From Planctomycetota bacterium (GTDB lineage: Bacteria; Planctomycetota; Planctomycetia; Pirellulales; Lacipirellulaceae), in NCBI GenBank assembly GCA_013286045.1, contig JABDGM010000006.1:1-64000 (forward strand): a stretch of DNA of 64,000 nt, written 5' to 3'. The position numbers and the translations under genes are program-made. The notes beneath the pieces were generated by a model that had not been told where the DNA came from, ran no database searches, and worked only from the letters and a program-made list of their open reading frames with translations. Positions 1 through 64,000 of this stretch are shown here, piece by piece. Within the stretch, counting starts at the first letter, position 1. Each line of letters opens with the position of its first letter.

Positions 1-516
1 TGCTTGCTGGCCCGTCGGCTCATTGAGGGCGGCGTGCGCTTTATCACGATCAATACGTTTCTAACCGTGTTCGACGAAATCACCTGGGATATTCACGGAA
101 CGAAACCGTTCACTTCGATCGAAGGGATGAAGAATATCGTGGCGCCGATGTACGACAAAGCGTATAGCGCGCTCATCGAGGACCTCGATCAACGCGGGAT
201 GTTGGATTCGACGCTGGTTTGCAACTTGGCCGAATTTGGCCGAACGCCGCGAGTGAATCCGGCGGGCGGGCGGGATCACTGGCCGCAGTGCTTCACTTGC
301 TATTTCGCGGGCGGTGGGGTGCAGGGTGGCCGTGTCGTGGGCAGCAGCGATCCAATCGCCGCGGTACCGGCTGATCGGCCTGTGGAGCCCGCGGACGTAG
401 TTGCTACGATTTTTCACAGTATGGGGCTGAACTTGGACAAAACGCTTCCTGGGCCGGCCGGCCGGCCATTCCCGCTGGTGGACACAGGGCACCGCGAAAT
501 TCACGAGTTGTTTTGA
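1..516 (+). CDS. DUF1501 domain-containing protein, C-terminal part (5' truncated by window edge)
   Basis: Open frame from the window start; NLAEFGRTPRVNPAGGRDHWPQCFT and PAGRPFPLVDTGHREIHELF are typical of planctomycete DUF1501 proteins; adjacent to a DUF1553 gene as usual. Confidence 0.85.
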   Translation, partial: CLLARRLIEGGVRFITINTFLTVFDEITWDIHGTKPFTSIEGMKNIVAPMYDKAYSALIEDLDQRGMLDSTLVCNLAEFGRTPRVNPAGGRDHWPQCFTCYFAGGGVQGGRVVGSSDPIAAVPADRPVEPADVVATIFHSMGLNLDKTLPGPAGRPFPLVDTGHREIHELF

Positions 517-3068
517 GTAACGTCGGCGTGATGAATAACTTGCTGCGGAATTTGGTCGGGTCTCACTTTTGGTCTACTACCAGCGTTGTTGTTTCGGCGC
601 TGTGTCTACTGATCGCTGGGCTACTTTCCGAAGACATTTTAGCCGCAGACAAATCGCTCACCCTACTACCAGGTACTTCCGAACTGGAAGGGACGGGTGC
701 CGTTCAGCAACTAATCGTTGAGGAAACGGTCGAATCGCATTACGCGGGCGAGTGCGCCGAAAAGCCTACGTTTGCTACGAGCGATGAGCGTGTCGCGACG
801 GTGGATGAGTCTGGCATCGTGCATCCCGTGGGCAACGGCAATGCGACGATTACGGCTTACGCCGGAGGCCGGACCGCGGCGTGCGACATTAAGGTCGTTG
901 GCGCAGGGAATGACGCTGGAAGGAGTTTTCGAAATGATGTGCAACCCGTGCTCGCAAAAATGGGTTGTAGTATGGGCGCCTGCCACGGCGCGTTGGCGGG
1001 CAAAGGTGGATTCAAGCTTTCGCTGCGTGGTTACGATGCGGCGGCCGATTTTGAAGCGATAACCCGCGCTGCTGATGGGCGTCGTATCGAGCCTAGTGAC
1101 CCGGGCCGAAGTCTGTTTCTGCTGAAACCTACCATGGCAGTGCCTCACAAAGGCGGCCTCCGCTTTGATACGGAATCACCAGCGTACGCAATTCTTTCGC
1201 AGTGGATCGCCGAAGGCTGCAAAGCGCCAGTAGAAGCGGATCGGCGGATCGAAAAGATCGAAGTGTTTCCCGACGCAGTGACGTTGCGACCCGCGGACAA
1301 GCAGCGAATTGTCGTGCGGGCAAGATTCTCCGACGGCCAAGCTCGCGATGTCACTCAATGGGCGAAATTCACTGCGACGAATGAGGCGGTGGCCGGGGTG
1401 GGCGACGACGGTCGCATCAGGTGCAACGGCCACGGCGGCGGCGCTGTTTCCGTGTGGTATTCAAGCAAGATTGCAAATGTGCGGATTACCTCGCCGTACG
1501 ACAATGAAGTATCACCGTCTGTGTTTCGCGAAGCGGCACGCCGCAACTTTATCGATGAGGGAGTACTCAAAGAACTTGACGTATTGCATTTACCGCCTGC
1601 CCGACCGGCAAGCGACGCAACGTTCTTGCGGCGAGTGTTTTTGGATACGATCGGAAAGCTGCCGACTGCCGATGAAGTTCGGGCATTTTTGAACAATACC
1701 GCGCCCGACAAGCGTGATCGATTGATCGAAGAGTTGCTCGCGCGAGATGAGTTCGTCGATTATTGGACGTACCAATGGTCGGATTTGCTACTCGTGAACG
1801 GCACGCGTTTGCGACCAATGGCGGTGAAGGCGTTTTACACTTGGATACACGACCAGGTAAAAGCAAACGCGCCGTGGGATAAGTTCGCGCAGCAAATCGT
1901 TTTGGCGAAGGGAAGCAGCGTCGAGAACGGGTCGACCAATTTTTACGCTCTGCATCAAGATCCCGAGGACATGTCGGAGAATATCAGCCAAGCCTTTCTC
2001 GGGCTTTCGATCGGCTGCGCAAAATGTCACAACCACCCGCTCGAGAAATGGACGAACGATCAATACTACGCGATGGCAAACATGTTCGCCCGCGTTCACG
2101 CAAAGGGCTGGGGCGGCGAAGGTCGGAATGGGGATGGTGTTCGGACGGTATTTGTGTCGAGTCGCGGTGACTTGATTCAACCATCCAAGGGCGTGCCGCA
2201 GTCCCCTGCACCGCTTGATGGCGAGTCGTTGCCCATGGATAGCGACCAGGATCGGCGCGAAGTACTCGCGAAGTGGCTTACGGCGTCGGACAATCCTTAT
2301 TTCGCACGTGCGATTACCAACCGCGTTTGGGCAAAGTATTTTGGCGTCGGCCTCGTCGATCCGGTGGATGATCTACGCCTCTCCAATCCTGCGAGCAATG
2401 AGGAACTTCTGAAGGAAGCCACAAAGTTTTTAGTCGACCACGGTTACGATCTGAAGTCTCTCATGCGAGCGATTCTGCAATCGAATGCGTATCAGGCGAG
2501 CAGCCAACCTGAAGAATCCAGTCAGGCGGATCTCCGTTACTATTCTCACTACTATCCGCGTCGTTTGAGTGCGGAAGTCGCCCTGGATGCAATCTCGCAG
2601 GTATCGTCGGAGCCAACAGAGTTCTCGCAGATTGAGTTTCCGGGTGCAGACGTTGAGAAGACCACGTTTTATCCGAAAGGGACGCGCGCGTTGCAGTTGT
2701 ACGATTCGGCTGTGTCGTCGCGGTTCTTAAAGACTTTCGGGCGGAATCAGCGCGCGATCACTTGTGAATGCGAGCGATCGAACGAGCCGAGTCTGGTTCA
2801 AGCATTACATATCTCGAACGGCGAGACGATTCGCGCGAAATTGACGGCCAAAGACGGCAAAGTGGAGTCTCTCGCCAAGGGAATTGAGCCGCTTTATCGC
2901 GTGATTGAAGAGTTGTATCTCTCTGCCTTGTCGCGCTATCCAACGGATGAGGAGGTTGCGAAGCTGCTAGCTGCCACCAGCGAGAATCAGGCCGATAAAC
3001 GGCGCGAGTGCATCGAGGACTTGTTTTGGGCCGTGCTAAGCAGTCGCGAGTTCATGTTTAATCACTAA
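513..3068 (+). CDS. DUF1549/DUF1553 domain protein with N-terminal BIG2-type Ig-like domain and cytochrome-like CxxCH motif
   Basis: ITAYAGGRTAACDIKVV (BIG2-like), FLRRVFLDTIGKLPTADEVRAFL (DUF1549), IGCAKCHNHPLEKW, ITNRVWAKYFGVGLVDPVDDLR (DUF1553); 4-nt overlap with the upstream gene. Confidence 0.88.
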   Translation: MSNVGVMNNLLRNLVGSHFWSTTSVVVSALCLLIAGLLSEDILAADKSLTLLPGTSELEGTGAVQQLIVEETVESHYAGECAEKPTFATSDERVATVDESGIVHPVGNGNATITAYAGGRTAACDIKVVGAGNDAGRSFRNDVQPVLAKMGCSMGACHGALAGKGGFKLSLRGYDAAADFEAITRAADGRRIEPSDPGRSLFLLKPTMAVPHKGGLRFDTESPAYAILSQWIAEGCKAPVEADRRIEKIEVFPDAVTLRPADKQRIVVRARFSDGQARDVTQWAKFTATNEAVAGVGDDGRIRCNGHGGGAVSVWYSSKIANVRITSPYDNEVSPSVFREAARRNFIDEGVLKELDVLHLPPARPASDATFLRRVFLDTIGKLPTADEVRAFLNNTAPDKRDRLIEELLARDEFVDYWTYQWSDLLLVNGTRLRPMAVKAFYTWIHDQVKANAPWDKFAQQIVLAKGSSVENGSTNFYALHQDPEDMSENISQAFLGLSIGCAKCHNHPLEKWTNDQYYAMANMFARVHAKGWGGEGRNGDGVRTVFVSSRGDLIQPSKGVPQSPAPLDGESLPMDSDQDRREVLAKWLTASDNPYFARAITNRVWAKYFGVGLVDPVDDLRLSNPASNEELLKEATKFLVDHGYDLKSLMRAILQSNAYQASSQPEESSQADLRYYSHYYPRRLSAEVALDAISQVSSEPTEFSQIEFPGADVEKTTFYPKGTRALQLYDSAVSSRFLKTFGRNQRAITCECERSNEPSLVQALHISNGETIRAKLTAKDGKVESLAKGIEPLYRVIEELYLSALSRYPTDEEVAKLLAATSENQADKRRECIEDLFWAVLSSREFMFNH

Positions 3069-3082
3069 GACTTTTCGCAGCG

Positions 3083-5953
3083 ATGTGGCGGATCAAAGCT
3101 AATTATTTTGTTGTCGTGGCGGTCCTGCTGCCGGCGTGCGCGCTGGCTGCCGAGGAATCCGCGCCGAATTTCGAACGCGATGTGGCGCCGATACTCGCCA
3201 AATATTGCGTCGGCTGTCACAACGGGTCCGATCAGGCGGGGGAATTGTCGCTCGAAACTTACACGGATCTTCAGAAGGGCGGCAAAAAGGGGGCGGTGAT
3301 TCTTCCGGGCCGCGCAGATGCGAGCCTCATGGTCCGGGCTCTTGCTGGCGAAATCGAGCCGGCAATGCCGCCGCCGGACAATCCGCATCCGAGCGAGCGC
3401 GAGGTCAGCATGCTGCGCGAATGGATTGATAGCGGCGCTGCCGGGCCGAGCGGATCATCAACGTCGCTACCAGACATTAAAGCGCCTGCGGTCGCCACGG
3501 CGCGCGGCGTCCATCCTTACCTCACAAGCCTTGCGCTGTCGCCGGACGGGTCACGGCTGGCGCTGGGTTCCTACAAACACGTTGAACTCGTTGATCCGAC
3601 CACGAAGCAAATCGTGGCGACAACGGGCGATCTACCAGGCAAGGTAATGAGCGTGGCGTTTTCGCCTGACGGTTCGCAGTTTGTCGCCGGTTCCGGCCTG
3701 GCAGGGCTGTATGGCGTCGCCACCGTCTGCAGGACGAGCGACGGGGGAACGATATCACAGATCAAAGCGCATCGAGATGCCGTCTATGATGCGAAGTTTA
3801 GTTCTGACGGGCGGTTACTTGCAACTTGCAGTTACGATCGAGCCGTTGATTTATGGAATGTGGCGGACGGGAAGCTCGTTCGTACCATGACGGGACACAA
3901 CGGCGCTGTCTACCATGTCGCTTTTTCGCCCGACGGCTCGGTGTTGGCGAGCGCAAGCGCGGATGACACCGTAAAACTCTGGAATGTGAAGACTGGCGAA
4001 AGGCTGGACACATTGGGTCAGCCGGAAGGGGAGCAATACGCCGCCGCGTTCACCCCGGATGGGAAATCGGTGCTGGCCGCCGGCGGAGATCGGCAACTGC
4101 GTCGCTGGGCATTTGTATCTCGTGATAAGCCGGCGATCAATCCGCTGATTTCTTCGCGCACTGCGCATAACGGCACCATTCTTAAGATGGCAGTTTCGCC
4201 AAACGGAAGATATGCCGTGACCGCCTCGGAATCGCGAGAGCTGGTTCTTTGGGACGCACGTATGCTCATTCCACTGAAGCGCTACGAAGCGCTGCCGGAC
4301 GTTCCCACGGGTCTTGCATTTGCGCCGAATAGTGAGAGCTTTTATGTTGCAAGCATCAACGGCGACTGGCGGACGCGCGACGTACCTGCAGATGCTAGCA
4401 GCGATTCGATAGAAGTAGGCGAGACGAACACTGTGGCGGTCGATGAGGCGAGCCTCGACGACGCCGGAGTTGCGACAGAAACGACAGAACACGAGCCGAA
4501 TAATGCATTTGTCGATGCGAATCCCATCGGGACGAATGACGTCGTCTCGGGCGTAATCAGCGCGAAGGGAAATGATCAGGTAGCGGATACCGATCTGTAT
4601 CGCTTTCATGCCGCGAACGGACAACGCCTTATATTCGAAATCGACGCGGCCCGCAGCAAGTCGCCTCTGGATTCCAAATTGGAAATCTTGACTGCCGAAG
4701 GCAGTCCCGTGCCGCGGGTCGTTTTGCAAGCTGTTCGAAGTTCCTACTACACATTTCGCGGTCATGACTCGGTTGATCCGAACGATATTCGACTGCAGGG
4801 CGCCGCGGATATGGAAATCAATGACTATGTGTACTCGAACGGCGACGTGATGCGGTTATGGTTGTTGCCGCATGGACCGGACTCCGGCTTCATGGTTTAT
4901 CCGGGTACGGGGCCGAGTCGGTTCGCATATTTCGGATCCACTGCGATTACGCACGCTCTGAACGAGCCGTGTTACATTGTCGAGCCACACGACCCGCGGG
5001 AAACACTCATTCCTAATGGCCTGCCGACATACACGCTTTATTATGAGAACGACGACGACGGTTGGCGGAAGCTCGGCACCGATTCGCGAATTGCTTTCAC
5101 AGCGCCGGCAGCTGGCGATTACCTTGTTCGCGTTTCCGACGCGCGTGGAATGGGCGGCGAGAAATACGCTTACAAGCTTATGGTGCGCCCCGCGCGTCCA
5201 GGCTTTGAGATCACGGTCGGCGAAAAGAATTTCACGGTGAACGCTGGAAGTGGCAAGGAATTCAACATCGCTGCGGACCGAAAGGATGAGTTCGACGGCC
5301 CAATTACACTTGCGGTTTCGAAGCTTCCGCGTGGATTTCACGTATCCTCGCCACTGACGATCGAGGCGGGACAAGTTGCTGCATTCGGCGCGTTTACCGC
5401 AGATCCGGATGCACCGGATCCAGCTTCGGACGAAGCTCGGTTTGTTTCGATTACTGGAACGGCGGAGTCGAACGGCAAGCAAATCGCGCCGAGCACGATT
5501 AAACTTGGCGAGCTGAAGTTGGCTCCGAAACCGAAGTTCCTGGTGCAGGTGTTACCAAACCGTGGTGCAAGCGGCGCGCAGTCGGACAGTTCGTTATCTC
5601 GTACCCTGCCTGGAGAGTTGGTGATCGCCCCAGGCCAGACGATTTCGGCCACGCTAAAGGTCGAGCGCAATGGATACGACGGAGAAATCAAGTTCGGCGT
5701 CGAGCGAGCGGGTCGGAATTTGCCCCATGGCGTTTTTATCGATAACATCGGCTTGAACGGCGTGACATTGCTCAAAGGGGAAAATGAACGCACAATTTTC
5801 CTGACTGCTCGGAAGTGGGTCCCCGATCAAACCCGGCCGTTCCACCTGCAGGCCGAAGAGGAAGGCAAACAAACGAGTTGGCCGATTCTGATTACGGTGC
5901 GTAAGGCCGTCGATACGCAGAGTGTCGCGGCGACGCCGGCCGCGACTAACTAG
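3083..5953 (+). CDS. Planctomycete cytochrome C / WD40 repeat / PPC domain protein
   Basis: Signal peptide, CVGCH heme motif, several WD40 blades (VYDAKFSSDGRLLATCSYDRAVDLW, VYHVAFSPDGSVLASASADDTVKLW), PPC-like segment EHEPNNAFVDANPI. Confidence 0.88.
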   Translation: MWRIKANYFVVVAVLLPACALAAEESAPNFERDVAPILAKYCVGCHNGSDQAGELSLETYTDLQKGGKKGAVILPGRADASLMVRALAGEIEPAMPPPDNPHPSEREVSMLREWIDSGAAGPSGSSTSLPDIKAPAVATARGVHPYLTSLALSPDGSRLALGSYKHVELVDPTTKQIVATTGDLPGKVMSVAFSPDGSQFVAGSGLAGLYGVATVCRTSDGGTISQIKAHRDAVYDAKFSSDGRLLATCSYDRAVDLWNVADGKLVRTMTGHNGAVYHVAFSPDGSVLASASADDTVKLWNVKTGERLDTLGQPEGEQYAAAFTPDGKSVLAAGGDRQLRRWAFVSRDKPAINPLISSRTAHNGTILKMAVSPNGRYAVTASESRELVLWDARMLIPLKRYEALPDVPTGLAFAPNSESFYVASINGDWRTRDVPADASSDSIEVGETNTVAVDEASLDDAGVATETTEHEPNNAFVDANPIGTNDVVSGVISAKGNDQVADTDLYRFHAANGQRLIFEIDAARSKSPLDSKLEILTAEGSPVPRVVLQAVRSSYYTFRGHDSVDPNDIRLQGAADMEINDYVYSNGDVMRLWLLPHGPDSGFMVYPGTGPSRFAYFGSTAITHALNEPCYIVEPHDPRETLIPNGLPTYTLYYENDDDGWRKLGTDSRIAFTAPAAGDYLVRVSDARGMGGEKYAYKLMVRPARPGFEITVGEKNFTVNAGSGKEFNIAADRKDEFDGPITLAVSKLPRGFHVSSPLTIEAGQVAAFGAFTADPDAPDPASDEARFVSITGTAESNGKQIAPSTIKLGELKLAPKPKFLVQVLPNRGASGAQSDSSLSRTLPGELVIAPGQTISATLKVERNGYDGEIKFGVERAGRNLPHGVFIDNIGLNGVTLLKGENERTIFLTARKWVPDQTRPFHLQAEEEGKQTSWPILITVRKAVDTQSVAATPAATN

Positions 5954-5964
5954 CGATCAAATCG

Positions 5965-7155
5965 TTATGCAAACGCCGCAGAGGCTTTGGAGTCGGCCGC
6001 AGGAGCCGCAGTCGGCAAATCGTGCCATTCGAACGCTGGCAACGAGTTCGAAGACCCTTCCGCAATTCTGAAAGTGGCCGCGCGGGCACGCGTGGCGGCG
6101 GGGCCATCGATTCGCCACATATGGGCAGGATCGCGATGTAACCGCAAGTGATCGCGTTCGCGCCACCAGGCTGCCGTTTGACGCGGAAGGGTGTGCCACA
6201 TCCCTTCCGTTTCTCGGGCCTTTTCCAGAAGGTCGCGATAGGCGTCCATCCGCGGACCTTGGTCGAGATAATCGGGATGGGTGATTAGGAGCGCCATTCC
6301 GCCCAGCTTAACGACGTGGTCGAGCTTGGCGTTCCATATGTTGCCATCGCGCTCCCCCAGCGCGATGAACAACGTGTGGTCCTGTGGGAGCGTGTACGGC
6401 ATCTCAACAAAACGGCCGACGATAAATGGCCATACGCTGCCGACGCCGCCCGGCATCGCCTGGTAGGGGTCAATGTCGAAACAAGATGCGTCATATTCAA
6501 TATCGAGCGCCTGCATCCATTTCAGGTTGCGATGCACCATCGGGGCGCGAAAACCAACAGCGTTAAATTCTTCCAAAGCGGTATTTATGGCCGGCACGCG
6601 ATTGTTGAACAAAGCGCGGCTGGTGAAAAGTTTCCCGTCGTGATTGTAACCATGCACACCGATTTCAAATCCACGGGCCTGAAGGTCTCGCAGCAGCCCG
6701 CGGTCAACGGCGTACTTGTGCGGGACGATGTTCCACGACGAACGAAATCCCAAATCCTCTTCAAGATTGGCTAGCCGTTCGATGCGCCGCATCCCCTCAG
6801 CGGTTTCAACATCGTGCGTGGGAACGAACGCGAAGCGAGCCCCATCCGGCCAGGGATGAATTGTTGGGAAACCAGCCTCACCAGCCGCCATGTACGTGGC
6901 GGCCAGAGATCTCTCGAAGTGGCGCGGAATATACCAATCTGTTGTTCGCTCCACTTGGCGATAGCGTTGCAATAGTTGTCGCACGGGCAACGGGATCAAC
7001 GATCGCAGACGATAATACGCGCGAAATGCCGACGACAATCGCGACGCAGCGACATCGTCAGCGAGCGCGGCTCGCAGAACTTGTTCCGCCGGCGTGCCAT
7101 CGAAGAGAAATCGACAGGCGAGATCAAGTCTGCGGATGGTAGATTCGTCGCTCAT
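5965..7155 (-). CDS. Polysaccharide deacetylase-like (NodB-type) protein
   Basis: FVPTHDVE and GFEIGVHGYNHDG motifs; end of an EPS gene cluster. Confidence 0.7.
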   Translation of the reverse strand: MSDESTIRRLDLACRFLFDGTPAEQVLRAALADDVAASRLSSAFRAYYRLRSLIPLPVRQLLQRYRQVERTTDWYIPRHFERSLAATYMAAGEAGFPTIHPWPDGARFAFVPTHDVETAEGMRRIERLANLEEDLGFRSSWNIVPHKYAVDRGLLRDLQARGFEIGVHGYNHDGKLFTSRALFNNRVPAINTALEEFNAVGFRAPMVHRNLKWMQALDIEYDASCFDIDPYQAMPGGVGSVWPFIVGRFVEMPYTLPQDHTLFIALGERDGNIWNAKLDHVVKLGGMALLITHPDYLDQGPRMDAYRDLLEKARETEGMWHTLPRQTAAWWRERDHLRLHRDPAHMWRIDGPAATRARAATFRIAEGSSNSLPAFEWHDLPTAAPAADSKASAAFA

Positions 7156-7189
7156 GTGCGTTCATTCCACGTTGCCATATAACCGCCGA

Positions 7190-8068
7190 TCAGTTAGCTA
7201 CGGCACGCCGCATGCGCTTACCGTTGTGTTCGATATGACAAGTGCATGGAACCCGATAGAGGCCGACGTCGTGGAAGACTTGCTTGACGCGTTCCGATAG
7301 CAGGTCGACGACTATACCTTTCGCGTCATAGCTGATGTTGCTAACGCTAATCGATTTGTCGAGCGAGCGGACATGATGCCACCAACCGCGCGGAATGAAC
7401 AACATTTCGCCCGGCTCGATAACGACGCGATACTCGGTCGCTTTGGCGAACAAGGGGAATCGGTCGGCGTCGAAGTTGTCGACATCCATTTCGCTCGACA
7501 TCGTTCCTTGATCGAACCGCTTCGAAGCGTACATATACTTCGAATCCTCGGGCGCAACCAATCGCACCTCTTTGCGGCCGCAAATTTGAGCGAGGACGTT
7601 GTCGCCCCAGTCCACGTGGTACCCGGTCACGGTACCCGCAGGGCCGATCCAGCCCTTGGCCGTGTTTTTAATTTTGAATTGCGAAAGCAGAGAAAAGTCG
7701 ACATCTTTTCTTAGCTCGGGAAATGCGTCGAAAACGCGGAATACGGAGAGGTAACCTTTTGGCGCACTTTGCCCGGGGCCACTGTCGGCGATGCGGCGAA
7801 TGTAGTCGCCGTACTCCATGACTTCATACTGGCCGCCGCCTTGCAGGACGTTGTTCATTTCCAGAAACACTTGCTTCGGCAATTGTAGTCCGGCAAAGAA
7901 CTCAAACGACCATTTTTTCATCGCCGCCCAATTTGCGGTGACGTTGCGCATCAACAGCGCGCGATTTTTGTCGATGTATTCGCGCTTGAACTCTTTCGAA
8001 GAAATCATATCGACAACGTCGATTTGTGCTTCTGTAGCAATCGTTGGGCTTGATTCGGTAGCTTGCAT
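7190..8068 (-). CDS. Cupin-8 / JmjC-like domain protein
   Basis: GYHVDWGDNVLAQICGRKEVRLVAPED ... GEMLFIPRGWWHHVRSLDKSISVS: HxD...H metal-binding pattern. Confidence 0.8.
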   Translation of the reverse strand: MQATESSPTIATEAQIDVVDMISSKEFKREYIDKNRALLMRNVTANWAAMKKWSFEFFAGLQLPKQVFLEMNNVLQGGGQYEVMEYGDYIRRIADSGPGQSAPKGYLSVFRVFDAFPELRKDVDFSLLSQFKIKNTAKGWIGPAGTVTGYHVDWGDNVLAQICGRKEVRLVAPEDSKYMYASKRFDQGTMSSEMDVDNFDADRFPLFAKATEYRVVIEPGEMLFIPRGWWHHVRSLDKSISVSNISYDAKGIVVDLLSERVKQVFHDVGLYRVPCTCHIEHNGKRMRRAVAN

Positions 8069-8115
8069 TGGAGGTCCTCGTCGCTTGTGCGTATGCAGTG
8101 TGTTATAGATAGTTG

Positions 8116-9222
8116 TTATCGGTTTGTTTTGTACTGAGCGGGCGTTCGGCTAATCGCTATTCGTTGCTTTGGTGAAATTACAGACCGCCCCAATTCGTAG
8201 GCGCGCTCGGCAATCGCCATTTTCCAACGGGAATATATTTTGCGATATCTTCCGTAACAGACGAGCTCACCGCCGAAACTGGCTTTGAAGTCGCGGACTC
8301 CATAGGGCACATCAGGCCAACCCGCGCCCCCGAAATCGTAGCATTCGATGCCGTTCTCGCAGCTCCATGCGATTTCGCGCCACTGCATGAATGCGGCGGG
8401 TGAGAGACCCGTCAAACGCTTCGACCCGCCGTACCACGCAAACGCCTTCTTGTTGAAAAGCAACAGTGTGTCGGCGGCGACCGGCTCGTCGCCGTTGTAG
8501 GCAACGACGAACGTGATCATTTTCTTGGGTTTGAGGATTTTGTATGCCGCTTCAAACAGGCTTTTGTCGGCGAGAGGCACTCCAGCGCGGCCGTAAGTCG
8601 CGCGGAGAAACTCATAGAGAATGTCCACGCATTCTGGATTCTCCAAGTGGCGAAGTTCAAAACCGCGTTTCTCGCATTTCCGAACATAGGACTTGGCGGA
8701 GTCATGCACGCGACTCCAGATCGATTTGATCGGCTCTGTGGTGTCAATGAGATAGTTGAGATAGTCGAGGTGCCGATAGCCGCTTCGCTCTAACGCCACG
8801 CGTTCGGGGCCGCTGGCACATAGCGGTCGGACCTCGGCAAATAAAGCGCGCCGTTTTAGGTATTGATCGTGAGTGGCAATCAACTCGCACAGGGAGTCGA
8901 CGCCATCCGGCGAATCAACGCACAGCGGCTCGGCGTAGGATACGGAACGCGACGACACGGCGCCGAAAACGTTGGGAAGCGTCTGCACCCGCGTCGCGAC
9001 CAGCATCGAGAGAATCTCGCCGGTATCGCTGACCGCTGCCAAGGGAATGACGCTATGGCCTTTCGCCGCCGCGAAGACTTGAATCATCGCAGAGGTATGG
9101 AAAACGCTTCCTTTGGGATGCCGCGCAACGAACTCATCCCAAGCAGGTTGGAACTCTTCCCAACCGCTCACCAGATTGATTGCTTTCCATCGAGTTGAGC
9201 TTGCAGTAAGCAAAGCAGTCAC
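8116..9222 (-). CDS. FemAB-like / GNAT-fold peptidoglycan-bridge-type transferase (copy 1)
   Basis: KGSVFHTSAMIQVF, AADTLLLFNKKAFAWYGGSKR, CYDFGGAGWPDVPYGVRDFKASFGGELV; paralogue of the neighbouring ORF. Confidence 0.78.
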   Translation of the reverse strand: MTALLTASSTRWKAINLVSGWEEFQPAWDEFVARHPKGSVFHTSAMIQVFAAAKGHSVIPLAAVSDTGEILSMLVATRVQTLPNVFGAVSSRSVSYAEPLCVDSPDGVDSLCELIATHDQYLKRRALFAEVRPLCASGPERVALERSGYRHLDYLNYLIDTTEPIKSIWSRVHDSAKSYVRKCEKRGFELRHLENPECVDILYEFLRATYGRAGVPLADKSLFEAAYKILKPKKMITFVVAYNGDEPVAADTLLLFNKKAFAWYGGSKRLTGLSPAAFMQWREIAWSCENGIECYDFGGAGWPDVPYGVRDFKASFGGELVCYGRYRKIYSRWKMAIAERAYELGRSVISPKQRIAISRTPAQYKTNR

Positions 9223-9294
9223 GTCTATCTCCCAATGCCGAGCGCTGGCTCTGCGCTCGGTGTCGTTCGATCCGTTTTTTAAACAGGCCCCTGT

Positions 9295-10386
9295 TTATTT
9301 AGATGAAAATACCGTGCGTTTAAAGTTGTAGACCTTCTCGGCCAACGCCAGGCGCCAAGGCGAAAACACCTTACGATAACGACCAAATTGCACGAGCTCC
9401 CCGCCGAACTTGCGCTTGAAGTCCCGAACGCCGTACGGAATATCCGGCCAGCCGGCACCGCCTGAATCGCACACTTCGTATCCTTGCTCATGCGCCCATT
9501 TCAATTCTTGCCAGCGGAGCAAACTGCAGGGCGACCCTTCGCACGAGCGCGACACGCCGCCATACCACAAGTAGACTTGCCGCTTGTAGGTCAGCAGCAC
9601 ATCCATCGCAACGGGTTGTTCCCCTTCGTACACGGCGAAAAACTTGACCATGTTGCGCGGGCCGCCCATACGCACAGTTTCATCGAACAAACTGCGGTCG
9701 ACGAGCGGAACCCCGGAATGTCCGTAGCTCAGCTTGAGTAAGGGGTAAAGCTGGTTGACCGCGGTTTCGGCCGGCACTTCGCGGACGACGAGCCCGCGCT
9801 TTTCGCACTGCCGAATCGCGTATTGAGCCCCTTTATGCAGATTCGACCACATCGTTCCGATGGGCAGCGTCACGTCGTTGAGATAATTCAGATAATCCAG
9901 ATAGGTGTAGCCGGCTCGCTCGAGTACGATTCGCTCACTGCCGGGCGCAAATAATGGGCGCACCTCGGCAAACAACACGGAACGAACCATTTCTTCGTCG
10001 TGTCGGGCGACCAGCTGAGATAGTGCCTTCATGCTATCCGGATGGTCGCTGCACAAAGGCTCGGCATAAAACACGGCGCGCGACGAGAGTCGGCCCATTG
10101 GAGCGGGAAGAGACTGCACACGAATACTGACGAGAATCGCCGTTACCGTTCCTTCTGAGTTCAACGAGGCCAGCGCGAGCGGACGTTGGCCACGAGTGTT
10201 TTGAAAGGTACGAACCATTTCTGAAGTGTGGAACGCGCTACCTTTGGGATGCTCGTCGACATAACGGTCCCAAAGTGGCTGAAGCCGCTCAAAGTCATCA
10301 CACAGATTTACGATTGTATGATTCTGACCCGGCGGCGAATAACCTGCCGTGCGTTCGGCCAGCGGTTTGTAGGATGTCGTCTGCAT
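9295..10386 (-). CDS. FemAB-like / GNAT-fold transferase (copy 2, tandem paralogue)
   Basis: KGSAFHTSEMVRTF, LTYKRQVYLWYGGVSR, CDSGGAGWPDIPYGVRDFKRKFGGELVQFGRYRK. Confidence 0.78.
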   Translation of the reverse strand: MQTTSYKPLAERTAGYSPPGQNHTIVNLCDDFERLQPLWDRYVDEHPKGSAFHTSEMVRTFQNTRGQRPLALASLNSEGTVTAILVSIRVQSLPAPMGRLSSRAVFYAEPLCSDHPDSMKALSQLVARHDEEMVRSVLFAEVRPLFAPGSERIVLERAGYTYLDYLNYLNDVTLPIGTMWSNLHKGAQYAIRQCEKRGLVVREVPAETAVNQLYPLLKLSYGHSGVPLVDRSLFDETVRMGGPRNMVKFFAVYEGEQPVAMDVLLTYKRQVYLWYGGVSRSCEGSPCSLLRWQELKWAHEQGYEVCDSGGAGWPDIPYGVRDFKRKFGGELVQFGRYRKVFSPWRLALAEKVYNFKRTVFSSK

Positions 10387-10464
10387 ATCAGAAGTGGTCA
10401 GTCAAAAAGTTACCAGTTACAAACGCCTGATATAGTTGGCTTCTGGAGGTATTAGAATTCGCGA

Positions 10465-11745
10465 TCAATTGTTGGTGGCAACGAATTCACAATGTTCGGG
10501 CTGCTTATTTGGATACGCATGACCGCGAGGCTCCAAACTACGATACGCCGCCAACAAATGCTCTTCTTGATGTTCCCAGGTAAGTGATTGCACGACACGC
10601 TCGCGCCCGGCGCGTCCTAAACTTTGCCGAAGGGTCGGGTCATCCATCAGGCGTAACAATTGTCGCGCGAAATCGTGTTCGTCGTTCGCACGCGCGTACA
10701 AGGCGGTGTCTGCTGCGGTCACGCGGTGCTCGGGCAAATCGAACGCCACAACAGGTTTTGCTTGGGCCATGTATTCCATGACCTTGACGATTGTCGAATG
10801 ATCGTTGTATTCGTTCGACGGATCGGGTACTACGCATATATCCGTGGCGGCGATGTACCGTGGGACCTGCTCGTAGTCGACCCAACCGGTGAATAAGACT
10901 TGCCCGGCGATATCGAGTCCCGCGGCCAATTGCTGAAGCTCTTCCATAGCCGGGCCTTTTCCGATGAGGACGCAGCGCCAATCGCTACGATTGTTTTCGG
11001 TTCGCAATATGGCCAATGAACGCAACAAATAATCTATGCCATCCTGCCGGCCCATCATTCCGACGTAACCGAAAACGATGGCTGCTCCCGCCCTCAAGGA
11101 ATCGTCCGGCTCGAATTGATGCAAATGCCAAGGCTCCGGGCCATTTCGAACTACGGTGATGCGATCTGCCGGAATTCCGCTACGCTGAATCTGCTGTTGC
11201 TTGTACGAGTCATTCACAGCGATCACGTGGTTTGCACATCGACACGACATGCGTTCAAAGAACTCCAAGATCCCAAGCAGCATGCGGTTCGGCGGATGGG
11301 TGAAACGAGTCTGGTACATATCTGGAGCCAAGTCATGCTGATCGTAGACAAACTTCTTTCCGAACAGCCGCCAAAAGCCGCCGATGAGGACGAGAAAATC
11401 GGGCGGGTTGTGCGCGTGGATGACATCGAAACCGCGTCGTAGCGCGATCCACAGCGTCAGCGCAAACATAGTCGAGAGCGCGTAGGCGTATTCCACGAAA
11501 TAGCCGATGAGCCCGTTCGCCATGGGCGGTGGTGGGAACTGGTAACCGGCCACGCCGCCGAATTGTTCGAACCAGCGCTCGCCATCTGCCGCTGGACCAA
11601 TCACGGTAACGTCGAACCCAGCGGCGGCCAATGAATTGGCTTCGCAGCGGACGCGACCGTCTTCCGAGTAGGCCGCGTTTTCCAGTAGCATTAGTACCCG
11701 CGTCGGACGCTTAGCATGCGTGTTGGAGGGGTTTGTTGCCCTCAT
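10465..11745 (-). CDS. Glycosyltransferase family 4
   Basis: RVLMLLENAAYSEDGRVRCEANSLAAAGFDVTVIGP, VFGYVGMMGRQDGIDYLLRSLA, VMEYMAQAKPVVAFDLPEHR; start taken at internal ATG (11745), giving an ATGA overlap with the upstream gene. Confidence 0.87.
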   Translation of the reverse strand: MRATNPSNTHAKRPTRVLMLLENAAYSEDGRVRCEANSLAAAGFDVTVIGPAADGERWFEQFGGVAGYQFPPPPMANGLIGYFVEYAYALSTMFALTLWIALRRGFDVIHAHNPPDFLVLIGGFWRLFGKKFVYDQHDLAPDMYQTRFTHPPNRMLLGILEFFERMSCRCANHVIAVNDSYKQQQIQRSGIPADRITVVRNGPEPWHLHQFEPDDSLRAGAAIVFGYVGMMGRQDGIDYLLRSLAILRTENNRSDWRCVLIGKGPAMEELQQLAAGLDIAGQVLFTGWVDYEQVPRYIAATDICVVPDPSNEYNDHSTIVKVMEYMAQAKPVVAFDLPEHRVTAADTALYARANDEHDFARQLLRLMDDPTLRQSLGRAGRERVVQSLTWEHQEEHLLAAYRSLEPRGHAYPNKQPEHCEFVATNN

Positions 11746-12971
11746 ACGGCGTGCTCCAGCTGCGAGTGCGATTCTTCGCGCGGGGCTTCTGTGTCCCCGT
11801 CGTCGCACTCCAAAGTTTTTGGTGAGCTTTTGAGTTTCGGCTCAATCATACTCGCCAAGAGTTCGGCGGTGTGGCCAACGTTGCGGAGCGAGAAATGCTC
11901 CTCCGCCAGCTCGCGATTCCTCTGGCCGAGTTCGCGCCTCAACGATGGCGACTGGTAAACTCGCTCCAACGCCTCGGCCAATCCGTGAACGTCGTTTTCA
12001 TCGACGAGGATTTGCTCAACGATCCGCGGTATTTCAACGTGGCGCGTGGTTACGACTGGCTTGCCGCAGGCCATGGCTTCAATAATTACATTGGGAAACC
12101 CTTCGGAGTCTCCATTCCGGTCCACGCGACTGGGTAAGCAGAACACATCGCACGCATGATAAACGGCCTTCAGCGCAATTCCGCTCAGCTTTCCGAAGAA
12201 CGCGACCTGCGACTGCATACCCATCTTTTTGACCATCGCCTCAACGTCCACAACGCTGGATGAACCTCCCGTTCCGCCGACGACCCACACTTCGACATCC
12301 TCACGCCCCATTTCCTTAACCGCCTGCAGCAGAATCTCGTGTCCTTTCTTTTCCACGAAGAAGGCGACGATCAACACGACAAATTTTGTGGCTGGTTGGT
12401 AGTCGCAAAGATCGATCGAATAGCGGACGACGTCGATGCGCGATTCGGACACTCCGAACCTATCAGTCAGCACGGAGCGATTGTGTTCGGTGGCCGCGAT
12501 GATTCGATCGCACGCACCGAGCGCTACCGGGAAGAGTTTTGAGTTTGGGTTTTGATAAAGTTCGTATGCGTGTATTTCGACGGCCAAGGGGATGTTCAAA
12601 AGCTGCTTGCAGAAGTAGCCGACGAACAGTTTGCGGTCGCCAAACGTGGCGTAAATCGCGTCAATATCCTTCATCGCTGAGGCAAAATAAGCAGCTAACA
12701 GGAAGTCGCCGACCGCGCCATATCGAATCGCTTGAATCAGTACGACGAGATAGCGAATCGGCATCGAAATCAAACGCAGCGGCTGGCTTGCCAGTACCTT
12801 CCACCATTGCCAGCGCTGGCAGTCCCACTCAGGTCGCGGATCGTAGAGGCCACGCCGATGCTTGGTCGGAAATAGGCGAACTGCGATCCCTCGATTCGCC
12901 AATTCATCTATCTCACGATAGATGAACTGCTCGAGTCCGCTTTTCATGGATGCTATGACGGCAAGACGCAT
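11742..12971 (-). CDS. Glycosyltransferase family 4
   Basis: FFVEKKGHEILLQAV, EGFPNVIIEAMACGKPVVTTRHVEIPRIV. Confidence 0.87.
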   Translation of the reverse strand: MRLAVIASMKSGLEQFIYREIDELANRGIAVRLFPTKHRRGLYDPRPEWDCQRWQWWKVLASQPLRLISMPIRYLVVLIQAIRYGAVGDFLLAAYFASAMKDIDAIYATFGDRKLFVGYFCKQLLNIPLAVEIHAYELYQNPNSKLFPVALGACDRIIAATEHNRSVLTDRFGVSESRIDVVRYSIDLCDYQPATKFVVLIVAFFVEKKGHEILLQAVKEMGREDVEVWVVGGTGGSSSVVDVEAMVKKMGMQSQVAFFGKLSGIALKAVYHACDVFCLPSRVDRNGDSEGFPNVIIEAMACGKPVVTTRHVEIPRIVEQILVDENDVHGLAEALERVYQSPSLRRELGQRNRELAEEHFSLRNVGHTAELLASMIEPKLKSSPKTLECDDGDTEAPREESHSQLEHAV

Positions 12972-12984
12972 CGGGGCCAGTTAC

Positions 12985-13983
12985 CTATTTCACGATGACC
13001 GCGTCGGTCGGGTACGCTTCGACCGGCAGTGGCCGTGCTGTGACAAAAGACAAAAACGTGCAGTAGGTCACCATGGTTCGCTTCAATAAACTGATGCCTA
13101 CTTGCCTAAGATTGCGGACTTTGAAGGCTACGCAGACCACGGCAAGTAAAACGGTGCCCGCGAGCAGCCAAACGGTGTGCGTAAGGATGGCAGTCGCGAC
13201 TGCACCGAGCGCGGCCGCGATGAACGCCACGAATACGTAAACAAACGACATTTGCTCGATGGAGAAGCGAAGCCCGCATCCATTCTTCAAACAATACCGC
13301 AGCGTCGTGCCGTAATCGTAAAGCTTGCTGCGCGACCGCCGCATGATTTCGCCGACGGTCTCTCGCGGAGAGGAATAGGTCACACACATCGGTTCGTAAA
13401 TGCGCGCCAGCGAATACCCTGCGTCTTGAATTCGCAATGCGAGCTCGCACTCTTCGCCGGTTGTTAGAAACGGATTGAACGTGCCGGCTTTTTCCATGGC
13501 TTCCCGACGGTACATGGCGATCCCGCTTAACGACACGGCCGCCCGAACCGATTCTGTCGACGTTTGCGAAAAGTAGTTCTTTGCAACCGCGATACAATTG
13601 CCTTTGCGCGACAAATAAGCCTGGTGCATGATTCCAGCGACGCCGCCGCAAGCCGGATTATTATCCAAAAATTCGCAGGCTTTATTCATCCAGCGCTTAA
13701 ACAGCAGCGAGTCGCCATCAACGAACAACAGATACTTGCCGCGAGCGTGTTGATAGCCGATATACCGGCCCGCCGAAGGAGATAGCTTCCACGACTTCCG
13801 TAACTGCAGGATGCGAATTGGGAAGCGGCTGGCGATGGCGACGGTGTCATCTTCGGACGCAGAATCGACGTAAATCACTTCGCACTCTTCGTGCGACGGC
13901 AACGAAGCGAACACCGAGCGCAGGCACCTTTCAATCCGCTGCGCTTCATTGCGGCCAATCACGATGATGGAAATAATACACAT
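12985..13983 (-). CDS. Glycosyltransferase family 2 with C-terminal TM segments
   Basis: Start MCIISIIVIGRNEAQRIERCLRSVFAS (ATG at 13983); YIGYQHARGKYLLFVDGDS; hydrophobic C-terminus. Confidence 0.85.
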   Translation of the reverse strand: MCIISIIVIGRNEAQRIERCLRSVFASLPSHEECEVIYVDSASEDDTVAIASRFPIRILQLRKSWKLSPSAGRYIGYQHARGKYLLFVDGDSLLFKRWMNKACEFLDNNPACGGVAGIMHQAYLSRKGNCIAVAKNYFSQTSTESVRAAVSLSGIAMYRREAMEKAGTFNPFLTTGEECELALRIQDAGYSLARIYEPMCVTYSSPRETVGEIMRRSRSKLYDYGTTLRYCLKNGCGLRFSIEQMSFVYVFVAFIAAALGAVATAILTHTVWLLAGTVLLAVVCVAFKVRNLRQVGISLLKRTMVTYCTFLSFVTARPLPVEAYPTDAVIVK

Positions 13984-14036
13984 TATGTATTTGGTTGGCT
14001 GGGCCGCAGACGCGCTACACGCGCCGCCGGCGCACA

Positions 14037-15560
14037 TTAACTCTGTCCAACACTGGCCTCTTGGAGGGGAAATAAAAACCGTTCGCGCAATCCGTTTGCG
14101 CCCCGGCATCTCCAGAACATTAATCCCACCAACACGGCCGCGTAGAGCAATACTGCGACAATGCATGCGACAATAAAATTCACCTCGCCAGAAACGCTCT
14201 CCGTGGCGGCCATCGCGCCACAGGCAGCGATAATGTACAGCACGAGGGAACTACGCCACGGCGAAGTGTGGCCGGGCTCCATCGCGAACACATGGCGAAT
14301 TGCCCAAAAGTGCAGCAACGTATTCAGCACATTGACGACTACAACGGACACGGCCGCGCCGGTTAACCCATAGCCATAGATCAGCGGCACCCCAATCACG
14401 ATGTTTAATGCTACATCGATCGCGACAATTTGGAGCGTGACATGCTCGCGATGCTTTGAGTACACAACCTGGCCGAACGTGCCTGCGATCGCCTGCAACA
14501 AAAGCGCCGGCAAGATGATGCGGAGCACGGGGGCGGCGTTGGAGAAATCTTTGTGCGCATATAAAAATGAGATAACCTGCTCCGCGTTGAAATACAACAA
14601 GATCGAGCTCGGGGCGGCAATCAACAACACAACTTCAATCATCATTACGGTGAACTGTTGAAGTCTTTCGTTATTCTCGTCTGCGCGTCGGCACATCATG
14701 GGGAACATGCTGTTGATGATCGCAAGCAGCACGAGTCGCACGGGCATTAACAACTGCCAGGCCGCTCCGAACAAACCGACTGCCACCTCGCTGGAGTACC
14801 AAGACAATAAAACGGTGCTCGTGCAGGCCAACACAGCGCCAAGGCTGTCAATTCCCAGGAATTTCCACGTCCGTCGGAGCAAGCTGGCGCATTCGGTCCA
14901 GGTAAAACAGATATCGCGAAGCGGCACTTCTCGAAGCAGGATCACAGCCTCGCAGATCATGGCCGCCATTTGACACGCCAAGAGAACATAAGCGATATCG
15001 ATCACCGTCCCACCGCGGCGTAAGACATAATACGAAACGCCGACTCGGCAAATGTTGATCGGAATTGCCACGGACGCAAGCAAATGTATCTGCTCGCGAG
15101 CGCGGAAAATGGCCTCGATGTTTGTCGCTAAAGACCAAGGGAGTATGCCTAACCCCAAGATTAAGATCACTTCCGCCGTATCACGCGGGTATTGTGAAAC
15201 GAGCACCAGCAGGATCAGTATCACGAAATTAACGAGGAAGGCTCCGAAGACGATGACGCCCGCATTCGCGCAGTAGGAGCCCGCAAGTTTTGGAAGCTTG
15301 GCGACATCGCGGGTGATTAACGTTGGCAAGCCCGCGCTGGCGAACACTTGAAACGTGTAGAGCAGTGTCAGGCCCAATGACAATTGTCCGAACGCGCCTG
15401 GGCCGCAATAGCGCCCGACAAGTGCATAGACAACGAATGTCGCCGCCTTGTTGAGGACGTCGGTGGTCAGCAACGACATTGTGTTGAGAACCACGCGCCA
15501 CACAAGCGTTACCGCGCCCGGCTGTTCGGGCAAAGGCCAAGTTTGTTCACTTTCCGTCAT
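14037..15560 (-). CDS. Polysaccharide flippase (Wzx/MATE-like)
   Basis: Polytopic; LTTDVLNKAATFVVYALVGRYCGPGAFGQLSLGLTLLYTF; start at MTESEQTW (15560). Confidence 0.83.
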   Translation of the reverse strand: MTESEQTWPLPEQPGAVTLVWRVVLNTMSLLTTDVLNKAATFVVYALVGRYCGPGAFGQLSLGLTLLYTFQVFASAGLPTLITRDVAKLPKLAGSYCANAGVIVFGAFLVNFVILILLVLVSQYPRDTAEVILILGLGILPWSLATNIEAIFRAREQIHLLASVAIPINICRVGVSYYVLRRGGTVIDIAYVLLACQMAAMICEAVILLREVPLRDICFTWTECASLLRRTWKFLGIDSLGAVLACTSTVLLSWYSSEVAVGLFGAAWQLLMPVRLVLLAIINSMFPMMCRRADENNERLQQFTVMMIEVVLLIAAPSSILLYFNAEQVISFLYAHKDFSNAAPVLRIILPALLLQAIAGTFGQVVYSKHREHVTLQIVAIDVALNIVIGVPLIYGYGLTGAAVSVVVVNVLNTLLHFWAIRHVFAMEPGHTSPWRSSLVLYIIAACGAMAATESVSGEVNFIVACIVAVLLYAAVLVGLMFWRCRGANGLRERFLFPLQEASVGQS

Positions 15561-16333
15561 GGTTTGCGACACAAATACACGGCTTCCTTGGGGTCCAATC
15601 CACACTGCGTGGCGATTGTCGCTCCCATTTCCTCAGCAAATGGATGCGTTTCTACGACAAATCCGGCGTCCGCGAGGCGAGTGGCGTAATCCGGACCGTA
15701 GCGGCGAACGTGGTCGAATTGTCCGAACAGACGCTCCCGCTCCTTAGGGTCCGTAACCGACGGGTCTTCGTAGGTTACGTCGGCCGTGATCGGCACGTGA
15801 AGAATTGCCCACCGCCCCGGCTTCAACACTCGCAAGAATTCACGCATCGCCTTCCGATCATCGGGCACGTGCTCGAGAACGTGACTGCAGTAAATCACGT
15901 CAAATGTATTAGCCGGATATTGGATTTCGGTGATATCCATCTTCTCCATGGCACTGACATCGGACAGATCGGCCGATAGGTAGTCGATATAGTCGCCACT
16001 TTGAAATAAAGCGCGCATGCTCAATTCGGGCGCGATATGCAGCAGCTTCTTCCGCCGTCCGTCGAGCAGATCCGTCTTCTGGTTGATAAACAGATGCATC
16101 AACCGATCTCGCTCAACGCTTCCGCACACGCCGCACATTGCCTCGGGGCGGACAACAATCTCGCCGTAAGGCTTGAATCGCCGCAGGTAGCTCTTACAGC
16201 ACGGACAATACCTCGCGTCTCCGCGTTCGATCATTCGCAGTACCGGGTGCAGCGATCGGCGAGTTCTCGAAAGAACCATCTTTGCAGTTGAACGAACTTT
16301 TTTTGTCGTAATCATCATTCGTCCGCTAACCAC
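15557..16333 (-). CDS. SAM-dependent methyltransferase with N-terminal CxxC zinc-ribbon
   Basis: YCPCCKSY...MCGVCGSVERDR; FDVIYCSHVLEHVPDDRKAMREFLRVLKPGRWAILHVP. Confidence 0.85.
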   Translation of the reverse strand: MVSGRMMITTKKVRSTAKMVLSRTRRSLHPVLRMIERGDARYCPCCKSYLRRFKPYGEIVVRPEAMCGVCGSVERDRLMHLFINQKTDLLDGRRKKLLHIAPELSMRALFQSGDYIDYLSADLSDVSAMEKMDITEIQYPANTFDVIYCSHVLEHVPDDRKAMREFLRVLKPGRWAILHVPITADVTYEDPSVTDPKERERLFGQFDHVRRYGPDYATRLADAGFVVETHPFAEEMGATIATQCGLDPKEAVYLCRKP

Positions 16334-17774
16334 GCGCGGTCAAAGAGTGTGAGCGATGAAGGGAATTTGGCTGCCGTGGGCCGAACGCATGGGGTGCTAC
16401 ATGCCGAGCGAACATGGCGGGCTTCCTGTATCTGGCATTGGCGGTAACGGCGCCGCCGTAGAACACGACCACGGAGATGGTGAGAACCGCCACAAATGAT
16501 TCGAACCCGTCTCGCGCGAAACTCCCGTCGAGAAATCCATGAACCAAAGCGAATATCAGGAGCGCCGATGCGAAATGGAACGCCTGATCGCCGCTTACTC
16601 GAAACGCGCGCGAAGCCGATACGATCGCAACAAGAACAACAGATAAACCTAGCACCAGACCGACAACACCCACGCCTAACAATATTTCGAGGTACGCGGA
16701 GTGAGAGTGCATAAACGTCCAATCGAACATCGAGGAGAATTGCTCGACTCGACGCGCAGTCCAGAACCCCCCGTATCCGTAGCCAAAGAGAGGCCGCTCG
16801 GCGACAGCGCCCAACACGGCCCCCCAAATCGGAATCCGTCCTGTGAGTGTCGTGATATCAGCCGTTTCCTGCTCGCGCCCCATTTTGACGGCGCTCAGGA
16901 AGCCATCTTGAGAATCCGACATGAACCACAGCACGCCAACAACTGCTGCCAATTGCAACAGCACGCCGCAATACAGAACCTTCTTGTTGAGCGACGCACC
17001 CTGAAACATGAATACCGCGAGGGCCACGCCGAACGCCACCGTAGCGCTTCGGGAACGTGTTAAGAGTAAAAAGACGATTCCGACCGCTGCCAAAGCGAGC
17101 CACAAGAGGCTCGCCTGGTAGTTACGATTCTGTCGCGAATCCAAATAGAGTGCCAACGACGCTAGCGAAAGAAGCGCGCAATTGACACCCGTTGTGTTCG
17201 GGTGCTGCGTGCCGGCAAATCGATGTATGTTGCTGATCGAAAACGAGCCCTGAGCAATCTCGGCACCAAGCCCGAGCAATAGAAAACCGGCCGTCGTGAC
17301 TGCGACGAACATCAATAGCTCCGGCCCACGCCAGTGCTTGGCGATTCCCAGAGTTGCGAGCAGCATCAGCAGCGGCACGAGCGATCGCTTGAACGATTGG
17401 AAGCTGTCCTCTGCCCAAACACAGCTCGCCAACATCAACGCACACATCAGCAAGCAGCCGACGAGCAGCGCAGTGTTCGTTTGCAACTTTTCGGGACGCC
17501 ATCTAATCAACAGCGCTACGCCTAACCCGCTAATGGCTAAGAAGCTGAGCTCTCGCAGCAAGCTGCTACTTCCGGCTTCCGAGACCAGATCGGACACCTG
17601 GTCGTAGTCGACCGACTCGCCAGCGGCGTACAACAGGTTGTGCTGCGTCACATATGCCAACGCGATGATGATAGTCGGGATCCAGAACATCAACCCGCGC
17701 ACTCGCCCTTCGGTCCATACGACAGGCTCGCTGGATAGTTGGGTTCCAAAGGTTGAGTGGTAGGAAGCGTCCAT
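16326..17774 (-). CDS. O-antigen ligase / Wzy-like polymerase
   Basis: Polytopic; RPLFGYGYGGFWTARRVEQFSSMFDWTFMHSHSAYLEILLGVGVVGLVLG; start at MDASYHS (17774). Confidence 0.83.
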   Translation of the reverse strand: MDASYHSTFGTQLSSEPVVWTEGRVRGLMFWIPTIIIALAYVTQHNLLYAAGESVDYDQVSDLVSEAGSSSLLRELSFLAISGLGVALLIRWRPEKLQTNTALLVGCLLMCALMLASCVWAEDSFQSFKRSLVPLLMLLATLGIAKHWRGPELLMFVAVTTAGFLLLGLGAEIAQGSFSISNIHRFAGTQHPNTTGVNCALLSLASLALYLDSRQNRNYQASLLWLALAAVGIVFLLLTRSRSATVAFGVALAVFMFQGASLNKKVLYCGVLLQLAAVVGVLWFMSDSQDGFLSAVKMGREQETADITTLTGRIPIWGAVLGAVAERPLFGYGYGGFWTARRVEQFSSMFDWTFMHSHSAYLEILLGVGVVGLVLGLSVVLVAIVSASRAFRVSGDQAFHFASALLIFALVHGFLDGSFARDGFESFVAVLTISVVVFYGGAVTANARYRKPAMFARHVAPHAFGPRQPNSLHRSHSLTARG

Positions 17775-17785
17775 CGCGACGTGGA

Positions 17786-18904
17786 TTATCCGGCAATTGC
17801 AACGGGCGAACTCTGATCGATTACGTTTGCAACTTGGTCGATCGAAGCATCGCTTAAGCCTGGGTACATCGGCAACGACAGGATGCGGCCCGCGAGGCGC
17901 GTGGCGACGGGAGCCCCATCCGGCACGGTTCGGCACGATTGGAACGGCGCAATCTCATGAATCGGCGTTGGATAATGAATGCCGCATTGCACCCCTTCGG
18001 CCTGCAATCGAGCCGCAAGTTCGTCTCTTTTCGGATGCTGCACCACGTACAAATGGTACACATGTGTCACTCCGGGACGCTCATATGGCAAAACTAGATC
18101 TGCTTGGTCCGAAAGTACTTCCCTGTAGTGCTCGGCCGCGGCGCGCCGCTGCTCGTTTCCTTCGGCCAGATAACGAAGCTTCACGGAAAGAATTGCTGCC
18201 TGAAGCGTGTCGAGCCGGCTGTTGAAGCCCAGCATCTCGTACTTATTCTTCGCGCGCTGACCGTAATTGCGAAGCATTCGAATTCGTTCTGCGAGCGTGT
18301 CGCAATTGGTGACGACCATTCCGCCGTCGCCATAAGCGCCTAAGTTTTTGCTTGGGTAAAAACTGTAGCAAGCCGCTGTGCCGAAGGACGCGATCGGCCT
18401 ATCGCCAATCATTGCGCCGTGAGCCTGACAGGCATCTTGCACCACGGGCAAATCGTACTTGGCGGCGATCTCAAGAATCGACACCATATCCGCGGGTTGG
18501 CCGTACAGGTGGACTGGGACGATCGCCTTAGTCTTCGGCGTAATGGCCTGCTCGATTAGGTCGACATTGATCAGATAGTCTGACGGGCCGCAATCGACCA
18601 ATACGGGCTTCGCGCCGCAATACGCGATCGCGAGCGCCGTGGCCACAAACGTGTTGGCGGCCGTAATCACTTCATCGCCGGGACCGATACCGAGACCGCG
18701 CAGTGCCAAATGGAGCGCCTCGGTGCCGTTTCCCATGCCGACGCCGTGCCTGCCGCCGCAAAAACCGGCGAACGCCTGCTCGAACGCAGCGACTTGGTCG
18801 CCCAAAATGTATTGACCGTCGTCGATCGCTTGCTGGACGGCAGAGGAGATCTCCTGACGAACTTCGGGCGAATTTGCTTTCAAATCAACAAAGGGGATTG
18901 TCAT
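17786..18904 (-). CDS. DegT/DnrJ/EryC1 (WbpE-like) PLP aminotransferase
   Basis: MTIPFVDLKANSPEVRQEI; VVQDACQAHGA; CYSFYPSKNLGAYGDGGMVVTN (PLP lysine region); ATGA overlap with the upstream gene. Confidence 0.93.
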   Translation of the reverse strand: MTIPFVDLKANSPEVRQEISSAVQQAIDDGQYILGDQVAAFEQAFAGFCGGRHGVGMGNGTEALHLALRGLGIGPGDEVITAANTFVATALAIAYCGAKPVLVDCGPSDYLINVDLIEQAITPKTKAIVPVHLYGQPADMVSILEIAAKYDLPVVQDACQAHGAMIGDRPIASFGTAACYSFYPSKNLGAYGDGGMVVTNCDTLAERIRMLRNYGQRAKNKYEMLGFNSRLDTLQAAILSVKLRYLAEGNEQRRAAAEHYREVLSDQADLVLPYERPGVTHVYHLYVVQHPKRDELAARLQAEGVQCGIHYPTPIHEIAPFQSCRTVPDGAPVATRLAGRILSLPMYPGLSDASIDQVANVIDQSSPVAIAG

Positions 18905-19506
18905 AAGGTGATTGCTTCCAGTTCCGATTGATGGCATCGCATCTGCGGTGTTTCTCCGCAGGCGTCGCACGTCGCCGCGCGATAGTCTCCAAATAGTTTT
19001 TGTCCACAGCGGCACACGTGGCCGACAATTCGAGCCGGGGCGCCGACCATGAGTGCGAACGGCGGCACGTCGGCCGTAATGATCGCGCCCGCGGCAATCA
19101 TGCTGTAACGGCCGAGTCGCAAACCCGGCACGACCGTGACGTTGGCACCGATCGATACACCGCGCTCCACCACGGTTAAGGCGAGCCAGCTGTCGGTCGT
19201 CGCGTAACGGCCGGCCGCTTCGCGCATGCGGGGCGACCGCGGATAGCGGTCGTTGGTGAATGTCGCATTCGGTCCGACGAACACGTCATCTTCAAGTGTG
19301 ATACCCGCCCATACGCATACGTTGTTTTTCAGCGTCACGTTATTGCCGACGATCGCGCCAGACTCGACGAACGCATGATCGCCGACATTGCAATTGCTCC
19401 CTACGCGCGCGCCGCGCATGACGTGAGCATACGCCCACACGCGTGTGCCTGTGCCGACTGCGTCTGACTCTACCAGGGCGGCAGGATGAAAGTAGCTGTC
19501 TGCCAT
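18901..19506 (-). CDS. WbpD-like N-acyltransferase, left-handed beta-helix, with C-terminal CxC/CxxC element
   Basis: Hexapeptide repeats GDHAFVESGAIVGNNVTLKNNVCVWAG; C-terminal CRCGQKL...CDACG. Confidence 0.87.
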   Translation of the reverse strand: MADSYFHPAALVESDAVGTGTRVWAYAHVMRGARVGSNCNVGDHAFVESGAIVGNNVTLKNNVCVWAGITLEDDVFVGPNATFTNDRYPRSPRMREAAGRYATTDSWLALTVVERGVSIGANVTVVPGLRLGRYSMIAAGAIITADVPPFALMVGAPARIVGHVCRCGQKLFGDYRAATCDACGETPQMRCHQSELEAITL

Positions 19507-19507
19507 C

Positions 19508-20599
19508 TCAGTTCCCGGCTCCCGCCACGATTAGTGGTTCACGCTCCACTCCGTTGATGTCAGCGGTGCTGGGGCGGCGCGGCATGATTCGGTGAATCGG
19601 CACGTGGCCGCCACTATCGCGAAGCGATTTGTCCGCCGCTTCGATCACTTCGACGACTCGCAGCCCATTCCAGCCATCCGTCTTTGGCTTCTTTCCATGG
19701 GCCACTGCGTCGATGAAGCTGCGAATTTCTGCTTTGAGCGGCTCGCCTTCATTGATGCGCGGACTGTAAATATCGCCGTAGCGGTAGCTGTATAAGAACT
19801 CGCCAAACGAGCTAGCGTCCGTCGCGGCGTGAACACCGGTGTCATAAATACGGATTTTTTCGATCGGCTCGATATCGTCGTATACCGCCATCTTCTTACT
19901 GCCGACGACGGTCATCACTCTCCGCTTGCGAGGATCCAGCCAGCTGACGTGAACAATACCGATCCGGTTATCCGGAAATTGCATCGTCATGTTGCAGACG
20001 TCGTGAATACGCCGATCGAGGTAGGCGAGACCCGAGCAGCACACGCTGATAGGCGAACGGCCCATCAGGTCGAGAATGATCGACGTGTCGTGCGGCGCAA
20101 GATCCCACAACGCGTTGACGTCGTGCCGCACGGGCCCGAGGTTGAGACGCGTCGAGCTGATGTAGTAAATCTCTCCGAGCTCGCCGCTCGAAACGACTTC
20201 TTTGAGCTTGGCAACAGCTGCCGAATACAGGAATACGTGGCCAACAAACAAGACACGATCGTTCGCCTCGGCGCACGCGATCAGGTCTGCGCATTCTTCG
20301 CTTCGCGTGCAGAGCGGCTTTTCGACAAACGTATGCAGCCCAGCTTCCAGAGCGCGTTTGGCAAGCCGATAGTGTGTCTTCGTTGGCGTTGCAATAACAA
20401 CGGCGTCGATTCGGTCGCGCCTTAATACTTCGGCATCATCTGTCGTTCCAATAACCTGCGGGAAGCGCTCACAGATTTGCTTCAGCTTTTTCTCGTCGCG
20501 GTCGCAAATGCAGACGACTTCGCACTCGGCGGACTCTTGAAAGCAACGAATTAAGTTTGGGCCCCAATATCCAGCCCCGATAATACCGACACGAATCAT
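19508..20599 (-). CDS. Gfo/Idh/MocA oxidoreductase (WbpB-like)
   Basis: IRVGIIGAGYWGPNLIRCFQE Rossmann motif; HTFVEKPLCTRSEECADLI. Confidence 0.9.
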   Translation of the reverse strand: MIRVGIIGAGYWGPNLIRCFQESAECEVVCICDRDEKKLKQICERFPQVIGTTDDAEVLRRDRIDAVVIATPTKTHYRLAKRALEAGLHTFVEKPLCTRSEECADLIACAEANDRVLFVGHVFLYSAAVAKLKEVVSSGELGEIYYISSTRLNLGPVRHDVNALWDLAPHDTSIILDLMGRSPISVCCSGLAYLDRRIHDVCNMTMQFPDNRIGIVHVSWLDPRKRRVMTVVGSKKMAVYDDIEPIEKIRIYDTGVHAATDASSFGEFLYSYRYGDIYSPRINEGEPLKAEIRSFIDAVAHGKKPKTDGWNGLRVVEVIEAADKSLRDSGGHVPIHRIMPRRPSTADINGVEREPLIVAGAGN

Positions 20600-20693
20600 C
20601 TTGTTTCCTCAAATCGCCTGCTTGACCACGTTAAATGAATTACCCACTTGCTCGCATTGAGCCAGTGTTGGCGGCTTACGCAAAGCCACCTTC

Positions 20694-21479
20694 TCAATCC
20701 CACGCGAGTGCCGGAATCGTCAAAAGTATGATCCGCACATCGAGCCAGAAACTGCGGCGTCGAACGTATGCCGCGTCCAGGCACATCATTTCGGTGAATG
20801 TTGTTTGATTTTTGCCGCATACTTGCCAGAGCCCGGTAATCCCTGGCAGCACGTCAAATCGCCGGCGATGCCAGCCATCATATTGGCCGTAGGGAACTAC
20901 ATCCGGCCGGGGACCAACCAGACTCATTTCGCCGATTAATACGTTGATCAGCTGTGGCAATTCGTCGACTCCGAAGTTGCGGAACAACGCTCCGCCCGGA
21001 ATGACTTCGAGCTCGTGGTCGCGCTTTTGAAGCGGCCGATTGCTCGCCATTAAATCTGCAACGTGCGATTGATGTTGGTCCAACCCATCGTTCACTTCGA
21101 TCGTGCGGAACTTCCACACTCTGAAAGGCTTGCCATCGAGTCCGTAACGCAATTGCCGAAATAGAACGGGGCCCCGCGATACACATTTGATATAGACAGC
21201 GACCGCACACAGAAAAGGCGCGAGCACTAACAGCCCGGCGATTGAGCCAACAATGTCGATCGAGCGCTTCCACATGGGGCACGGCGACCCGGCACTGACA
21301 TTGCGCGAAGCACTTGCGTGACCTACATGTCCGTTTGCCTGTATCTCCCGCGAGCGTTCTTGCTCTTGAATATTGTCGTCCGACGACAGTGCGGCACTTA
21401 GCAGCACGTCATCCGCATTGGACGGCTTGGATTTCCAGGATTGCACTAAGGTAGCGCTATCCGTTGCAACTTGCGACAT
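20694..21479 (-). CDS. Undecaprenyl-phosphate sugar phosphotransferase (WcaJ/WbaP-like initiating transferase)
   Basis: KRSIDIVGSIAGLLVLAPFL; GPVLFRQLRYGLDGKPFRVWKFRT; FGVDELPQLINVLIGEMSLVGPRPD; PGITGLWQV. Confidence 0.93.
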   Translation of the reverse strand: MSQVATDSATLVQSWKSKPSNADDVLLSAALSSDDNIQEQERSREIQANGHVGHASASRNVSAGSPCPMWKRSIDIVGSIAGLLVLAPFLCAVAVYIKCVSRGPVLFRQLRYGLDGKPFRVWKFRTIEVNDGLDQHQSHVADLMASNRPLQKRDHELEVIPGGALFRNFGVDELPQLINVLIGEMSLVGPRPDVVPYGQYDGWHRRRFDVLPGITGLWQVCGKNQTTFTEMMCLDAAYVRRRSFWLDVRIILLTIPALAWD

Positions 21480-21552
21480 TACGTAAACCCTGAATACGAA
21501 GTGCCGTTGCCCGTGAAACGCACTTCGGCCCGTGTCTATTTCGACACTTGTC

Positions 21553-23805
21553 TTACAATCGATCGTCTAACCACCGAGGGACATACCGGCGTTGATTCGC
21601 CAAGACGACCCCCGTCACTCGAATTCCCGCTCGTTCGAGTAGTGCTTTGGCCCGCTGTGCAGTCTGAATTCGCGTCTGATCCGCTTCGACGACAAGCAAC
21701 GACTCATCCGGCCATCCGGCGGCTGCCCGCGTCTCTGTGAGACTCGTCGACGGCAAGTCGATAACGACTAATCCGTATTTTTGTTTTAACTCATTGAGTT
21801 GATGATCACTGCCGACGCCCTGACTTTGGGACGAAGCGGACGACGCTTGCCCCGCCGTCATTACCGAAAGCCGTCCCTCGCTCGCAGGGTGGACACAGGC
21901 TTGTGCCTCTGCAGTTCCTGCTAAGACGTCCCTCCAGCCTGGCGAGCCGTTCAGGCCGAATCGCTCCGCAACATTCCGAGAGCGTTCGTCCGCGTCAATC
22001 AAGAGGACGGGAGCGGTACCACACTCAGCCGCTTGAATTGCAAGTTCCGCGGCAACTCGGCTGCGCGACGCACCGGCTTCGCACCCCACTATGCCGACGG
22101 ATCGGGCCAGGTGATGTCCGTTGCCATTGCCGTTCTCCGACAACAATTGGTGCGCGAGCGGTCGAAGACCGCTCTCCGTGGATGCCATGGCGACCCGGTC
22201 GCGTTTTGCTGCCGCGTGTCCATTCGTATTCTGATGTTTGCGGTATGGGAGGGAGAGCAGCACCGGCACTCCCAATTCGGCCTCCACCTCATCCGACGAC
22301 CGCAGCGTTCCGTCAAACATTTCCGCCAAGACAGGCGTAGCGAACGCCACCCCGAGCGCGATGACAAAGCCTAGTGCGAGCAGCAACGGCTTCTTGGGAG
22401 AAGTTGGTTTGCCGACAAGCGTTGCGGCTTGGGCAACTTTGACATTTTGAATCCCATCTCGACCAAGCGCATCGTTCAAGCGGGCTTGTTCGAGCTTCTC
22501 AACGTGCATCCGATATTTGCCATCCAGGATCTGGACGTTTCGCTCGAGATCTCCGATCTGCACTTCGTCCTCGTTAAGTGCTTTCAGCTCGCTGTTCAAG
22601 TCATCACGCTGCTTTTGTGCCGCCACAAGGCGAGCCTGTTGAGCTTCTTTCTTCGCCTTGGCTTGAAGCAGGTCTAGCTCCAGCTGGCGTTGATTAGGGT
22701 TTAACGCTGCTGTCGTTTGCGTGCGATCATTCGGCATATCCTTCAGAAGCGCTTCGGCTTCTTTTCGCTGCTGCTGAATCTGCTCGAGCAGCGGGTGCCC
22801 ATCGCTATAACGCGCGCGAAGTTTGCTCTCTTCGATTTCCAACTCGTAGAGTTTTGCCCGCATCAGGTCTTTGCCCTCATTGGCAAAGCCGTCCACGCGA
22901 TTGGTCACCAACTCGGGCTGCAGCGAGGCGATGGCTCGCGTCAAATTCTCGATTTCCGCCTCGGAATACGCCAGTTCTCGACCGGCCGAAAGCAATTGCA
23001 GCTCGATATCCTTCAGCTGCTCCGCAAATACGGTCCGCCGGCTTTCGATTGTTGAGATGCCGAATTTGTTTTTGCGGTCGCGCAGCGCATCTTGGGCGCT
23101 GGTGAGTTGCTTCTGTAGCGAATCTGCTTGCTCGGCGAAGAATGCCAGCGACCCTTCCGTGTGGTTGACACGCAGATGCTCATTTAAAAAGACGCTCGTG
23201 ACGGCTTCGACGATGTCGTGTGCTAACTGTGGCGACGCGGCAGAATAGGTCACCGTAAGGACCGTGGAATCCTTCGTCGCGAACGCCTTCAGGCCACTCT
23301 CTAGTTTGCGAATGGCCGATTCTTCGGGTGTCGCCGGGTCGGAAAGATGAAGCGCGGCCATCGCTTGAGCGGCCCGCTCTGTGAACTGCGAAACCGTGGA
23401 ACTTAAAGAGTCGCTCCAAGTGCTCAACTTGGTTTCGCTCGAACCGCTGCTGGGTGCAGGAGTCTTGGCATCTTTGACGATTCGGTCTGCGCCGACCTTT
23501 TCCACGGCATGTTGCATTACTTCGCGCGACAGCATTAACTGCAGCGCCGAATTGACCTCATCCACCTGCGTCTTCTGCAGCATGATGGTCTGGCCAGTCG
23601 TGGCCGTCGGGTCTAGCGCGACGCTTTCGCGACCTACACGAATAAACAGTTTTGCTTCGGATGTGTAGGAGCGCGGATAAAGCGCGATCGCTGCGAGCGT
23701 CAGCAGCATGACGCTGAGGAATAGAAACACCATTCGGCGTCGATAGCGGAATATATTCCGCACGATGCCGCGAGGCGTAATCTGGCGAGGATTGGTCGCA
23801 GACAT
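21553..23805 (-). CDS. Wzz-type chain length determinant fused to a degenerate BY-kinase-like ATPase domain
   Basis: N-terminal TM plus Wzz region, long coiled coil, Walker A'-like VLLIDADERS and VVIDLPS; start at MSATNPRQITPRG (23805). Confidence 0.85.
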   Translation of the reverse strand: MSATNPRQITPRGIVRNIFRYRRRMVFLFLSVMLLTLAAIALYPRSYTSEAKLFIRVGRESVALDPTATTGQTIMLQKTQVDEVNSALQLMLSREVMQHAVEKVGADRIVKDAKTPAPSSGSSETKLSTWSDSLSSTVSQFTERAAQAMAALHLSDPATPEESAIRKLESGLKAFATKDSTVLTVTYSAASPQLAHDIVEAVTSVFLNEHLRVNHTEGSLAFFAEQADSLQKQLTSAQDALRDRKNKFGISTIESRRTVFAEQLKDIELQLLSAGRELAYSEAEIENLTRAIASLQPELVTNRVDGFANEGKDLMRAKLYELEIEESKLRARYSDGHPLLEQIQQQRKEAEALLKDMPNDRTQTTAALNPNQRQLELDLLQAKAKKEAQQARLVAAQKQRDDLNSELKALNEDEVQIGDLERNVQILDGKYRMHVEKLEQARLNDALGRDGIQNVKVAQAATLVGKPTSPKKPLLLALGFVIALGVAFATPVLAEMFDGTLRSSDEVEAELGVPVLLSLPYRKHQNTNGHAAAKRDRVAMASTESGLRPLAHQLLSENGNGNGHHLARSVGIVGCEAGASRSRVAAELAIQAAECGTAPVLLIDADERSRNVAERFGLNGSPGWRDVLAGTAEAQACVHPASEGRLSVMTAGQASSASSQSQGVGSDHQLNELKQKYGLVVIDLPSTSLTETRAAAGWPDESLLVVEADQTRIQTAQRAKALLERAGIRVTGVVLANQRRYVPRWLDDRL

Positions 23806-24295
23806 GGAAGTGGAGAGTCCGGCGATGACGAAACAAAACGCTCTCGCGACTCCATCCGACTTGAGCAATCCGCGCCGGACCGATCCAAGTTCAGGCGGCG
23901 CTTAATTGCGCAGGTGAACCCAGAAAACCGACCAGGCGGTCGCCACAACCCATATCCCTTAATCGTTAGTGTTGCGGCAACCGCTTTACTTTACTCAGAT
24001 ATCTTAAAATCGCCAACGTGCCGCAGTCCTATTTGCCCATTTACAGCGGCTCGATAACCGAAAAATGGCTTGGAATTTATGGAAATCGGGGGCCGAAATC
24101 AGCGCCTAAAACGATATGGGCGAAAGAGTTGTGGACCAACTATTATTCACCTACGCTAGCGAAAATGCGAAATGTGGTAGGAACTTCCTTATGTGATCGA
24201 GTCGAATACAGGGCGGGGGTATACGACAAAACGTCGTCAATGGCAGGGACCTACACTCGGTTTTACGTCAATTCGAACGCTTGCTAGCATTTGCA

Positions 24296-27200
24296 TCAGA
24301 GTGTGTTGATTTCGCGAGGGCCGCCAACAGACCCGCCCCCAATGTCGGCTAGTAAAGCCACGTCAAAATCCTTTAATTCGAAGCGTTCTCTGGCTGCGCG
24401 AGGACCCGACAAGGGCGGAATGGTCAACAGCCGCTCCGCTTTGTCTCGAACTTCAGTTTCAACGTCCGCCAACCAACGAATTTCGCCCCCATCGCGAATG
24501 CCAATGGGTTGACCATTCCTGAAGGCAAGTCGATTGCCGCGCACCGCCGGCACTTTTGCGCCCTTCGTAAGCACACCAATAAGATTCAGCGGGTCCACCG
24601 CCGAAACAACAGCCCACTCGACCTCGCGCGGTTGGTCCCGAAATTTTCTCAGCTGTTCGACCGCCTCAGGCAAAGCAAACTGCTCGCCACCAACCCCGGC
24701 GACAAATCGGCCGCCCCGAATTTCGCCGCGCATTTCCAAGCGTCGATACGCGCGTGCCAGAACTCCCCACGGCGGCGCCAACGACTCACGCCCGACCAAG
24801 TCCCGAAACATCACGCCGTAACGTCGTAACAAAAGCCAGGCCCACTTCTCCGTCCTCGCATCAGCATCCACGGCTTGAACGAATGGCGGAAATAGTGACC
24901 ATCGACCACTATGAGAATAATTTCCTCGTTGTCCGGTTCGTACTGTCCGGCGTTTTCGACCGGCCGCGTGTTTTGACTTCACACCGATGCTGCGAATCGC
25001 CGCAAATCCATCTGCCGTGACCATTCCTAACGCTGCAAGTTCGCGTAGCGCATCATCGAGTTGACTCGGCATTAAATTCGTCAGCGAAAGTAAGTCGCCA
25101 AAGAAAAGGGCCCCATGGCTCTTCAAAGCCTCATAGACGGCTTGAGCATCCCATCGCGCGATGCCAACTGAAATTTCACGCTCGGTGGGCAACAGCCAAT
25201 TTAAATCGTTGCGAAGAACGAGTGAGATCGGCGTAGAACGCGTCAGTCGTACGCCGCGTGACTCGTCACGCATTTGCGGCGGTTCAAGTCTTCCCCAAGC
25301 AACTTCGCCTTTTGCAAACAAGCAATCAAGTTCGTCCGGATCGTAGGCCAAACGTGCTGGTAGTAGATCGTGTTCCCAAGCGCCAAGAGGCGCCTCAAAG
25401 CCCTGGAGTCGGCCAATTACGTTTTTCGCAGCATGCTCGCCCGCCGGGTGATCGCCAACAACGCCTTGATATTCCAGCAGAAACCGCATAAAAGCGATTT
25501 CGTCGACCGGCGCAATTTGCCGTCGCAAGCGGTCCATAGTCTGACGATGAATTCGCGCTAGCAATCGCCGCTCGCACCACTCCACCTCTTTTGCACCCGG
25601 CGTGAAATGCCCGCGTAGGACGAAGCCAGCCAACTCCAGGTGTTCCAGTGCGATTTGGGCATTCTCAGTACTCAAACCAAGATCCGATGCGATCCGCTCG
25701 GCCCTCACCGGCCCTACTATTTCCAATCTCCCACGCACTAGAAAGCTGCAAGCTTCGTCTTTCGAAACGCCCGCTTGCAACGATTCAGGCAACGCGGCCG
25801 GCGTTTCACCGTTTGCCAGGCCCACCGCCGCATTCACAATCGGCCAACGTTCGGTCGCAATCCACAGGACAGGTCCGTCCGTGACTTCGCGACGTATTGC
25901 ACGCTGTCGGGTTTCTAACTCACTAAAGAATTCAAGCCAGTCTCCGCATTCGGTTTCCGGCATCGCTCCAGTTGAAAGTAGGACATCGTGCAATTCGTCT
26001 GCATCGCGAACGATCGGCCATGCGTCCGACCGCACCTGGTCGATGGCCGCCGGATCGAGCTGACCCAAATCGCGAACGTCATCGGCACGGAAAGTTCGGC
26101 GCACCGCCACTGCGCGGGCTCGCCGTTCTTCGATCGGGGCGTCATCCAAAAACGTGTAAACATTCGAATTCACTAGTTGATGGCTGAACGGCGATGGCTC
26201 ACGAGTGTCTCGCCCTATCAATTGAATTTTGCCGGATTCGATATCGCGCAGAATGTCCATCCATCGCGAATAATCCATCACTTCGTTCAGGCAATCATGT
26301 ACGGTTTGCCGAACCAGTGGGTGATTGGGCGGCTCGAGGTCGCCGGTGCGATGCTCAAAGCACGCCGTCTGCATCGGGAAGACCGACGTCAGCAAATCTT
26401 CGGCGCGAAATCGCTGCAGATAAGGTGGAACTTTTTTGCCGCCGCGAAGCCGGAGCACGGCCAGTGCGCGAGTCACGTTCCACCGCCAGCGAACGCCGAA
26501 CATCGGCGCCGCCAACAATGCTTGGGTTAGTACCGACTCGGCAATGGACGGTTCGAGCAACGAAAGCATCTGCTCCAACGGAAAGCTCTGCTGCGGCCCC
26601 ATGGCCAGCACGATTCCGTTGTCATCGGCGATTGCTTGCAGCTCAAAATCAAAGTTTCGGCAGAAGCACTTTCGAAGCGCCAAGCCCCAAGCACGATTGA
26701 TCCGTGCTCCGAATGGCGCGTGAATAACGAGCTGCATGCCGCCGGATTCATCGAAAAATCGCTCAAATACCACGCGGCGCTGGCTTGGAATAACGCCAAT
26801 CGCCCCTCCCTGCGCGGCAACGTATGCGACGGCTTGCTGTGCAGCCCATTCATTCGCGCCCGTTTCCTTCTGAAGCCAAGAAACTGCTCGGTCGTTTGAG
26901 CCTTCGGCTTGCTCCCATATTTCCTCTCGGAGCTCCGAGAACTCTTGAGACAACTCGGGCGTGCGTCCAGGCGCTTCGCCGAGCCAAAACGGAACGGTCG
27001 CCGGTGCCCCATGCGCATCACGGACAGTCACCTCGCCACCGCGAACATACAGGATTCGCCACGACGTGTTTCCCAATTGGAAGACGTTGCCGGTTTGACT
27101 TTCCATCGCGAAGTCTTCGTTGAGCGTGCCAACGAACGTGCGATCGCCCTCGGTGACAACGCGATAATCGGCCATCTCCGGAATGGCGCCGCCCGAGGTG

Positions 27201-28675
27201 AGCGCCGAAATACGCGAATTCCGCCGACCGCGCAATCGATGATGAATTTGATCGCGGTGAAGGTACGCTCCGGTGCGATTACCGGCGGCGATCCCCTCGC
27301 TTAACATCGCAACGACTTCATCAAAATTGCGGCGATCAAGATTGCAATATGGCCACGCTTCGCGACACATGGCATAGAGGTCATCCTCCTGCCACTCGTC
27401 GCATGCCACAGCTGCTACAATTTGCTGTGCTAAAATATCTAGCGGCGCGGTTGGAATCTCTACGCGATCCAATCGTCCTCGCTTTACGGCTCGAACAAGT
27501 GCGAGCGATTCGAGCAGCTCATCGCGGGTTAAGGCAAATAGTCGCCCCTTAGGCACTCGGCCCAGGGCATGCCCGGCGCGTCCCACACGCTGCAAAAAAG
27601 TGGCGATCGAGCGTGGCGACCCGATTTGGCAGACCAAGTCGATGTAGCCAATATCAATTCCCAGTTCGAGCGATGCCGTCGCCACGATCGCTTTCAGTTG
27701 GCCCGCTTTGAGCTGCTCCTCCGCTCTCAATCGCGTCTCGCGCGAGAGACTGCCGTGGTGACTCGCGATCGACCCCTTCCCGAGCTTCTCCTCAAGGAAA
27801 TGCGTTACGCGCTCGGCCAGTCGCCGCGTGTTTACAAATACGAGCGTGCTTCGATGACTGTTGATCAGCTCGCACAATCGTGCGTAAATCTCCTGCCAGG
27901 TTTCCACCGAACACACCGCCGATAGCTCGCTTGGCGGCACTTCCACGGCTAAATCCAGCTCGCGCACGTGACCGATGTCGATCACACGGCAATTCGAAGA
28001 ACCATCGGCTCCGATATTAGCCGAACCGACGAGGAATCGAGCGATATCTTCAATCGGCCGTTGAGTGGCTGACAGCCCGATTCGCGTCGGCCGCTTGCTA
28101 CATAAATGATCCAACCTGGCCAGCGAGAGCGTTAAATGCGATCCTCGCTTATCGCGCGCAAGCGCGTGGATTTCGTCGACAATTACGGTGCGGACATTGC
28201 GCAAAATCTCCCGACTTTTAGCGCTCGTGAGCAACAGATAGAACGATTCGGGCGTTGTTACCAGGATATGCGGCGCTTTTCGGAGCATCGCCTGCCGGTC
28301 TTTGGCCGGCGTATCGCCTGTCCTGACTGCGACGCGAATTGGCAGCGGGTCTGCCCCGGCCGCGATGGCGATTTGATGAATCTCCGCCAGTGGCTCCTGC
28401 AGATTTCGATGGATGTCGTTGCTTAGCGCCTTCAGTGGCGAAACGTAAACTACCTGCGTCTCATCCGGCAACGTTCGGTCGAGCGATTGGCGAAGCAATT
28501 GATCGATCGATGCAAGAAACGCGGCCAGCGTCTTGCCTGAACCGGTCGGAGCGGCCAGCAGCGTGTGGTTTCCGCCAACAATGGCCGGCCAGCTCTGCGC
28601 CTGCGCTTCGCTCGGCGCAGAGAATCGGCTCGCAAACCATTCACGTATAAAGGGATGGAAATACTCGAGCGGCAT
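24296..28675 (-). CDS. lhr: Large ATP-dependent DEAD/DEAH helicase, Lhr family
   Basis: LLAAPTGSGKTLAAFLASID, VDEIHALARDKRGSHLTLSLARLD, GSPRSIATFLQRVGRAGH; 1459 aa with long C-terminal region. Confidence 0.93.
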   Translation of the reverse strand: MPLEYFHPFIREWFASRFSAPSEAQAQSWPAIVGGNHTLLAAPTGSGKTLAAFLASIDQLLRQSLDRTLPDETQVVYVSPLKALSNDIHRNLQEPLAEIHQIAIAAGADPLPIRVAVRTGDTPAKDRQAMLRKAPHILVTTPESFYLLLTSAKSREILRNVRTVIVDEIHALARDKRGSHLTLSLARLDHLCSKRPTRIGLSATQRPIEDIARFLVGSANIGADGSSNCRVIDIGHVRELDLAVEVPPSELSAVCSVETWQEIYARLCELINSHRSTLVFVNTRRLAERVTHFLEEKLGKGSIASHHGSLSRETRLRAEEQLKAGQLKAIVATASLELGIDIGYIDLVCQIGSPRSIATFLQRVGRAGHALGRVPKGRLFALTRDELLESLALVRAVKRGRLDRVEIPTAPLDILAQQIVAAVACDEWQEDDLYAMCREAWPYCNLDRRNFDEVVAMLSEGIAAGNRTGAYLHRDQIHHRLRGRRNSRISALTSGGAIPEMADYRVVTEGDRTFVGTLNEDFAMESQTGNVFQLGNTSWRILYVRGGEVTVRDAHGAPATVPFWLGEAPGRTPELSQEFSELREEIWEQAEGSNDRAVSWLQKETGANEWAAQQAVAYVAAQGGAIGVIPSQRRVVFERFFDESGGMQLVIHAPFGARINRAWGLALRKCFCRNFDFELQAIADDNGIVLAMGPQQSFPLEQMLSLLEPSIAESVLTQALLAAPMFGVRWRWNVTRALAVLRLRGGKKVPPYLQRFRAEDLLTSVFPMQTACFEHRTGDLEPPNHPLVRQTVHDCLNEVMDYSRWMDILRDIESGKIQLIGRDTREPSPFSHQLVNSNVYTFLDDAPIEERRARAVAVRRTFRADDVRDLGQLDPAAIDQVRSDAWPIVRDADELHDVLLSTGAMPETECGDWLEFFSELETRQRAIRREVTDGPVLWIATERWPIVNAAVGLANGETPAALPESLQAGVSKDEACSFLVRGRLEIVGPVRAERIASDLGLSTENAQIALEHLELAGFVLRGHFTPGAKEVEWCERRLLARIHRQTMDRLRRQIAPVDEIAFMRFLLEYQGVVGDHPAGEHAAKNVIGRLQGFEAPLGAWEHDLLPARLAYDPDELDCLFAKGEVAWGRLEPPQMRDESRGVRLTRSTPISLVLRNDLNWLLPTEREISVGIARWDAQAVYEALKSHGALFFGDLLSLTNLMPSQLDDALRELAALGMVTADGFAAIRSIGVKSKHAAGRKRRTVRTGQRGNYSHSGRWSLFPPFVQAVDADARTEKWAWLLLRRYGVMFRDLVGRESLAPPWGVLARAYRRLEMRGEIRGGRFVAGVGGEQFALPEAVEQLRKFRDQPREVEWAVVSAVDPLNLIGVLTKGAKVPAVRGNRLAFRNGQPIGIRDGGEIRWLADVETEVRDKAERLLTIPPLSGPRAARERFELKDFDVALLADIGGGSVGGPREINTL

Positions 28676-28729
28676 TCCAACATTATAGGCGCGTCCACGC
28701 GCCGGGGCAGCCGCCCAGCACTCGCAAGG

Positions 28730-30103
28730 CTATCCTTTCATCACCTCGAATTTGCCCGGAACCGGTACAGGATAAAATCCGTCCTTGTCCGGCACGACGG
28801 AGGGCATCGCCGCGAAGTCATAAGATTGCGGCGAAAGATCGATACCCTTCTTAAGCGCATCTTCCCACTTAACTGCCTTGCCGGAATATGTTGCCATCCG
28901 GCCTAAGATCGCCGTCATTGTGGATTCAGCGCCGTATTGCACTTCGTTATAGATTTGCCCGTCGCGTAACGCGGCAAATAAGTCGTGGTGCTCCTGATGG
29001 TGGTTGTCGAGCTTCGGTCCAGGGCTCTTCCACTTGCCGTCCTTCGTAATGATCAAACCACCGGCGGTGTCGTCGATATCGAGCGTTCCCTTCGAGCCGT
29101 GTGCGTGCTCGCGAACTTCGGAATCGCAATCCGGCATGTGTCGGCATTGGCTGAACATCTTCGTCCCGTCGGCAAAAGTGTATTCCACGGCGTGATGGTC
29201 GAAGATTTGACCGTACTCTTTGCCTGTCCGCACTTGCCGCCCGCCCATGCCTTGTGCCATGACCGGATGAGCGCCGTGAATCCAGGTACCGACGTCCAAA
29301 TTGTGAATATGCTGCTCGACGATATGATCGCCGCAAAGCCACGTGAAGTAATACCAATTGCGCATTTGGTATTCCATTTCCGTCTGCTCGGGCTTGCGCG
29401 GGCGAACCCAGAGCCCATGATCGTTCCAATACACGCGTGTGCAAATCAAGTCGCCGATCGCGCCGTCGTGAATTCGCTTGATGGTTTCCACGTAGCGCGG
29501 ATCATGCCGGCGTTGCAAACCAACGGCTACCATCAGGTTCTTTTCTTTGGCCTTTTCGTTGGTCGCAAGGACACGACGGATTCCAGGCGCATCGGTCGCC
29601 AGTGGCTTTTCCATGAATATGTGCTTGCCGGCCTCGACAGCCGCATCGAAATGGATCGGCCGAAAATGCGGCGGCGTAGCGATCACCATCAGGTCAACAC
29701 CGCTGTCGATCGCTTGGTGATAGGCATCGAAGCCCGAAAACTGTCGCTCCGCCGGTACGTTGACCGTGGAATCTTTGAACAGAGGATCCCCATCGCGCCG
29801 ACCACGTTCCACCGCTTTGTTGACGTTATCTAAACAAGCCTGCACGTTATCGGGGAACGCGTCCGCCATCGCCCACAGCGTGACTTTTCCTTTGGTGGCG
29901 AGTGCCTGAGTAGCCGCTCCAGTGCCACGTCCACCGCAGCCGATCAGCGCGATTTTGATTTCGTCGCTGCCGCCTGGGTGTGCGCCCCGCGCAATCCGGG
30001 CGCTAACGCCCGTTAGTACGACCCCCCCCACCAATGCCGATGACGTCTTCAAAAAAGTGCGACGTGAAGAATCGGCACCGATTTGATCGCTATTCTCGAA
30101 CAT
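28730..30103 (-). CDS. TAT-exported Gfo/Idh/MocA oxidoreductase
   Basis: SSRRTFLKTSSALVGGVVLTG TAT-like leader; IKIALIGCGGRGTGAATQAL; HIFMEKPLATDAPGIRRVL. Confidence 0.9.
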   Translation of the reverse strand: MFENSDQIGADSSRRTFLKTSSALVGGVVLTGVSARIARGAHPGGSDEIKIALIGCGGRGTGAATQALATKGKVTLWAMADAFPDNVQACLDNVNKAVERGRRDGDPLFKDSTVNVPAERQFSGFDAYHQAIDSGVDLMVIATPPHFRPIHFDAAVEAGKHIFMEKPLATDAPGIRRVLATNEKAKEKNLMVAVGLQRRHDPRYVETIKRIHDGAIGDLICTRVYWNDHGLWVRPRKPEQTEMEYQMRNWYYFTWLCGDHIVEQHIHNLDVGTWIHGAHPVMAQGMGGRQVRTGKEYGQIFDHHAVEYTFADGTKMFSQCRHMPDCDSEVREHAHGSKGTLDIDDTAGGLIITKDGKWKSPGPKLDNHHQEHHDLFAALRDGQIYNEVQYGAESTMTAILGRMATYSGKAVKWEDALKKGIDLSPQSYDFAAMPSVVPDKDGFYPVPVPGKFEVMKG

Positions 30104-30252
30104 ATTGAACTCCGCTTGTGAATTGGGGGCGGTGGGACACCAGAGCGGTGAATCGCCAACCGAAGGTGGGATGCGTTCAATATACCTGCCGATTAAACGG
30201 ATGCGAAGAGTTGAACAAGTTCTGCGATAATGCCTGGCTGTGTTTTGTTTCC

Positions 30253-33200
30253 CTATCGAAAATCCCGGGCCTTTACATCGAATTCTTTGAGCGCATCGCC
30301 CAACGGCTCGATCCGGTTTACGACCACATGAATCACCTTCGTGACGTCAGCATCCACAGTTTGGATGCGCCCGTGTGCGATCCACGCCCGGGCACGGCGG
30401 GCAACTCGATAGAAGCGATCCCACGTTTGACGATGGACGACCAAATTCACCGTACCCGTTTCGTCCTCCAAGGTCACAAACGTGATGCCCTTCGCCGTGC
30501 CCGGCCTTTGACGCAGCAATACTATGCCGGCGACGACTACTGGCGACTCGTTCGAGAGTTCGCCCAAACGCTGTGCCGGTGTGATCCCTAATCGCTGTAA
30601 CTGCTTGCGATAAAACGAAATCGGATGCGCCCGCAACGACAAACCCGCCGTACGATAATCGGCAACTACCTGTTCATATAATTGCATCGGAGGCAACGTC
30701 TCCAGAATTGGTTCTTCGCTCGTTTGCTCGTCATCCCACTTATTAGCTCCAATAGCCGATGACCTACGGTCACCGGAGCCCGGACGGCGTGGCCGTCCGG
30801 CTATCGATTCTTTACCCCCACTATCAAACAACGGCATCGCGCGTCGTTTCTTGTCCTGGCCGAGCGCCTGCCACAATGCTTGCCGTCGTTCAGCACCAAG
30901 CGAGACAAAAGCATCTGCTTCCGCCAAGCGTTTTATTTTTGCTTGCCCCAATCCAGTGCGGCGTGCGAAGTCATCGAGCGATAAAAACGGCCCTGCCTCT
31001 CGAGCATTTTCGATCGCCTTGCTAGCCGCTTCACCCAAGCCATTGAGTATCCGAAATCCCAACCGCAGTTGTGGGTCATTTTTCTCCGTCGCCGCTTCCT
31101 CTTTTTCCAAAATACAGTCCCAGCGACTCCAATTCACATCGACTGGCCGCACCACGACACCGTGTTCTCGCGCATCGCGTATGAGTTGGGCAGGTTGATA
31201 AAAACCCATCGGCTGACTGTTAATCATCGCCGCCGCGAACGCTGCTGGGTAATGGTGCTTCAACCACGCCGAGACATACACCAGCAGCGCGAAGCTCGCT
31301 GCGTGCGATTCCGGAAAACCATATTCGCCAAATCCCTCGATTTGCTGATACACCCGATCAGCAAACTCTCGTGGCAAATGGTTCGCTTTCATACCGGCAC
31401 GAAGCTTCTCCTGAAATTGGCTGATCAAGCCGGGCCTGCGCCAGGCGGCCATCGCTCGCCGGAGTTGATCGGCTTCCCCAGCCGAAAACCCAGCGGCAAC
31501 GATTACGAGCCGCATAGCCTGCTCTTGAAAAATGGGTATGCCGAGCGTTTTTTTTAACACTTCGCGAATTGCGTCGTTGGGGTAGGTGACTTCCTCCTTT
31601 TCTGCTCGTCGCAACAGATACGGATGCACCATATTTCCCTGAATCGGCCCCGGCCGCACGATCGCTACTTCGATCACTAAATCGTAGAACGTTCGCGGCT
31701 TCAACCGCGGCAACATCGACATCTGTGCTCGGCTCTCGATCTGAAACACGCCAATCGTATCGGCACGGCAGATCATGTCGTACACACCTTTGTCATTTGG
31801 CGAGATGGTCGCCAGCGTTAACGCGCGGCCATAGTGCGATTGCACCAAGCCGAAACACTTTTGAATTGCTGTTAGCATTCCGAGGCATAGACAATCGACC
31901 TTCAAAATACCGAGCTCATCGAGGTCGTCTTTGTCCCATTCGATGACCGTGCGGTCCTCCATCGCCGCGTTTTCAATTGGCACCATTTCGCACAGCGGCC
32001 CCTGTGTCATCACCATTCCACCGACATGCTGCGATAAATGCCGCGGAAAACCGATGATTTCATTAACACAATAAATCAGCCGCTGGCCCAAGTCGGATGC
32101 CGGATCGATTCCCACATCCTGGCAGCGACGCACGAATTTCGGATCTTGTGTGTGCCCTTCGATGTTCTTAGCTAGCGCATCAACTCGATCGAGCGATAGC
32201 CCTAACGCCTTCCCGACATCGCGAATCGCCGAACGCGTGCAATACGTGATCACTGTCGCGGCGAGCCCGGCCCGCTCGCGGCCGTATTTTTCATATAGAT
32301 ACTGCAGCACTTCCTCGCGTCGCTCGTGTTCGAAGTCGACGTCGATGTCCGGCACCTCATTCCGCTCGCGGCTAATAAATCGCTCAAAAAGCAGATCGAT
32401 CTCCGTGGGATTGACGGAGGTCACGCCCAAGCAATAGCACACCACCGAATTCGCCGCCGATCCCCTACCCTGACACAAAATCTTTCGCGATCGAGCAAAC
32501 CGTACCAAGTCTTGGACGGTGAGAAAGTACGCTTCGTAATGCAGTTCGCCGATCAGCTGCAATTCCGATTCAATTTGCTGCTGCACTGTTTCCGGCACTC
32601 CGTCCGGATACCGTTCGGTCGCGCCTTTCCATGTGAGCTGCTTCAAATACTCGAGCGGCGTTTGCCCCGCAGGCGCAAGCTCAGCCGGATACTCGTACTT
32701 CAACTGATCGAGGGAGAAGCGGCACCGTTCGGCAATTTCCACAGTCCGCGCGATCGCATCTGGCGCTGTGGCGAAGAGCTCGCGAATAACATTGAGCGGT
32801 CGCAAGTGCCGCTCAGCGTTTGGAAAAAGCAGCGTCCCTTCGGCCGCGGCGACTGTAGTGCCATGCCGAATCGCGGTCAGCACATCGTGCAGCACCATTC
32901 TCCGGGACAGATGGTAATGAACGTCCCCCGCGGCCACGAGTGGCAGATCGGCCTTACGTGAAAACTCCTGCAACCAAGCTAATCGCGCGCGATCATCCGC
33001 CCCGCGCACGAGTTCTGCTAATAAATAACACCGATCCCCAAATATCTCGCGGTAGATCGCAGCCTCCGGCTCTGCCGGGGGTTTATCACGTACGATTCGC
33101 AACCCGGAATCTGACTCAGGGTCGCTAACTATTGCGTCCTCGTAAATCTCCGGCAGAGCCGAGGGCTGAACGCCGGCGATCAGCCCTTCGTTGAATTCCG

Positions 33201-33534
33201 TGATGTCGTTTAATACCAGCGCGCACTCACCTTTCGGCGCCTGCCGCCGGCCGCGCGTTAGTAGCCGACATAACCGTCCGTAGCTGGCTCGATCGGTCGC
33301 CCATAACACCACCGGCAACGCATCGCTCGGCGTAATTTCCGCCCCGATAATGAGCGGCAATCCCACGTCTTTGGCCGCCATGTGCGCTCGCACCACGCCC
33401 GCCAAACTGTTTCGATCCGTCACTGCGAGGGCGCTGTACCCAAGCTCCTTCGCTCCCTCGACCAACTCATTGGCATGCGATGCGCCTTCCAAAAACGAAA
33501 AGTTCGTTTTGCAATGTAGCTCTGCGTATTGCAT
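30253..33534 (-). CDS. dnaE2: Error-prone DNA polymerase DnaE2 (mutasome C-family polymerase)
   Basis: YAELHCKTNFSFLEGASHANELVEGAKELGYSALAVTDRNSLAGVVRAH; LCQGRGSAANSVVCYCLG; ERNEVPDIDVDFEHERREEV; adjacent to imuA/imuB. Confidence 0.95.
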   Translation of the reverse strand: MQYAELHCKTNFSFLEGASHANELVEGAKELGYSALAVTDRNSLAGVVRAHMAAKDVGLPLIIGAEITPSDALPVVLWATDRASYGRLCRLLTRGRRQAPKGECALVLNDITEFNEGLIAGVQPSALPEIYEDAIVSDPESDSGLRIVRDKPPAEPEAAIYREIFGDRCYLLAELVRGADDRARLAWLQEFSRKADLPLVAAGDVHYHLSRRMVLHDVLTAIRHGTTVAAAEGTLLFPNAERHLRPLNVIRELFATAPDAIARTVEIAERCRFSLDQLKYEYPAELAPAGQTPLEYLKQLTWKGATERYPDGVPETVQQQIESELQLIGELHYEAYFLTVQDLVRFARSRKILCQGRGSAANSVVCYCLGVTSVNPTEIDLLFERFISRERNEVPDIDVDFEHERREEVLQYLYEKYGRERAGLAATVITYCTRSAIRDVGKALGLSLDRVDALAKNIEGHTQDPKFVRRCQDVGIDPASDLGQRLIYCVNEIIGFPRHLSQHVGGMVMTQGPLCEMVPIENAAMEDRTVIEWDKDDLDELGILKVDCLCLGMLTAIQKCFGLVQSHYGRALTLATISPNDKGVYDMICRADTIGVFQIESRAQMSMLPRLKPRTFYDLVIEVAIVRPGPIQGNMVHPYLLRRAEKEEVTYPNDAIREVLKKTLGIPIFQEQAMRLVIVAAGFSAGEADQLRRAMAAWRRPGLISQFQEKLRAGMKANHLPREFADRVYQQIEGFGEYGFPESHAASFALLVYVSAWLKHHYPAAFAAAMINSQPMGFYQPAQLIRDAREHGVVVRPVDVNWSRWDCILEKEEAATEKNDPQLRLGFRILNGLGEAASKAIENAREAGPFLSLDDFARRTGLGQAKIKRLAEADAFVSLGAERRQALWQALGQDKKRRAMPLFDSGGKESIAGRPRRPGSGDRRSSAIGANKWDDEQTSEEPILETLPPMQLYEQVVADYRTAGLSLRAHPISFYRKQLQRLGITPAQRLGELSNESPVVVAGIVLLRQRPGTAKGITFVTLEDETGTVNLVVHRQTWDRFYRVARRARAWIAHGRIQTVDADVTKVIHVVVNRIEPLGDALKEFDVKARDFR
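30753..30803. repeat. 51-nt double-hairpin palindromic element (REP/BIME-like) lying in frame within dnaE2
   Basis: TAGCC...GGCTA ends; hairpin CCGGACGGC-GTG-GCCGTCCGG (perfect 9 bp) plus CCGATGACC-TAC-GGTCACCGG (one mismatch); encodes the Arg/Gly/Ser-rich tract IAGRPRRPGSGDRRSSAI. Confidence 0.6.
33061..33167. repeat. Inverted pair of 24-nt REP-like arms within dnaE2
   Basis: AGCCTCCGGCTCTGCCGGGGGTTT (33061-33084) against the reverse complement of AAATCTCCGGCAGAGCCGAGGGCT (33144-33167): 20/24 matches by hand. Confidence 0.6.
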
Positions 33535-33562
33535 CGGAAGTCAATCGTTCCTCTTGACCCAC

Positions 33563-35107
33563 TCATTCAAAAATCCCATGGAGAAACCACCGCTGGTCCA
33601 CAAGTCGCTCAAATATCCAAAAGTGGCGGCTCGATTCGGTGGTCACACGGTAATAATCTCGCCGTACTGTCGGCCCGCGCCACCATAATGTTTCGATCCG
33701 CTCTGGTCCCACACACCGGATAACTTGCTCGCGACGCTTTTCCAGCCACACAAACTGCGGAGGACCATCGGGCGCAACACCTTCCACTTCTATCGCTTGA
33801 GGCTTTGAGCACAACACCAACGGGCGCGCGGGAATGCTAACAGACGATGACTGCGGAGATGAATGGCCTCTTTTGGTTACTTGTTTCAGTGCCTGCTTGT
33901 TTTTTCCCAATACCGCTGTCCATTTCACCGCCCGCTCGGGAACTGGGCTCGCACGCGGCTCCGCCCGCAACACGCTTTCGTAGCCCAACCGGCTTCCAAG
34001 CCGATTTACCAACACAGCGAGTTGATGCGGATCGGTCGGCCAGCAATCTGCGAACAATTCGCCCTGCCGCTCGCCGAGCCGCCCCACCACCGCAGCTCGA
34101 AGTTCAATCCGATCCACTTCGCTTCTTAGTTGCACGCGCTCCAAGTGCAGTTCGATAAGCTCCAGTAATTGCCGCGCATTCGCCGAAGGTTGCAACAATC
34201 CAACCTCGAACTGCTGAGGCGTGCAGCCCGCGGAACAAAATGACCCTATCAGCAGCACTGCTCCCTGATCTCGCGAGGTTAACTGCCCTGCTAACTGTTC
34301 CACTAATTGCTCGAAAACGTACAACAGCACAGTTCGATCAGCCGTTGGCTCTTCCAGCACGTGACTGGCTTCCAACGCTGCCGACGGGCGCCGCGGTTCG
34401 ATCAACTCCCGTCCCGCGCCTGTCAATTGATCGAGCCGCAGCAACAACTTCTCGCCAAATCGGGATACCAACCCCTCACGCGGAAGCGCCTTCAATTGGT
34501 CCACGGTTTCGATGCCCAATTCTTGCAGCAGCCCGGCCGCCTCCTCAGAAATCCGCAATGATTCCACGGGCAGGATAAATGACGAATGCTTGGATGACTC
34601 ACCCGCCCCTTCCATGTTGTTAGTCAAAGCTTCATCGAAGTGTGTTGCCGCCCAAGCGGCTCCCACCGTATCCGCGACTCCTAGGCGCACCAAATACCCA
34701 CGCCGCGTGAAAAACTTTTTCACCTGCCCAACTAGCCGCGCCTCGCTCCCCCATAAATGCTCAAGGTTGCCAACGTCCAACAACAAACTCTCCGGCTCCG
34801 CCACCTCTTCAATCGCCACCCGCGGGCTGAATCGTTCGCAAGCCTCGGCGCATTTCACCAGCGCGCGGCGATCACCTTCGGGATCGTATTTCGCAACCGA
34901 CAACCCTCTTGCGAGCGCTTGCGCCTCCACAAGCGGCATGCCCGGCCGCACACCTTCCGCAGCCGCCTTCTGGCAACACACCGCGACCTCGCTGCCGCGT
35001 GGGGCACTACGCACCAGCACCATGGGCCGCCCTTTAAGCTCCGGCCGAGCGCGAACGGCTCGCTGAATCGGCCAAGTCGGTAACCACACGCAAAGGATGC
35101 GGGTCAT
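33563..35107 (-). CDS. imuB: ImuB, Y-family DNA polymerase-like protein
   Basis: MTRILCVWLPTWPIQRAVRARPEL; RFSPRVAIEEVAEPESLLLDVGNLEHLWG; between imuA and dnaE2; start at 35107. Confidence 0.9.
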   Translation of the reverse strand: MTRILCVWLPTWPIQRAVRARPELKGRPMVLVRSAPRGSEVAVCCQKAAAEGVRPGMPLVEAQALARGLSVAKYDPEGDRRALVKCAEACERFSPRVAIEEVAEPESLLLDVGNLEHLWGSEARLVGQVKKFFTRRGYLVRLGVADTVGAAWAATHFDEALTNNMEGAGESSKHSSFILPVESLRISEEAAGLLQELGIETVDQLKALPREGLVSRFGEKLLLRLDQLTGAGRELIEPRRPSAALEASHVLEEPTADRTVLLYVFEQLVEQLAGQLTSRDQGAVLLIGSFCSAGCTPQQFEVGLLQPSANARQLLELIELHLERVQLRSEVDRIELRAAVVGRLGERQGELFADCWPTDPHQLAVLVNRLGSRLGYESVLRAEPRASPVPERAVKWTAVLGKNKQALKQVTKRGHSSPQSSSVSIPARPLVLCSKPQAIEVEGVAPDGPPQFVWLEKRREQVIRCVGPERIETLWWRGPTVRRDYYRVTTESSRHFWIFERLVDQRWFLHGIFE

Positions 35108-35876
35108 ACGTAAAATCACTCTGCACAGTGTGAGCTACATCATCGATTTCCAACGTCACGGAGCCGCCTTCACGCCCACCACGACAATGCACCAGCCCAA
35201 CTTGAGCCAAACGTCCCTGGTTCGCAGTCCGTTGGCCGTTCTTCTCGTGCAACGGACTACAGACAGCCGACCACGGACTAACTTCCAATCTCACATTCGC
35301 CCACGTCGGCTGGCCGCGAGCAGCAGCGGGTCGCAACAGCACGCCCAAAGTCCGTCCAGCTTCGGCCGCTAACTGCAACCGGCGAAACGCTCGACTCTCA
35401 AGCCGCTCGAACTTCCCCCACATCGCCGCCACCACCGGTGAATGCAGCGCTTGTACCGCCGCCCACAGTTCATCCCTCACCGTCTTAGGACGCACCACGA
35501 TCAGCCGCTCCAAATCAACTCCCCACGTCGCGGCCGCCGGCGGATAAAAAGTTTGCGATCGGTCGACGACTACCAACACGCCCCCCTCTCGGCAAGCTTC
35601 GCGCGCACACAATAGCCCCAACGTTGCCGCCCCACTTCCGCTCAAACTGCTCAGCCATTCGATCATCATCCCCGGCCGCAATCCGCCCTCGGGTAATAGC
35701 CGATCGAGCGCCATCACTCCGCAAGAAAAAATGGTGGCTTCGTCGTCCTCCTTCGTAGCTCCCCACCGGCCTAATTGTTGACGTAATCCATCAACTAGCT
35801 GATCGCGCCCGTCCCGCGGCACCGGCTGTTTTGGCCACGACAAATCAGCGGATTCCGATCGAAAAACACTACTCAT
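35034..35876 (-). CDS. imuA: ImuA, RecA-like mutasome protein
   Basis: LPEGGLRPGMMIEWLSSLSGSGAATLGLLCAREACREGGVLVVVDRSQTFYPPAAATWGVDLERLIVVRP; upstream of imuB. Confidence 0.85.
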   Translation of the reverse strand: MSSVFRSESADLSWPKQPVPRDGRDQLVDGLRQQLGRWGATKEDDEATIFSCGVMALDRLLPEGGLRPGMMIEWLSSLSGSGAATLGLLCAREACREGGVLVVVDRSQTFYPPAAATWGVDLERLIVVRPKTVRDELWAAVQALHSPVVAAMWGKFERLESRAFRRLQLAAEAGRTLGVLLRPAAARGQPTWANVRLEVSPWSAVCSPLHEKNGQRTANQGRLAQVGLVHCRGGREGGSVTLEIDDVAHTVQSDFTYDPHPLRVVTDLADSASRSRSAGA

Positions 35877-36063
35877 CGCGAGCCTCGGTGGATGCTAGCA
35901 CCCCTTGCCGATATAACTGTACAAATGTATCGTAATACGTCAAGCGAGCTTTTTAGAAAAAGCAAAAACCTGACATAAAATAGGCGCAGAAATCGCCCGG
36001 CGAAGCAGAAAGCTTCCAAGAAAAATTACTACGAAACCGCTTGCGACAAACCTGCGGAACCGA

Positions 36064-36981
36064 TCATTGAACGCCAGGAACGCTCGCGCTCAAAAGCCCC
36101 TCTTCTCGCATCGATGCCCAAAAGTTGGCCGGCACTTCGACGAACGCCGAGCGAATGTTCTCCGCCACCCGGTCGGAATACGAAGAGTCAATCTGCACCG
36201 CCACCACCCCCGGCAGCAACAACGCAAATTGTATGCACGCATGAGCTGGCGTAATGCCATGGCCATCGCATAGCGCGACAAAAGCCTTCCGCCAGGCAAT
36301 GAAAGTGCGCTGTGCCTCGTCATCGGCACGAACCGCATGCCCATCTAATCGATTGCCACCTACCAAAAACCCGCCTTCGAACACACCCGACAAAACAATC
36401 GGAATTTGCCGAGTCACCAATTCACCCATCGTTGCAAGGCACTCGGGCACTTGACGCATCACGGTGCATCCGCCGACGAACGTAACCCAATCCGGTTCAA
36501 TTTCCCCAAGCCGGCGAGACGCTGACGGCCAGTCTCGCACCACGACACCCACCCCTTGCACGGCCTTCGCTGACTTGAGATCCATCGCCGCCGACCATGT
36601 CACTACGTCCGGATTCTTGACCGAAATTAACCTCGGCCGATACTCAGTCCCCAGCAACCAACTGCTTTTTTTCCAACTCTCTTCGACCTCGCTTGCTTTG
36701 CCATCGATCTCCAGTTCTATAACAATCTCTTGACCAGGGGTTTCGAACCGTCGCAATGTCCGGCCCAATACTTCAAGCGCGATCCCATCGCCAAACTGGT
36801 AATTCACATGGCACACGATCGGCGGCCTGACCTGCCGAAACCACTCACCGCAAATAGCCGACTTCGCTTGCTCCGTAATGACGCGCTTCACATTGCCCAG
36901 CGAAGCGGTACAGAAGACGATCGGCGGCGTGTCTACTCCAGTGAAAGCAAGCGGGAGGTGCCGAGCGTATAAAAACCCCAT
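36064..36981 (-). CDS. Aldo/keto-reductase-like protein, possibly divergent or catalytically altered
   Basis: Late-barrel AKR-like features: IPIVLSGVFEGGFLVGG and CDGHGITPAHACIQFALLLPGVVAVQIDSSYSDRVAENI; start MGFLYARHLPLAFTG. Confidence 0.5.
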   Translation of the reverse strand: MGFLYARHLPLAFTGVDTPPIVFCTASLGNVKRVITEQAKSAICGEWFRQVRPPIVCHVNYQFGDGIALEVLGRTLRRFETPGQEIVIELEIDGKASEVEESWKKSSWLLGTEYRPRLISVKNPDVVTWSAAMDLKSAKAVQGVGVVVRDWPSASRRLGEIEPDWVTFVGGCTVMRQVPECLATMGELVTRQIPIVLSGVFEGGFLVGGNRLDGHAVRADDEAQRTFIAWRKAFVALCDGHGITPAHACIQFALLLPGVVAVQIDSSYSDRVAENIRSAFVEVPANFWASMREEGLLSASVPGVQ

Positions 36982-37054
36982 AGTCCTCACATCGGACAGG
37001 TCGCCATGCGCAGTCGAGTTGCAGCAAATCAAACGGGAAGCGATCAATTAGAAG

Positions 37055-37125
37055 CTGGGGAACTAGGATTTGAACCTAGACTAAAGGAGTCAGAATCCTT
37101 CGTGCTACCGTTACACCATTCCCCA
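37055..37125 (-). tRNA. tRNA-Gln (anticodon CTG)
   Basis: Minus strand TGGGGAATGGTGTAACGGTAGCACGAAGGATTCTGACTCCTTTAGTCTAGGTTCAAATCCTAGTTCCCCAG folds as a cloverleaf: acceptor TGGGGAA/TTCCCCA, anticodon arm AAGGA-TTCTGAC-TCCTT, T arm CTAGG-TTCAAAT-CCTAG; discriminator G. Confidence 0.95.
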
Positions 37126-37599
37126 AAAACAAGCGGTTCACAACGCCCCTCGTGGGCGTTGATATCCGCGACGCATTTAAGAACGGTCGCCGAACAACCG
37201 AACGTTACGGTATACGGCATCTTCCCGCCGGTCAATGTCGAGGTAACCCCTACCAAAGTCCTGTTTTTAATGCTGTGGACGGTGCCTCAGCCATTGCTTT
37301 CTAACGCGAGTTCTCTTCACCGGGGTGCTCGGCGCAGTCAGAAAAAAGTCGAATTGCACGCCGAAGAGCGGGCGGCCAAGACGCTTCCCATCGGCAGGAC
37401 CCGGCCGGAGCCGACGCTTCGGCTGTAGTTTGACCGACCGTGGAGTAGCGCCGCGCTAAATCGCTCAATAGATTTGCGTTATTGTCGAGCGAAACCCGCA
37501 ATTTCGCACAAAATCATGCTGGGCTGGTGCAATACGAAATGGTTGACGCTGCAACCAGCCCGATTCTAAAATGAGGGGCTGCTGTTCTTTTTCCGCATG

Positions 37600-37613
37600 G
37601 ATTCGATCGAATC
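37600..37613. promoter_or_regulatory. Perfect 14-nt palindrome upstream of the FHA-SpoIIE gene
   Basis: GATTCGATCGAATC. Confidence 0.35.
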
Positions 37614-37689
37614 AATTGGTGCGATTCGCGCGCTGCTTTCCACCGGTGCGCTAAAGAGAATCGCTTACCTCGATCGGCGGTGAGCTTGC

Positions 37690-39375
37690 ATGGCCATCCT
37701 TGAATTAGTTAAGGGGACGATCCCCGGCACGCGATTTGAGTTCGACAGCGACCGCGCGGTGATCGGTCGCAGTGCCGATTGCGAGGTCCCACTCGATGTG
37801 CCCGCCGTCAGCCGGCGGCACGCCGTAATCCTAAAGGAAAGCGGCCGCTATTTCATTGAAGATTTGCAAAGCCGCAACGGCACCTTTCTCAATGACAATC
37901 GCATAACGGAACGCGAGTCACTCGGCGAAGGAGACCGACTCCTAATTTGCGATCAGGAGTTTCGCTTCTACTCCGGACAGAGTCCGACGCTGCTGAATCC
38001 GCTTCGCAATCTCGAGGAGTCGTCCCTCTCCGACTTGGTAGATGACCGCGCGACGCCTGGCCGTGGCAGCGTCATGGCCACGCTCGATGTGAGCGGAGGT
38101 TCAGCGAGTTGGGGCCTTTCTGCCAAGCCTGAAGTCAAACTCGCCGCCCTCATGGAAATCTCGAACGGGCTTGCGCACGCGGTTTCGGTCGAAGACATTC
38201 TGCCCAAGTTGCTCGATAGCTTGTTCAAAATCTTCACGCAGGCCGACCGGGGCTTCGTCGTCATGAACCCGAAGGCAGACGGCCCACCCGTCGTCGTGGC
38301 TGATAAGAGCCGTCGGCCCGGCGGCGAAGAGCGAATGCGGATTAGCCGCACGATCGTCGAAGAAGCGATGAAAAACAAAAAGGCCATACTCTCCGCCGAC
38401 GCGGCCAGCGATGAGCGCTTCGGAATGGCCCAGAGTATCGCCGATTTTTCCATCCGTTCGATGATCTGCGCTCCGATGATCGGCCTCGACGGCCAGCCGC
38501 TCGGCGTCATTCAAATCGATACGCTGAATCAGCGGGCACGCTTTACCGATCAGGACCTCGAGGTCCTCGCGACTGTTGCCAGCCAAGCGGCCGTGTCGAT
38601 CGATAACGCGAAGATGCACGAACAGGTAATGGCCCAGCGGGCCATGCAGCGTGATCTCGAGCTCGCCCGCCGGATGCAGCGCAGCCTCCTACCCAGTGCC
38701 CCACCGCAGGTGCCCGGCTACTTTTTCTTCGATTATTATCAGGCTGCTCGGCAGGTCGGCGGCGATTACTACGACTACGTCCAGCTGCCCGGGGGCCGCT
38801 ATGGAGTCATCGTTGGCGATGTCGCAGGCAAAGGCGTGCCGGCAGCGCTGCTTATGGCCCGGCTTTCCGCCGACGTCCGCTTCGCCCTGGCGAGCGAGCC
38901 AGACCCAGCGAAAGCAATTCAACGAATTAACGACGGCTTTGCCAAGCAAGATTGGCAAGATCGTTTCGTCACCATGCTCGCCGCGGTTCTGAACCCCAAC
39001 ACAAGCGAGCTCACAATCGTGAACGCGGGCCACATGGCCCCATTGTTACGCCGACACGACGGCATCGTGACCGAAATTGGCGACGACGCCGCGGGGCTGC
39101 CGCTTGGCGTTTCGGAAGGCTTCGAATACGAGTCCTTCACTCACAAAGTCGAACCGGGCGACGTCCTCACCATCTTTACCGATGGCTTCAGCGAAGCTAT
39201 GAACAACGAGCGCGAGCTCTATGGCCTCGAGCGATTAAAGCAGCAGCTGAGTTGCCCTGCCGTGAGCCTCGTCGATTTCGGGCAGCATATCTTGGACGAC
39301 GTCCACAAATTCGTCGACGGCTACGACCAAAGCGACGACATGTGCCTCGTCTGCTTCGGCCGCGTCGACGCTTAA
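37690..39375 (+). CDS. FHA - GAF - SpoIIE-type PP2C serine phosphatase
   Basis: VIGRSADCEVPLDVPAVSRRHAVIL / DLQSRNGTFLND (FHA); GAF region with GVIQIDTLNQ; VGGDYYDYVQLPGGRYGVIVGDVAGKGVPAALLMA and TIFTDGFSEAMN. Confidence 0.93.
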   Translation: MAILELVKGTIPGTRFEFDSDRAVIGRSADCEVPLDVPAVSRRHAVILKESGRYFIEDLQSRNGTFLNDNRITERESLGEGDRLLICDQEFRFYSGQSPTLLNPLRNLEESSLSDLVDDRATPGRGSVMATLDVSGGSASWGLSAKPEVKLAALMEISNGLAHAVSVEDILPKLLDSLFKIFTQADRGFVVMNPKADGPPVVVADKSRRPGGEERMRISRTIVEEAMKNKKAILSADAASDERFGMAQSIADFSIRSMICAPMIGLDGQPLGVIQIDTLNQRARFTDQDLEVLATVASQAAVSIDNAKMHEQVMAQRAMQRDLELARRMQRSLLPSAPPQVPGYFFFDYYQAARQVGGDYYDYVQLPGGRYGVIVGDVAGKGVPAALLMARLSADVRFALASEPDPAKAIQRINDGFAKQDWQDRFVTMLAAVLNPNTSELTIVNAGHMAPLLRRHDGIVTEIGDDAAGLPLGVSEGFEYESFTHKVEPGDVLTIFTDGFSEAMNNERELYGLERLKQQLSCPAVSLVDFGQHILDDVHKFVDGYDQSDDMCLVCFGRVDA

Positions 39376-39599
39376 GTCCAATTCACTTGCAACAAATTCT
39401 CGATCTGCTGCACGCCATCAACCCGTCGCACCGCTTCCTGGGCCATTTGCTTCTGGAAGAACGTTTTCACGCTTCCTGTGAGCACTACCCGGCCGTCCGC
39501 GGCTTCAACACGCACGTCTTGAAATGGCACGTGCGGGTTCGACGTCAACGCGGTGCAAATCTGGTCGAACAACGGGCGGGTGAGAGTGGCGGTGCTCAT
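39372..39599 (-). CDS. BON domain protein
   Basis: VEAADGRVVLTGSVKTFFQKQMAQEAVRRVDGVQQIENLL. Confidence 0.85.
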   Translation of the reverse strand: MSTATLTRPLFDQICTALTSNPHVPFQDVRVEAADGRVVLTGSVKTFFQKQMAQEAVRRVDGVQQIENLLQVNWT

Positions 39600-39931
39600 G
39601 TGCTGGCTAACGCGGGTTGGGGAGCGAAGCGGTTAAGTAAAGGCTGCCGACTCTCAAAAATAGCACGCATTGTTTGCGCAGGACGCTTCGTCCATAACAT
39701 TTTGTATATCACCAAGCCGCGCTCTTCGTGTCCCACTAACATCGGCCGTTTGCCCCGCCCGGCGCCACGCAAAGCAATCGAAGCCTGATAAGATGTGTGG
39801 GCGTTGCCGCGCGCAGCCATTACATTCGCGCTCGAAATCGCCGGCACCGCGCAGCAAATTCCGCCTATGACGCCTTTGACGGCTGGCGACTTGAATTGCA
39901 GCCTCAAAACTGCCCGCTGAAAAGATTCGAG

Positions 39932-41554
39932 TTACCCCTGAAGCCAGCTCGGCAATTGGCCGGCGGGCGGCAGACGAACCACGATCGCCGACGTTATTGC
40001 CGGCAGTTTCCGAACGTCCGCAAGCGCCTCCGGCGACGGCTCGGTATCTAAATTTAACACGCCTACGGCCTCGCCACCCGGCGCATCGCGCCCCACCGCC
40101 ATTTGAGCGATGTTGATTCCATGCTTACCAAAAATCGTACCCACAGCACCAATGATGCCGGGCACATCGTGATGGCGAAACACCAAGATCCGCCCGTCCA
40201 GGTAAGCTTCCAACCGTCGATCATCGAGCGACACCAGCCGCGGCATGTGCTGACCAAAAATGGTCGCCGCCGCTTTGTGCTGGGCATGATCGTAAACCAC
40301 TTCCGCCGTCATCGAAGAGCGGAACGAACCCATCTCGCTCCGCGATTCCTCGGTCAACTTGATACCACGCTGCTTGAGCACAACTTCCGCATTTACCAGG
40401 TTCACTTCCTGATCGAGCGCGCCCTGCAGCAATCCGGCGGCAAAGACCGCAGTGAGAATCTTTGTTTCCTTCTCGGCAATCTCACCTTTGTACAGAATTC
40501 GGCACGACTTCAGCGCGCCCGTCTCCATACCGGCCAGCAGAATACCCAACCGATGAGCGACGTCTAAATACCCGCGTAGCGATTCTAACGTCTGCGGATC
40601 GAGCGACGCCACATTTACTGCATGGCGTATCGCGCCGGTCGTCAGATACGCAACAACCAGCTCGACGGCTTCCACCGCAACTTGCGTCTGCGCTTCCTCG
40701 GTGCTCGCCCCCAAATGCGGCGTGCAAACAACGCCGGACAGGCCAAACAGCGGGCTATCGGTGCAAGGTTCGGTCGCATAAACATCGAGCGCAACACCGG
40801 CAATCTTGCCGCTCTTCAACCCTTCGGCCAATGCCGCTTCTTCGTAGATTCCGCCGCGCGCCGCATTGATGAGCCGCACGCCCGGCTTCAACTTTTCGAG
40901 CTGTGCCATTCCGACGAGACCGCGTGTCTCGTCTGTCAGCGGCGTGTGGACTGTAAGATAGTCGACTTTGGGCAACATCGCCTCGACCGTATCGACCGGT
41001 TCGATGCCCAGTTCTTTCGCCCGCTCCTTGGACATAAACGGATCGTAACCAAGCACATTCATCTCCAGTGCCCGGGCCCGCTTCGCCACCGCAACGCCGA
41101 TCCGACCCAGCCCTACGATGCCAAGCGTCTTGCCGGCGACCTGGGTACCCATGTATTTATTGCGGTCCCATTTGCCTTCACGCAAGCTCTGGTGAGCAGG
41201 AGCGATATTCCGCGACAGCGCTAACATCAACGCAATCGTGTGCTCCGCCGTGCTCAGCGTATTACCGCTCGGCGTATTCATCACGACGATGCCCTGCTTC
41301 GTCGCGGCTTCTTTATCGATGTTGTCTGTTCCAACGCCCGCGCGAACCACCGCCTTCAAGCGACGATTCCCTTCGAGCGCCTCGGCCGTGATTTTCACAC
41401 CGCTGCGGCAAATCGCGCCATCGAATTCCGCGAGCGCTTGGCGAAGTGCGTCACCCTTCAGCCCAGTCCGCACCTCGAATTCTATACCCGGCGCGGCCTC
41501 AAGCATTGCGAGGCCTTCCGGAGCGAGCGTATCGAGAACGATTATGCGGGCCAT
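39932..41554 (-). CDS. serA: D-3-phosphoglycerate dehydrogenase with C-terminal ACT domain
   Basis: GKTLGIVGLGRIGVAVAKRARALEMNVLGYDP; GVRLINAARGGIYEEAAL; ACT-like tail; start taken at MARIIVLD (41554). Confidence 0.95.
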   Translation of the reverse strand: MARIIVLDTLAPEGLAMLEAAPGIEFEVRTGLKGDALRQALAEFDGAICRSGVKITAEALEGNRRLKAVVRAGVGTDNIDKEAATKQGIVVMNTPSGNTLSTAEHTIALMLALSRNIAPAHQSLREGKWDRNKYMGTQVAGKTLGIVGLGRIGVAVAKRARALEMNVLGYDPFMSKERAKELGIEPVDTVEAMLPKVDYLTVHTPLTDETRGLVGMAQLEKLKPGVRLINAARGGIYEEAALAEGLKSGKIAGVALDVYATEPCTDSPLFGLSGVVCTPHLGASTEEAQTQVAVEAVELVVAYLTTGAIRHAVNVASLDPQTLESLRGYLDVAHRLGILLAGMETGALKSCRILYKGEIAEKETKILTAVFAAGLLQGALDQEVNLVNAEVVLKQRGIKLTEESRSEMGSFRSSMTAEVVYDHAQHKAAATIFGQHMPRLVSLDDRRLEAYLDGRILVFRHHDVPGIIGAVGTIFGKHGINIAQMAVGRDAPGGEAVGVLNLDTEPSPEALADVRKLPAITSAIVVRLPPAGQLPSWLQG

Positions 41555-41653
41555 CTTGGTAGAGTTGCTGTTCGAAGACTTGGATTGCGGCGCTTTCGAT
41601 GATGCGTTCGCTCGTGGCGACTTTTCAGTGACTGCCATTCTTGAGACCTATCC

Positions 41654-42778
41654 CTAATCCCTTTGTTGCCCTGCGACCGCGACGCCCGCATTTTGTTCGC
41701 AGAATTCGACCATGAAATCGCGGAGCCTTTCGACTCCTTCTACCGGCATGGCGTTGTAAAGCGAAGCCCGGATACCGCCGACCGAGCGATGACCCTTCAA
41801 ATCAGTCATCCCCTGCTTCTCCGCTTTTTCCACGAACGTCTTCGTGAGCTCTTCACTCGGCAGGCGGAACGACACGTTCATCATCGAACGCCACTTTGGT
41901 TGCGAGTGGCCAACGTAGAAACCATCGCTGCTATCAATTACGTCGTAGAGCAGTTTGGACTTGCTCCGGTTGATCGATTCCATCTTTGCCAGGCCGCCGA
42001 CGTCGTCGACTAACCACTTCGTAACCAGCCCCAAAATATAAATCGGGAAGGTCGGCGCCGTGTTCCATAGCGACTGCGCCTCGGCATGCGTATGGAAATT
42101 CAAATAGCCGGGCAACGCTTCGCTGCTCCGCGGCAACAAATCTTTGCGGATGATCACGACCGTCACACCGGCCGGCCCCGCGTTCTTTTGAGCGCAAGCG
42201 TAATAAATGCCATACTTCTTAATTTCGACCGGGCGACTCAAGAAGTCGCTGGACGAATCGCATACCAGCGGCACGTCGCCAGTGTCAGGCTCATCTCGGA
42301 ACTGCACGCCCTGTATCGTCTCGTTCGAGGCGTAATACAAGAACGCAGCTTTCGGATCGACTTTCAGGTCTGAAGACTCCGGCAAGCGATCGTAGTTCGT
42401 CGCCTTCCCGTCCCAAATGACTTTCGTCTCGCCAAACTTCACCGCTTCCTGAGCAGCATATTTGCTCCAAGACCCGGTTACGAGGTAATTGCACAACCGC
42501 CGGCCGCCACCCATGAGATTCATGGGGATCATTGAAAACTGCAGCCGCGCGCCGCCTTGAAGAAACAAAACGGCATAGTCGTCGGGCACGCCCAACAACT
42601 GCCGCAAGTTCGCTTCAGCGTCGGCAATGATTTTCTCGAACGTCCGGCTACGGTGGCTGATCTCGAGAATCGAAGCCCCAACGCCTGGCAAAGCCAACAA
42701 ATCGCGCTGCGCTTCCAACAACACGGGCTCAGGCAATACCGCGGGGCCCGCCGAAAAATTGAATACTCGGTCTTTCAT
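41654..42778 (-). CDS. serC: Phosphoserine aminotransferase
   Basis: MKDRVFNFSAGPAVLPEPVLLEAQ; YGIYYACAQKNAGPAGVTVVIIR; next to serA. Confidence 0.96.
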   Translation of the reverse strand: MKDRVFNFSAGPAVLPEPVLLEAQRDLLALPGVGASILEISHRSRTFEKIIADAEANLRQLLGVPDDYAVLFLQGGARLQFSMIPMNLMGGGRRLCNYLVTGSWSKYAAQEAVKFGETKVIWDGKATNYDRLPESSDLKVDPKAAFLYYASNETIQGVQFRDEPDTGDVPLVCDSSSDFLSRPVEIKKYGIYYACAQKNAGPAGVTVVIIRKDLLPRSSEALPGYLNFHTHAEAQSLWNTAPTFPIYILGLVTKWLVDDVGGLAKMESINRSKSKLLYDVIDSSDGFYVGHSQPKWRSMMNVSFRLPSEELTKTFVEKAEKQGMTDLKGHRSVGGIRASLYNAMPVEGVERLRDFMVEFCEQNAGVAVAGQQRD

Positions 42779-42893
42779 GTGTCTGGCTCGTCGTCCCTGA
42801 AATTGTGCACGAATTTCCCGCACATTGTACCGTTATTGGTCTGTGCTGACGATGGCTGTTTAGTCATGCCATTCGAGTGCGAGATTCACTCAT

Positions 42894-42912
42894 GCCGTGG
42901 AGTTTCCACGGC
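42894..42912. promoter_or_regulatory. Perfect 8-bp hairpin in the serC/acnA divergent intergenic region
   Basis: GCCGTGGA-GTT-TCCACGGC. Confidence 0.4.
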
Positions 42913-43088
42913 CTTCCGCCTTCCAGACACGCGCCTCACCGTGCCGGTTCAAATTCGTAAAAGTTACAAGCCGCACGCCGTCTCCAGCACGATGCCCAGC
43001 CGTTTATCCGCGATATTTTCTCCGCTACAATTCATTGCCGAGGCCGCCGGAGCTGGGTCGGCCGACCGTTTTCACCAAGGACCCCAAC

Positions 43089-45884
<2,796 letters not shown>

Positions 45885-45896
45885 CGGCGCGGCGCC

Positions 45897-45927
45897 TTCA
45901 ATTGAAAATTGAAATCGCAGCCTGCGA
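45897..45927. terminator. Candidate bidirectional terminator between convergent acnA and MFS genes
   Basis: TTCAATT-GAA-AATTGAA (7-bp perfect stem) followed by TCGCAG-C-CTGCGA, in the 56-bp gap between convergent stops. Confidence 0.4.
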
Positions 45928-45940
45928 CCCAAGCAAGGGC

Positions 45941-47239
45941 CTAGGAGGTCTTTCTGCGCACTATCGGCAGCTCCGGCAGCAGGAGCGCCGAGGCCGCGCC
46001 TAGCAAAAACAGAAAGCTCGCGTAAAACAGCGCCACACGGTAGTCACCTGCTTCGCCGAACCGCCCAGAGAACACCGTCCCAAACGCAGCGGCAATTCGA
46101 CCAATGTTGAAGCAGAATCCAGCACCAGTCGTCCTCAACAGCGCTGGAAACAGCGGCGGCAAATACATCGTGAAGAGGGCGAACACTCCTTGGCATACGC
46201 CGATCGCCAGCAGCCACACATACATGTCCGCGTGACTACGGGGGACGCTGTACGCCAACGCCATGCATGCGAAATACGCCAGGCACATCGTCGACACGGC
46301 CACGCGATACCCAATTCGACTCGCAATCGCCGACGCCAGAAAATTACCGCCAATCGATGCGAACATCACGAGCGTAATCCCCACGATCACGAGCCGATTC
46401 TTTTCCACGTCCGACCAGTCGGCCACATCTGCAAGATTACGAAGTTGCTGCGGAAACCAAAACATAAACGCCCAATGAGCTGTCAGCGCCGAAGCGCAAA
46501 CCAGCAGCGCCGGCATCGTAATCTTCCGCAGAGGCGACTGAAACAACTCAATAAATCGCGGCTGGTCGTGGTCGGCCCGCGCCATCGCCAATTTCCACTC
46601 GCTCGGCTCCGGTACCGCACTGCGAATCCAAAGCACCAACAACGCCGGCAGCACGCCCACCAGAAACACCGAACGATCCGGCAATTGCAGTAGCGTCAGC
46701 AGTACATACCCGGCCAGCATCGCCAGCATCACGCCCAAGTTCACGCCGCTCTGCAACACTGCTGCCAGCCAATGCCGCCAGCTCGTTGGCCATGTCTCGG
46801 TCAAAATCGAGGCGCCAACGGCCCATTCACCACCGACGCCCAACGCCGCCAAAAACCGAAACACCATGAGGTGCCACCACTTGGTCGCGAAAAACGATAG
46901 TCCGGTGAACATCGCATACGTGAGAATCGTAAGCATGAGCGCCCGACTACGCCCCAACCGATCTCCCACTCGCCCGAAGAGTCCCCCGCCCAGGGCCCAT
47001 CCCACCAGAAACGACGCTTGAATCCACGAACTCCGTTCGCGAACCACGTCCGATTTGAAATCCATCGCCAGCAACTGCGCCACAAACGGCGTTGCGACGA
47101 TCGTGTACAGATGCAGGTCGAGCCCGTCAAAGAACCATCCGAGCCACGCCGCTAAACCCGATTTCCATTGCGTCGCGGAGATATCGCGCAAAGAAACCGC
47201 TTCGCCATCCGCCAATTTTTCAACCGCGACGTTCGACAC
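45941..47239 (-). CDS. MFS transporter
   Basis: About 12 hydrophobic segments; AAWLGWFFDGLDLHLYTIVATPFVAQLL; GRVGDRLGRSRALMLTIL. Confidence 0.87.
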   Translation of the reverse strand: MSNVAVEKLADGEAVSLRDISATQWKSGLAAWLGWFFDGLDLHLYTIVATPFVAQLLAMDFKSDVVRERSSWIQASFLVGWALGGGLFGRVGDRLGRSRALMLTILTYAMFTGLSFFATKWWHLMVFRFLAALGVGGEWAVGASILTETWPTSWRHWLAAVLQSGVNLGVMLAMLAGYVLLTLLQLPDRSVFLVGVLPALLVLWIRSAVPEPSEWKLAMARADHDQPRFIELFQSPLRKITMPALLVCASALTAHWAFMFWFPQQLRNLADVADWSDVEKNRLVIVGITLVMFASIGGNFLASAIASRIGYRVAVSTMCLAYFACMALAYSVPRSHADMYVWLLAIGVCQGVFALFTMYLPPLFPALLRTTGAGFCFNIGRIAAAFGTVFSGRFGEAGDYRVALFYASFLFLLGAASALLLPELPIVRRKTS

Positions 47240-47405
47240 CCAAACCCCGCCATAATATCAACGCATCCGAGTCCGAACCGACAGTATGCTCGCCCTTAGC
47301 GGCGACGGCAACGTCGCACTTCCATCAAAACCACAACCATAGCCCAACCAGCCGATTCCTGAGTATGATCGATCCGGGGACCCACCCGCACGTTTGGAGT
47401 ACACG

Positions 47406-48407
47406 ATGATTCGCCCGACGCTCGCCGCCTCGCTTTTGCTCGCGTTTACCCTGATCCAAGCCCCCACACTCCACGCCGACGACCTCGTCATCGCGAGCTG
47501 GAATTGCGAAAACTTGTTCGACACCGAGGACGACCCGAACGTCAAAGGCGATGAAGAATACACGCCCGACTCGCCCAAAAAGTGGACCAAAGAAAAGCTC
47601 GATATAAAGCTCACGAACCTCGGCAGCATCATCAAGAAGATGGACGACGGCAAAGGCCCCGATGTCCTCGGTGTCTGCGAAGTCGAGAACCGCAAGGTCG
47701 TCGAAATGCTGGTTGAAAAACTCCAGCCGCTCGGCCGCAAGTACGAGATCATCCACAAGGATTCACCCAGCGAACGCGGCATCGACTGCGCGATCATCTT
47801 TGACAGCGCAGTCTTCACCCTTGCCGATTCGAAGTTCCACCACGTCGACGCCGGTGCCACGCGCGACATCGTCGAAGCCAAGCTCCATCGAAAAGACAAC
47901 GATCTCTACGTCTTTATGGACCACTGGCCGTCGAAATTCCACGCAGAAGAAGCCCGCGATAAAGCCGGCGACACCGCCCGTAAACGCATCGACGAAATCC
48001 TCGCCACCGACCCAAAAGCCGACATAATCATGCTCGGGGATTTCAACGACGAATCGACCGACGAATCGATAAAAGATCACTTACGCACGGCAACGTCATC
48101 CGAAAATCTCCCCGCGGGCACAATGTTCGACACCACCGCCAAAATCAAAGAGTCTGGCTCCGGCACGTTCTTCTACAAAGGCCATTGGGACATGCTCGAC
48201 CATATCCTCATCTCGCCCGGCCTTCTCGATCACGACGGCTTCCACTGGAAAGAAGGCAGCAGCGAACGCGTCGAATTCCCCGAGCTTTTCTATCAGCCGA
48301 AGTTCGAGGTCGCCCAGAAGATTCCGTCGTCCAGCTATACCAAGAATACTTTTCACGAAAACGGGTATTCCGACCACCTCCCTGTCGAGTGCGTCATCGA
48401 GCAGTAA
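47406..48407 (+). CDS. Secreted endonuclease/exonuclease/phosphatase (EEP) family protein
   Basis: Signal peptide MIRPTLAASLLLAFTLIQAPTLHA; VIASWNCENLFDTEDDPN; DVLGVCEVENRKV; IIMLGDFNDES; GYSDHLPVECVIEQ. Confidence 0.88.
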   Translation: MIRPTLAASLLLAFTLIQAPTLHADDLVIASWNCENLFDTEDDPNVKGDEEYTPDSPKKWTKEKLDIKLTNLGSIIKKMDDGKGPDVLGVCEVENRKVVEMLVEKLQPLGRKYEIIHKDSPSERGIDCAIIFDSAVFTLADSKFHHVDAGATRDIVEAKLHRKDNDLYVFMDHWPSKFHAEEARDKAGDTARKRIDEILATDPKADIIMLGDFNDESTDESIKDHLRTATSSENLPAGTMFDTTAKIKESGSGTFFYKGHWDMLDHILISPGLLDHDGFHWKEGSSERVEFPELFYQPKFEVAQKIPSSSYTKNTFHENGYSDHLPVECVIEQ

Positions 48408-48573
48408 CGCTCGCCTGGCCAAATCGCCCTGTTTTGTAAACTCCTCCGGCAATGTAAACTGAGAGTTCGGGCGGGTTGCTCCATCACGTGTCGGAAATCG
48501 ATCCTCCGACGAGATTGAATAAGCCGCGCTACGCGCTTCTGGCTTCACGCCAACCCGCGCTCTTCGGTGAATA

Positions 48574-49641
48574 ATGCCTCTTCAGCTCGAATGCCCCGGT
48601 TGCAAAGCCACGCTCCACGTGCCCGATGAACTCGCGGGCAAACAGGGCAAATGCATCCACTGCGGCCACCGCATCGTCGTGCCGGGCCCTGGCGCGCCTG
48701 TCGGCCGATCGAGCGTCAGTGGCATCGGCGTCGGCCCACCTTCTTCCGCCAATCCAGCCGCCAACATGGGCAACATGCCCGCCCCGCCCAGTGCAGTCAA
48801 CATGCCTGCCCCACCCACCGCAAGCAGCATGCCTGCGCCCCCGAGCGCGAGTGGCAGTTTTTCTTCGGGCCTATTCGAAGCGACGCCCGAATCGATGGTC
48901 CGCGAACTTTTTCGTCGCCAACAGAGCGCGATGCTCCTGATTTTCCCAACGCCTCCCAATGGCTCCTACGATCTCGCGAATTTTCCCGATTCCGATCTCA
49001 AGTGCATCGCCACAGAGGACATCAACCAAGCTCGCTTCATGCAGCTCGTCGCGAGCTTCGCCCAACGATACGGCCCGAGAAAAAAGGGCCCCGGTAGCAG
49101 CACTACAATGTCGGTCGACGAGATGCTCTACGAGCTCAAAGGCGACAAGCTCGGCATGACGCTCGAGGAGTTCAAACAAAAATACGAACGCAGCGGCGAA
49201 GGCGGCACCCGTCTCCCGCTCTGCTCGGATACCGCGTGGGGCGCAAACAAAGCGTCGCTCCGACCCCAACCCTGGCACCAACGCGCCGGAATCGTCCATG
49301 CCCGAATCGACCTGCCATCCGAAGACGATTCGCCAACCGTCGCAGGTGTAAAAACAGATTTACTGCTGTACGAATTCATCGACGGCAGGCTGTTCCGCAT
49401 CGTCGCCTGGCTGCCGACAGATAAGTTCCACCTCATCAGCGACGCCGCGATCAGCAAATACGGCACCGTCTCGCGCGAAACACAAAAACCACGCCAGCTC
49501 GTCTGGGAAAACCCGATGGCCTGGGTCGCCCTCACCCGCGGCCTAGTCCACCCGCCAGAGCCCTCCGTCATCGAGCTCGTCCACCGCCAGCTCCATCAAG
49601 TGGCCGAGTCCCGCGTGCCGAGTGGCGCGACCGACATCTAA
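48574..49641 (+). CDS. Hypothetical protein, N-terminal zinc-ribbon (CPGC..CIHCGH) with Met/Pro/Ala repeat linker
   Basis: LECPGCKATLHVPDELAGKQGKCIHCGHRIVVPGP; three NMPAPPSA-type repeats. Confidence 0.75.
   Translation: MPLQLECPGCKATLHVPDELAGKQGKCIHCGHRIVVPGPGAPVGRSSVSGIGVGPPSSANPAANMGNMPAPPSAVNMPAPPTASSMPAPPSASGSFSSGLFEATPESMVRELFRRQQSAMLLIFPTPPNGSYDLANFPDSDLKCIATEDINQARFMQLVASFAQRYGPRKKGPGSSTTMSVDEMLYELKGDKLGMTLEEFKQKYERSGEGGTRLPLCSDTAWGANKASLRPQPWHQRAGIVHARIDLPSEDDSPTVAGVKTDLLLYEFIDGRLFRIVAWLPTDKFHLISDAAISKYGTVSRETQKPRQLVWENPMAWVALTRGLVHPPEPSVIELVHRQLHQVAESRVPSGATDI
48772..48852 (+). repeat. 3 x 27-nt in-frame tandem repeat encoding (N/S)MPAPP(S/T)Ax
   Basis: AACATGCCCGCCCCGCCCAGTGCAGTC / AACATGCCTGCCCCACCCACCGCAAGC / AGCATGCCTGCGCCCCCGAGCGCGAGT. 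Confidence 0.8.
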
Positions 49642-49710
49642 CGCTACGTTTTGATCCACATCATTTAGCCGCCACGCGCAGCGGAGCGCTTCGATAGCCC
49701 CGCTCCTCAT

Positions 49711-50193
49711 TCAAATCGCATCGATCGTATCCGCGTACCGCGTAATCACCTCGCGCGGCTCCAAGTTGAAGATGACACGCCCCTGCGTCGACCACTCCCG
49801 TTTACTGTACACAAACACCGCCGTCGCCGCCCGAAGGTTGCCCACCGCGGCCACGTCTTCCATCCCTCCCCCCTCAATGGCTTCGAACGAAATGGTAACG
49901 CCCACCAACCCCACCAAATCGCCGTTGCCTCGGTCGCGCGCCAGAACTACACCCTGCTGAAAAGAGCACTGTTTCCACGCCAGCCCGCGCGGTTTGCCAC
50001 TGGTGGAAGCCGCTTTAAAGAATGCCGCTTCGAGCTCATCGCGCCGGCGAACAAACTGCTTCAGCGCGATCTCGGTGCGACGGGCCGCAAGCGTTGGCCG
50101 CACGCTCATCCACACGAAGAACGCCGCCACGCAAAATAGAAAAGCGAAAAACCAAATCACGGTTTGAGCGCAGGCCCTGGGGTGGCGAATCAC
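49711..50193 (-). CDS. Hypothetical membrane-anchored protein
   Basis: N-terminal TM VIWFFAFLFCVAAFFVWMSV; continuous ORF with plausible composition. Confidence 0.55.
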   Translation of the reverse strand: MIRHPRACAQTVIWFFAFLFCVAAFFVWMSVRPTLAARRTEIALKQFVRRRDELEAAFFKAASTSGKPRGLAWKQCSFQQGVVLARDRGNGDLVGLVGVTISFEAIEGGGMEDVAAVGNLRAATAVFVYSKREWSTQGRVIFNLEPREVITRYADTIDAI

Positions 50194-50247
50194 TGCCGCT
50201 GGGTGATGGTCCCGCGTCGCGGCTCGCCCAATCTACCAGGAACCGCG

Positions 50248-50628
50248 CTAGTATTGAACCGGCGCGTTAAAGATCAGCGAACTTCGATTCGCCTCGGGAT
50301 TCGCAGCTGGCTGCACCATCTCTGGCTGCGGCTGCGATGGCATGGAACGCACCGTTGGAGCCCCACCATTGCAGCCACAGTTGCCGTACGGCGAACATGC
50401 GTAAGGATTCGGCGCCTGCGGCATCCGAATCTCGTTCGGCCCCTCCCAACATTCGTGGGTCAGCGGACCCAAAACGAGCGGCGCATGATACCCGCCGCCA
50501 AACCCGCAGCCCCACCATTGGCAGAAAGTTCCTGGCATATTCCAGTAGCCGGTCGCCTGGGCAGCCTGCGCATTTACCAAACCAGCAACGGCAACTATCA
50601 CAGCGGCCAGCAGACGACGTATCACCAT
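50248..50628 (-). CDS. Small secreted Cys/Pro/Gly-rich hypothetical protein
   Basis: Signal peptide MVIRRLLAAVIVAVAGLVNAQAAQA; Cys-rich mature region FCQWWGCGFGGG...CSPYGNCGCNGG. Confidence 0.6.
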   Translation of the reverse strand: MVIRRLLAAVIVAVAGLVNAQAAQATGYWNMPGTFCQWWGCGFGGGYHAPLVLGPLTHECWEGPNEIRMPQAPNPYACSPYGNCGCNGGAPTVRSMPSQPQPEMVQPAANPEANRSSLIFNAPVQY

Positions 50629-50793
50629 GGGCGCAATCCTTTCGGCGCAGGAGTCTACGATCCCTTCCTCTACAGAATCGATCCCGGCCGGTCAGATTAA
50701 CCAGCCAAATTTCCGTCGCCCACACCACCGGCAAACGCCGCAAGGTTTCACACCGCAGTCGGCGTGCTTCCGCCGAATCTCTCGCTGGCCGCG

Positions 50794-52053
50794 CTACTCA
50801 TTGTAGTGATGCCGCTCTACGTATTCCGTCAAGAAGTGACGAGAAATCAGCCGGTCCACATCGAATACGTGGGCCAGCAGCGCCGCCCGAATCCACATCC
50901 CGTTGCGAGCCTGCCGAAAGTACATCGCCCGCGGATCGTTATCAATTTCCGGCGGAATCTCTCCAAAATGCTGATCGCGCGGAAACGGATGAAGAATAGG
51001 AGCATACTCCTTCATCCGGCTCACCAGCTCGGGCGTCAAACAATACTTCGAAAAGTCGATCGTCGCCAACGAGTCTGTGTCCGCAGCGTTGTTATGCTCT
51101 TTCTGGATGCGCGTCATGTAAAGCGCATCGAGCTGTTCGATGACCGGCCGACCGTCGAGCGAATCCTCGAACGAATCCATCTCATAAAACCGCACATTGC
51201 GATCGACTAGCCGCTCACGCATGTCTTCTCGCATCGCGAGCGTGGGATGATCCGGCCCGACAAACACCAGCCGTACGTCTTCATACAACGCCAAGAGCAT
51301 CGCTAGCGAACGCACCGTCCGCCCGCGGCCGATGTCTCCGCAGAAACCAATCGTTTTGTGCGCAAGCCCTTTCGTAAGCCCGTCGTAGCCTTTCCGCTCG
51401 CGCAGTTCGTCGAGCTTGTTCGAACTCGGCGAATCCTTGGGATTCGCAAACTGAAACGACCGCTGCAGCGTGTAGATATCGAGCAGCGCCTGCGTCGGAT
51501 GCTCGTCCGCGCCCGAGCCCGCATTAACAATCGGCACGCTCCGACTCCCCGACGAATCCAAGTCGTTCATCAGGTAAGCGCATGACTCCGCCAATCGCGC
51601 GATCGGACTCCGCATGATCACGACGTCAAAATAGCTGCTGAACATGCGGATCGAATCGAACCGCGTTTCGCCTTTCGTCTCGCTTGAAGTGCTCGGATCT
51701 CGCACCTCGTTGCATGACATCCCCAACACCTGGCACGCCGCCATGAACGATAGAAAGGTTCGCGTCGAAGGCTGCGTGAAATACAGCATCGCCCGCTTAT
51801 GCGGCAGCAGATTAATGAGAAAATCCTGCCCCGCGCGGCTCTTCGACATTAGCCGGATCATATCCGCTATGCCGGCCAACTCCTCCAAAAACGGAACTGT
51901 GAACTGCCCGGAAAAGATAGCATGACGAATTCGCCCGTCACGCTCGAGCTCCGGAGTTTTCATCCGGATCGGCCGCTGCAAACGCGAATCATACAGGAGC
52001 AGGTCGCGTTCGTCCTGGGTCTTCGGACGCTTCATAGTGGAGGCGGTAGACAT
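50794..52053 (-). CDS. pyrB: Aspartate carbamoyltransferase
   Basis: YFTQPSTRTFLSFMAACQVLGM; PSTSSETKGET; NAGSGADEHPTQALLDIYTL; ALYMTRIQKEHN; start taken at MSTASTMKRPK (52053). Confidence 0.88.
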   Translation of the reverse strand: MSTASTMKRPKTQDERDLLLYDSRLQRPIRMKTPELERDGRIRHAIFSGQFTVPFLEELAGIADMIRLMSKSRAGQDFLINLLPHKRAMLYFTQPSTRTFLSFMAACQVLGMSCNEVRDPSTSSETKGETRFDSIRMFSSYFDVVIMRSPIARLAESCAYLMNDLDSSGSRSVPIVNAGSGADEHPTQALLDIYTLQRSFQFANPKDSPSSNKLDELRERKGYDGLTKGLAHKTIGFCGDIGRGRTVRSLAMLLALYEDVRLVFVGPDHPTLAMREDMRERLVDRNVRFYEMDSFEDSLDGRPVIEQLDALYMTRIQKEHNNAADTDSLATIDFSKYCLTPELVSRMKEYAPILHPFPRDQHFGEIPPEIDNDPRAMYFRQARNGMWIRAALLAHVFDVDRLISRHFLTEYVERHHYNE

Positions 52054-52132
52054 ATTGCACGAATCCTTGCGTGCTTGATCGAATCTTCCTCCGTTATCCC
52101 ACACCCTGCAATCGCCGGTCAAGAACCGTATC

Positions 52133-52217
52133 AGCTCTTAGCGGTTAGCCATTAGCTTTTAGCCAAATCATACGACCTCTTCACTGGCTAACGGCTAATA
52201 GCTAACGGCTAACAGCT
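52133..52217. repeat. Inverted pair of four-copy heptamer arrays (NTTAGCN)4, 33-nt arms, 19-nt loop
   Basis: Left arm AGCT CTTAGCG GTTAGCC ATTAGCT TTTAGCC A; reverse complement of right arm AGCT GTTAGCC GTTAGCT ATTAGCC GTTAGCC A; 28/33 identical. Confidence 0.85.
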
Positions 52218-52222
52218 TTTCT

Positions 52223-53860
52223 TCAATCCGCCACCCGCCACCGCACCTGAAACAACCGCATCATCATCAACACCAGCACCGTGTTGTAAACAATCGACCA
52301 CCCAATATACCCAAAAAACACGCGCAGATCCGAATTCACCACCGGAGGAGTCGCCGATGGACGCGTCTCATCTTCCACATTAAGCGGCAACGAAAACGCC
52401 GCCGAAAACGGGCTCACCACGCCCACCTTGCTCGCCACCTCTGCTTGCGACGTCCCCTGATAAAACGTCTGCGCGAAATACTTCACCGCCACCGGCGCCA
52501 TGAACATCACGACGATAATCATGTACGTCGAAATCAAACTCGTCGCCGTCTTTTGAAAGACCGACGAGCAGAATAGCGCCGTCGTCGCCGTCGTCGCGCA
52601 CGACAACCCGACAATCAAAATGTAACCCGCCATCGTCGGCAGATTATGCCAAAACGGCAACGGCATGATGCACGCCAAAATCACCGGCCACAGCAAGAAC
52701 GACGTTAGCACGCTCGACACACGCAGACCCGAGAGCAACTTCCCCCAAAGCATTTGCCACGGCGTGACCAGCGTCACCAGCAGCAAATCAAGCGTCTGCC
52801 GCTCGCGCTCGCTCGTCACACTCCCCGCCGAAAACACCGGCCCCACCAACACATTGAACAGAATCACATACGAAATGTACCAGGCCGCATACGCCGGCCA
52901 GATATACAAGCACCCCGCCATCACAAACAGCGCGAGCAACATGCTGATCTGGATCACCAGGCGCAGCATGAGCGTCCCCTGGCTGAAAATCTCGCTCCGC
53001 ATCTCCTTGTCGTAGATCGGATTGACGCCCTCCTCCATGAACGACGTCCGCTTCGGAGGCGCAAACAGCTTATCTGGAAACTCATCGCGCTTGATGTATA
53101 GCCCGACCGCCTCGCGCGCCTCAGTCTCTAAATCGACGACCTCCTTGCCCTCACTCCCCAGATCCTTCGGATAAAGCAGCTTCTTGCACGCGTTCTGCCA
53201 CATGAGTGCCGAAAGAGAAATGCAGGCCACCGGCACAACGGTCAGCACCACAAGTAGCCGCATCCCGCCCAACTGCTCCATCTGCTGCCAAATCAGCACG
53301 CAAATTACCGCCAGCGGCAATATCATCAGGTACGAAACTACCAGCGAAGCGCTCGTCCGGCTGAAATAACTACTCGCCCACAAACTGATCATGCCGAACA
53401 GCGCGACCGTCGAAATCATGCCGAAGTAAGCAACAAAAACTTCATATAGCGACACGCCCCCGAGCGGCAAACATAGCATCACGATCGGCAGCGAGCAGAT
53501 CATGAGGATGCCGAGATGCGTAAGCGCCGCGAACAACTTGCCGAGCACAATCGCCCCTGGCCTTAGCGGAGTCGCGAGCAACATCTCGTAACTCATCCGC
53601 TCCTTTTCACCGGTGATAGCGCCCGCAGCAAAGCTCGGAGCCATCAGCGACGCCAGCATGTATTGCCCAAAGAAGAACAGCCCGACTAACCGTTTTGCCG
53701 CCTCCGGCTGAGCCAAATCCAATCGCTGCTGCTGCGGCCAAGCCAACCAGACCACTAATCCCAGCAGCGCAACGTAGGCAAACAAAAGAACAAACGCCCG
53801 CGTCATCCGCAGGTTCGTAAGAAGCTCGCGTTGAAGAACAGGATTTTCGCGAATGTACAT
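52223..53860 (-). CDS. ABC-2 type transporter permease (two permease-like halves)
   Basis: MYIRENPVLQRELLTNLRMTRAFVLLFAYVALLGLVVW; GAITGEKERMSYEMLLATPLRPGAIVLGKL and GSVTSERERQTLDLLLVTLVTPWQMLWGKLLSG. Confidence 0.87.
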   Translation of the reverse strand: MYIRENPVLQRELLTNLRMTRAFVLLFAYVALLGLVVWLAWPQQQRLDLAQPEAAKRLVGLFFFGQYMLASLMAPSFAAGAITGEKERMSYEMLLATPLRPGAIVLGKLFAALTHLGILMICSLPIVMLCLPLGGVSLYEVFVAYFGMISTVALFGMISLWASSYFSRTSASLVVSYLMILPLAVICVLIWQQMEQLGGMRLLVVLTVVPVACISLSALMWQNACKKLLYPKDLGSEGKEVVDLETEAREAVGLYIKRDEFPDKLFAPPKRTSFMEEGVNPIYDKEMRSEIFSQGTLMLRLVIQISMLLALFVMAGCLYIWPAYAAWYISYVILFNVLVGPVFSAGSVTSERERQTLDLLLVTLVTPWQMLWGKLLSGLRVSSVLTSFLLWPVILACIMPLPFWHNLPTMAGYILIVGLSCATTATTALFCSSVFQKTATSLISTYMIIVVMFMAPVAVKYFAQTFYQGTSQAEVASKVGVVSPFSAAFSLPLNVEDETRPSATPPVVNSDLRVFFGYIGWSIVYNTVLVLMMMRLFQVRWRVAD

Positions 53861-53892
53861 CGCAGTTGATACTCTGTACTCTGTACTCCGTC

Positions 53893-55108
53893 CTAGTACT
53901 TACGCGGTCGCACCTGCCCTAATACTCTCCCTGGCAACCCTTGCAGTCGCAAGAAGCCTTCGGCATCCGTCTGATCGTAACTCCCACCGCCTTCCATGCT
54001 TGCCGTTGCCGCATCGTACAGGCTATTCGGACTCGTCCGTCCACGCACTAACACGTTGCCCTTGTAGAAACCAAGCGTTACGTCACCGTTCACCGCCTGC
54101 TGTATCTCGCGCGAGAACGCCATGAGCGCATCCATCTTCGGGATATACCAGAACCCGTAATAAACCATCTCGGCAACTTCCGGCGAAAGCCGATCGCGCA
54201 AATGCACCGTATCCCGATCAAGCGTGAGCTGCTCGATCGCCAAATGGGCCGCATAGAGCGCCGTCATGCCCGGCGCTTCATAAACGCCGCGGCTCTTCAT
54301 CCCCACAAATCGATTCTCAACAATATCAATTCGCCCCACGCCGTTCCGTCCCGCGATCTTATTCATCTCCTCGACCATCGCGAGCGCGCCTAACCGCTTG
54401 CCGTTCAGCTCGACCGGCACACCCTTCTCAAACTTAACCTTCACCTCCTCGACCTTGTCGGGTGCCTCCTGCGGCGATACCGTCATCCCGAAATCAATGA
54501 TCGAAACGCCATCCACCGCCGGGTCTTCCAAATCCCCAGCCTCATAACTAATGTGCAAACAATTCTCATCCGAGCTATAAGGCTTCGAAATCGACGCCTT
54601 CACAGGAATTTTCTTCGCGGCACAAAAGTCGATCATCTCCTTCCGCCCGGGAAACGTGTCGCGATACTTCTTAATTCGCCACGGCGCTACGACTTTAATC
54701 CCCGGATCCAGCGCTTCGGCCGCCAATTGAAACCGGCACTGATCGTTCCCCTTCCCCGTGGCCCCATGGGCAAACGCCTTCGCCCCCACCTCACGAGCCA
54801 CTTGCAAACACGCTTTCGAAATCAGCGGCCGGGCGATCGACGTCCCCAACAAATAAATCCCCTCATACTTCGCCTGCCACTGCAGCACGGGGGAACGCAA
54901 AGTCGCGGCACAGCTCCTCCCGGGCATCCACAATCCGCGCCGACTTCGCCCCGCAATCGTGCGCCTTCTTCAGAATCGCTTCGCGGTCCTCGCACGGCTG
55001 CCCCAGGTCGACGTATGCACAATGCACCTCGTACCCTTCATCCTGCAACCACCCCAAAATGACCGAAGTATCAAGACCACCAGAATACGCAAGAACACAA
55101 GAAGTCAT
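53893..55108 (-). CDS. argG: Argininosuccinate synthase, split into two ORFs by a +1 insertion in a 5-G run (54889-54893)
   Basis: N part [37 protein letters not shown]...[10 protein letters not shown] part in the next frame [54 protein letters not shown]; removing one base joins them as [15 protein letters not shown]. Confidence 0.93.
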
Positions 55109-55273
55109 AGAAGGATTAAGAATTCGGAAAAAAGGAAGTTATCGACAATGCCATCTCGCGCCGGCAAAAACCCAACACGAATGCAGCAGCATCGCTTGCG
55201 GCTTAGCTCAACGCAAGACTTTTGAGACACACCCCGCCCATTGTGGTTCGCTGCGACCGCCGAGGCAAGCGCA

Positions 55274-56501
55274 TCACTTCGCCGCAGGCTCGCGTTCATC
55301 CGCCGCCGTCTCTGCAGGCAACTCCGCCGCCCGAATCTTGCGAAACAAAAAGTCTGTCGTCTTATCATGCCCTTGCAGCGCGATCGCCCCGCCCGCATCG
55401 CGCCGCCCCTCCCTCGCATTCTCCATCTCCGGCCGCGTATCCGTCCAATCGCTCACCTGATACCCATTCACCCACACCGCCATGTGCGGCCCATCAGCCA
55501 CGATCGTCTTCGTAAACCACTCATGATCATTCGGCACCACATGCCTCGCCGGCTGCCGACGATAAATTGCCCCCGTCCCAGCATCCTTGGGCTTCGTCCG
55601 ATCGCCATCCTTAAACCCATTCTGAATCTGACTCTCATACCCAGCGCACCACCCTTCCCGCAGCGTGCGAAAGAAAACGCCAGAGTTCAGTCCATCGCCA
55701 TTCGACTTGCAATCAATCTGCAGAACGAAATTCGTAAAATCCGCGGCGGTATCAATCTGCCCCGCCCCGTTCGACATGTGCAATTCGCCATTCTCGGTTA
55801 CTTCGAATTTGCTTTTTCAGCGCGCGATCGATACTCCAACCCTTCAAGTCCTTGCCATTGAACAGCGACTTGAGCAACAGCGGCTTGAGTCGCAGATTTC
55901 GGAACGCAACCTTTCCTTCACGCGATTGCAGGCCAATGTGGCCTATTGCAGTTGGTTTCTCGTCCTTGTATTCGACGACCGCCTTTCCATCAAGCTGCAC
56001 CCAAATTGCGGCCTTCTCGACTCGCACGTCGAAACTGTGCCACTGGCCGCCTGCCGGAAAATCCGCGGACGAAATCGATGCCTTTTGACGACCCACAATA
56101 CTTCCGGTCGGAAACGGATTCTCCTCCGGCGCGATATTCACCTCGTAACAATCCTTCGCGGGATCGGTCGGCTTCAGCGGCGTTCGCAAGAACACGCCGC
56201 TATTCGTTTTGGGGTCCGCCTTGAACTCAGTATGTAGCTGAAAATTCGCCCAGCGAGTGGTCGTCATTAACCAACCGTCCTTCACGCCGTCCGTGCGAAT
56301 ATCACCATCGGCAATCTCCCACTTCGCGTCGCCACTCGGCTGCCAACCGAACTTCGTCTCGCCATCGAACAGGGAGATCCATCCGTCGTCAAGCAACGCC
56401 TGCTGCAAGAGCTTCGGCTCACCCGCCAACGCGCTGCACGCTACTATCAAACAGACTATTAATGCTACGCAATTCTTAAGTAACTTCCGCATTGCATACA
56501 T
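55274..56501 (-). CDS. Tandem DUF1080 (3-keto-disaccharide hydrolase-like) protein, frameshifted at a 5-T run (55813-55817)
   Basis: First domain DGWISLFDGETKFGWQPSGDAKWEIADGDIRTD; second SLFNGKDLKGWSIDRALK | SKFEVTENGELHMSNGAGQIDTAADFTNFVLQID after removing one base. Confidence 0.85.
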
Positions 56502-56635
56502 ATTTAATCAACCACGGAGGCACACAGGGCACGAAGAGGAATTGTCTAACAAAGATTTTCAATTTGTAAACCGCGCGGCCACTGATTAGGAAGTGGAGGA
56601 TTTTAAATTCCTCGTTTTGAACGAGCCACCGTGGT

Positions 56636-57082
56636 TTATTCCTCGATTTCCAACCTCACTTCGCCCACCAATCCCCCAACACACTCCGGCACATCATGCT
56701 CTACCAAGATCTCTAAGCGCTCGTCCCCCCCCAACAAATCTGTAACGTCCACACGCATCGGCGCACGATCCATCCGCACTTCGCCCACTTGCTTGCCATT
56801 TAGCTCTACCGCCCCACGCGACCGCGGCGCTTCCACCACGAGAAACACGCGCTCCCCCAATTCGAGTCCCGTCGGCTTATGAAATGCCCGGGTATAGCGG
56901 ACACGGCCAAGAAAATCGCCGCCCAGAATCGCCGACCAGTCCGCCGGCATGTTCACCCGGAATCCCGCCGCAAGCTCCTCAGCCGACTCCAGAATCGTCC
57001 CGTCGCCTTGAGGCACGAACCGCGCCAGCGGTTCGACATGCCACGGCCCGCGTAGTCGAATCACGTGCATGCGCGGTAGCAA
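56636..57082 (-). CDS. Small protein resembling a GH2-type sugar-binding/jelly-roll domain
   Basis: LGRVRYTRAFHKPTGLELGERVFLVVEAPRSRGAVELNGKQVGEV...DVTDLL resembles the N-terminal domain of GH2 beta-glycosidases. Confidence 0.5.
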   Translation of the reverse strand: MLPRMHVIRLRGPWHVEPLARFVPQGDGTILESAEELAAGFRVNMPADWSAILGGDFLGRVRYTRAFHKPTGLELGERVFLVVEAPRSRGAVELNGKQVGEVRMDRAPMRVDVTDLLGGDERLEILVEHDVPECVGGLVGEVRLEIEE

Positions 57083-57150
57083 TTGCGGGAACGCGAGTGA
57101 AGAATCTGCTCCATCGAACCAACCCTAAGCCCCTAGCCCCCGGTCCCACA

Positions 57151-59472
57151 TTACTCCGGCATAAAGTGCTGATTCACACGCACCTGTCGAATCGCTCGGC
57201 TATCGCGCTCGTAAGCACGGATCACGACTTGCACGCCTCGCAGCGGCTTGTCGTACGGCGGCGCGGTTTCGCGCTCGCCCGCATCATCTGGGCCGAAACG
57301 TCTGTCCCGATCAATCTTCTGGGTCACAGGATTATAATAACTCCCGGTGTCCTCTAGCCCATTCGTTCCGGCATCGACGACTGAGTTCGCGACCACCCAC
57401 GCACCAGAAGAAAGCGCGAATTGGTTTTCTATAATACCGTTGTTTTCATAATGAAAAGACCAGGTATCGTACACCGCAAACCCTGGCGCGAGCGGCGTAC
57501 CGTACACGTCGGTAATTGCCCGCGGCGTAAAAAACCAGGGGTCCGCCGATGCCTGGTAACCGCTCGCATACGCCGGAAGAGGAAAAAAGCCATTGCCCCC
57601 TGGCGGCGTGTTGATCGTAAACCACGGGTCGTACCCGTACCCCAAATCTACATATGCGCCTTGACCGACGTATGGGTACGTCGTGGTCTTCGTTCCGATT
57701 TGGCCGGCTGGTGATCCCATATTATCTGAGTGGAAATACGCCCCATTCGCTCCGTTCGGCGCCTGCCCCCGCCACCCCGGGTCGCTCGGCGTCAGCACCA
57801 CATCATAGCCCTGCAACGTATCACTCGGGTTCTTCCACGTCGCAAATAGCGGGGCCCCCGGATCGAATACTCGCAAATCGAACGCCAACACGTCGGACAG
57901 CATCACGTCTTGGCCCCGTCGAGTCCCCCATAGCGGCACAGGCCCATGAAGCACCTGCACAACCTGTCCATCATCGTTTAGCATCGCCTGCGCCGTCGCC
58001 GGAACGCCTCCCTTAGGCAATTGGTTCACGTAAACAAACGGCCGAACCTTGTAGATACTCGCGCCCGCCGCGTAACTGACTGGATCGACCGAGTAGCTCA
58101 AAATGCAACTCTGGAAAACATTCGCCTTTGCGGTCGGTTGAGGGCTCGGCGGGGTCTGTATATCAGGATCGGGCATGAACGTCAGCGCTGGCGCGCCCGT
58201 GTATCCGCTGCCCCACGACTCGAGCGCAAACGGATATCGCCGTCCGCTGGTCGTAACACCCGGCCCCGTCACACCGCCCGTGGAAGGCAATGTGCCAGAA
58301 AGCCAATATCCGTAATGCCCAAATCGATTTTCACGCTTCGTCAAATCTCCCAGCGTGTTCGCCATGATTTTCCACTGCTGCACGCCATAATCCCATTCCA
58401 AACGGCATGAAATGTCATAGCGGTCTTGAAATGAAATCAAAGCCGCGATCGCTCGATCGACATCCGTCTGCTTGAAATTGCCCGCCGGCAATAACCGCAA
58501 CAGCCCCGGAACCGGCTTGAACTTCGGCCCGCTCCCCTCCTGGACCATGCCGTCATTATCGCCGTCCAGCGCCTTATAGGGATTCAACCACGGCGCTATC
58601 AGAAGCGTGCGACGATAGATCGTCCGCATCCCTGGCTCGCCGAAGAAATGATTCGCCGTCGGATCATCGGCTAATGTTGCGGTCGTATACCCAGGATTTT
58701 CGATCGCGAACCACACCACCTCCGCCAACGGCGATTCGACCGATTCGTAAGTCCATTGATCGTAAGAATTGGTTCCCTTAACTGGAATTGATGGCCCCGG
58801 TCCCACGAACGGCTTATGCTCATTCCGCACCGTCAGCATCAACACGTCGTCATAATCACCGAGGCCGGCGCCGTCGGTCGCCCATGTCGGATCCGCAAAC
58901 GGCGTCGTATTCGCGTCGCTCGAGGGAATCATCGACGTCGTATGATCGATTTCCGGGTCTAATGGCGATGGCGGCCAGTTCGGCGAGAGCGCCGTCGGGG
59001 CCTTCGACGTCGGAGTCGACGGATTCCCATCGATCAGCCTGCTCGCCTCCCCTTCGCGGCATGGCCCTTCGATAATCTCGATATAACCATGATTCGACTC
59101 CGGCCGCTGCCACGTCAGCCCCGGGCAAGTTGCCCCCTGCAAATCCTCCTGAAGCGTATTTCGAACCTGACGAATCTGCGCGTTGAGCTCCATCGTCGCC
59201 CGGCGATTCCGCACGCTGTTGCTCACGTTGGCGAACAATGTCACCACCGCCGCCATCATCACTAGCGTGATCGCCATCGCGACCAGCATCTCGATCAACG
59301 TGAAACCGGTCCGGCCCTCCGATGACCCCGGCAGCCCCCGGTCAATGATCCGCCGTCGCGGGCTCTGCCGGGGGTTCGCCTTGGACCGCAACGTTTCGCA
59401 GCGCAATAACCTGCAACAGAATCCGACGCTGGGCTGCGCAAGCGCCCGAGCCGTGTAGTTGCTTCGCGACAT
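57151..59472 (-). CDS. Large prepilin-type N-terminal methylation domain protein (PulG/GspJ-like)
   Basis: RTGFTLIEMLVAMAITLVMMAAVVTLFANVSNSVRNRRATMELNAQIRQVRNTLQEDLQGAT; ~770 aa; exact start uncertain. Confidence 0.75.
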   Translation of the reverse strand: MSRSNYTARALAQPSVGFCCRLLRCETLRSKANPRQSPRRRIIDRGLPGSSEGRTGFTLIEMLVAMAITLVMMAAVVTLFANVSNSVRNRRATMELNAQIRQVRNTLQEDLQGATCPGLTWQRPESNHGYIEIIEGPCREGEASRLIDGNPSTPTSKAPTALSPNWPPSPLDPEIDHTTSMIPSSDANTTPFADPTWATDGAGLGDYDDVLMLTVRNEHKPFVGPGPSIPVKGTNSYDQWTYESVESPLAEVVWFAIENPGYTTATLADDPTANHFFGEPGMRTIYRRTLLIAPWLNPYKALDGDNDGMVQEGSGPKFKPVPGLLRLLPAGNFKQTDVDRAIAALISFQDRYDISCRLEWDYGVQQWKIMANTLGDLTKRENRFGHYGYWLSGTLPSTGGVTGPGVTTSGRRYPFALESWGSGYTGAPALTFMPDPDIQTPPSPQPTAKANVFQSCILSYSVDPVSYAAGASIYKVRPFVYVNQLPKGGVPATAQAMLNDDGQVVQVLHGPVPLWGTRRGQDVMLSDVLAFDLRVFDPGAPLFATWKNPSDTLQGYDVVLTPSDPGWRGQAPNGANGAYFHSDNMGSPAGQIGTKTTTYPYVGQGAYVDLGYGYDPWFTINTPPGGNGFFPLPAYASGYQASADPWFFTPRAITDVYGTPLAPGFAVYDTWSFHYENNGIIENQFALSSGAWVVANSVVDAGTNGLEDTGSYYNPVTQKIDRDRRFGPDDAGERETAPPYDKPLRGVQVVIRAYERDSRAIRQVRVNQHFMPE
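59326..59376. repeat. Inverted repeat and 16-nt core (GGCTCTGCCGGGGGTT, 59361-59376) shared with the dnaE2 element
   Basis: CCCCGGCAG (59326-59334) / CTGCCGGGG (59365-59373); core identical to 33068-33083. Confidence 0.5.
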
Positions 59473-59575
59473 AGAAAAGTCCTCTCGCCGATTGCGCGGC
59501 CCCCGCCGCGGCCCTGTTCCACTACCATTATGGCCCGAGGCCGCGCACCAGTCGAGAGATTTAACTGCGCCGCGA

Positions 59576-61133
59576 TTACGCCATATGCCGCGTCCATCGC
59601 CGCCGGAAGCCTCCCAAAGCGAAGGACCCGCTTACCACGAGAAGAAGCGTCCCAGGCTCGGGAATCGTCGCTACCGACAATTGAGCCATCGGATCCCAAT
59701 TCCCGGCGACTTTCCAATTCGGATTCGTATACGCCGCCGGGTTACCAGGAATCGGGTAAATCTGCGATACCGTAGCGTTCGCCGTGTCGTTATTCGAGTT
59801 GCGGTCGCCCCAAAACGCCGGCCAACTGTAATTCGGATCCCCCGGAATCGCCGAACCCGTTCCCGGATTGTTCGCGTCTCCCGCCGCATAACCCAACCCA
59901 TACCACGGATACTGCGCCTCGTACGAGAACAAATTCGGTACGGTGTAAGCCGCCGCCTGACTCGCAGTCAGCTGATGTGACCACGCCACGCGCGACGACA
60001 CATCCAACGGGTTGCCACCCGCGTCCATGCTATTAAACTCCGCATACCGCGCATCCTTCAGCGGATTGCCATCCTGTTTCCCGTTCGCGGCATTCAATTC
60101 ATTGGCGTTCCAATTCAAGTAACCCACCGCACGAACTGCCGCCGGCATTTTAGTGTTGATGAACACAGTACTTGCGTCGCCACCAACTTGCTGCCATCCC
60201 CACGGGCGACCCAAATACATGTTGTTGTTCGCGGGCCCGTTCGCATTCGCAGCGCCCTGCGGATCAATCACCGGATTGTTCTTCACACTGTTGGCGGTGA
60301 TCGTGCTGTTGAGAAACACGATGCCGTTGGAAGTCTTCTTATCGGTGCTGGCCGCCGTAATCGTCCCTCCCGAATGATCGCCATCCATATTGATCGTCGA
60401 GTTGTCGAAAACGGTCGTCCCATCCGCAAAGATAAAATCGATATCCCCACTCACCGTCGAGTTTTTGAAATAAGATCGCCCACCCTTGGTATACAAAGTG
60501 TCCTGATACCCCAGGAACTTGCAGTTCAAAAACGCCTGCTCATCTCCTTGCAACAACAACGCCACCGCGGGCGCGTTTGACGTTTGCGCCGTCGTTCCAT
60601 TGACGTAATCCCCCTGCGGCGTCACCGCCTTGTGACCCGCGTTCACGATGTACGGCGTATTCGTGCTGTTCGCGAACGTAATGCCGATCGCGCTCGTATT
60701 GTTCCCCTTCAGCTGCAGCGTCGAACTGCCTGTGGTGCCTAGCGCGCCGCTTCCCGGATTGTAAGACGAGTCCAGAAACGACGTGATCACAACGTCATCC
60801 GGGGTTCCCAGTCAGACCTACAAGCGCGATGTTGTTCCTGCTGTTCGAAAGCGACACGCCCGTCGTGATCGCCGTGTTGTAGACGCCGGGCGCGAATACC
60901 AATCGATTCGGATTACTCGCCGATGCTCCGGCCGGCATGCCGGTGCTTCCCAGCGCCGTCGTAATCGATTTGTACGCCGCGACATAGCTTCCGAACGGCG
61001 CACCCTCGACCCCCGCATAATTCGGATCAATGTAGTAGTTGCCCGCCAAAGACGGATTGCAAACAACCGCCAACAACCCCGCGGCAACAATTGAAAACCA
61101 GTGCCCCAACGCCTGCTTGAATGTGCCCTTCAT
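59576..61133 (-). CDS. Pectinesterase-like protein with signal peptide and PEP-CTERM tail, frameshifted near 60804-60809
   Basis: N part MKGTFKQALGHWFSIVAAGLLAVV...NNIALVGLTGNP; C part (after removing one base) DDVVITSFLDSSYNPG...CKFLGYQDTLYTKGGRSYFKNSTVSGDIDFIFADGTTVF...YLGRPWGW; terminal IPEPGTLLLVVSGSFALGGFRRRW. Confidence 0.85.
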
Positions 61134-61391
61134 TAGCGAATCTCCTACCGTGCGCGTTTCGGATTCAACCCGTCGCTCGGAGTTCGCAATTCAGGCAACG
61201 CTGGACAACGTAGATACCGATCGCGTGCGCGCCGACAACCACTCGCAAAGATTTCGCACTCGACCGAAGAGAAATTCCAACCGACTCGCCTGTTTACGTC
61301 TTCGAACGACGTCACTTTCGCTGATTCTAGCGCGCAAGATTGGTGCAACAACCGGAACTTTTTGCAATCCACTTCAGAATTCACGCAACGC

Positions 61392-62429
61392 CTAATGCGT
61401 TGCCGTGGTGGGCGGCGTCCCCGACGCCGACGCGGCCCCGTCGCGCTTCGCAGCAATCAGCGACGCCACGATCGACGTCCCCAACAAGCCAATAATCACT
61501 AACAGTGATTGCCAATTCGCCGGCTCCCAACCCGTCGCTTGCTTCACGATCATCTTCACCCCGATGAACCCCAGCACTGCCGAAAGCCCGTAGTTGAGAT
61601 ACCGAAACAGCCCAATGACCCCCGCGAGCAGAAAATACAGCGCTCGGAGCCCCATGACCGCGAAGATGTTCGACGTAAACACAATGAAAGGATCGCGCGT
61701 GATCCCGAAAATCGCCGGCACGCTGTCGATCGCAAACAGCACGTCCGTGAAGTCGATCACCAGCAGCACGAGGAACAGCGAGGTCACGAACAATTGCCCG
61801 TCGACTCGCACAAAAAACTTCTGCCCGTGCGAGCCAGGGGCCACGCGCAAGTACTTGTGCCCCAGCCGCACAAATATATTCTGATCAGGGTGAGTCTCCG
61901 ACCCGTGCGACATGGCCAGCTTGATTGCCGTATACACCAGGAATGCACCGAAGAAATAAAACGCCCATTCGAAGTAATGCAGAATCCCCGCCGCCGCCAC
62001 GATAAACAGCAATCGCAACGCGATCGCGCCGATGATTCCCCAAAACAACACCCGATACTGGTACTTCAACGGCACGCCGAAGTAAGCGAAGATCACCACG
62101 AACACAAACACGTTGTCCATCGACAACGACCATTCGACGATGTACCCCTGCAGGAAAGCCATCGCATGCGGCAAACCGGGCGGCGCGATCTGCTCGGCCC
62201 ACCACCACAGCCACAAATTGAATACCAGTGCCAATAGGCACCAGAACGCCGTCCACAGCGCCGATTCGCGCAACGTCGGCTCGTGCGAATCTCGATGGAA
62301 CACGAACATGTCGAGCGCGAGCAGCACGAACGTGCCGACACAGAACGCAACCCAGTGCACCCAGGTCACGGGCAAATTCGCCGCCGCCACAGCAGCGCCA
62401 TTCGCAACTTCAGCAACGAGCACCGTCAA
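61392..62429 (-). CDS. TerC/Alx family integral membrane protein
   Basis: SLSMDNVFVFVVIFAYFGVPLKYQYRVLFWGIIGAIALRLLFI; DFTDVLFAIDSVPAIFGITRDPFIVFTSNIFAVMGLRALYFLL. Confidence 0.93.
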   Translation of the reverse strand: MTVLVAEVANGAAVAAANLPVTWVHWVAFCVGTFVLLALDMFVFHRDSHEPTLRESALWTAFWCLLALVFNLWLWWWAEQIAPPGLPHAMAFLQGYIVEWSLSMDNVFVFVVIFAYFGVPLKYQYRVLFWGIIGAIALRLLFIVAAAGILHYFEWAFYFFGAFLVYTAIKLAMSHGSETHPDQNIFVRLGHKYLRVAPGSHGQKFFVRVDGQLFVTSLFLVLLVIDFTDVLFAIDSVPAIFGITRDPFIVFTSNIFAVMGLRALYFLLAGVIGLFRYLNYGLSAVLGFIGVKMIVKQATGWEPANWQSLLVIIGLLGTSIVASLIAAKRDGAASASGTPPTTATH

Positions 62430-62589
62430 AACCCCCAGCGTTCAGGCCCAGTCCAAAAAACGCCCGGCCCAAATCCCCGCTGTTAAGCCGCGACGCGAAG
62501 CGGATCGCTCCCCCAACCCCGCGCTATCATAGGCCTCGATGCCCAACCCGGCAACCTTCGAAGCGCGGCCCTTCGCGCGTCCATCGCAA

Positions 62590-63474
62590 CTACGCTGCTT
62601 CCGCAAGTCGCGGCGCCATCCAAGAAAACTGCTGATCCGAAACCTCACTCAGCAGTTGGTCATAGGGCCGATAGTGTTCGCGCAACAACGTCAACACGCG
62701 TGGATCGATCGACTCGTGGCTCACGTCGACGCGTTCGTCCGCTGGCAATCCGATCTCGATGCTCTCGAGCCCCATAAAGTTGAAGACGCGATCGCAAGCA
62801 GCATTCATGTTGGCTCGCAGGCTCGCGCGATCCATCACGAGAATCTTGTTTCTCGGATAGAGCTTTTGCAGCAGCTCGAGTTGCAACGCATAATAACCTT
62901 GCGACACATAACCAAGCATCGGCGCCGCCTTCGGCTCGAGCGCTTGACCCAACTGTGCCGGATGCGCATTCGAGCGGATCTCGTCGGCCACACATTCAGC
63001 GAAACTTCGTCGCTCTGCGCCTACAATCTGCCGCCGCCGGAAGTGGTCTTGAGCACGCGCAACCGGATCACTGAGCAACACAACGATCCGAATCTTGGTA
63101 AGCACCTGCCGCATCTGCCGCAGTGCACTCGGGATCGCCAAATACGAATTCGACGCGTCCAGCACGTGCGCTTGCTTCCGTGTCACGCGCATCGAAAGCG
63201 GAAAGGAGGCCCGATACCAACCGACCGACCGCGCCGCGTGGTGCGAGAAGTATTTACTTTCCCGCCGTGTCGCACGAAAGCAACGCGGATGGCTCGCCAA
63301 ATAGGCCGCTAGCCGACTCGCTTCGTCCGCATGCCCGCCAAGAACGACCGTCGTCGGCAAATGGCGGAAATAACGCGTCGAATGCCGCCACAAGTCAGAC
63401 AATGGGCGAAGTACAAACATCAATCGAAGTCGCGGCCTCGAAAAATGAGATCGCCACGACGACGCAACGAACAC
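62590..63474 (-). CDS. Sulfotransferase domain protein
   Basis: RATRRESKYFSHHAARSVGWYRASFP; VLDASNSYLAIPSALRQMRQVLTKIRIVVLLSDPVARAQDHFRR; LYPRNKILVMDRASLRANMNAACDRVFNFMGLE. Confidence 0.75.
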   Translation of the reverse strand: MFVASSWRSHFSRPRLRLMFVLRPLSDLWRHSTRYFRHLPTTVVLGGHADEASRLAAYLASHPRCFRATRRESKYFSHHAARSVGWYRASFPLSMRVTRKQAHVLDASNSYLAIPSALRQMRQVLTKIRIVVLLSDPVARAQDHFRRRQIVGAERRSFAECVADEIRSNAHPAQLGQALEPKAAPMLGYVSQGYYALQLELLQKLYPRNKILVMDRASLRANMNAACDRVFNFMGLESIEIGLPADERVDVSHESIDPRVLTLLREHYRPYDQLLSEVSDQQFSWMAPRLAEAA

Positions 63475-63540
63475 GGCGTAATCTAACTTGCGTTTTTCTT
63501 CCGTCGTGCTCGTTGTGCCGTCGTGGTTAATTGATAAGAA

Positions 63541-64000
63541 CTATGCCGTGGCGCCAAACTCAGGCCGGCGCTTACCTAGCTGGCCCTGCAACCGCTGCAC
63601 GATCGCACTGTGCATCTGGCTCACACGGCTTTCCGAGAGATCCAGCGTGTCGCCAATCTCCTTCATCGTGAGCTCTTCGTAATAATAAAGAATGATGATC
63701 AGACGCTCGTTACGATTTAGACCCTTCGTCACGAGCCGCATCAGGTCGGACTTCTGAATCCGCTTCGTCGGATCCTCGCCCTTCTTGTCTTCGAGAATAT
63801 CAATCTCGCGGACATCCTTATAGCTGTCCGTTTCGTACCACTTCTTATTCAGGCTAATAAGATTCACCGCATTGGCATCGGTGATCATCTTTTCGAGGTC
63901 GGCCGCGGTCAGCTGCATATATTCCGCCAACTCGTTCTCGTTCGGCGTGCGGCCAAGCCGGGCCTCCATCGTCTTGAGCGCTTCGTTCAGCTTGCTCGCC
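63541..64000 (-). CDS. FliA/WhiG-type RNA polymerase sigma factor, 5' part beyond window edge
   Basis: LGRTPNENELAEYMQLTAADLEKM (sigma region 3) ; LNRNERLIIILYYYEELTMKEIGDTLDLSESRVSQMHSAIVQRL (sigma region 4); frame stays open to the window end. Confidence 0.88.
   Translation of the reverse strand, partial: ASKLNEALKTMEARLGRTPNENELAEYMQLTAADLEKMITDANAVNLISLNKKWYETDSYKDVREIDILEDKKGEDPTKRIQKSDLMRLVTKGLNRNERLIIILYYYEELTMKEIGDTLDLSESRVSQMHSAIVQRLQGQLGKRRPEFGATA

Follow-up and report, generated by a model that had tools for sequence, protein, structure and literature searches.

An in-frame, 51-nt palindromic block within the error-prone DNA polymerase gene dnaE2 of a planctomycete is very probably a REPIN, a non-autonomous element of a hairpin family that is dispersed in a family of planctomycetes and moved by a RAYT, and which landed in an ancestral dnaE2 and was tolerated there. 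Its place in the window (the whole 64-kb stretch of DNA that was analysed), its two constituent units and the genes around it are given in Table 1.

A hairpin doublet in the dnaE2 linker

The block, which reads TAGCCGATGACCTACGGTCACCGG-AGC-CCGGACGGCGTGGCCGTCCGGCTA and has TAGCC and GGCTA as its ends, consists of two 24-nt hairpins that are inverted relative to each other with 3 nt between them. The CCGGACGGC/GCCGTCCGG stem is perfect and encloses a loop of 3 nt, and the CCGATGACC/GGTCACCGG stem has one mismatch; two adjacent hairpins inside dnaE2 had been proposed by the first-pass annotation, and both the coordinates and the stems were exactly as described there. The block folded with z-scores of -4.1 as RNA and -3.6 as DNA, and a TAG-hairpin plus hairpin-CTA doublet within 60 nt was found once in the window and not at all in 100 simulated 64-kb sequences (first-order Markov). 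On the minus strand the block is translated as (I)AGRPRRPGSGDRRSSA(I), adding about 17 residues to the protein. Each strand of the 51-mer has one phase out of three without stop codons, and dnaE2 uses one such phase.

Table 1. Features of the window discussed in the text (window coordinates)
Feature	Position	Strand	Basis and remarks
REPIN, head-to-head doublet of two REP units, TAG ends outward	30753..30803	.	51 nt = 17 codons; encodes DnaE2 residues 911-928
Left REP unit, TAG-CCGATGACC-TAC-GGTCACCGG, one mismatch	30753..30776	+	Covariance model R1 (no sequences from the window's genus): 23.7 bits, E 1.3e-4
Spacer AGC between units, 3 nt	30777..30779	.	Read from the sequence
Right REP unit, TAG-CCGGACGGC-CAC-GCCGTCCGG, perfect stem	30780..30803	-	Covariance model R1: 41.7 bits, E 4.7e-10
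AMPLF, DnaE2 residues 899-903, putative clamp-binding motif of the xLPLF type	30826..30840	-	PLF/PLL conserved in orthologues
dnaE2, error-prone DNA polymerase, intact, 1093 aa/codons	30253..33534	-	NCBIfam NF004225, 1405 bits, residues 2-1093
imuB-like gene, catalytically inactive Y-family type	33563..35119	-	Pfam IMS, 58 bits, and cassette position
imuA-like gene	35034..35876	-	NCBIfam ImuA_translesion, 106 bits, E 2e-30; curated cut-off of 150 not reached

Judged by its neighbours and their domain matches, dnaE2 belongs to an intact imuA-imuB-dnaE2 cassette. In the DnaE2 protein, Pfam recognised an HHH_6 domain (residues 792-886) and an OB fold (999-1078); the insert lies in the linker between these two and starts eight residues past AMPLF, a motif of the xLPLF clamp-binding type that has been described for DnaE2 (PMC3919608). 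An AlphaFold model of DnaE2, made from an alignment of 5 rows only, had a mean pLDDT of 38.5, too low to be informative. The window's dnaE2 also contains a second long inverted repeat (33060-33085 / 33143-33168; 26-nt arms, 85% complementary, 57-nt loop), located in a variable portion of the PHP region.

The doublet belongs to a dispersed hairpin family

A covariance model, R1, built on 17 aligned units that all came from genera other than the window's, recovered both window units with TAG outward (E 5e-10 and 1e-4). The stems covary, with 95% of cells paired and a covariation of 0.57 against 0.15 in shuffles, a value that is optimistic as the copies were picked by hand. The right-unit 21-mer hairpin with its GTG/CAC loop was present in nine other genomes of at least three genera, where a control pattern was near zero, and in relatives a second inverted hairpin often adjoins it. 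The REP-like character proposed for the in-frame linker element was thereby borne out, as the element is a member of a dispersed REP-like family.

The genome from which the window comes is a MAG (59% complete, 253 contigs) in which three further strong R1 units were found, at C25, C124 and C18, all outside recognised genes. This brings its strong units to 4, compared with 10 in the congener G002, and many relatives in the planctomycete family carry at least 30-40 R1 units per genome, with no more than 40 candidates scored in each. The earlier idea that the element would have other genomic copies thus held for units of the family and failed for the 51-mer itself, which had no near-identical copy elsewhere in the 59%-complete MAG.

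Among the listed pairs of units, 29 rows were head-to-head and 3 tail-to-tail (L049 and L108 being one place), the head-to-head doublets spanning 49-113 nt; compact doublets of 49-56 nt, like that of the window, were also seen in G002, G076, G032, G035, G040 and G006. The base preceding TAG was C in 30 cases, A in 29, T in 13 and G in 11, the TAG itself being invariant by design, and both window units have A. As the preceding base is not conserved as G, the family is TAG-tagged and not strictly GTAG-tagged. Units mostly lay outside genes: among 97 distinct units examined in an ORF-based sample, an ORF location flanked by domains was found only for the dnaE2 copies of the window and G002 and for L124, and the family is most likely not specialised for genes. 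At L124 (genome G158), a single open frame of 856 aa has VWA and TPR domains separated by a REP doublet (1501-1555), which perhaps fuses two neighbouring genes.

A divergent Y1/HUH clade is flanked by the same units in relatives

In G035, G028, G002, G076, G023 and other genomes, units of the family flank a divergent, Y1_Tnp-like gene of about 160 aa, and in further genomes sibling TAGCCG hairpins flank the gene of this clade. Its matches to Pfam Y1_Tnp are marginal (17.7-23.4 bits, cut-off 23) and it surfaced only among the weak Y1_Tnp matches; its identification as a putative RAYT therefore rests on the HxH and tyrosine columns (H83, H85 and Y143, all invariant) and on the flanking units. 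Loci L246-L273 represent this divergent Y1/HUH-like clade, with TAGCCG hairpins alongside in most genomes and weak matches in both Pfam and NCBIfam. A search of the PDB with the clade gave no meaningful match. Across 44 genomes of the family, a strong homologue of the clade went together with abundant units (Fisher p about 0.001 or below, the p value being indicative as the genomes are related). We infer that proteins of the clade transpose the hairpins.

The typical Y1_Tnp loci of our first sets were without this hairpin family; they carry other TAG-tagged hairpins, at 4.0 per 10 kb compared with 0.24 in dnaE2 loci. The Y1_Tnp genes of the window's own genome, L102 and L103, were rejected as the linked transposase as they are not of the 160-aa clade. 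A sibling hairpin, GTAGCCTAGGGCAACGCCCTAGG, was observed at L102 (1391-1412), 110 nt upstream of one of these genes. That a RAYT might be present in the genome, as had been suggested, was upheld to the extent that Y1 transposase genes of RAYT type exist in the lineage; a member of the linked clade was not found in the window's own MAG, which can be explained by its incompleteness.

The same doublet is present in a second species

In G002, dnaE2 carries a doublet at the same position, in the same frame and of the same total length as in the window. The two DnaE2 proteins have 77% identity, with the same codon used at 51% of the identical residues. All 24 nt of the right unit agree, giving seven consecutive identical codons (AGRPRRP), and the rest of the linker is almost wholly diverged; the left unit differs at most variable stem positions and pairs in both genomes. 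Over 81 orthologue entries, which include the window once and G002 twice, linker length had a median of 43 residues, compared with 73 in the window and 70 in G002, and the doublet was confined to these two genomes. The inserted amino acids were not conserved outside the genus, so that the observation which the first-pass annotation had named as evidence against an insertion was not made. No empty dnaE2 site is known within the genus, G001 being without a close dnaE2 match.

On these alignments, a single insertion that predates the split of at least two species of the genus would be the simplest history; as the comparison is one of two genomes only, another copy may instead have converted it, the hairpin may be under selection, or insertion may have recurred. 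Two other palindromic features were observed in dnaE2 genes of relatives. In G002 (L010) there is a further in-frame, palindromic-looking insert before LRLGL, MQNAKCKMQNAN...NLQFAIGNLQ, with no copies within 336 kb of that genome, and the dnaE2 linker of G196 (L018) contains an unrelated hairpin, CCCCTCTCCC-5-GGGAGAGGGG, translated as PLSPCGRGAGGEG, with no copies within 229 kb of G196.

Discussion

The units described here resemble REPINs and their RAYTs (PMC3116915, PMC2817692) in being short hairpins that carry a tag at their foot, which are dispersed in many copies and pair in inverted doublets with the tags outward, and in that a Y1/HUH transposase gene is flanked by its own hairpin units, here in relatives only. 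They differ in having a TAG without a conserved preceding G, in the divergence of the transposase clade and in that a copy is inside a gene. The GTAG superfamily of REPs has a GTAG tetranucleotide at the unpaired end, where the window has ATAG. GTAG REPs of Planctomycetes, including R. baltica, and their head-to-head dimers are described by Di Nocera et al. 2013 (PMC3733652), who also report that REPs within genes lean to DNA repair, name DnaE2 among the tagged proteins, and regard neutrality in linkers as one possibility. Our family shares with theirs the occurrence of REP doublets in genes of replication and repair, DnaE2 among them. That survey, of 24 families, is older than these genomes, and its families may include the present consensus. 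The Class 3 TnpA-Y1 proteins of Planctomycetes (PMC6006769) are likewise divergent and hairpin-flanked, but have a CnGA foot and a YV[VI]xEQ motif, where we found a TAG foot and YLPKH around the tyrosine.

A chance palindrome in a GC-rich linker under low constraint might have been considered, as the linker is variable and GC-rich stems occur there in a few other orthologues; this has a negligible probability and is refuted by the empty simulated windows, by the multi-copy family in relatives with controls near zero, and by detection of the units with a model trained on other genera. The first-pass annotation had compared the block to the palindromic elements of Rickettsia (RPEs), a family which characteristically enters protein-coding genes in frame. 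Like these, the block is palindromic, in frame, tolerated and translated as an insert, here a basic tract. However, RPEs have many copies in genes and no dedicated transposase reported, whereas units of the present family are mostly outside genes (in the ORF-based sample of 97) and have a linked Y1-like gene in relatives; RPE-4/6 moreover carry a CGTC tag, according to PMC3733652, and the tag here is TAG. We consider an RPE-type family very improbable, and the comparison gave way to that with a REPIN with a linked RAYT in relatives, which matches best.

The identity of the right unit in all 24 nt between the window and G002, against 51% codon sharing elsewhere and a neighbouring linker that is almost all different, together with a left unit that has changed with its pairing kept, would suit hairpins under selection as a regulatory element in dnaE2 mRNA or DNA (for example in attenuation or mRNA stability) and not a tolerated mobile insert. 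Yet the doublet is carried by two genomes only and is absent from every other orthologue sampled, and identity of the right unit could also mean that another copy of the family has recently replaced or converted it, so that regulation appears quite unlikely. We attach a similarly low probability to a co-opted mobile element, in which selection would keep the doublet because the polymerase is tuned by its hairpin, at the level of mRNA or DNA, or by the basic tract of 17 residues added beside the clamp motif. Somewhat less unlikely, though still not favoured, is a hot spot that received an insertion independently in each of the two species: the left units are dissimilar at most of the variable stem positions, and other genera have such compact doublets with different left units. 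Against this, the shared residue position, frame, orientation and length and the identical right unit are most simply one insertion.

In the REPIN reading that we prefer, the element would be moved as single-stranded DNA by a RAYT-type Y1/HUH transposase, from the clade whose genes have these units on their flanks in relatives. One copy would have entered dnaE2 before at least two species of the genus diverged. The insert was probably tolerated because its 51 nt preserve the frame, the phase used is free of stops and the site is a variable linker between the clamp motif and the OB fold; the clamp-binding motif and both flanking domains would have been spared. We infer that the insert is functionally neutral for DnaE2.

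REP insertions in genes, DnaE2 included, are already known, having been reported in 2013 (PMC3733652); what appears to be new is a planctomycete repeat family, with a TAG rather than a GTAG tag, and a candidate transposase clade. The block provides a clean, datable example of a REPIN turned protein sequence, and the gene concerned is itself a source of mutations. The 2013 observation of REPs in genes for DnaE2 and other repair proteins is here repeated in another phylum. Attention is drawn as well to a transposase clade which is poorly covered by Pfam and NCBIfam and which, in planctomycetes, is linked to a hairpin family of its own. Should the doublet be kept by selection after all, a mobile element would have been co-opted into the mutagenesis cassette of this genus.
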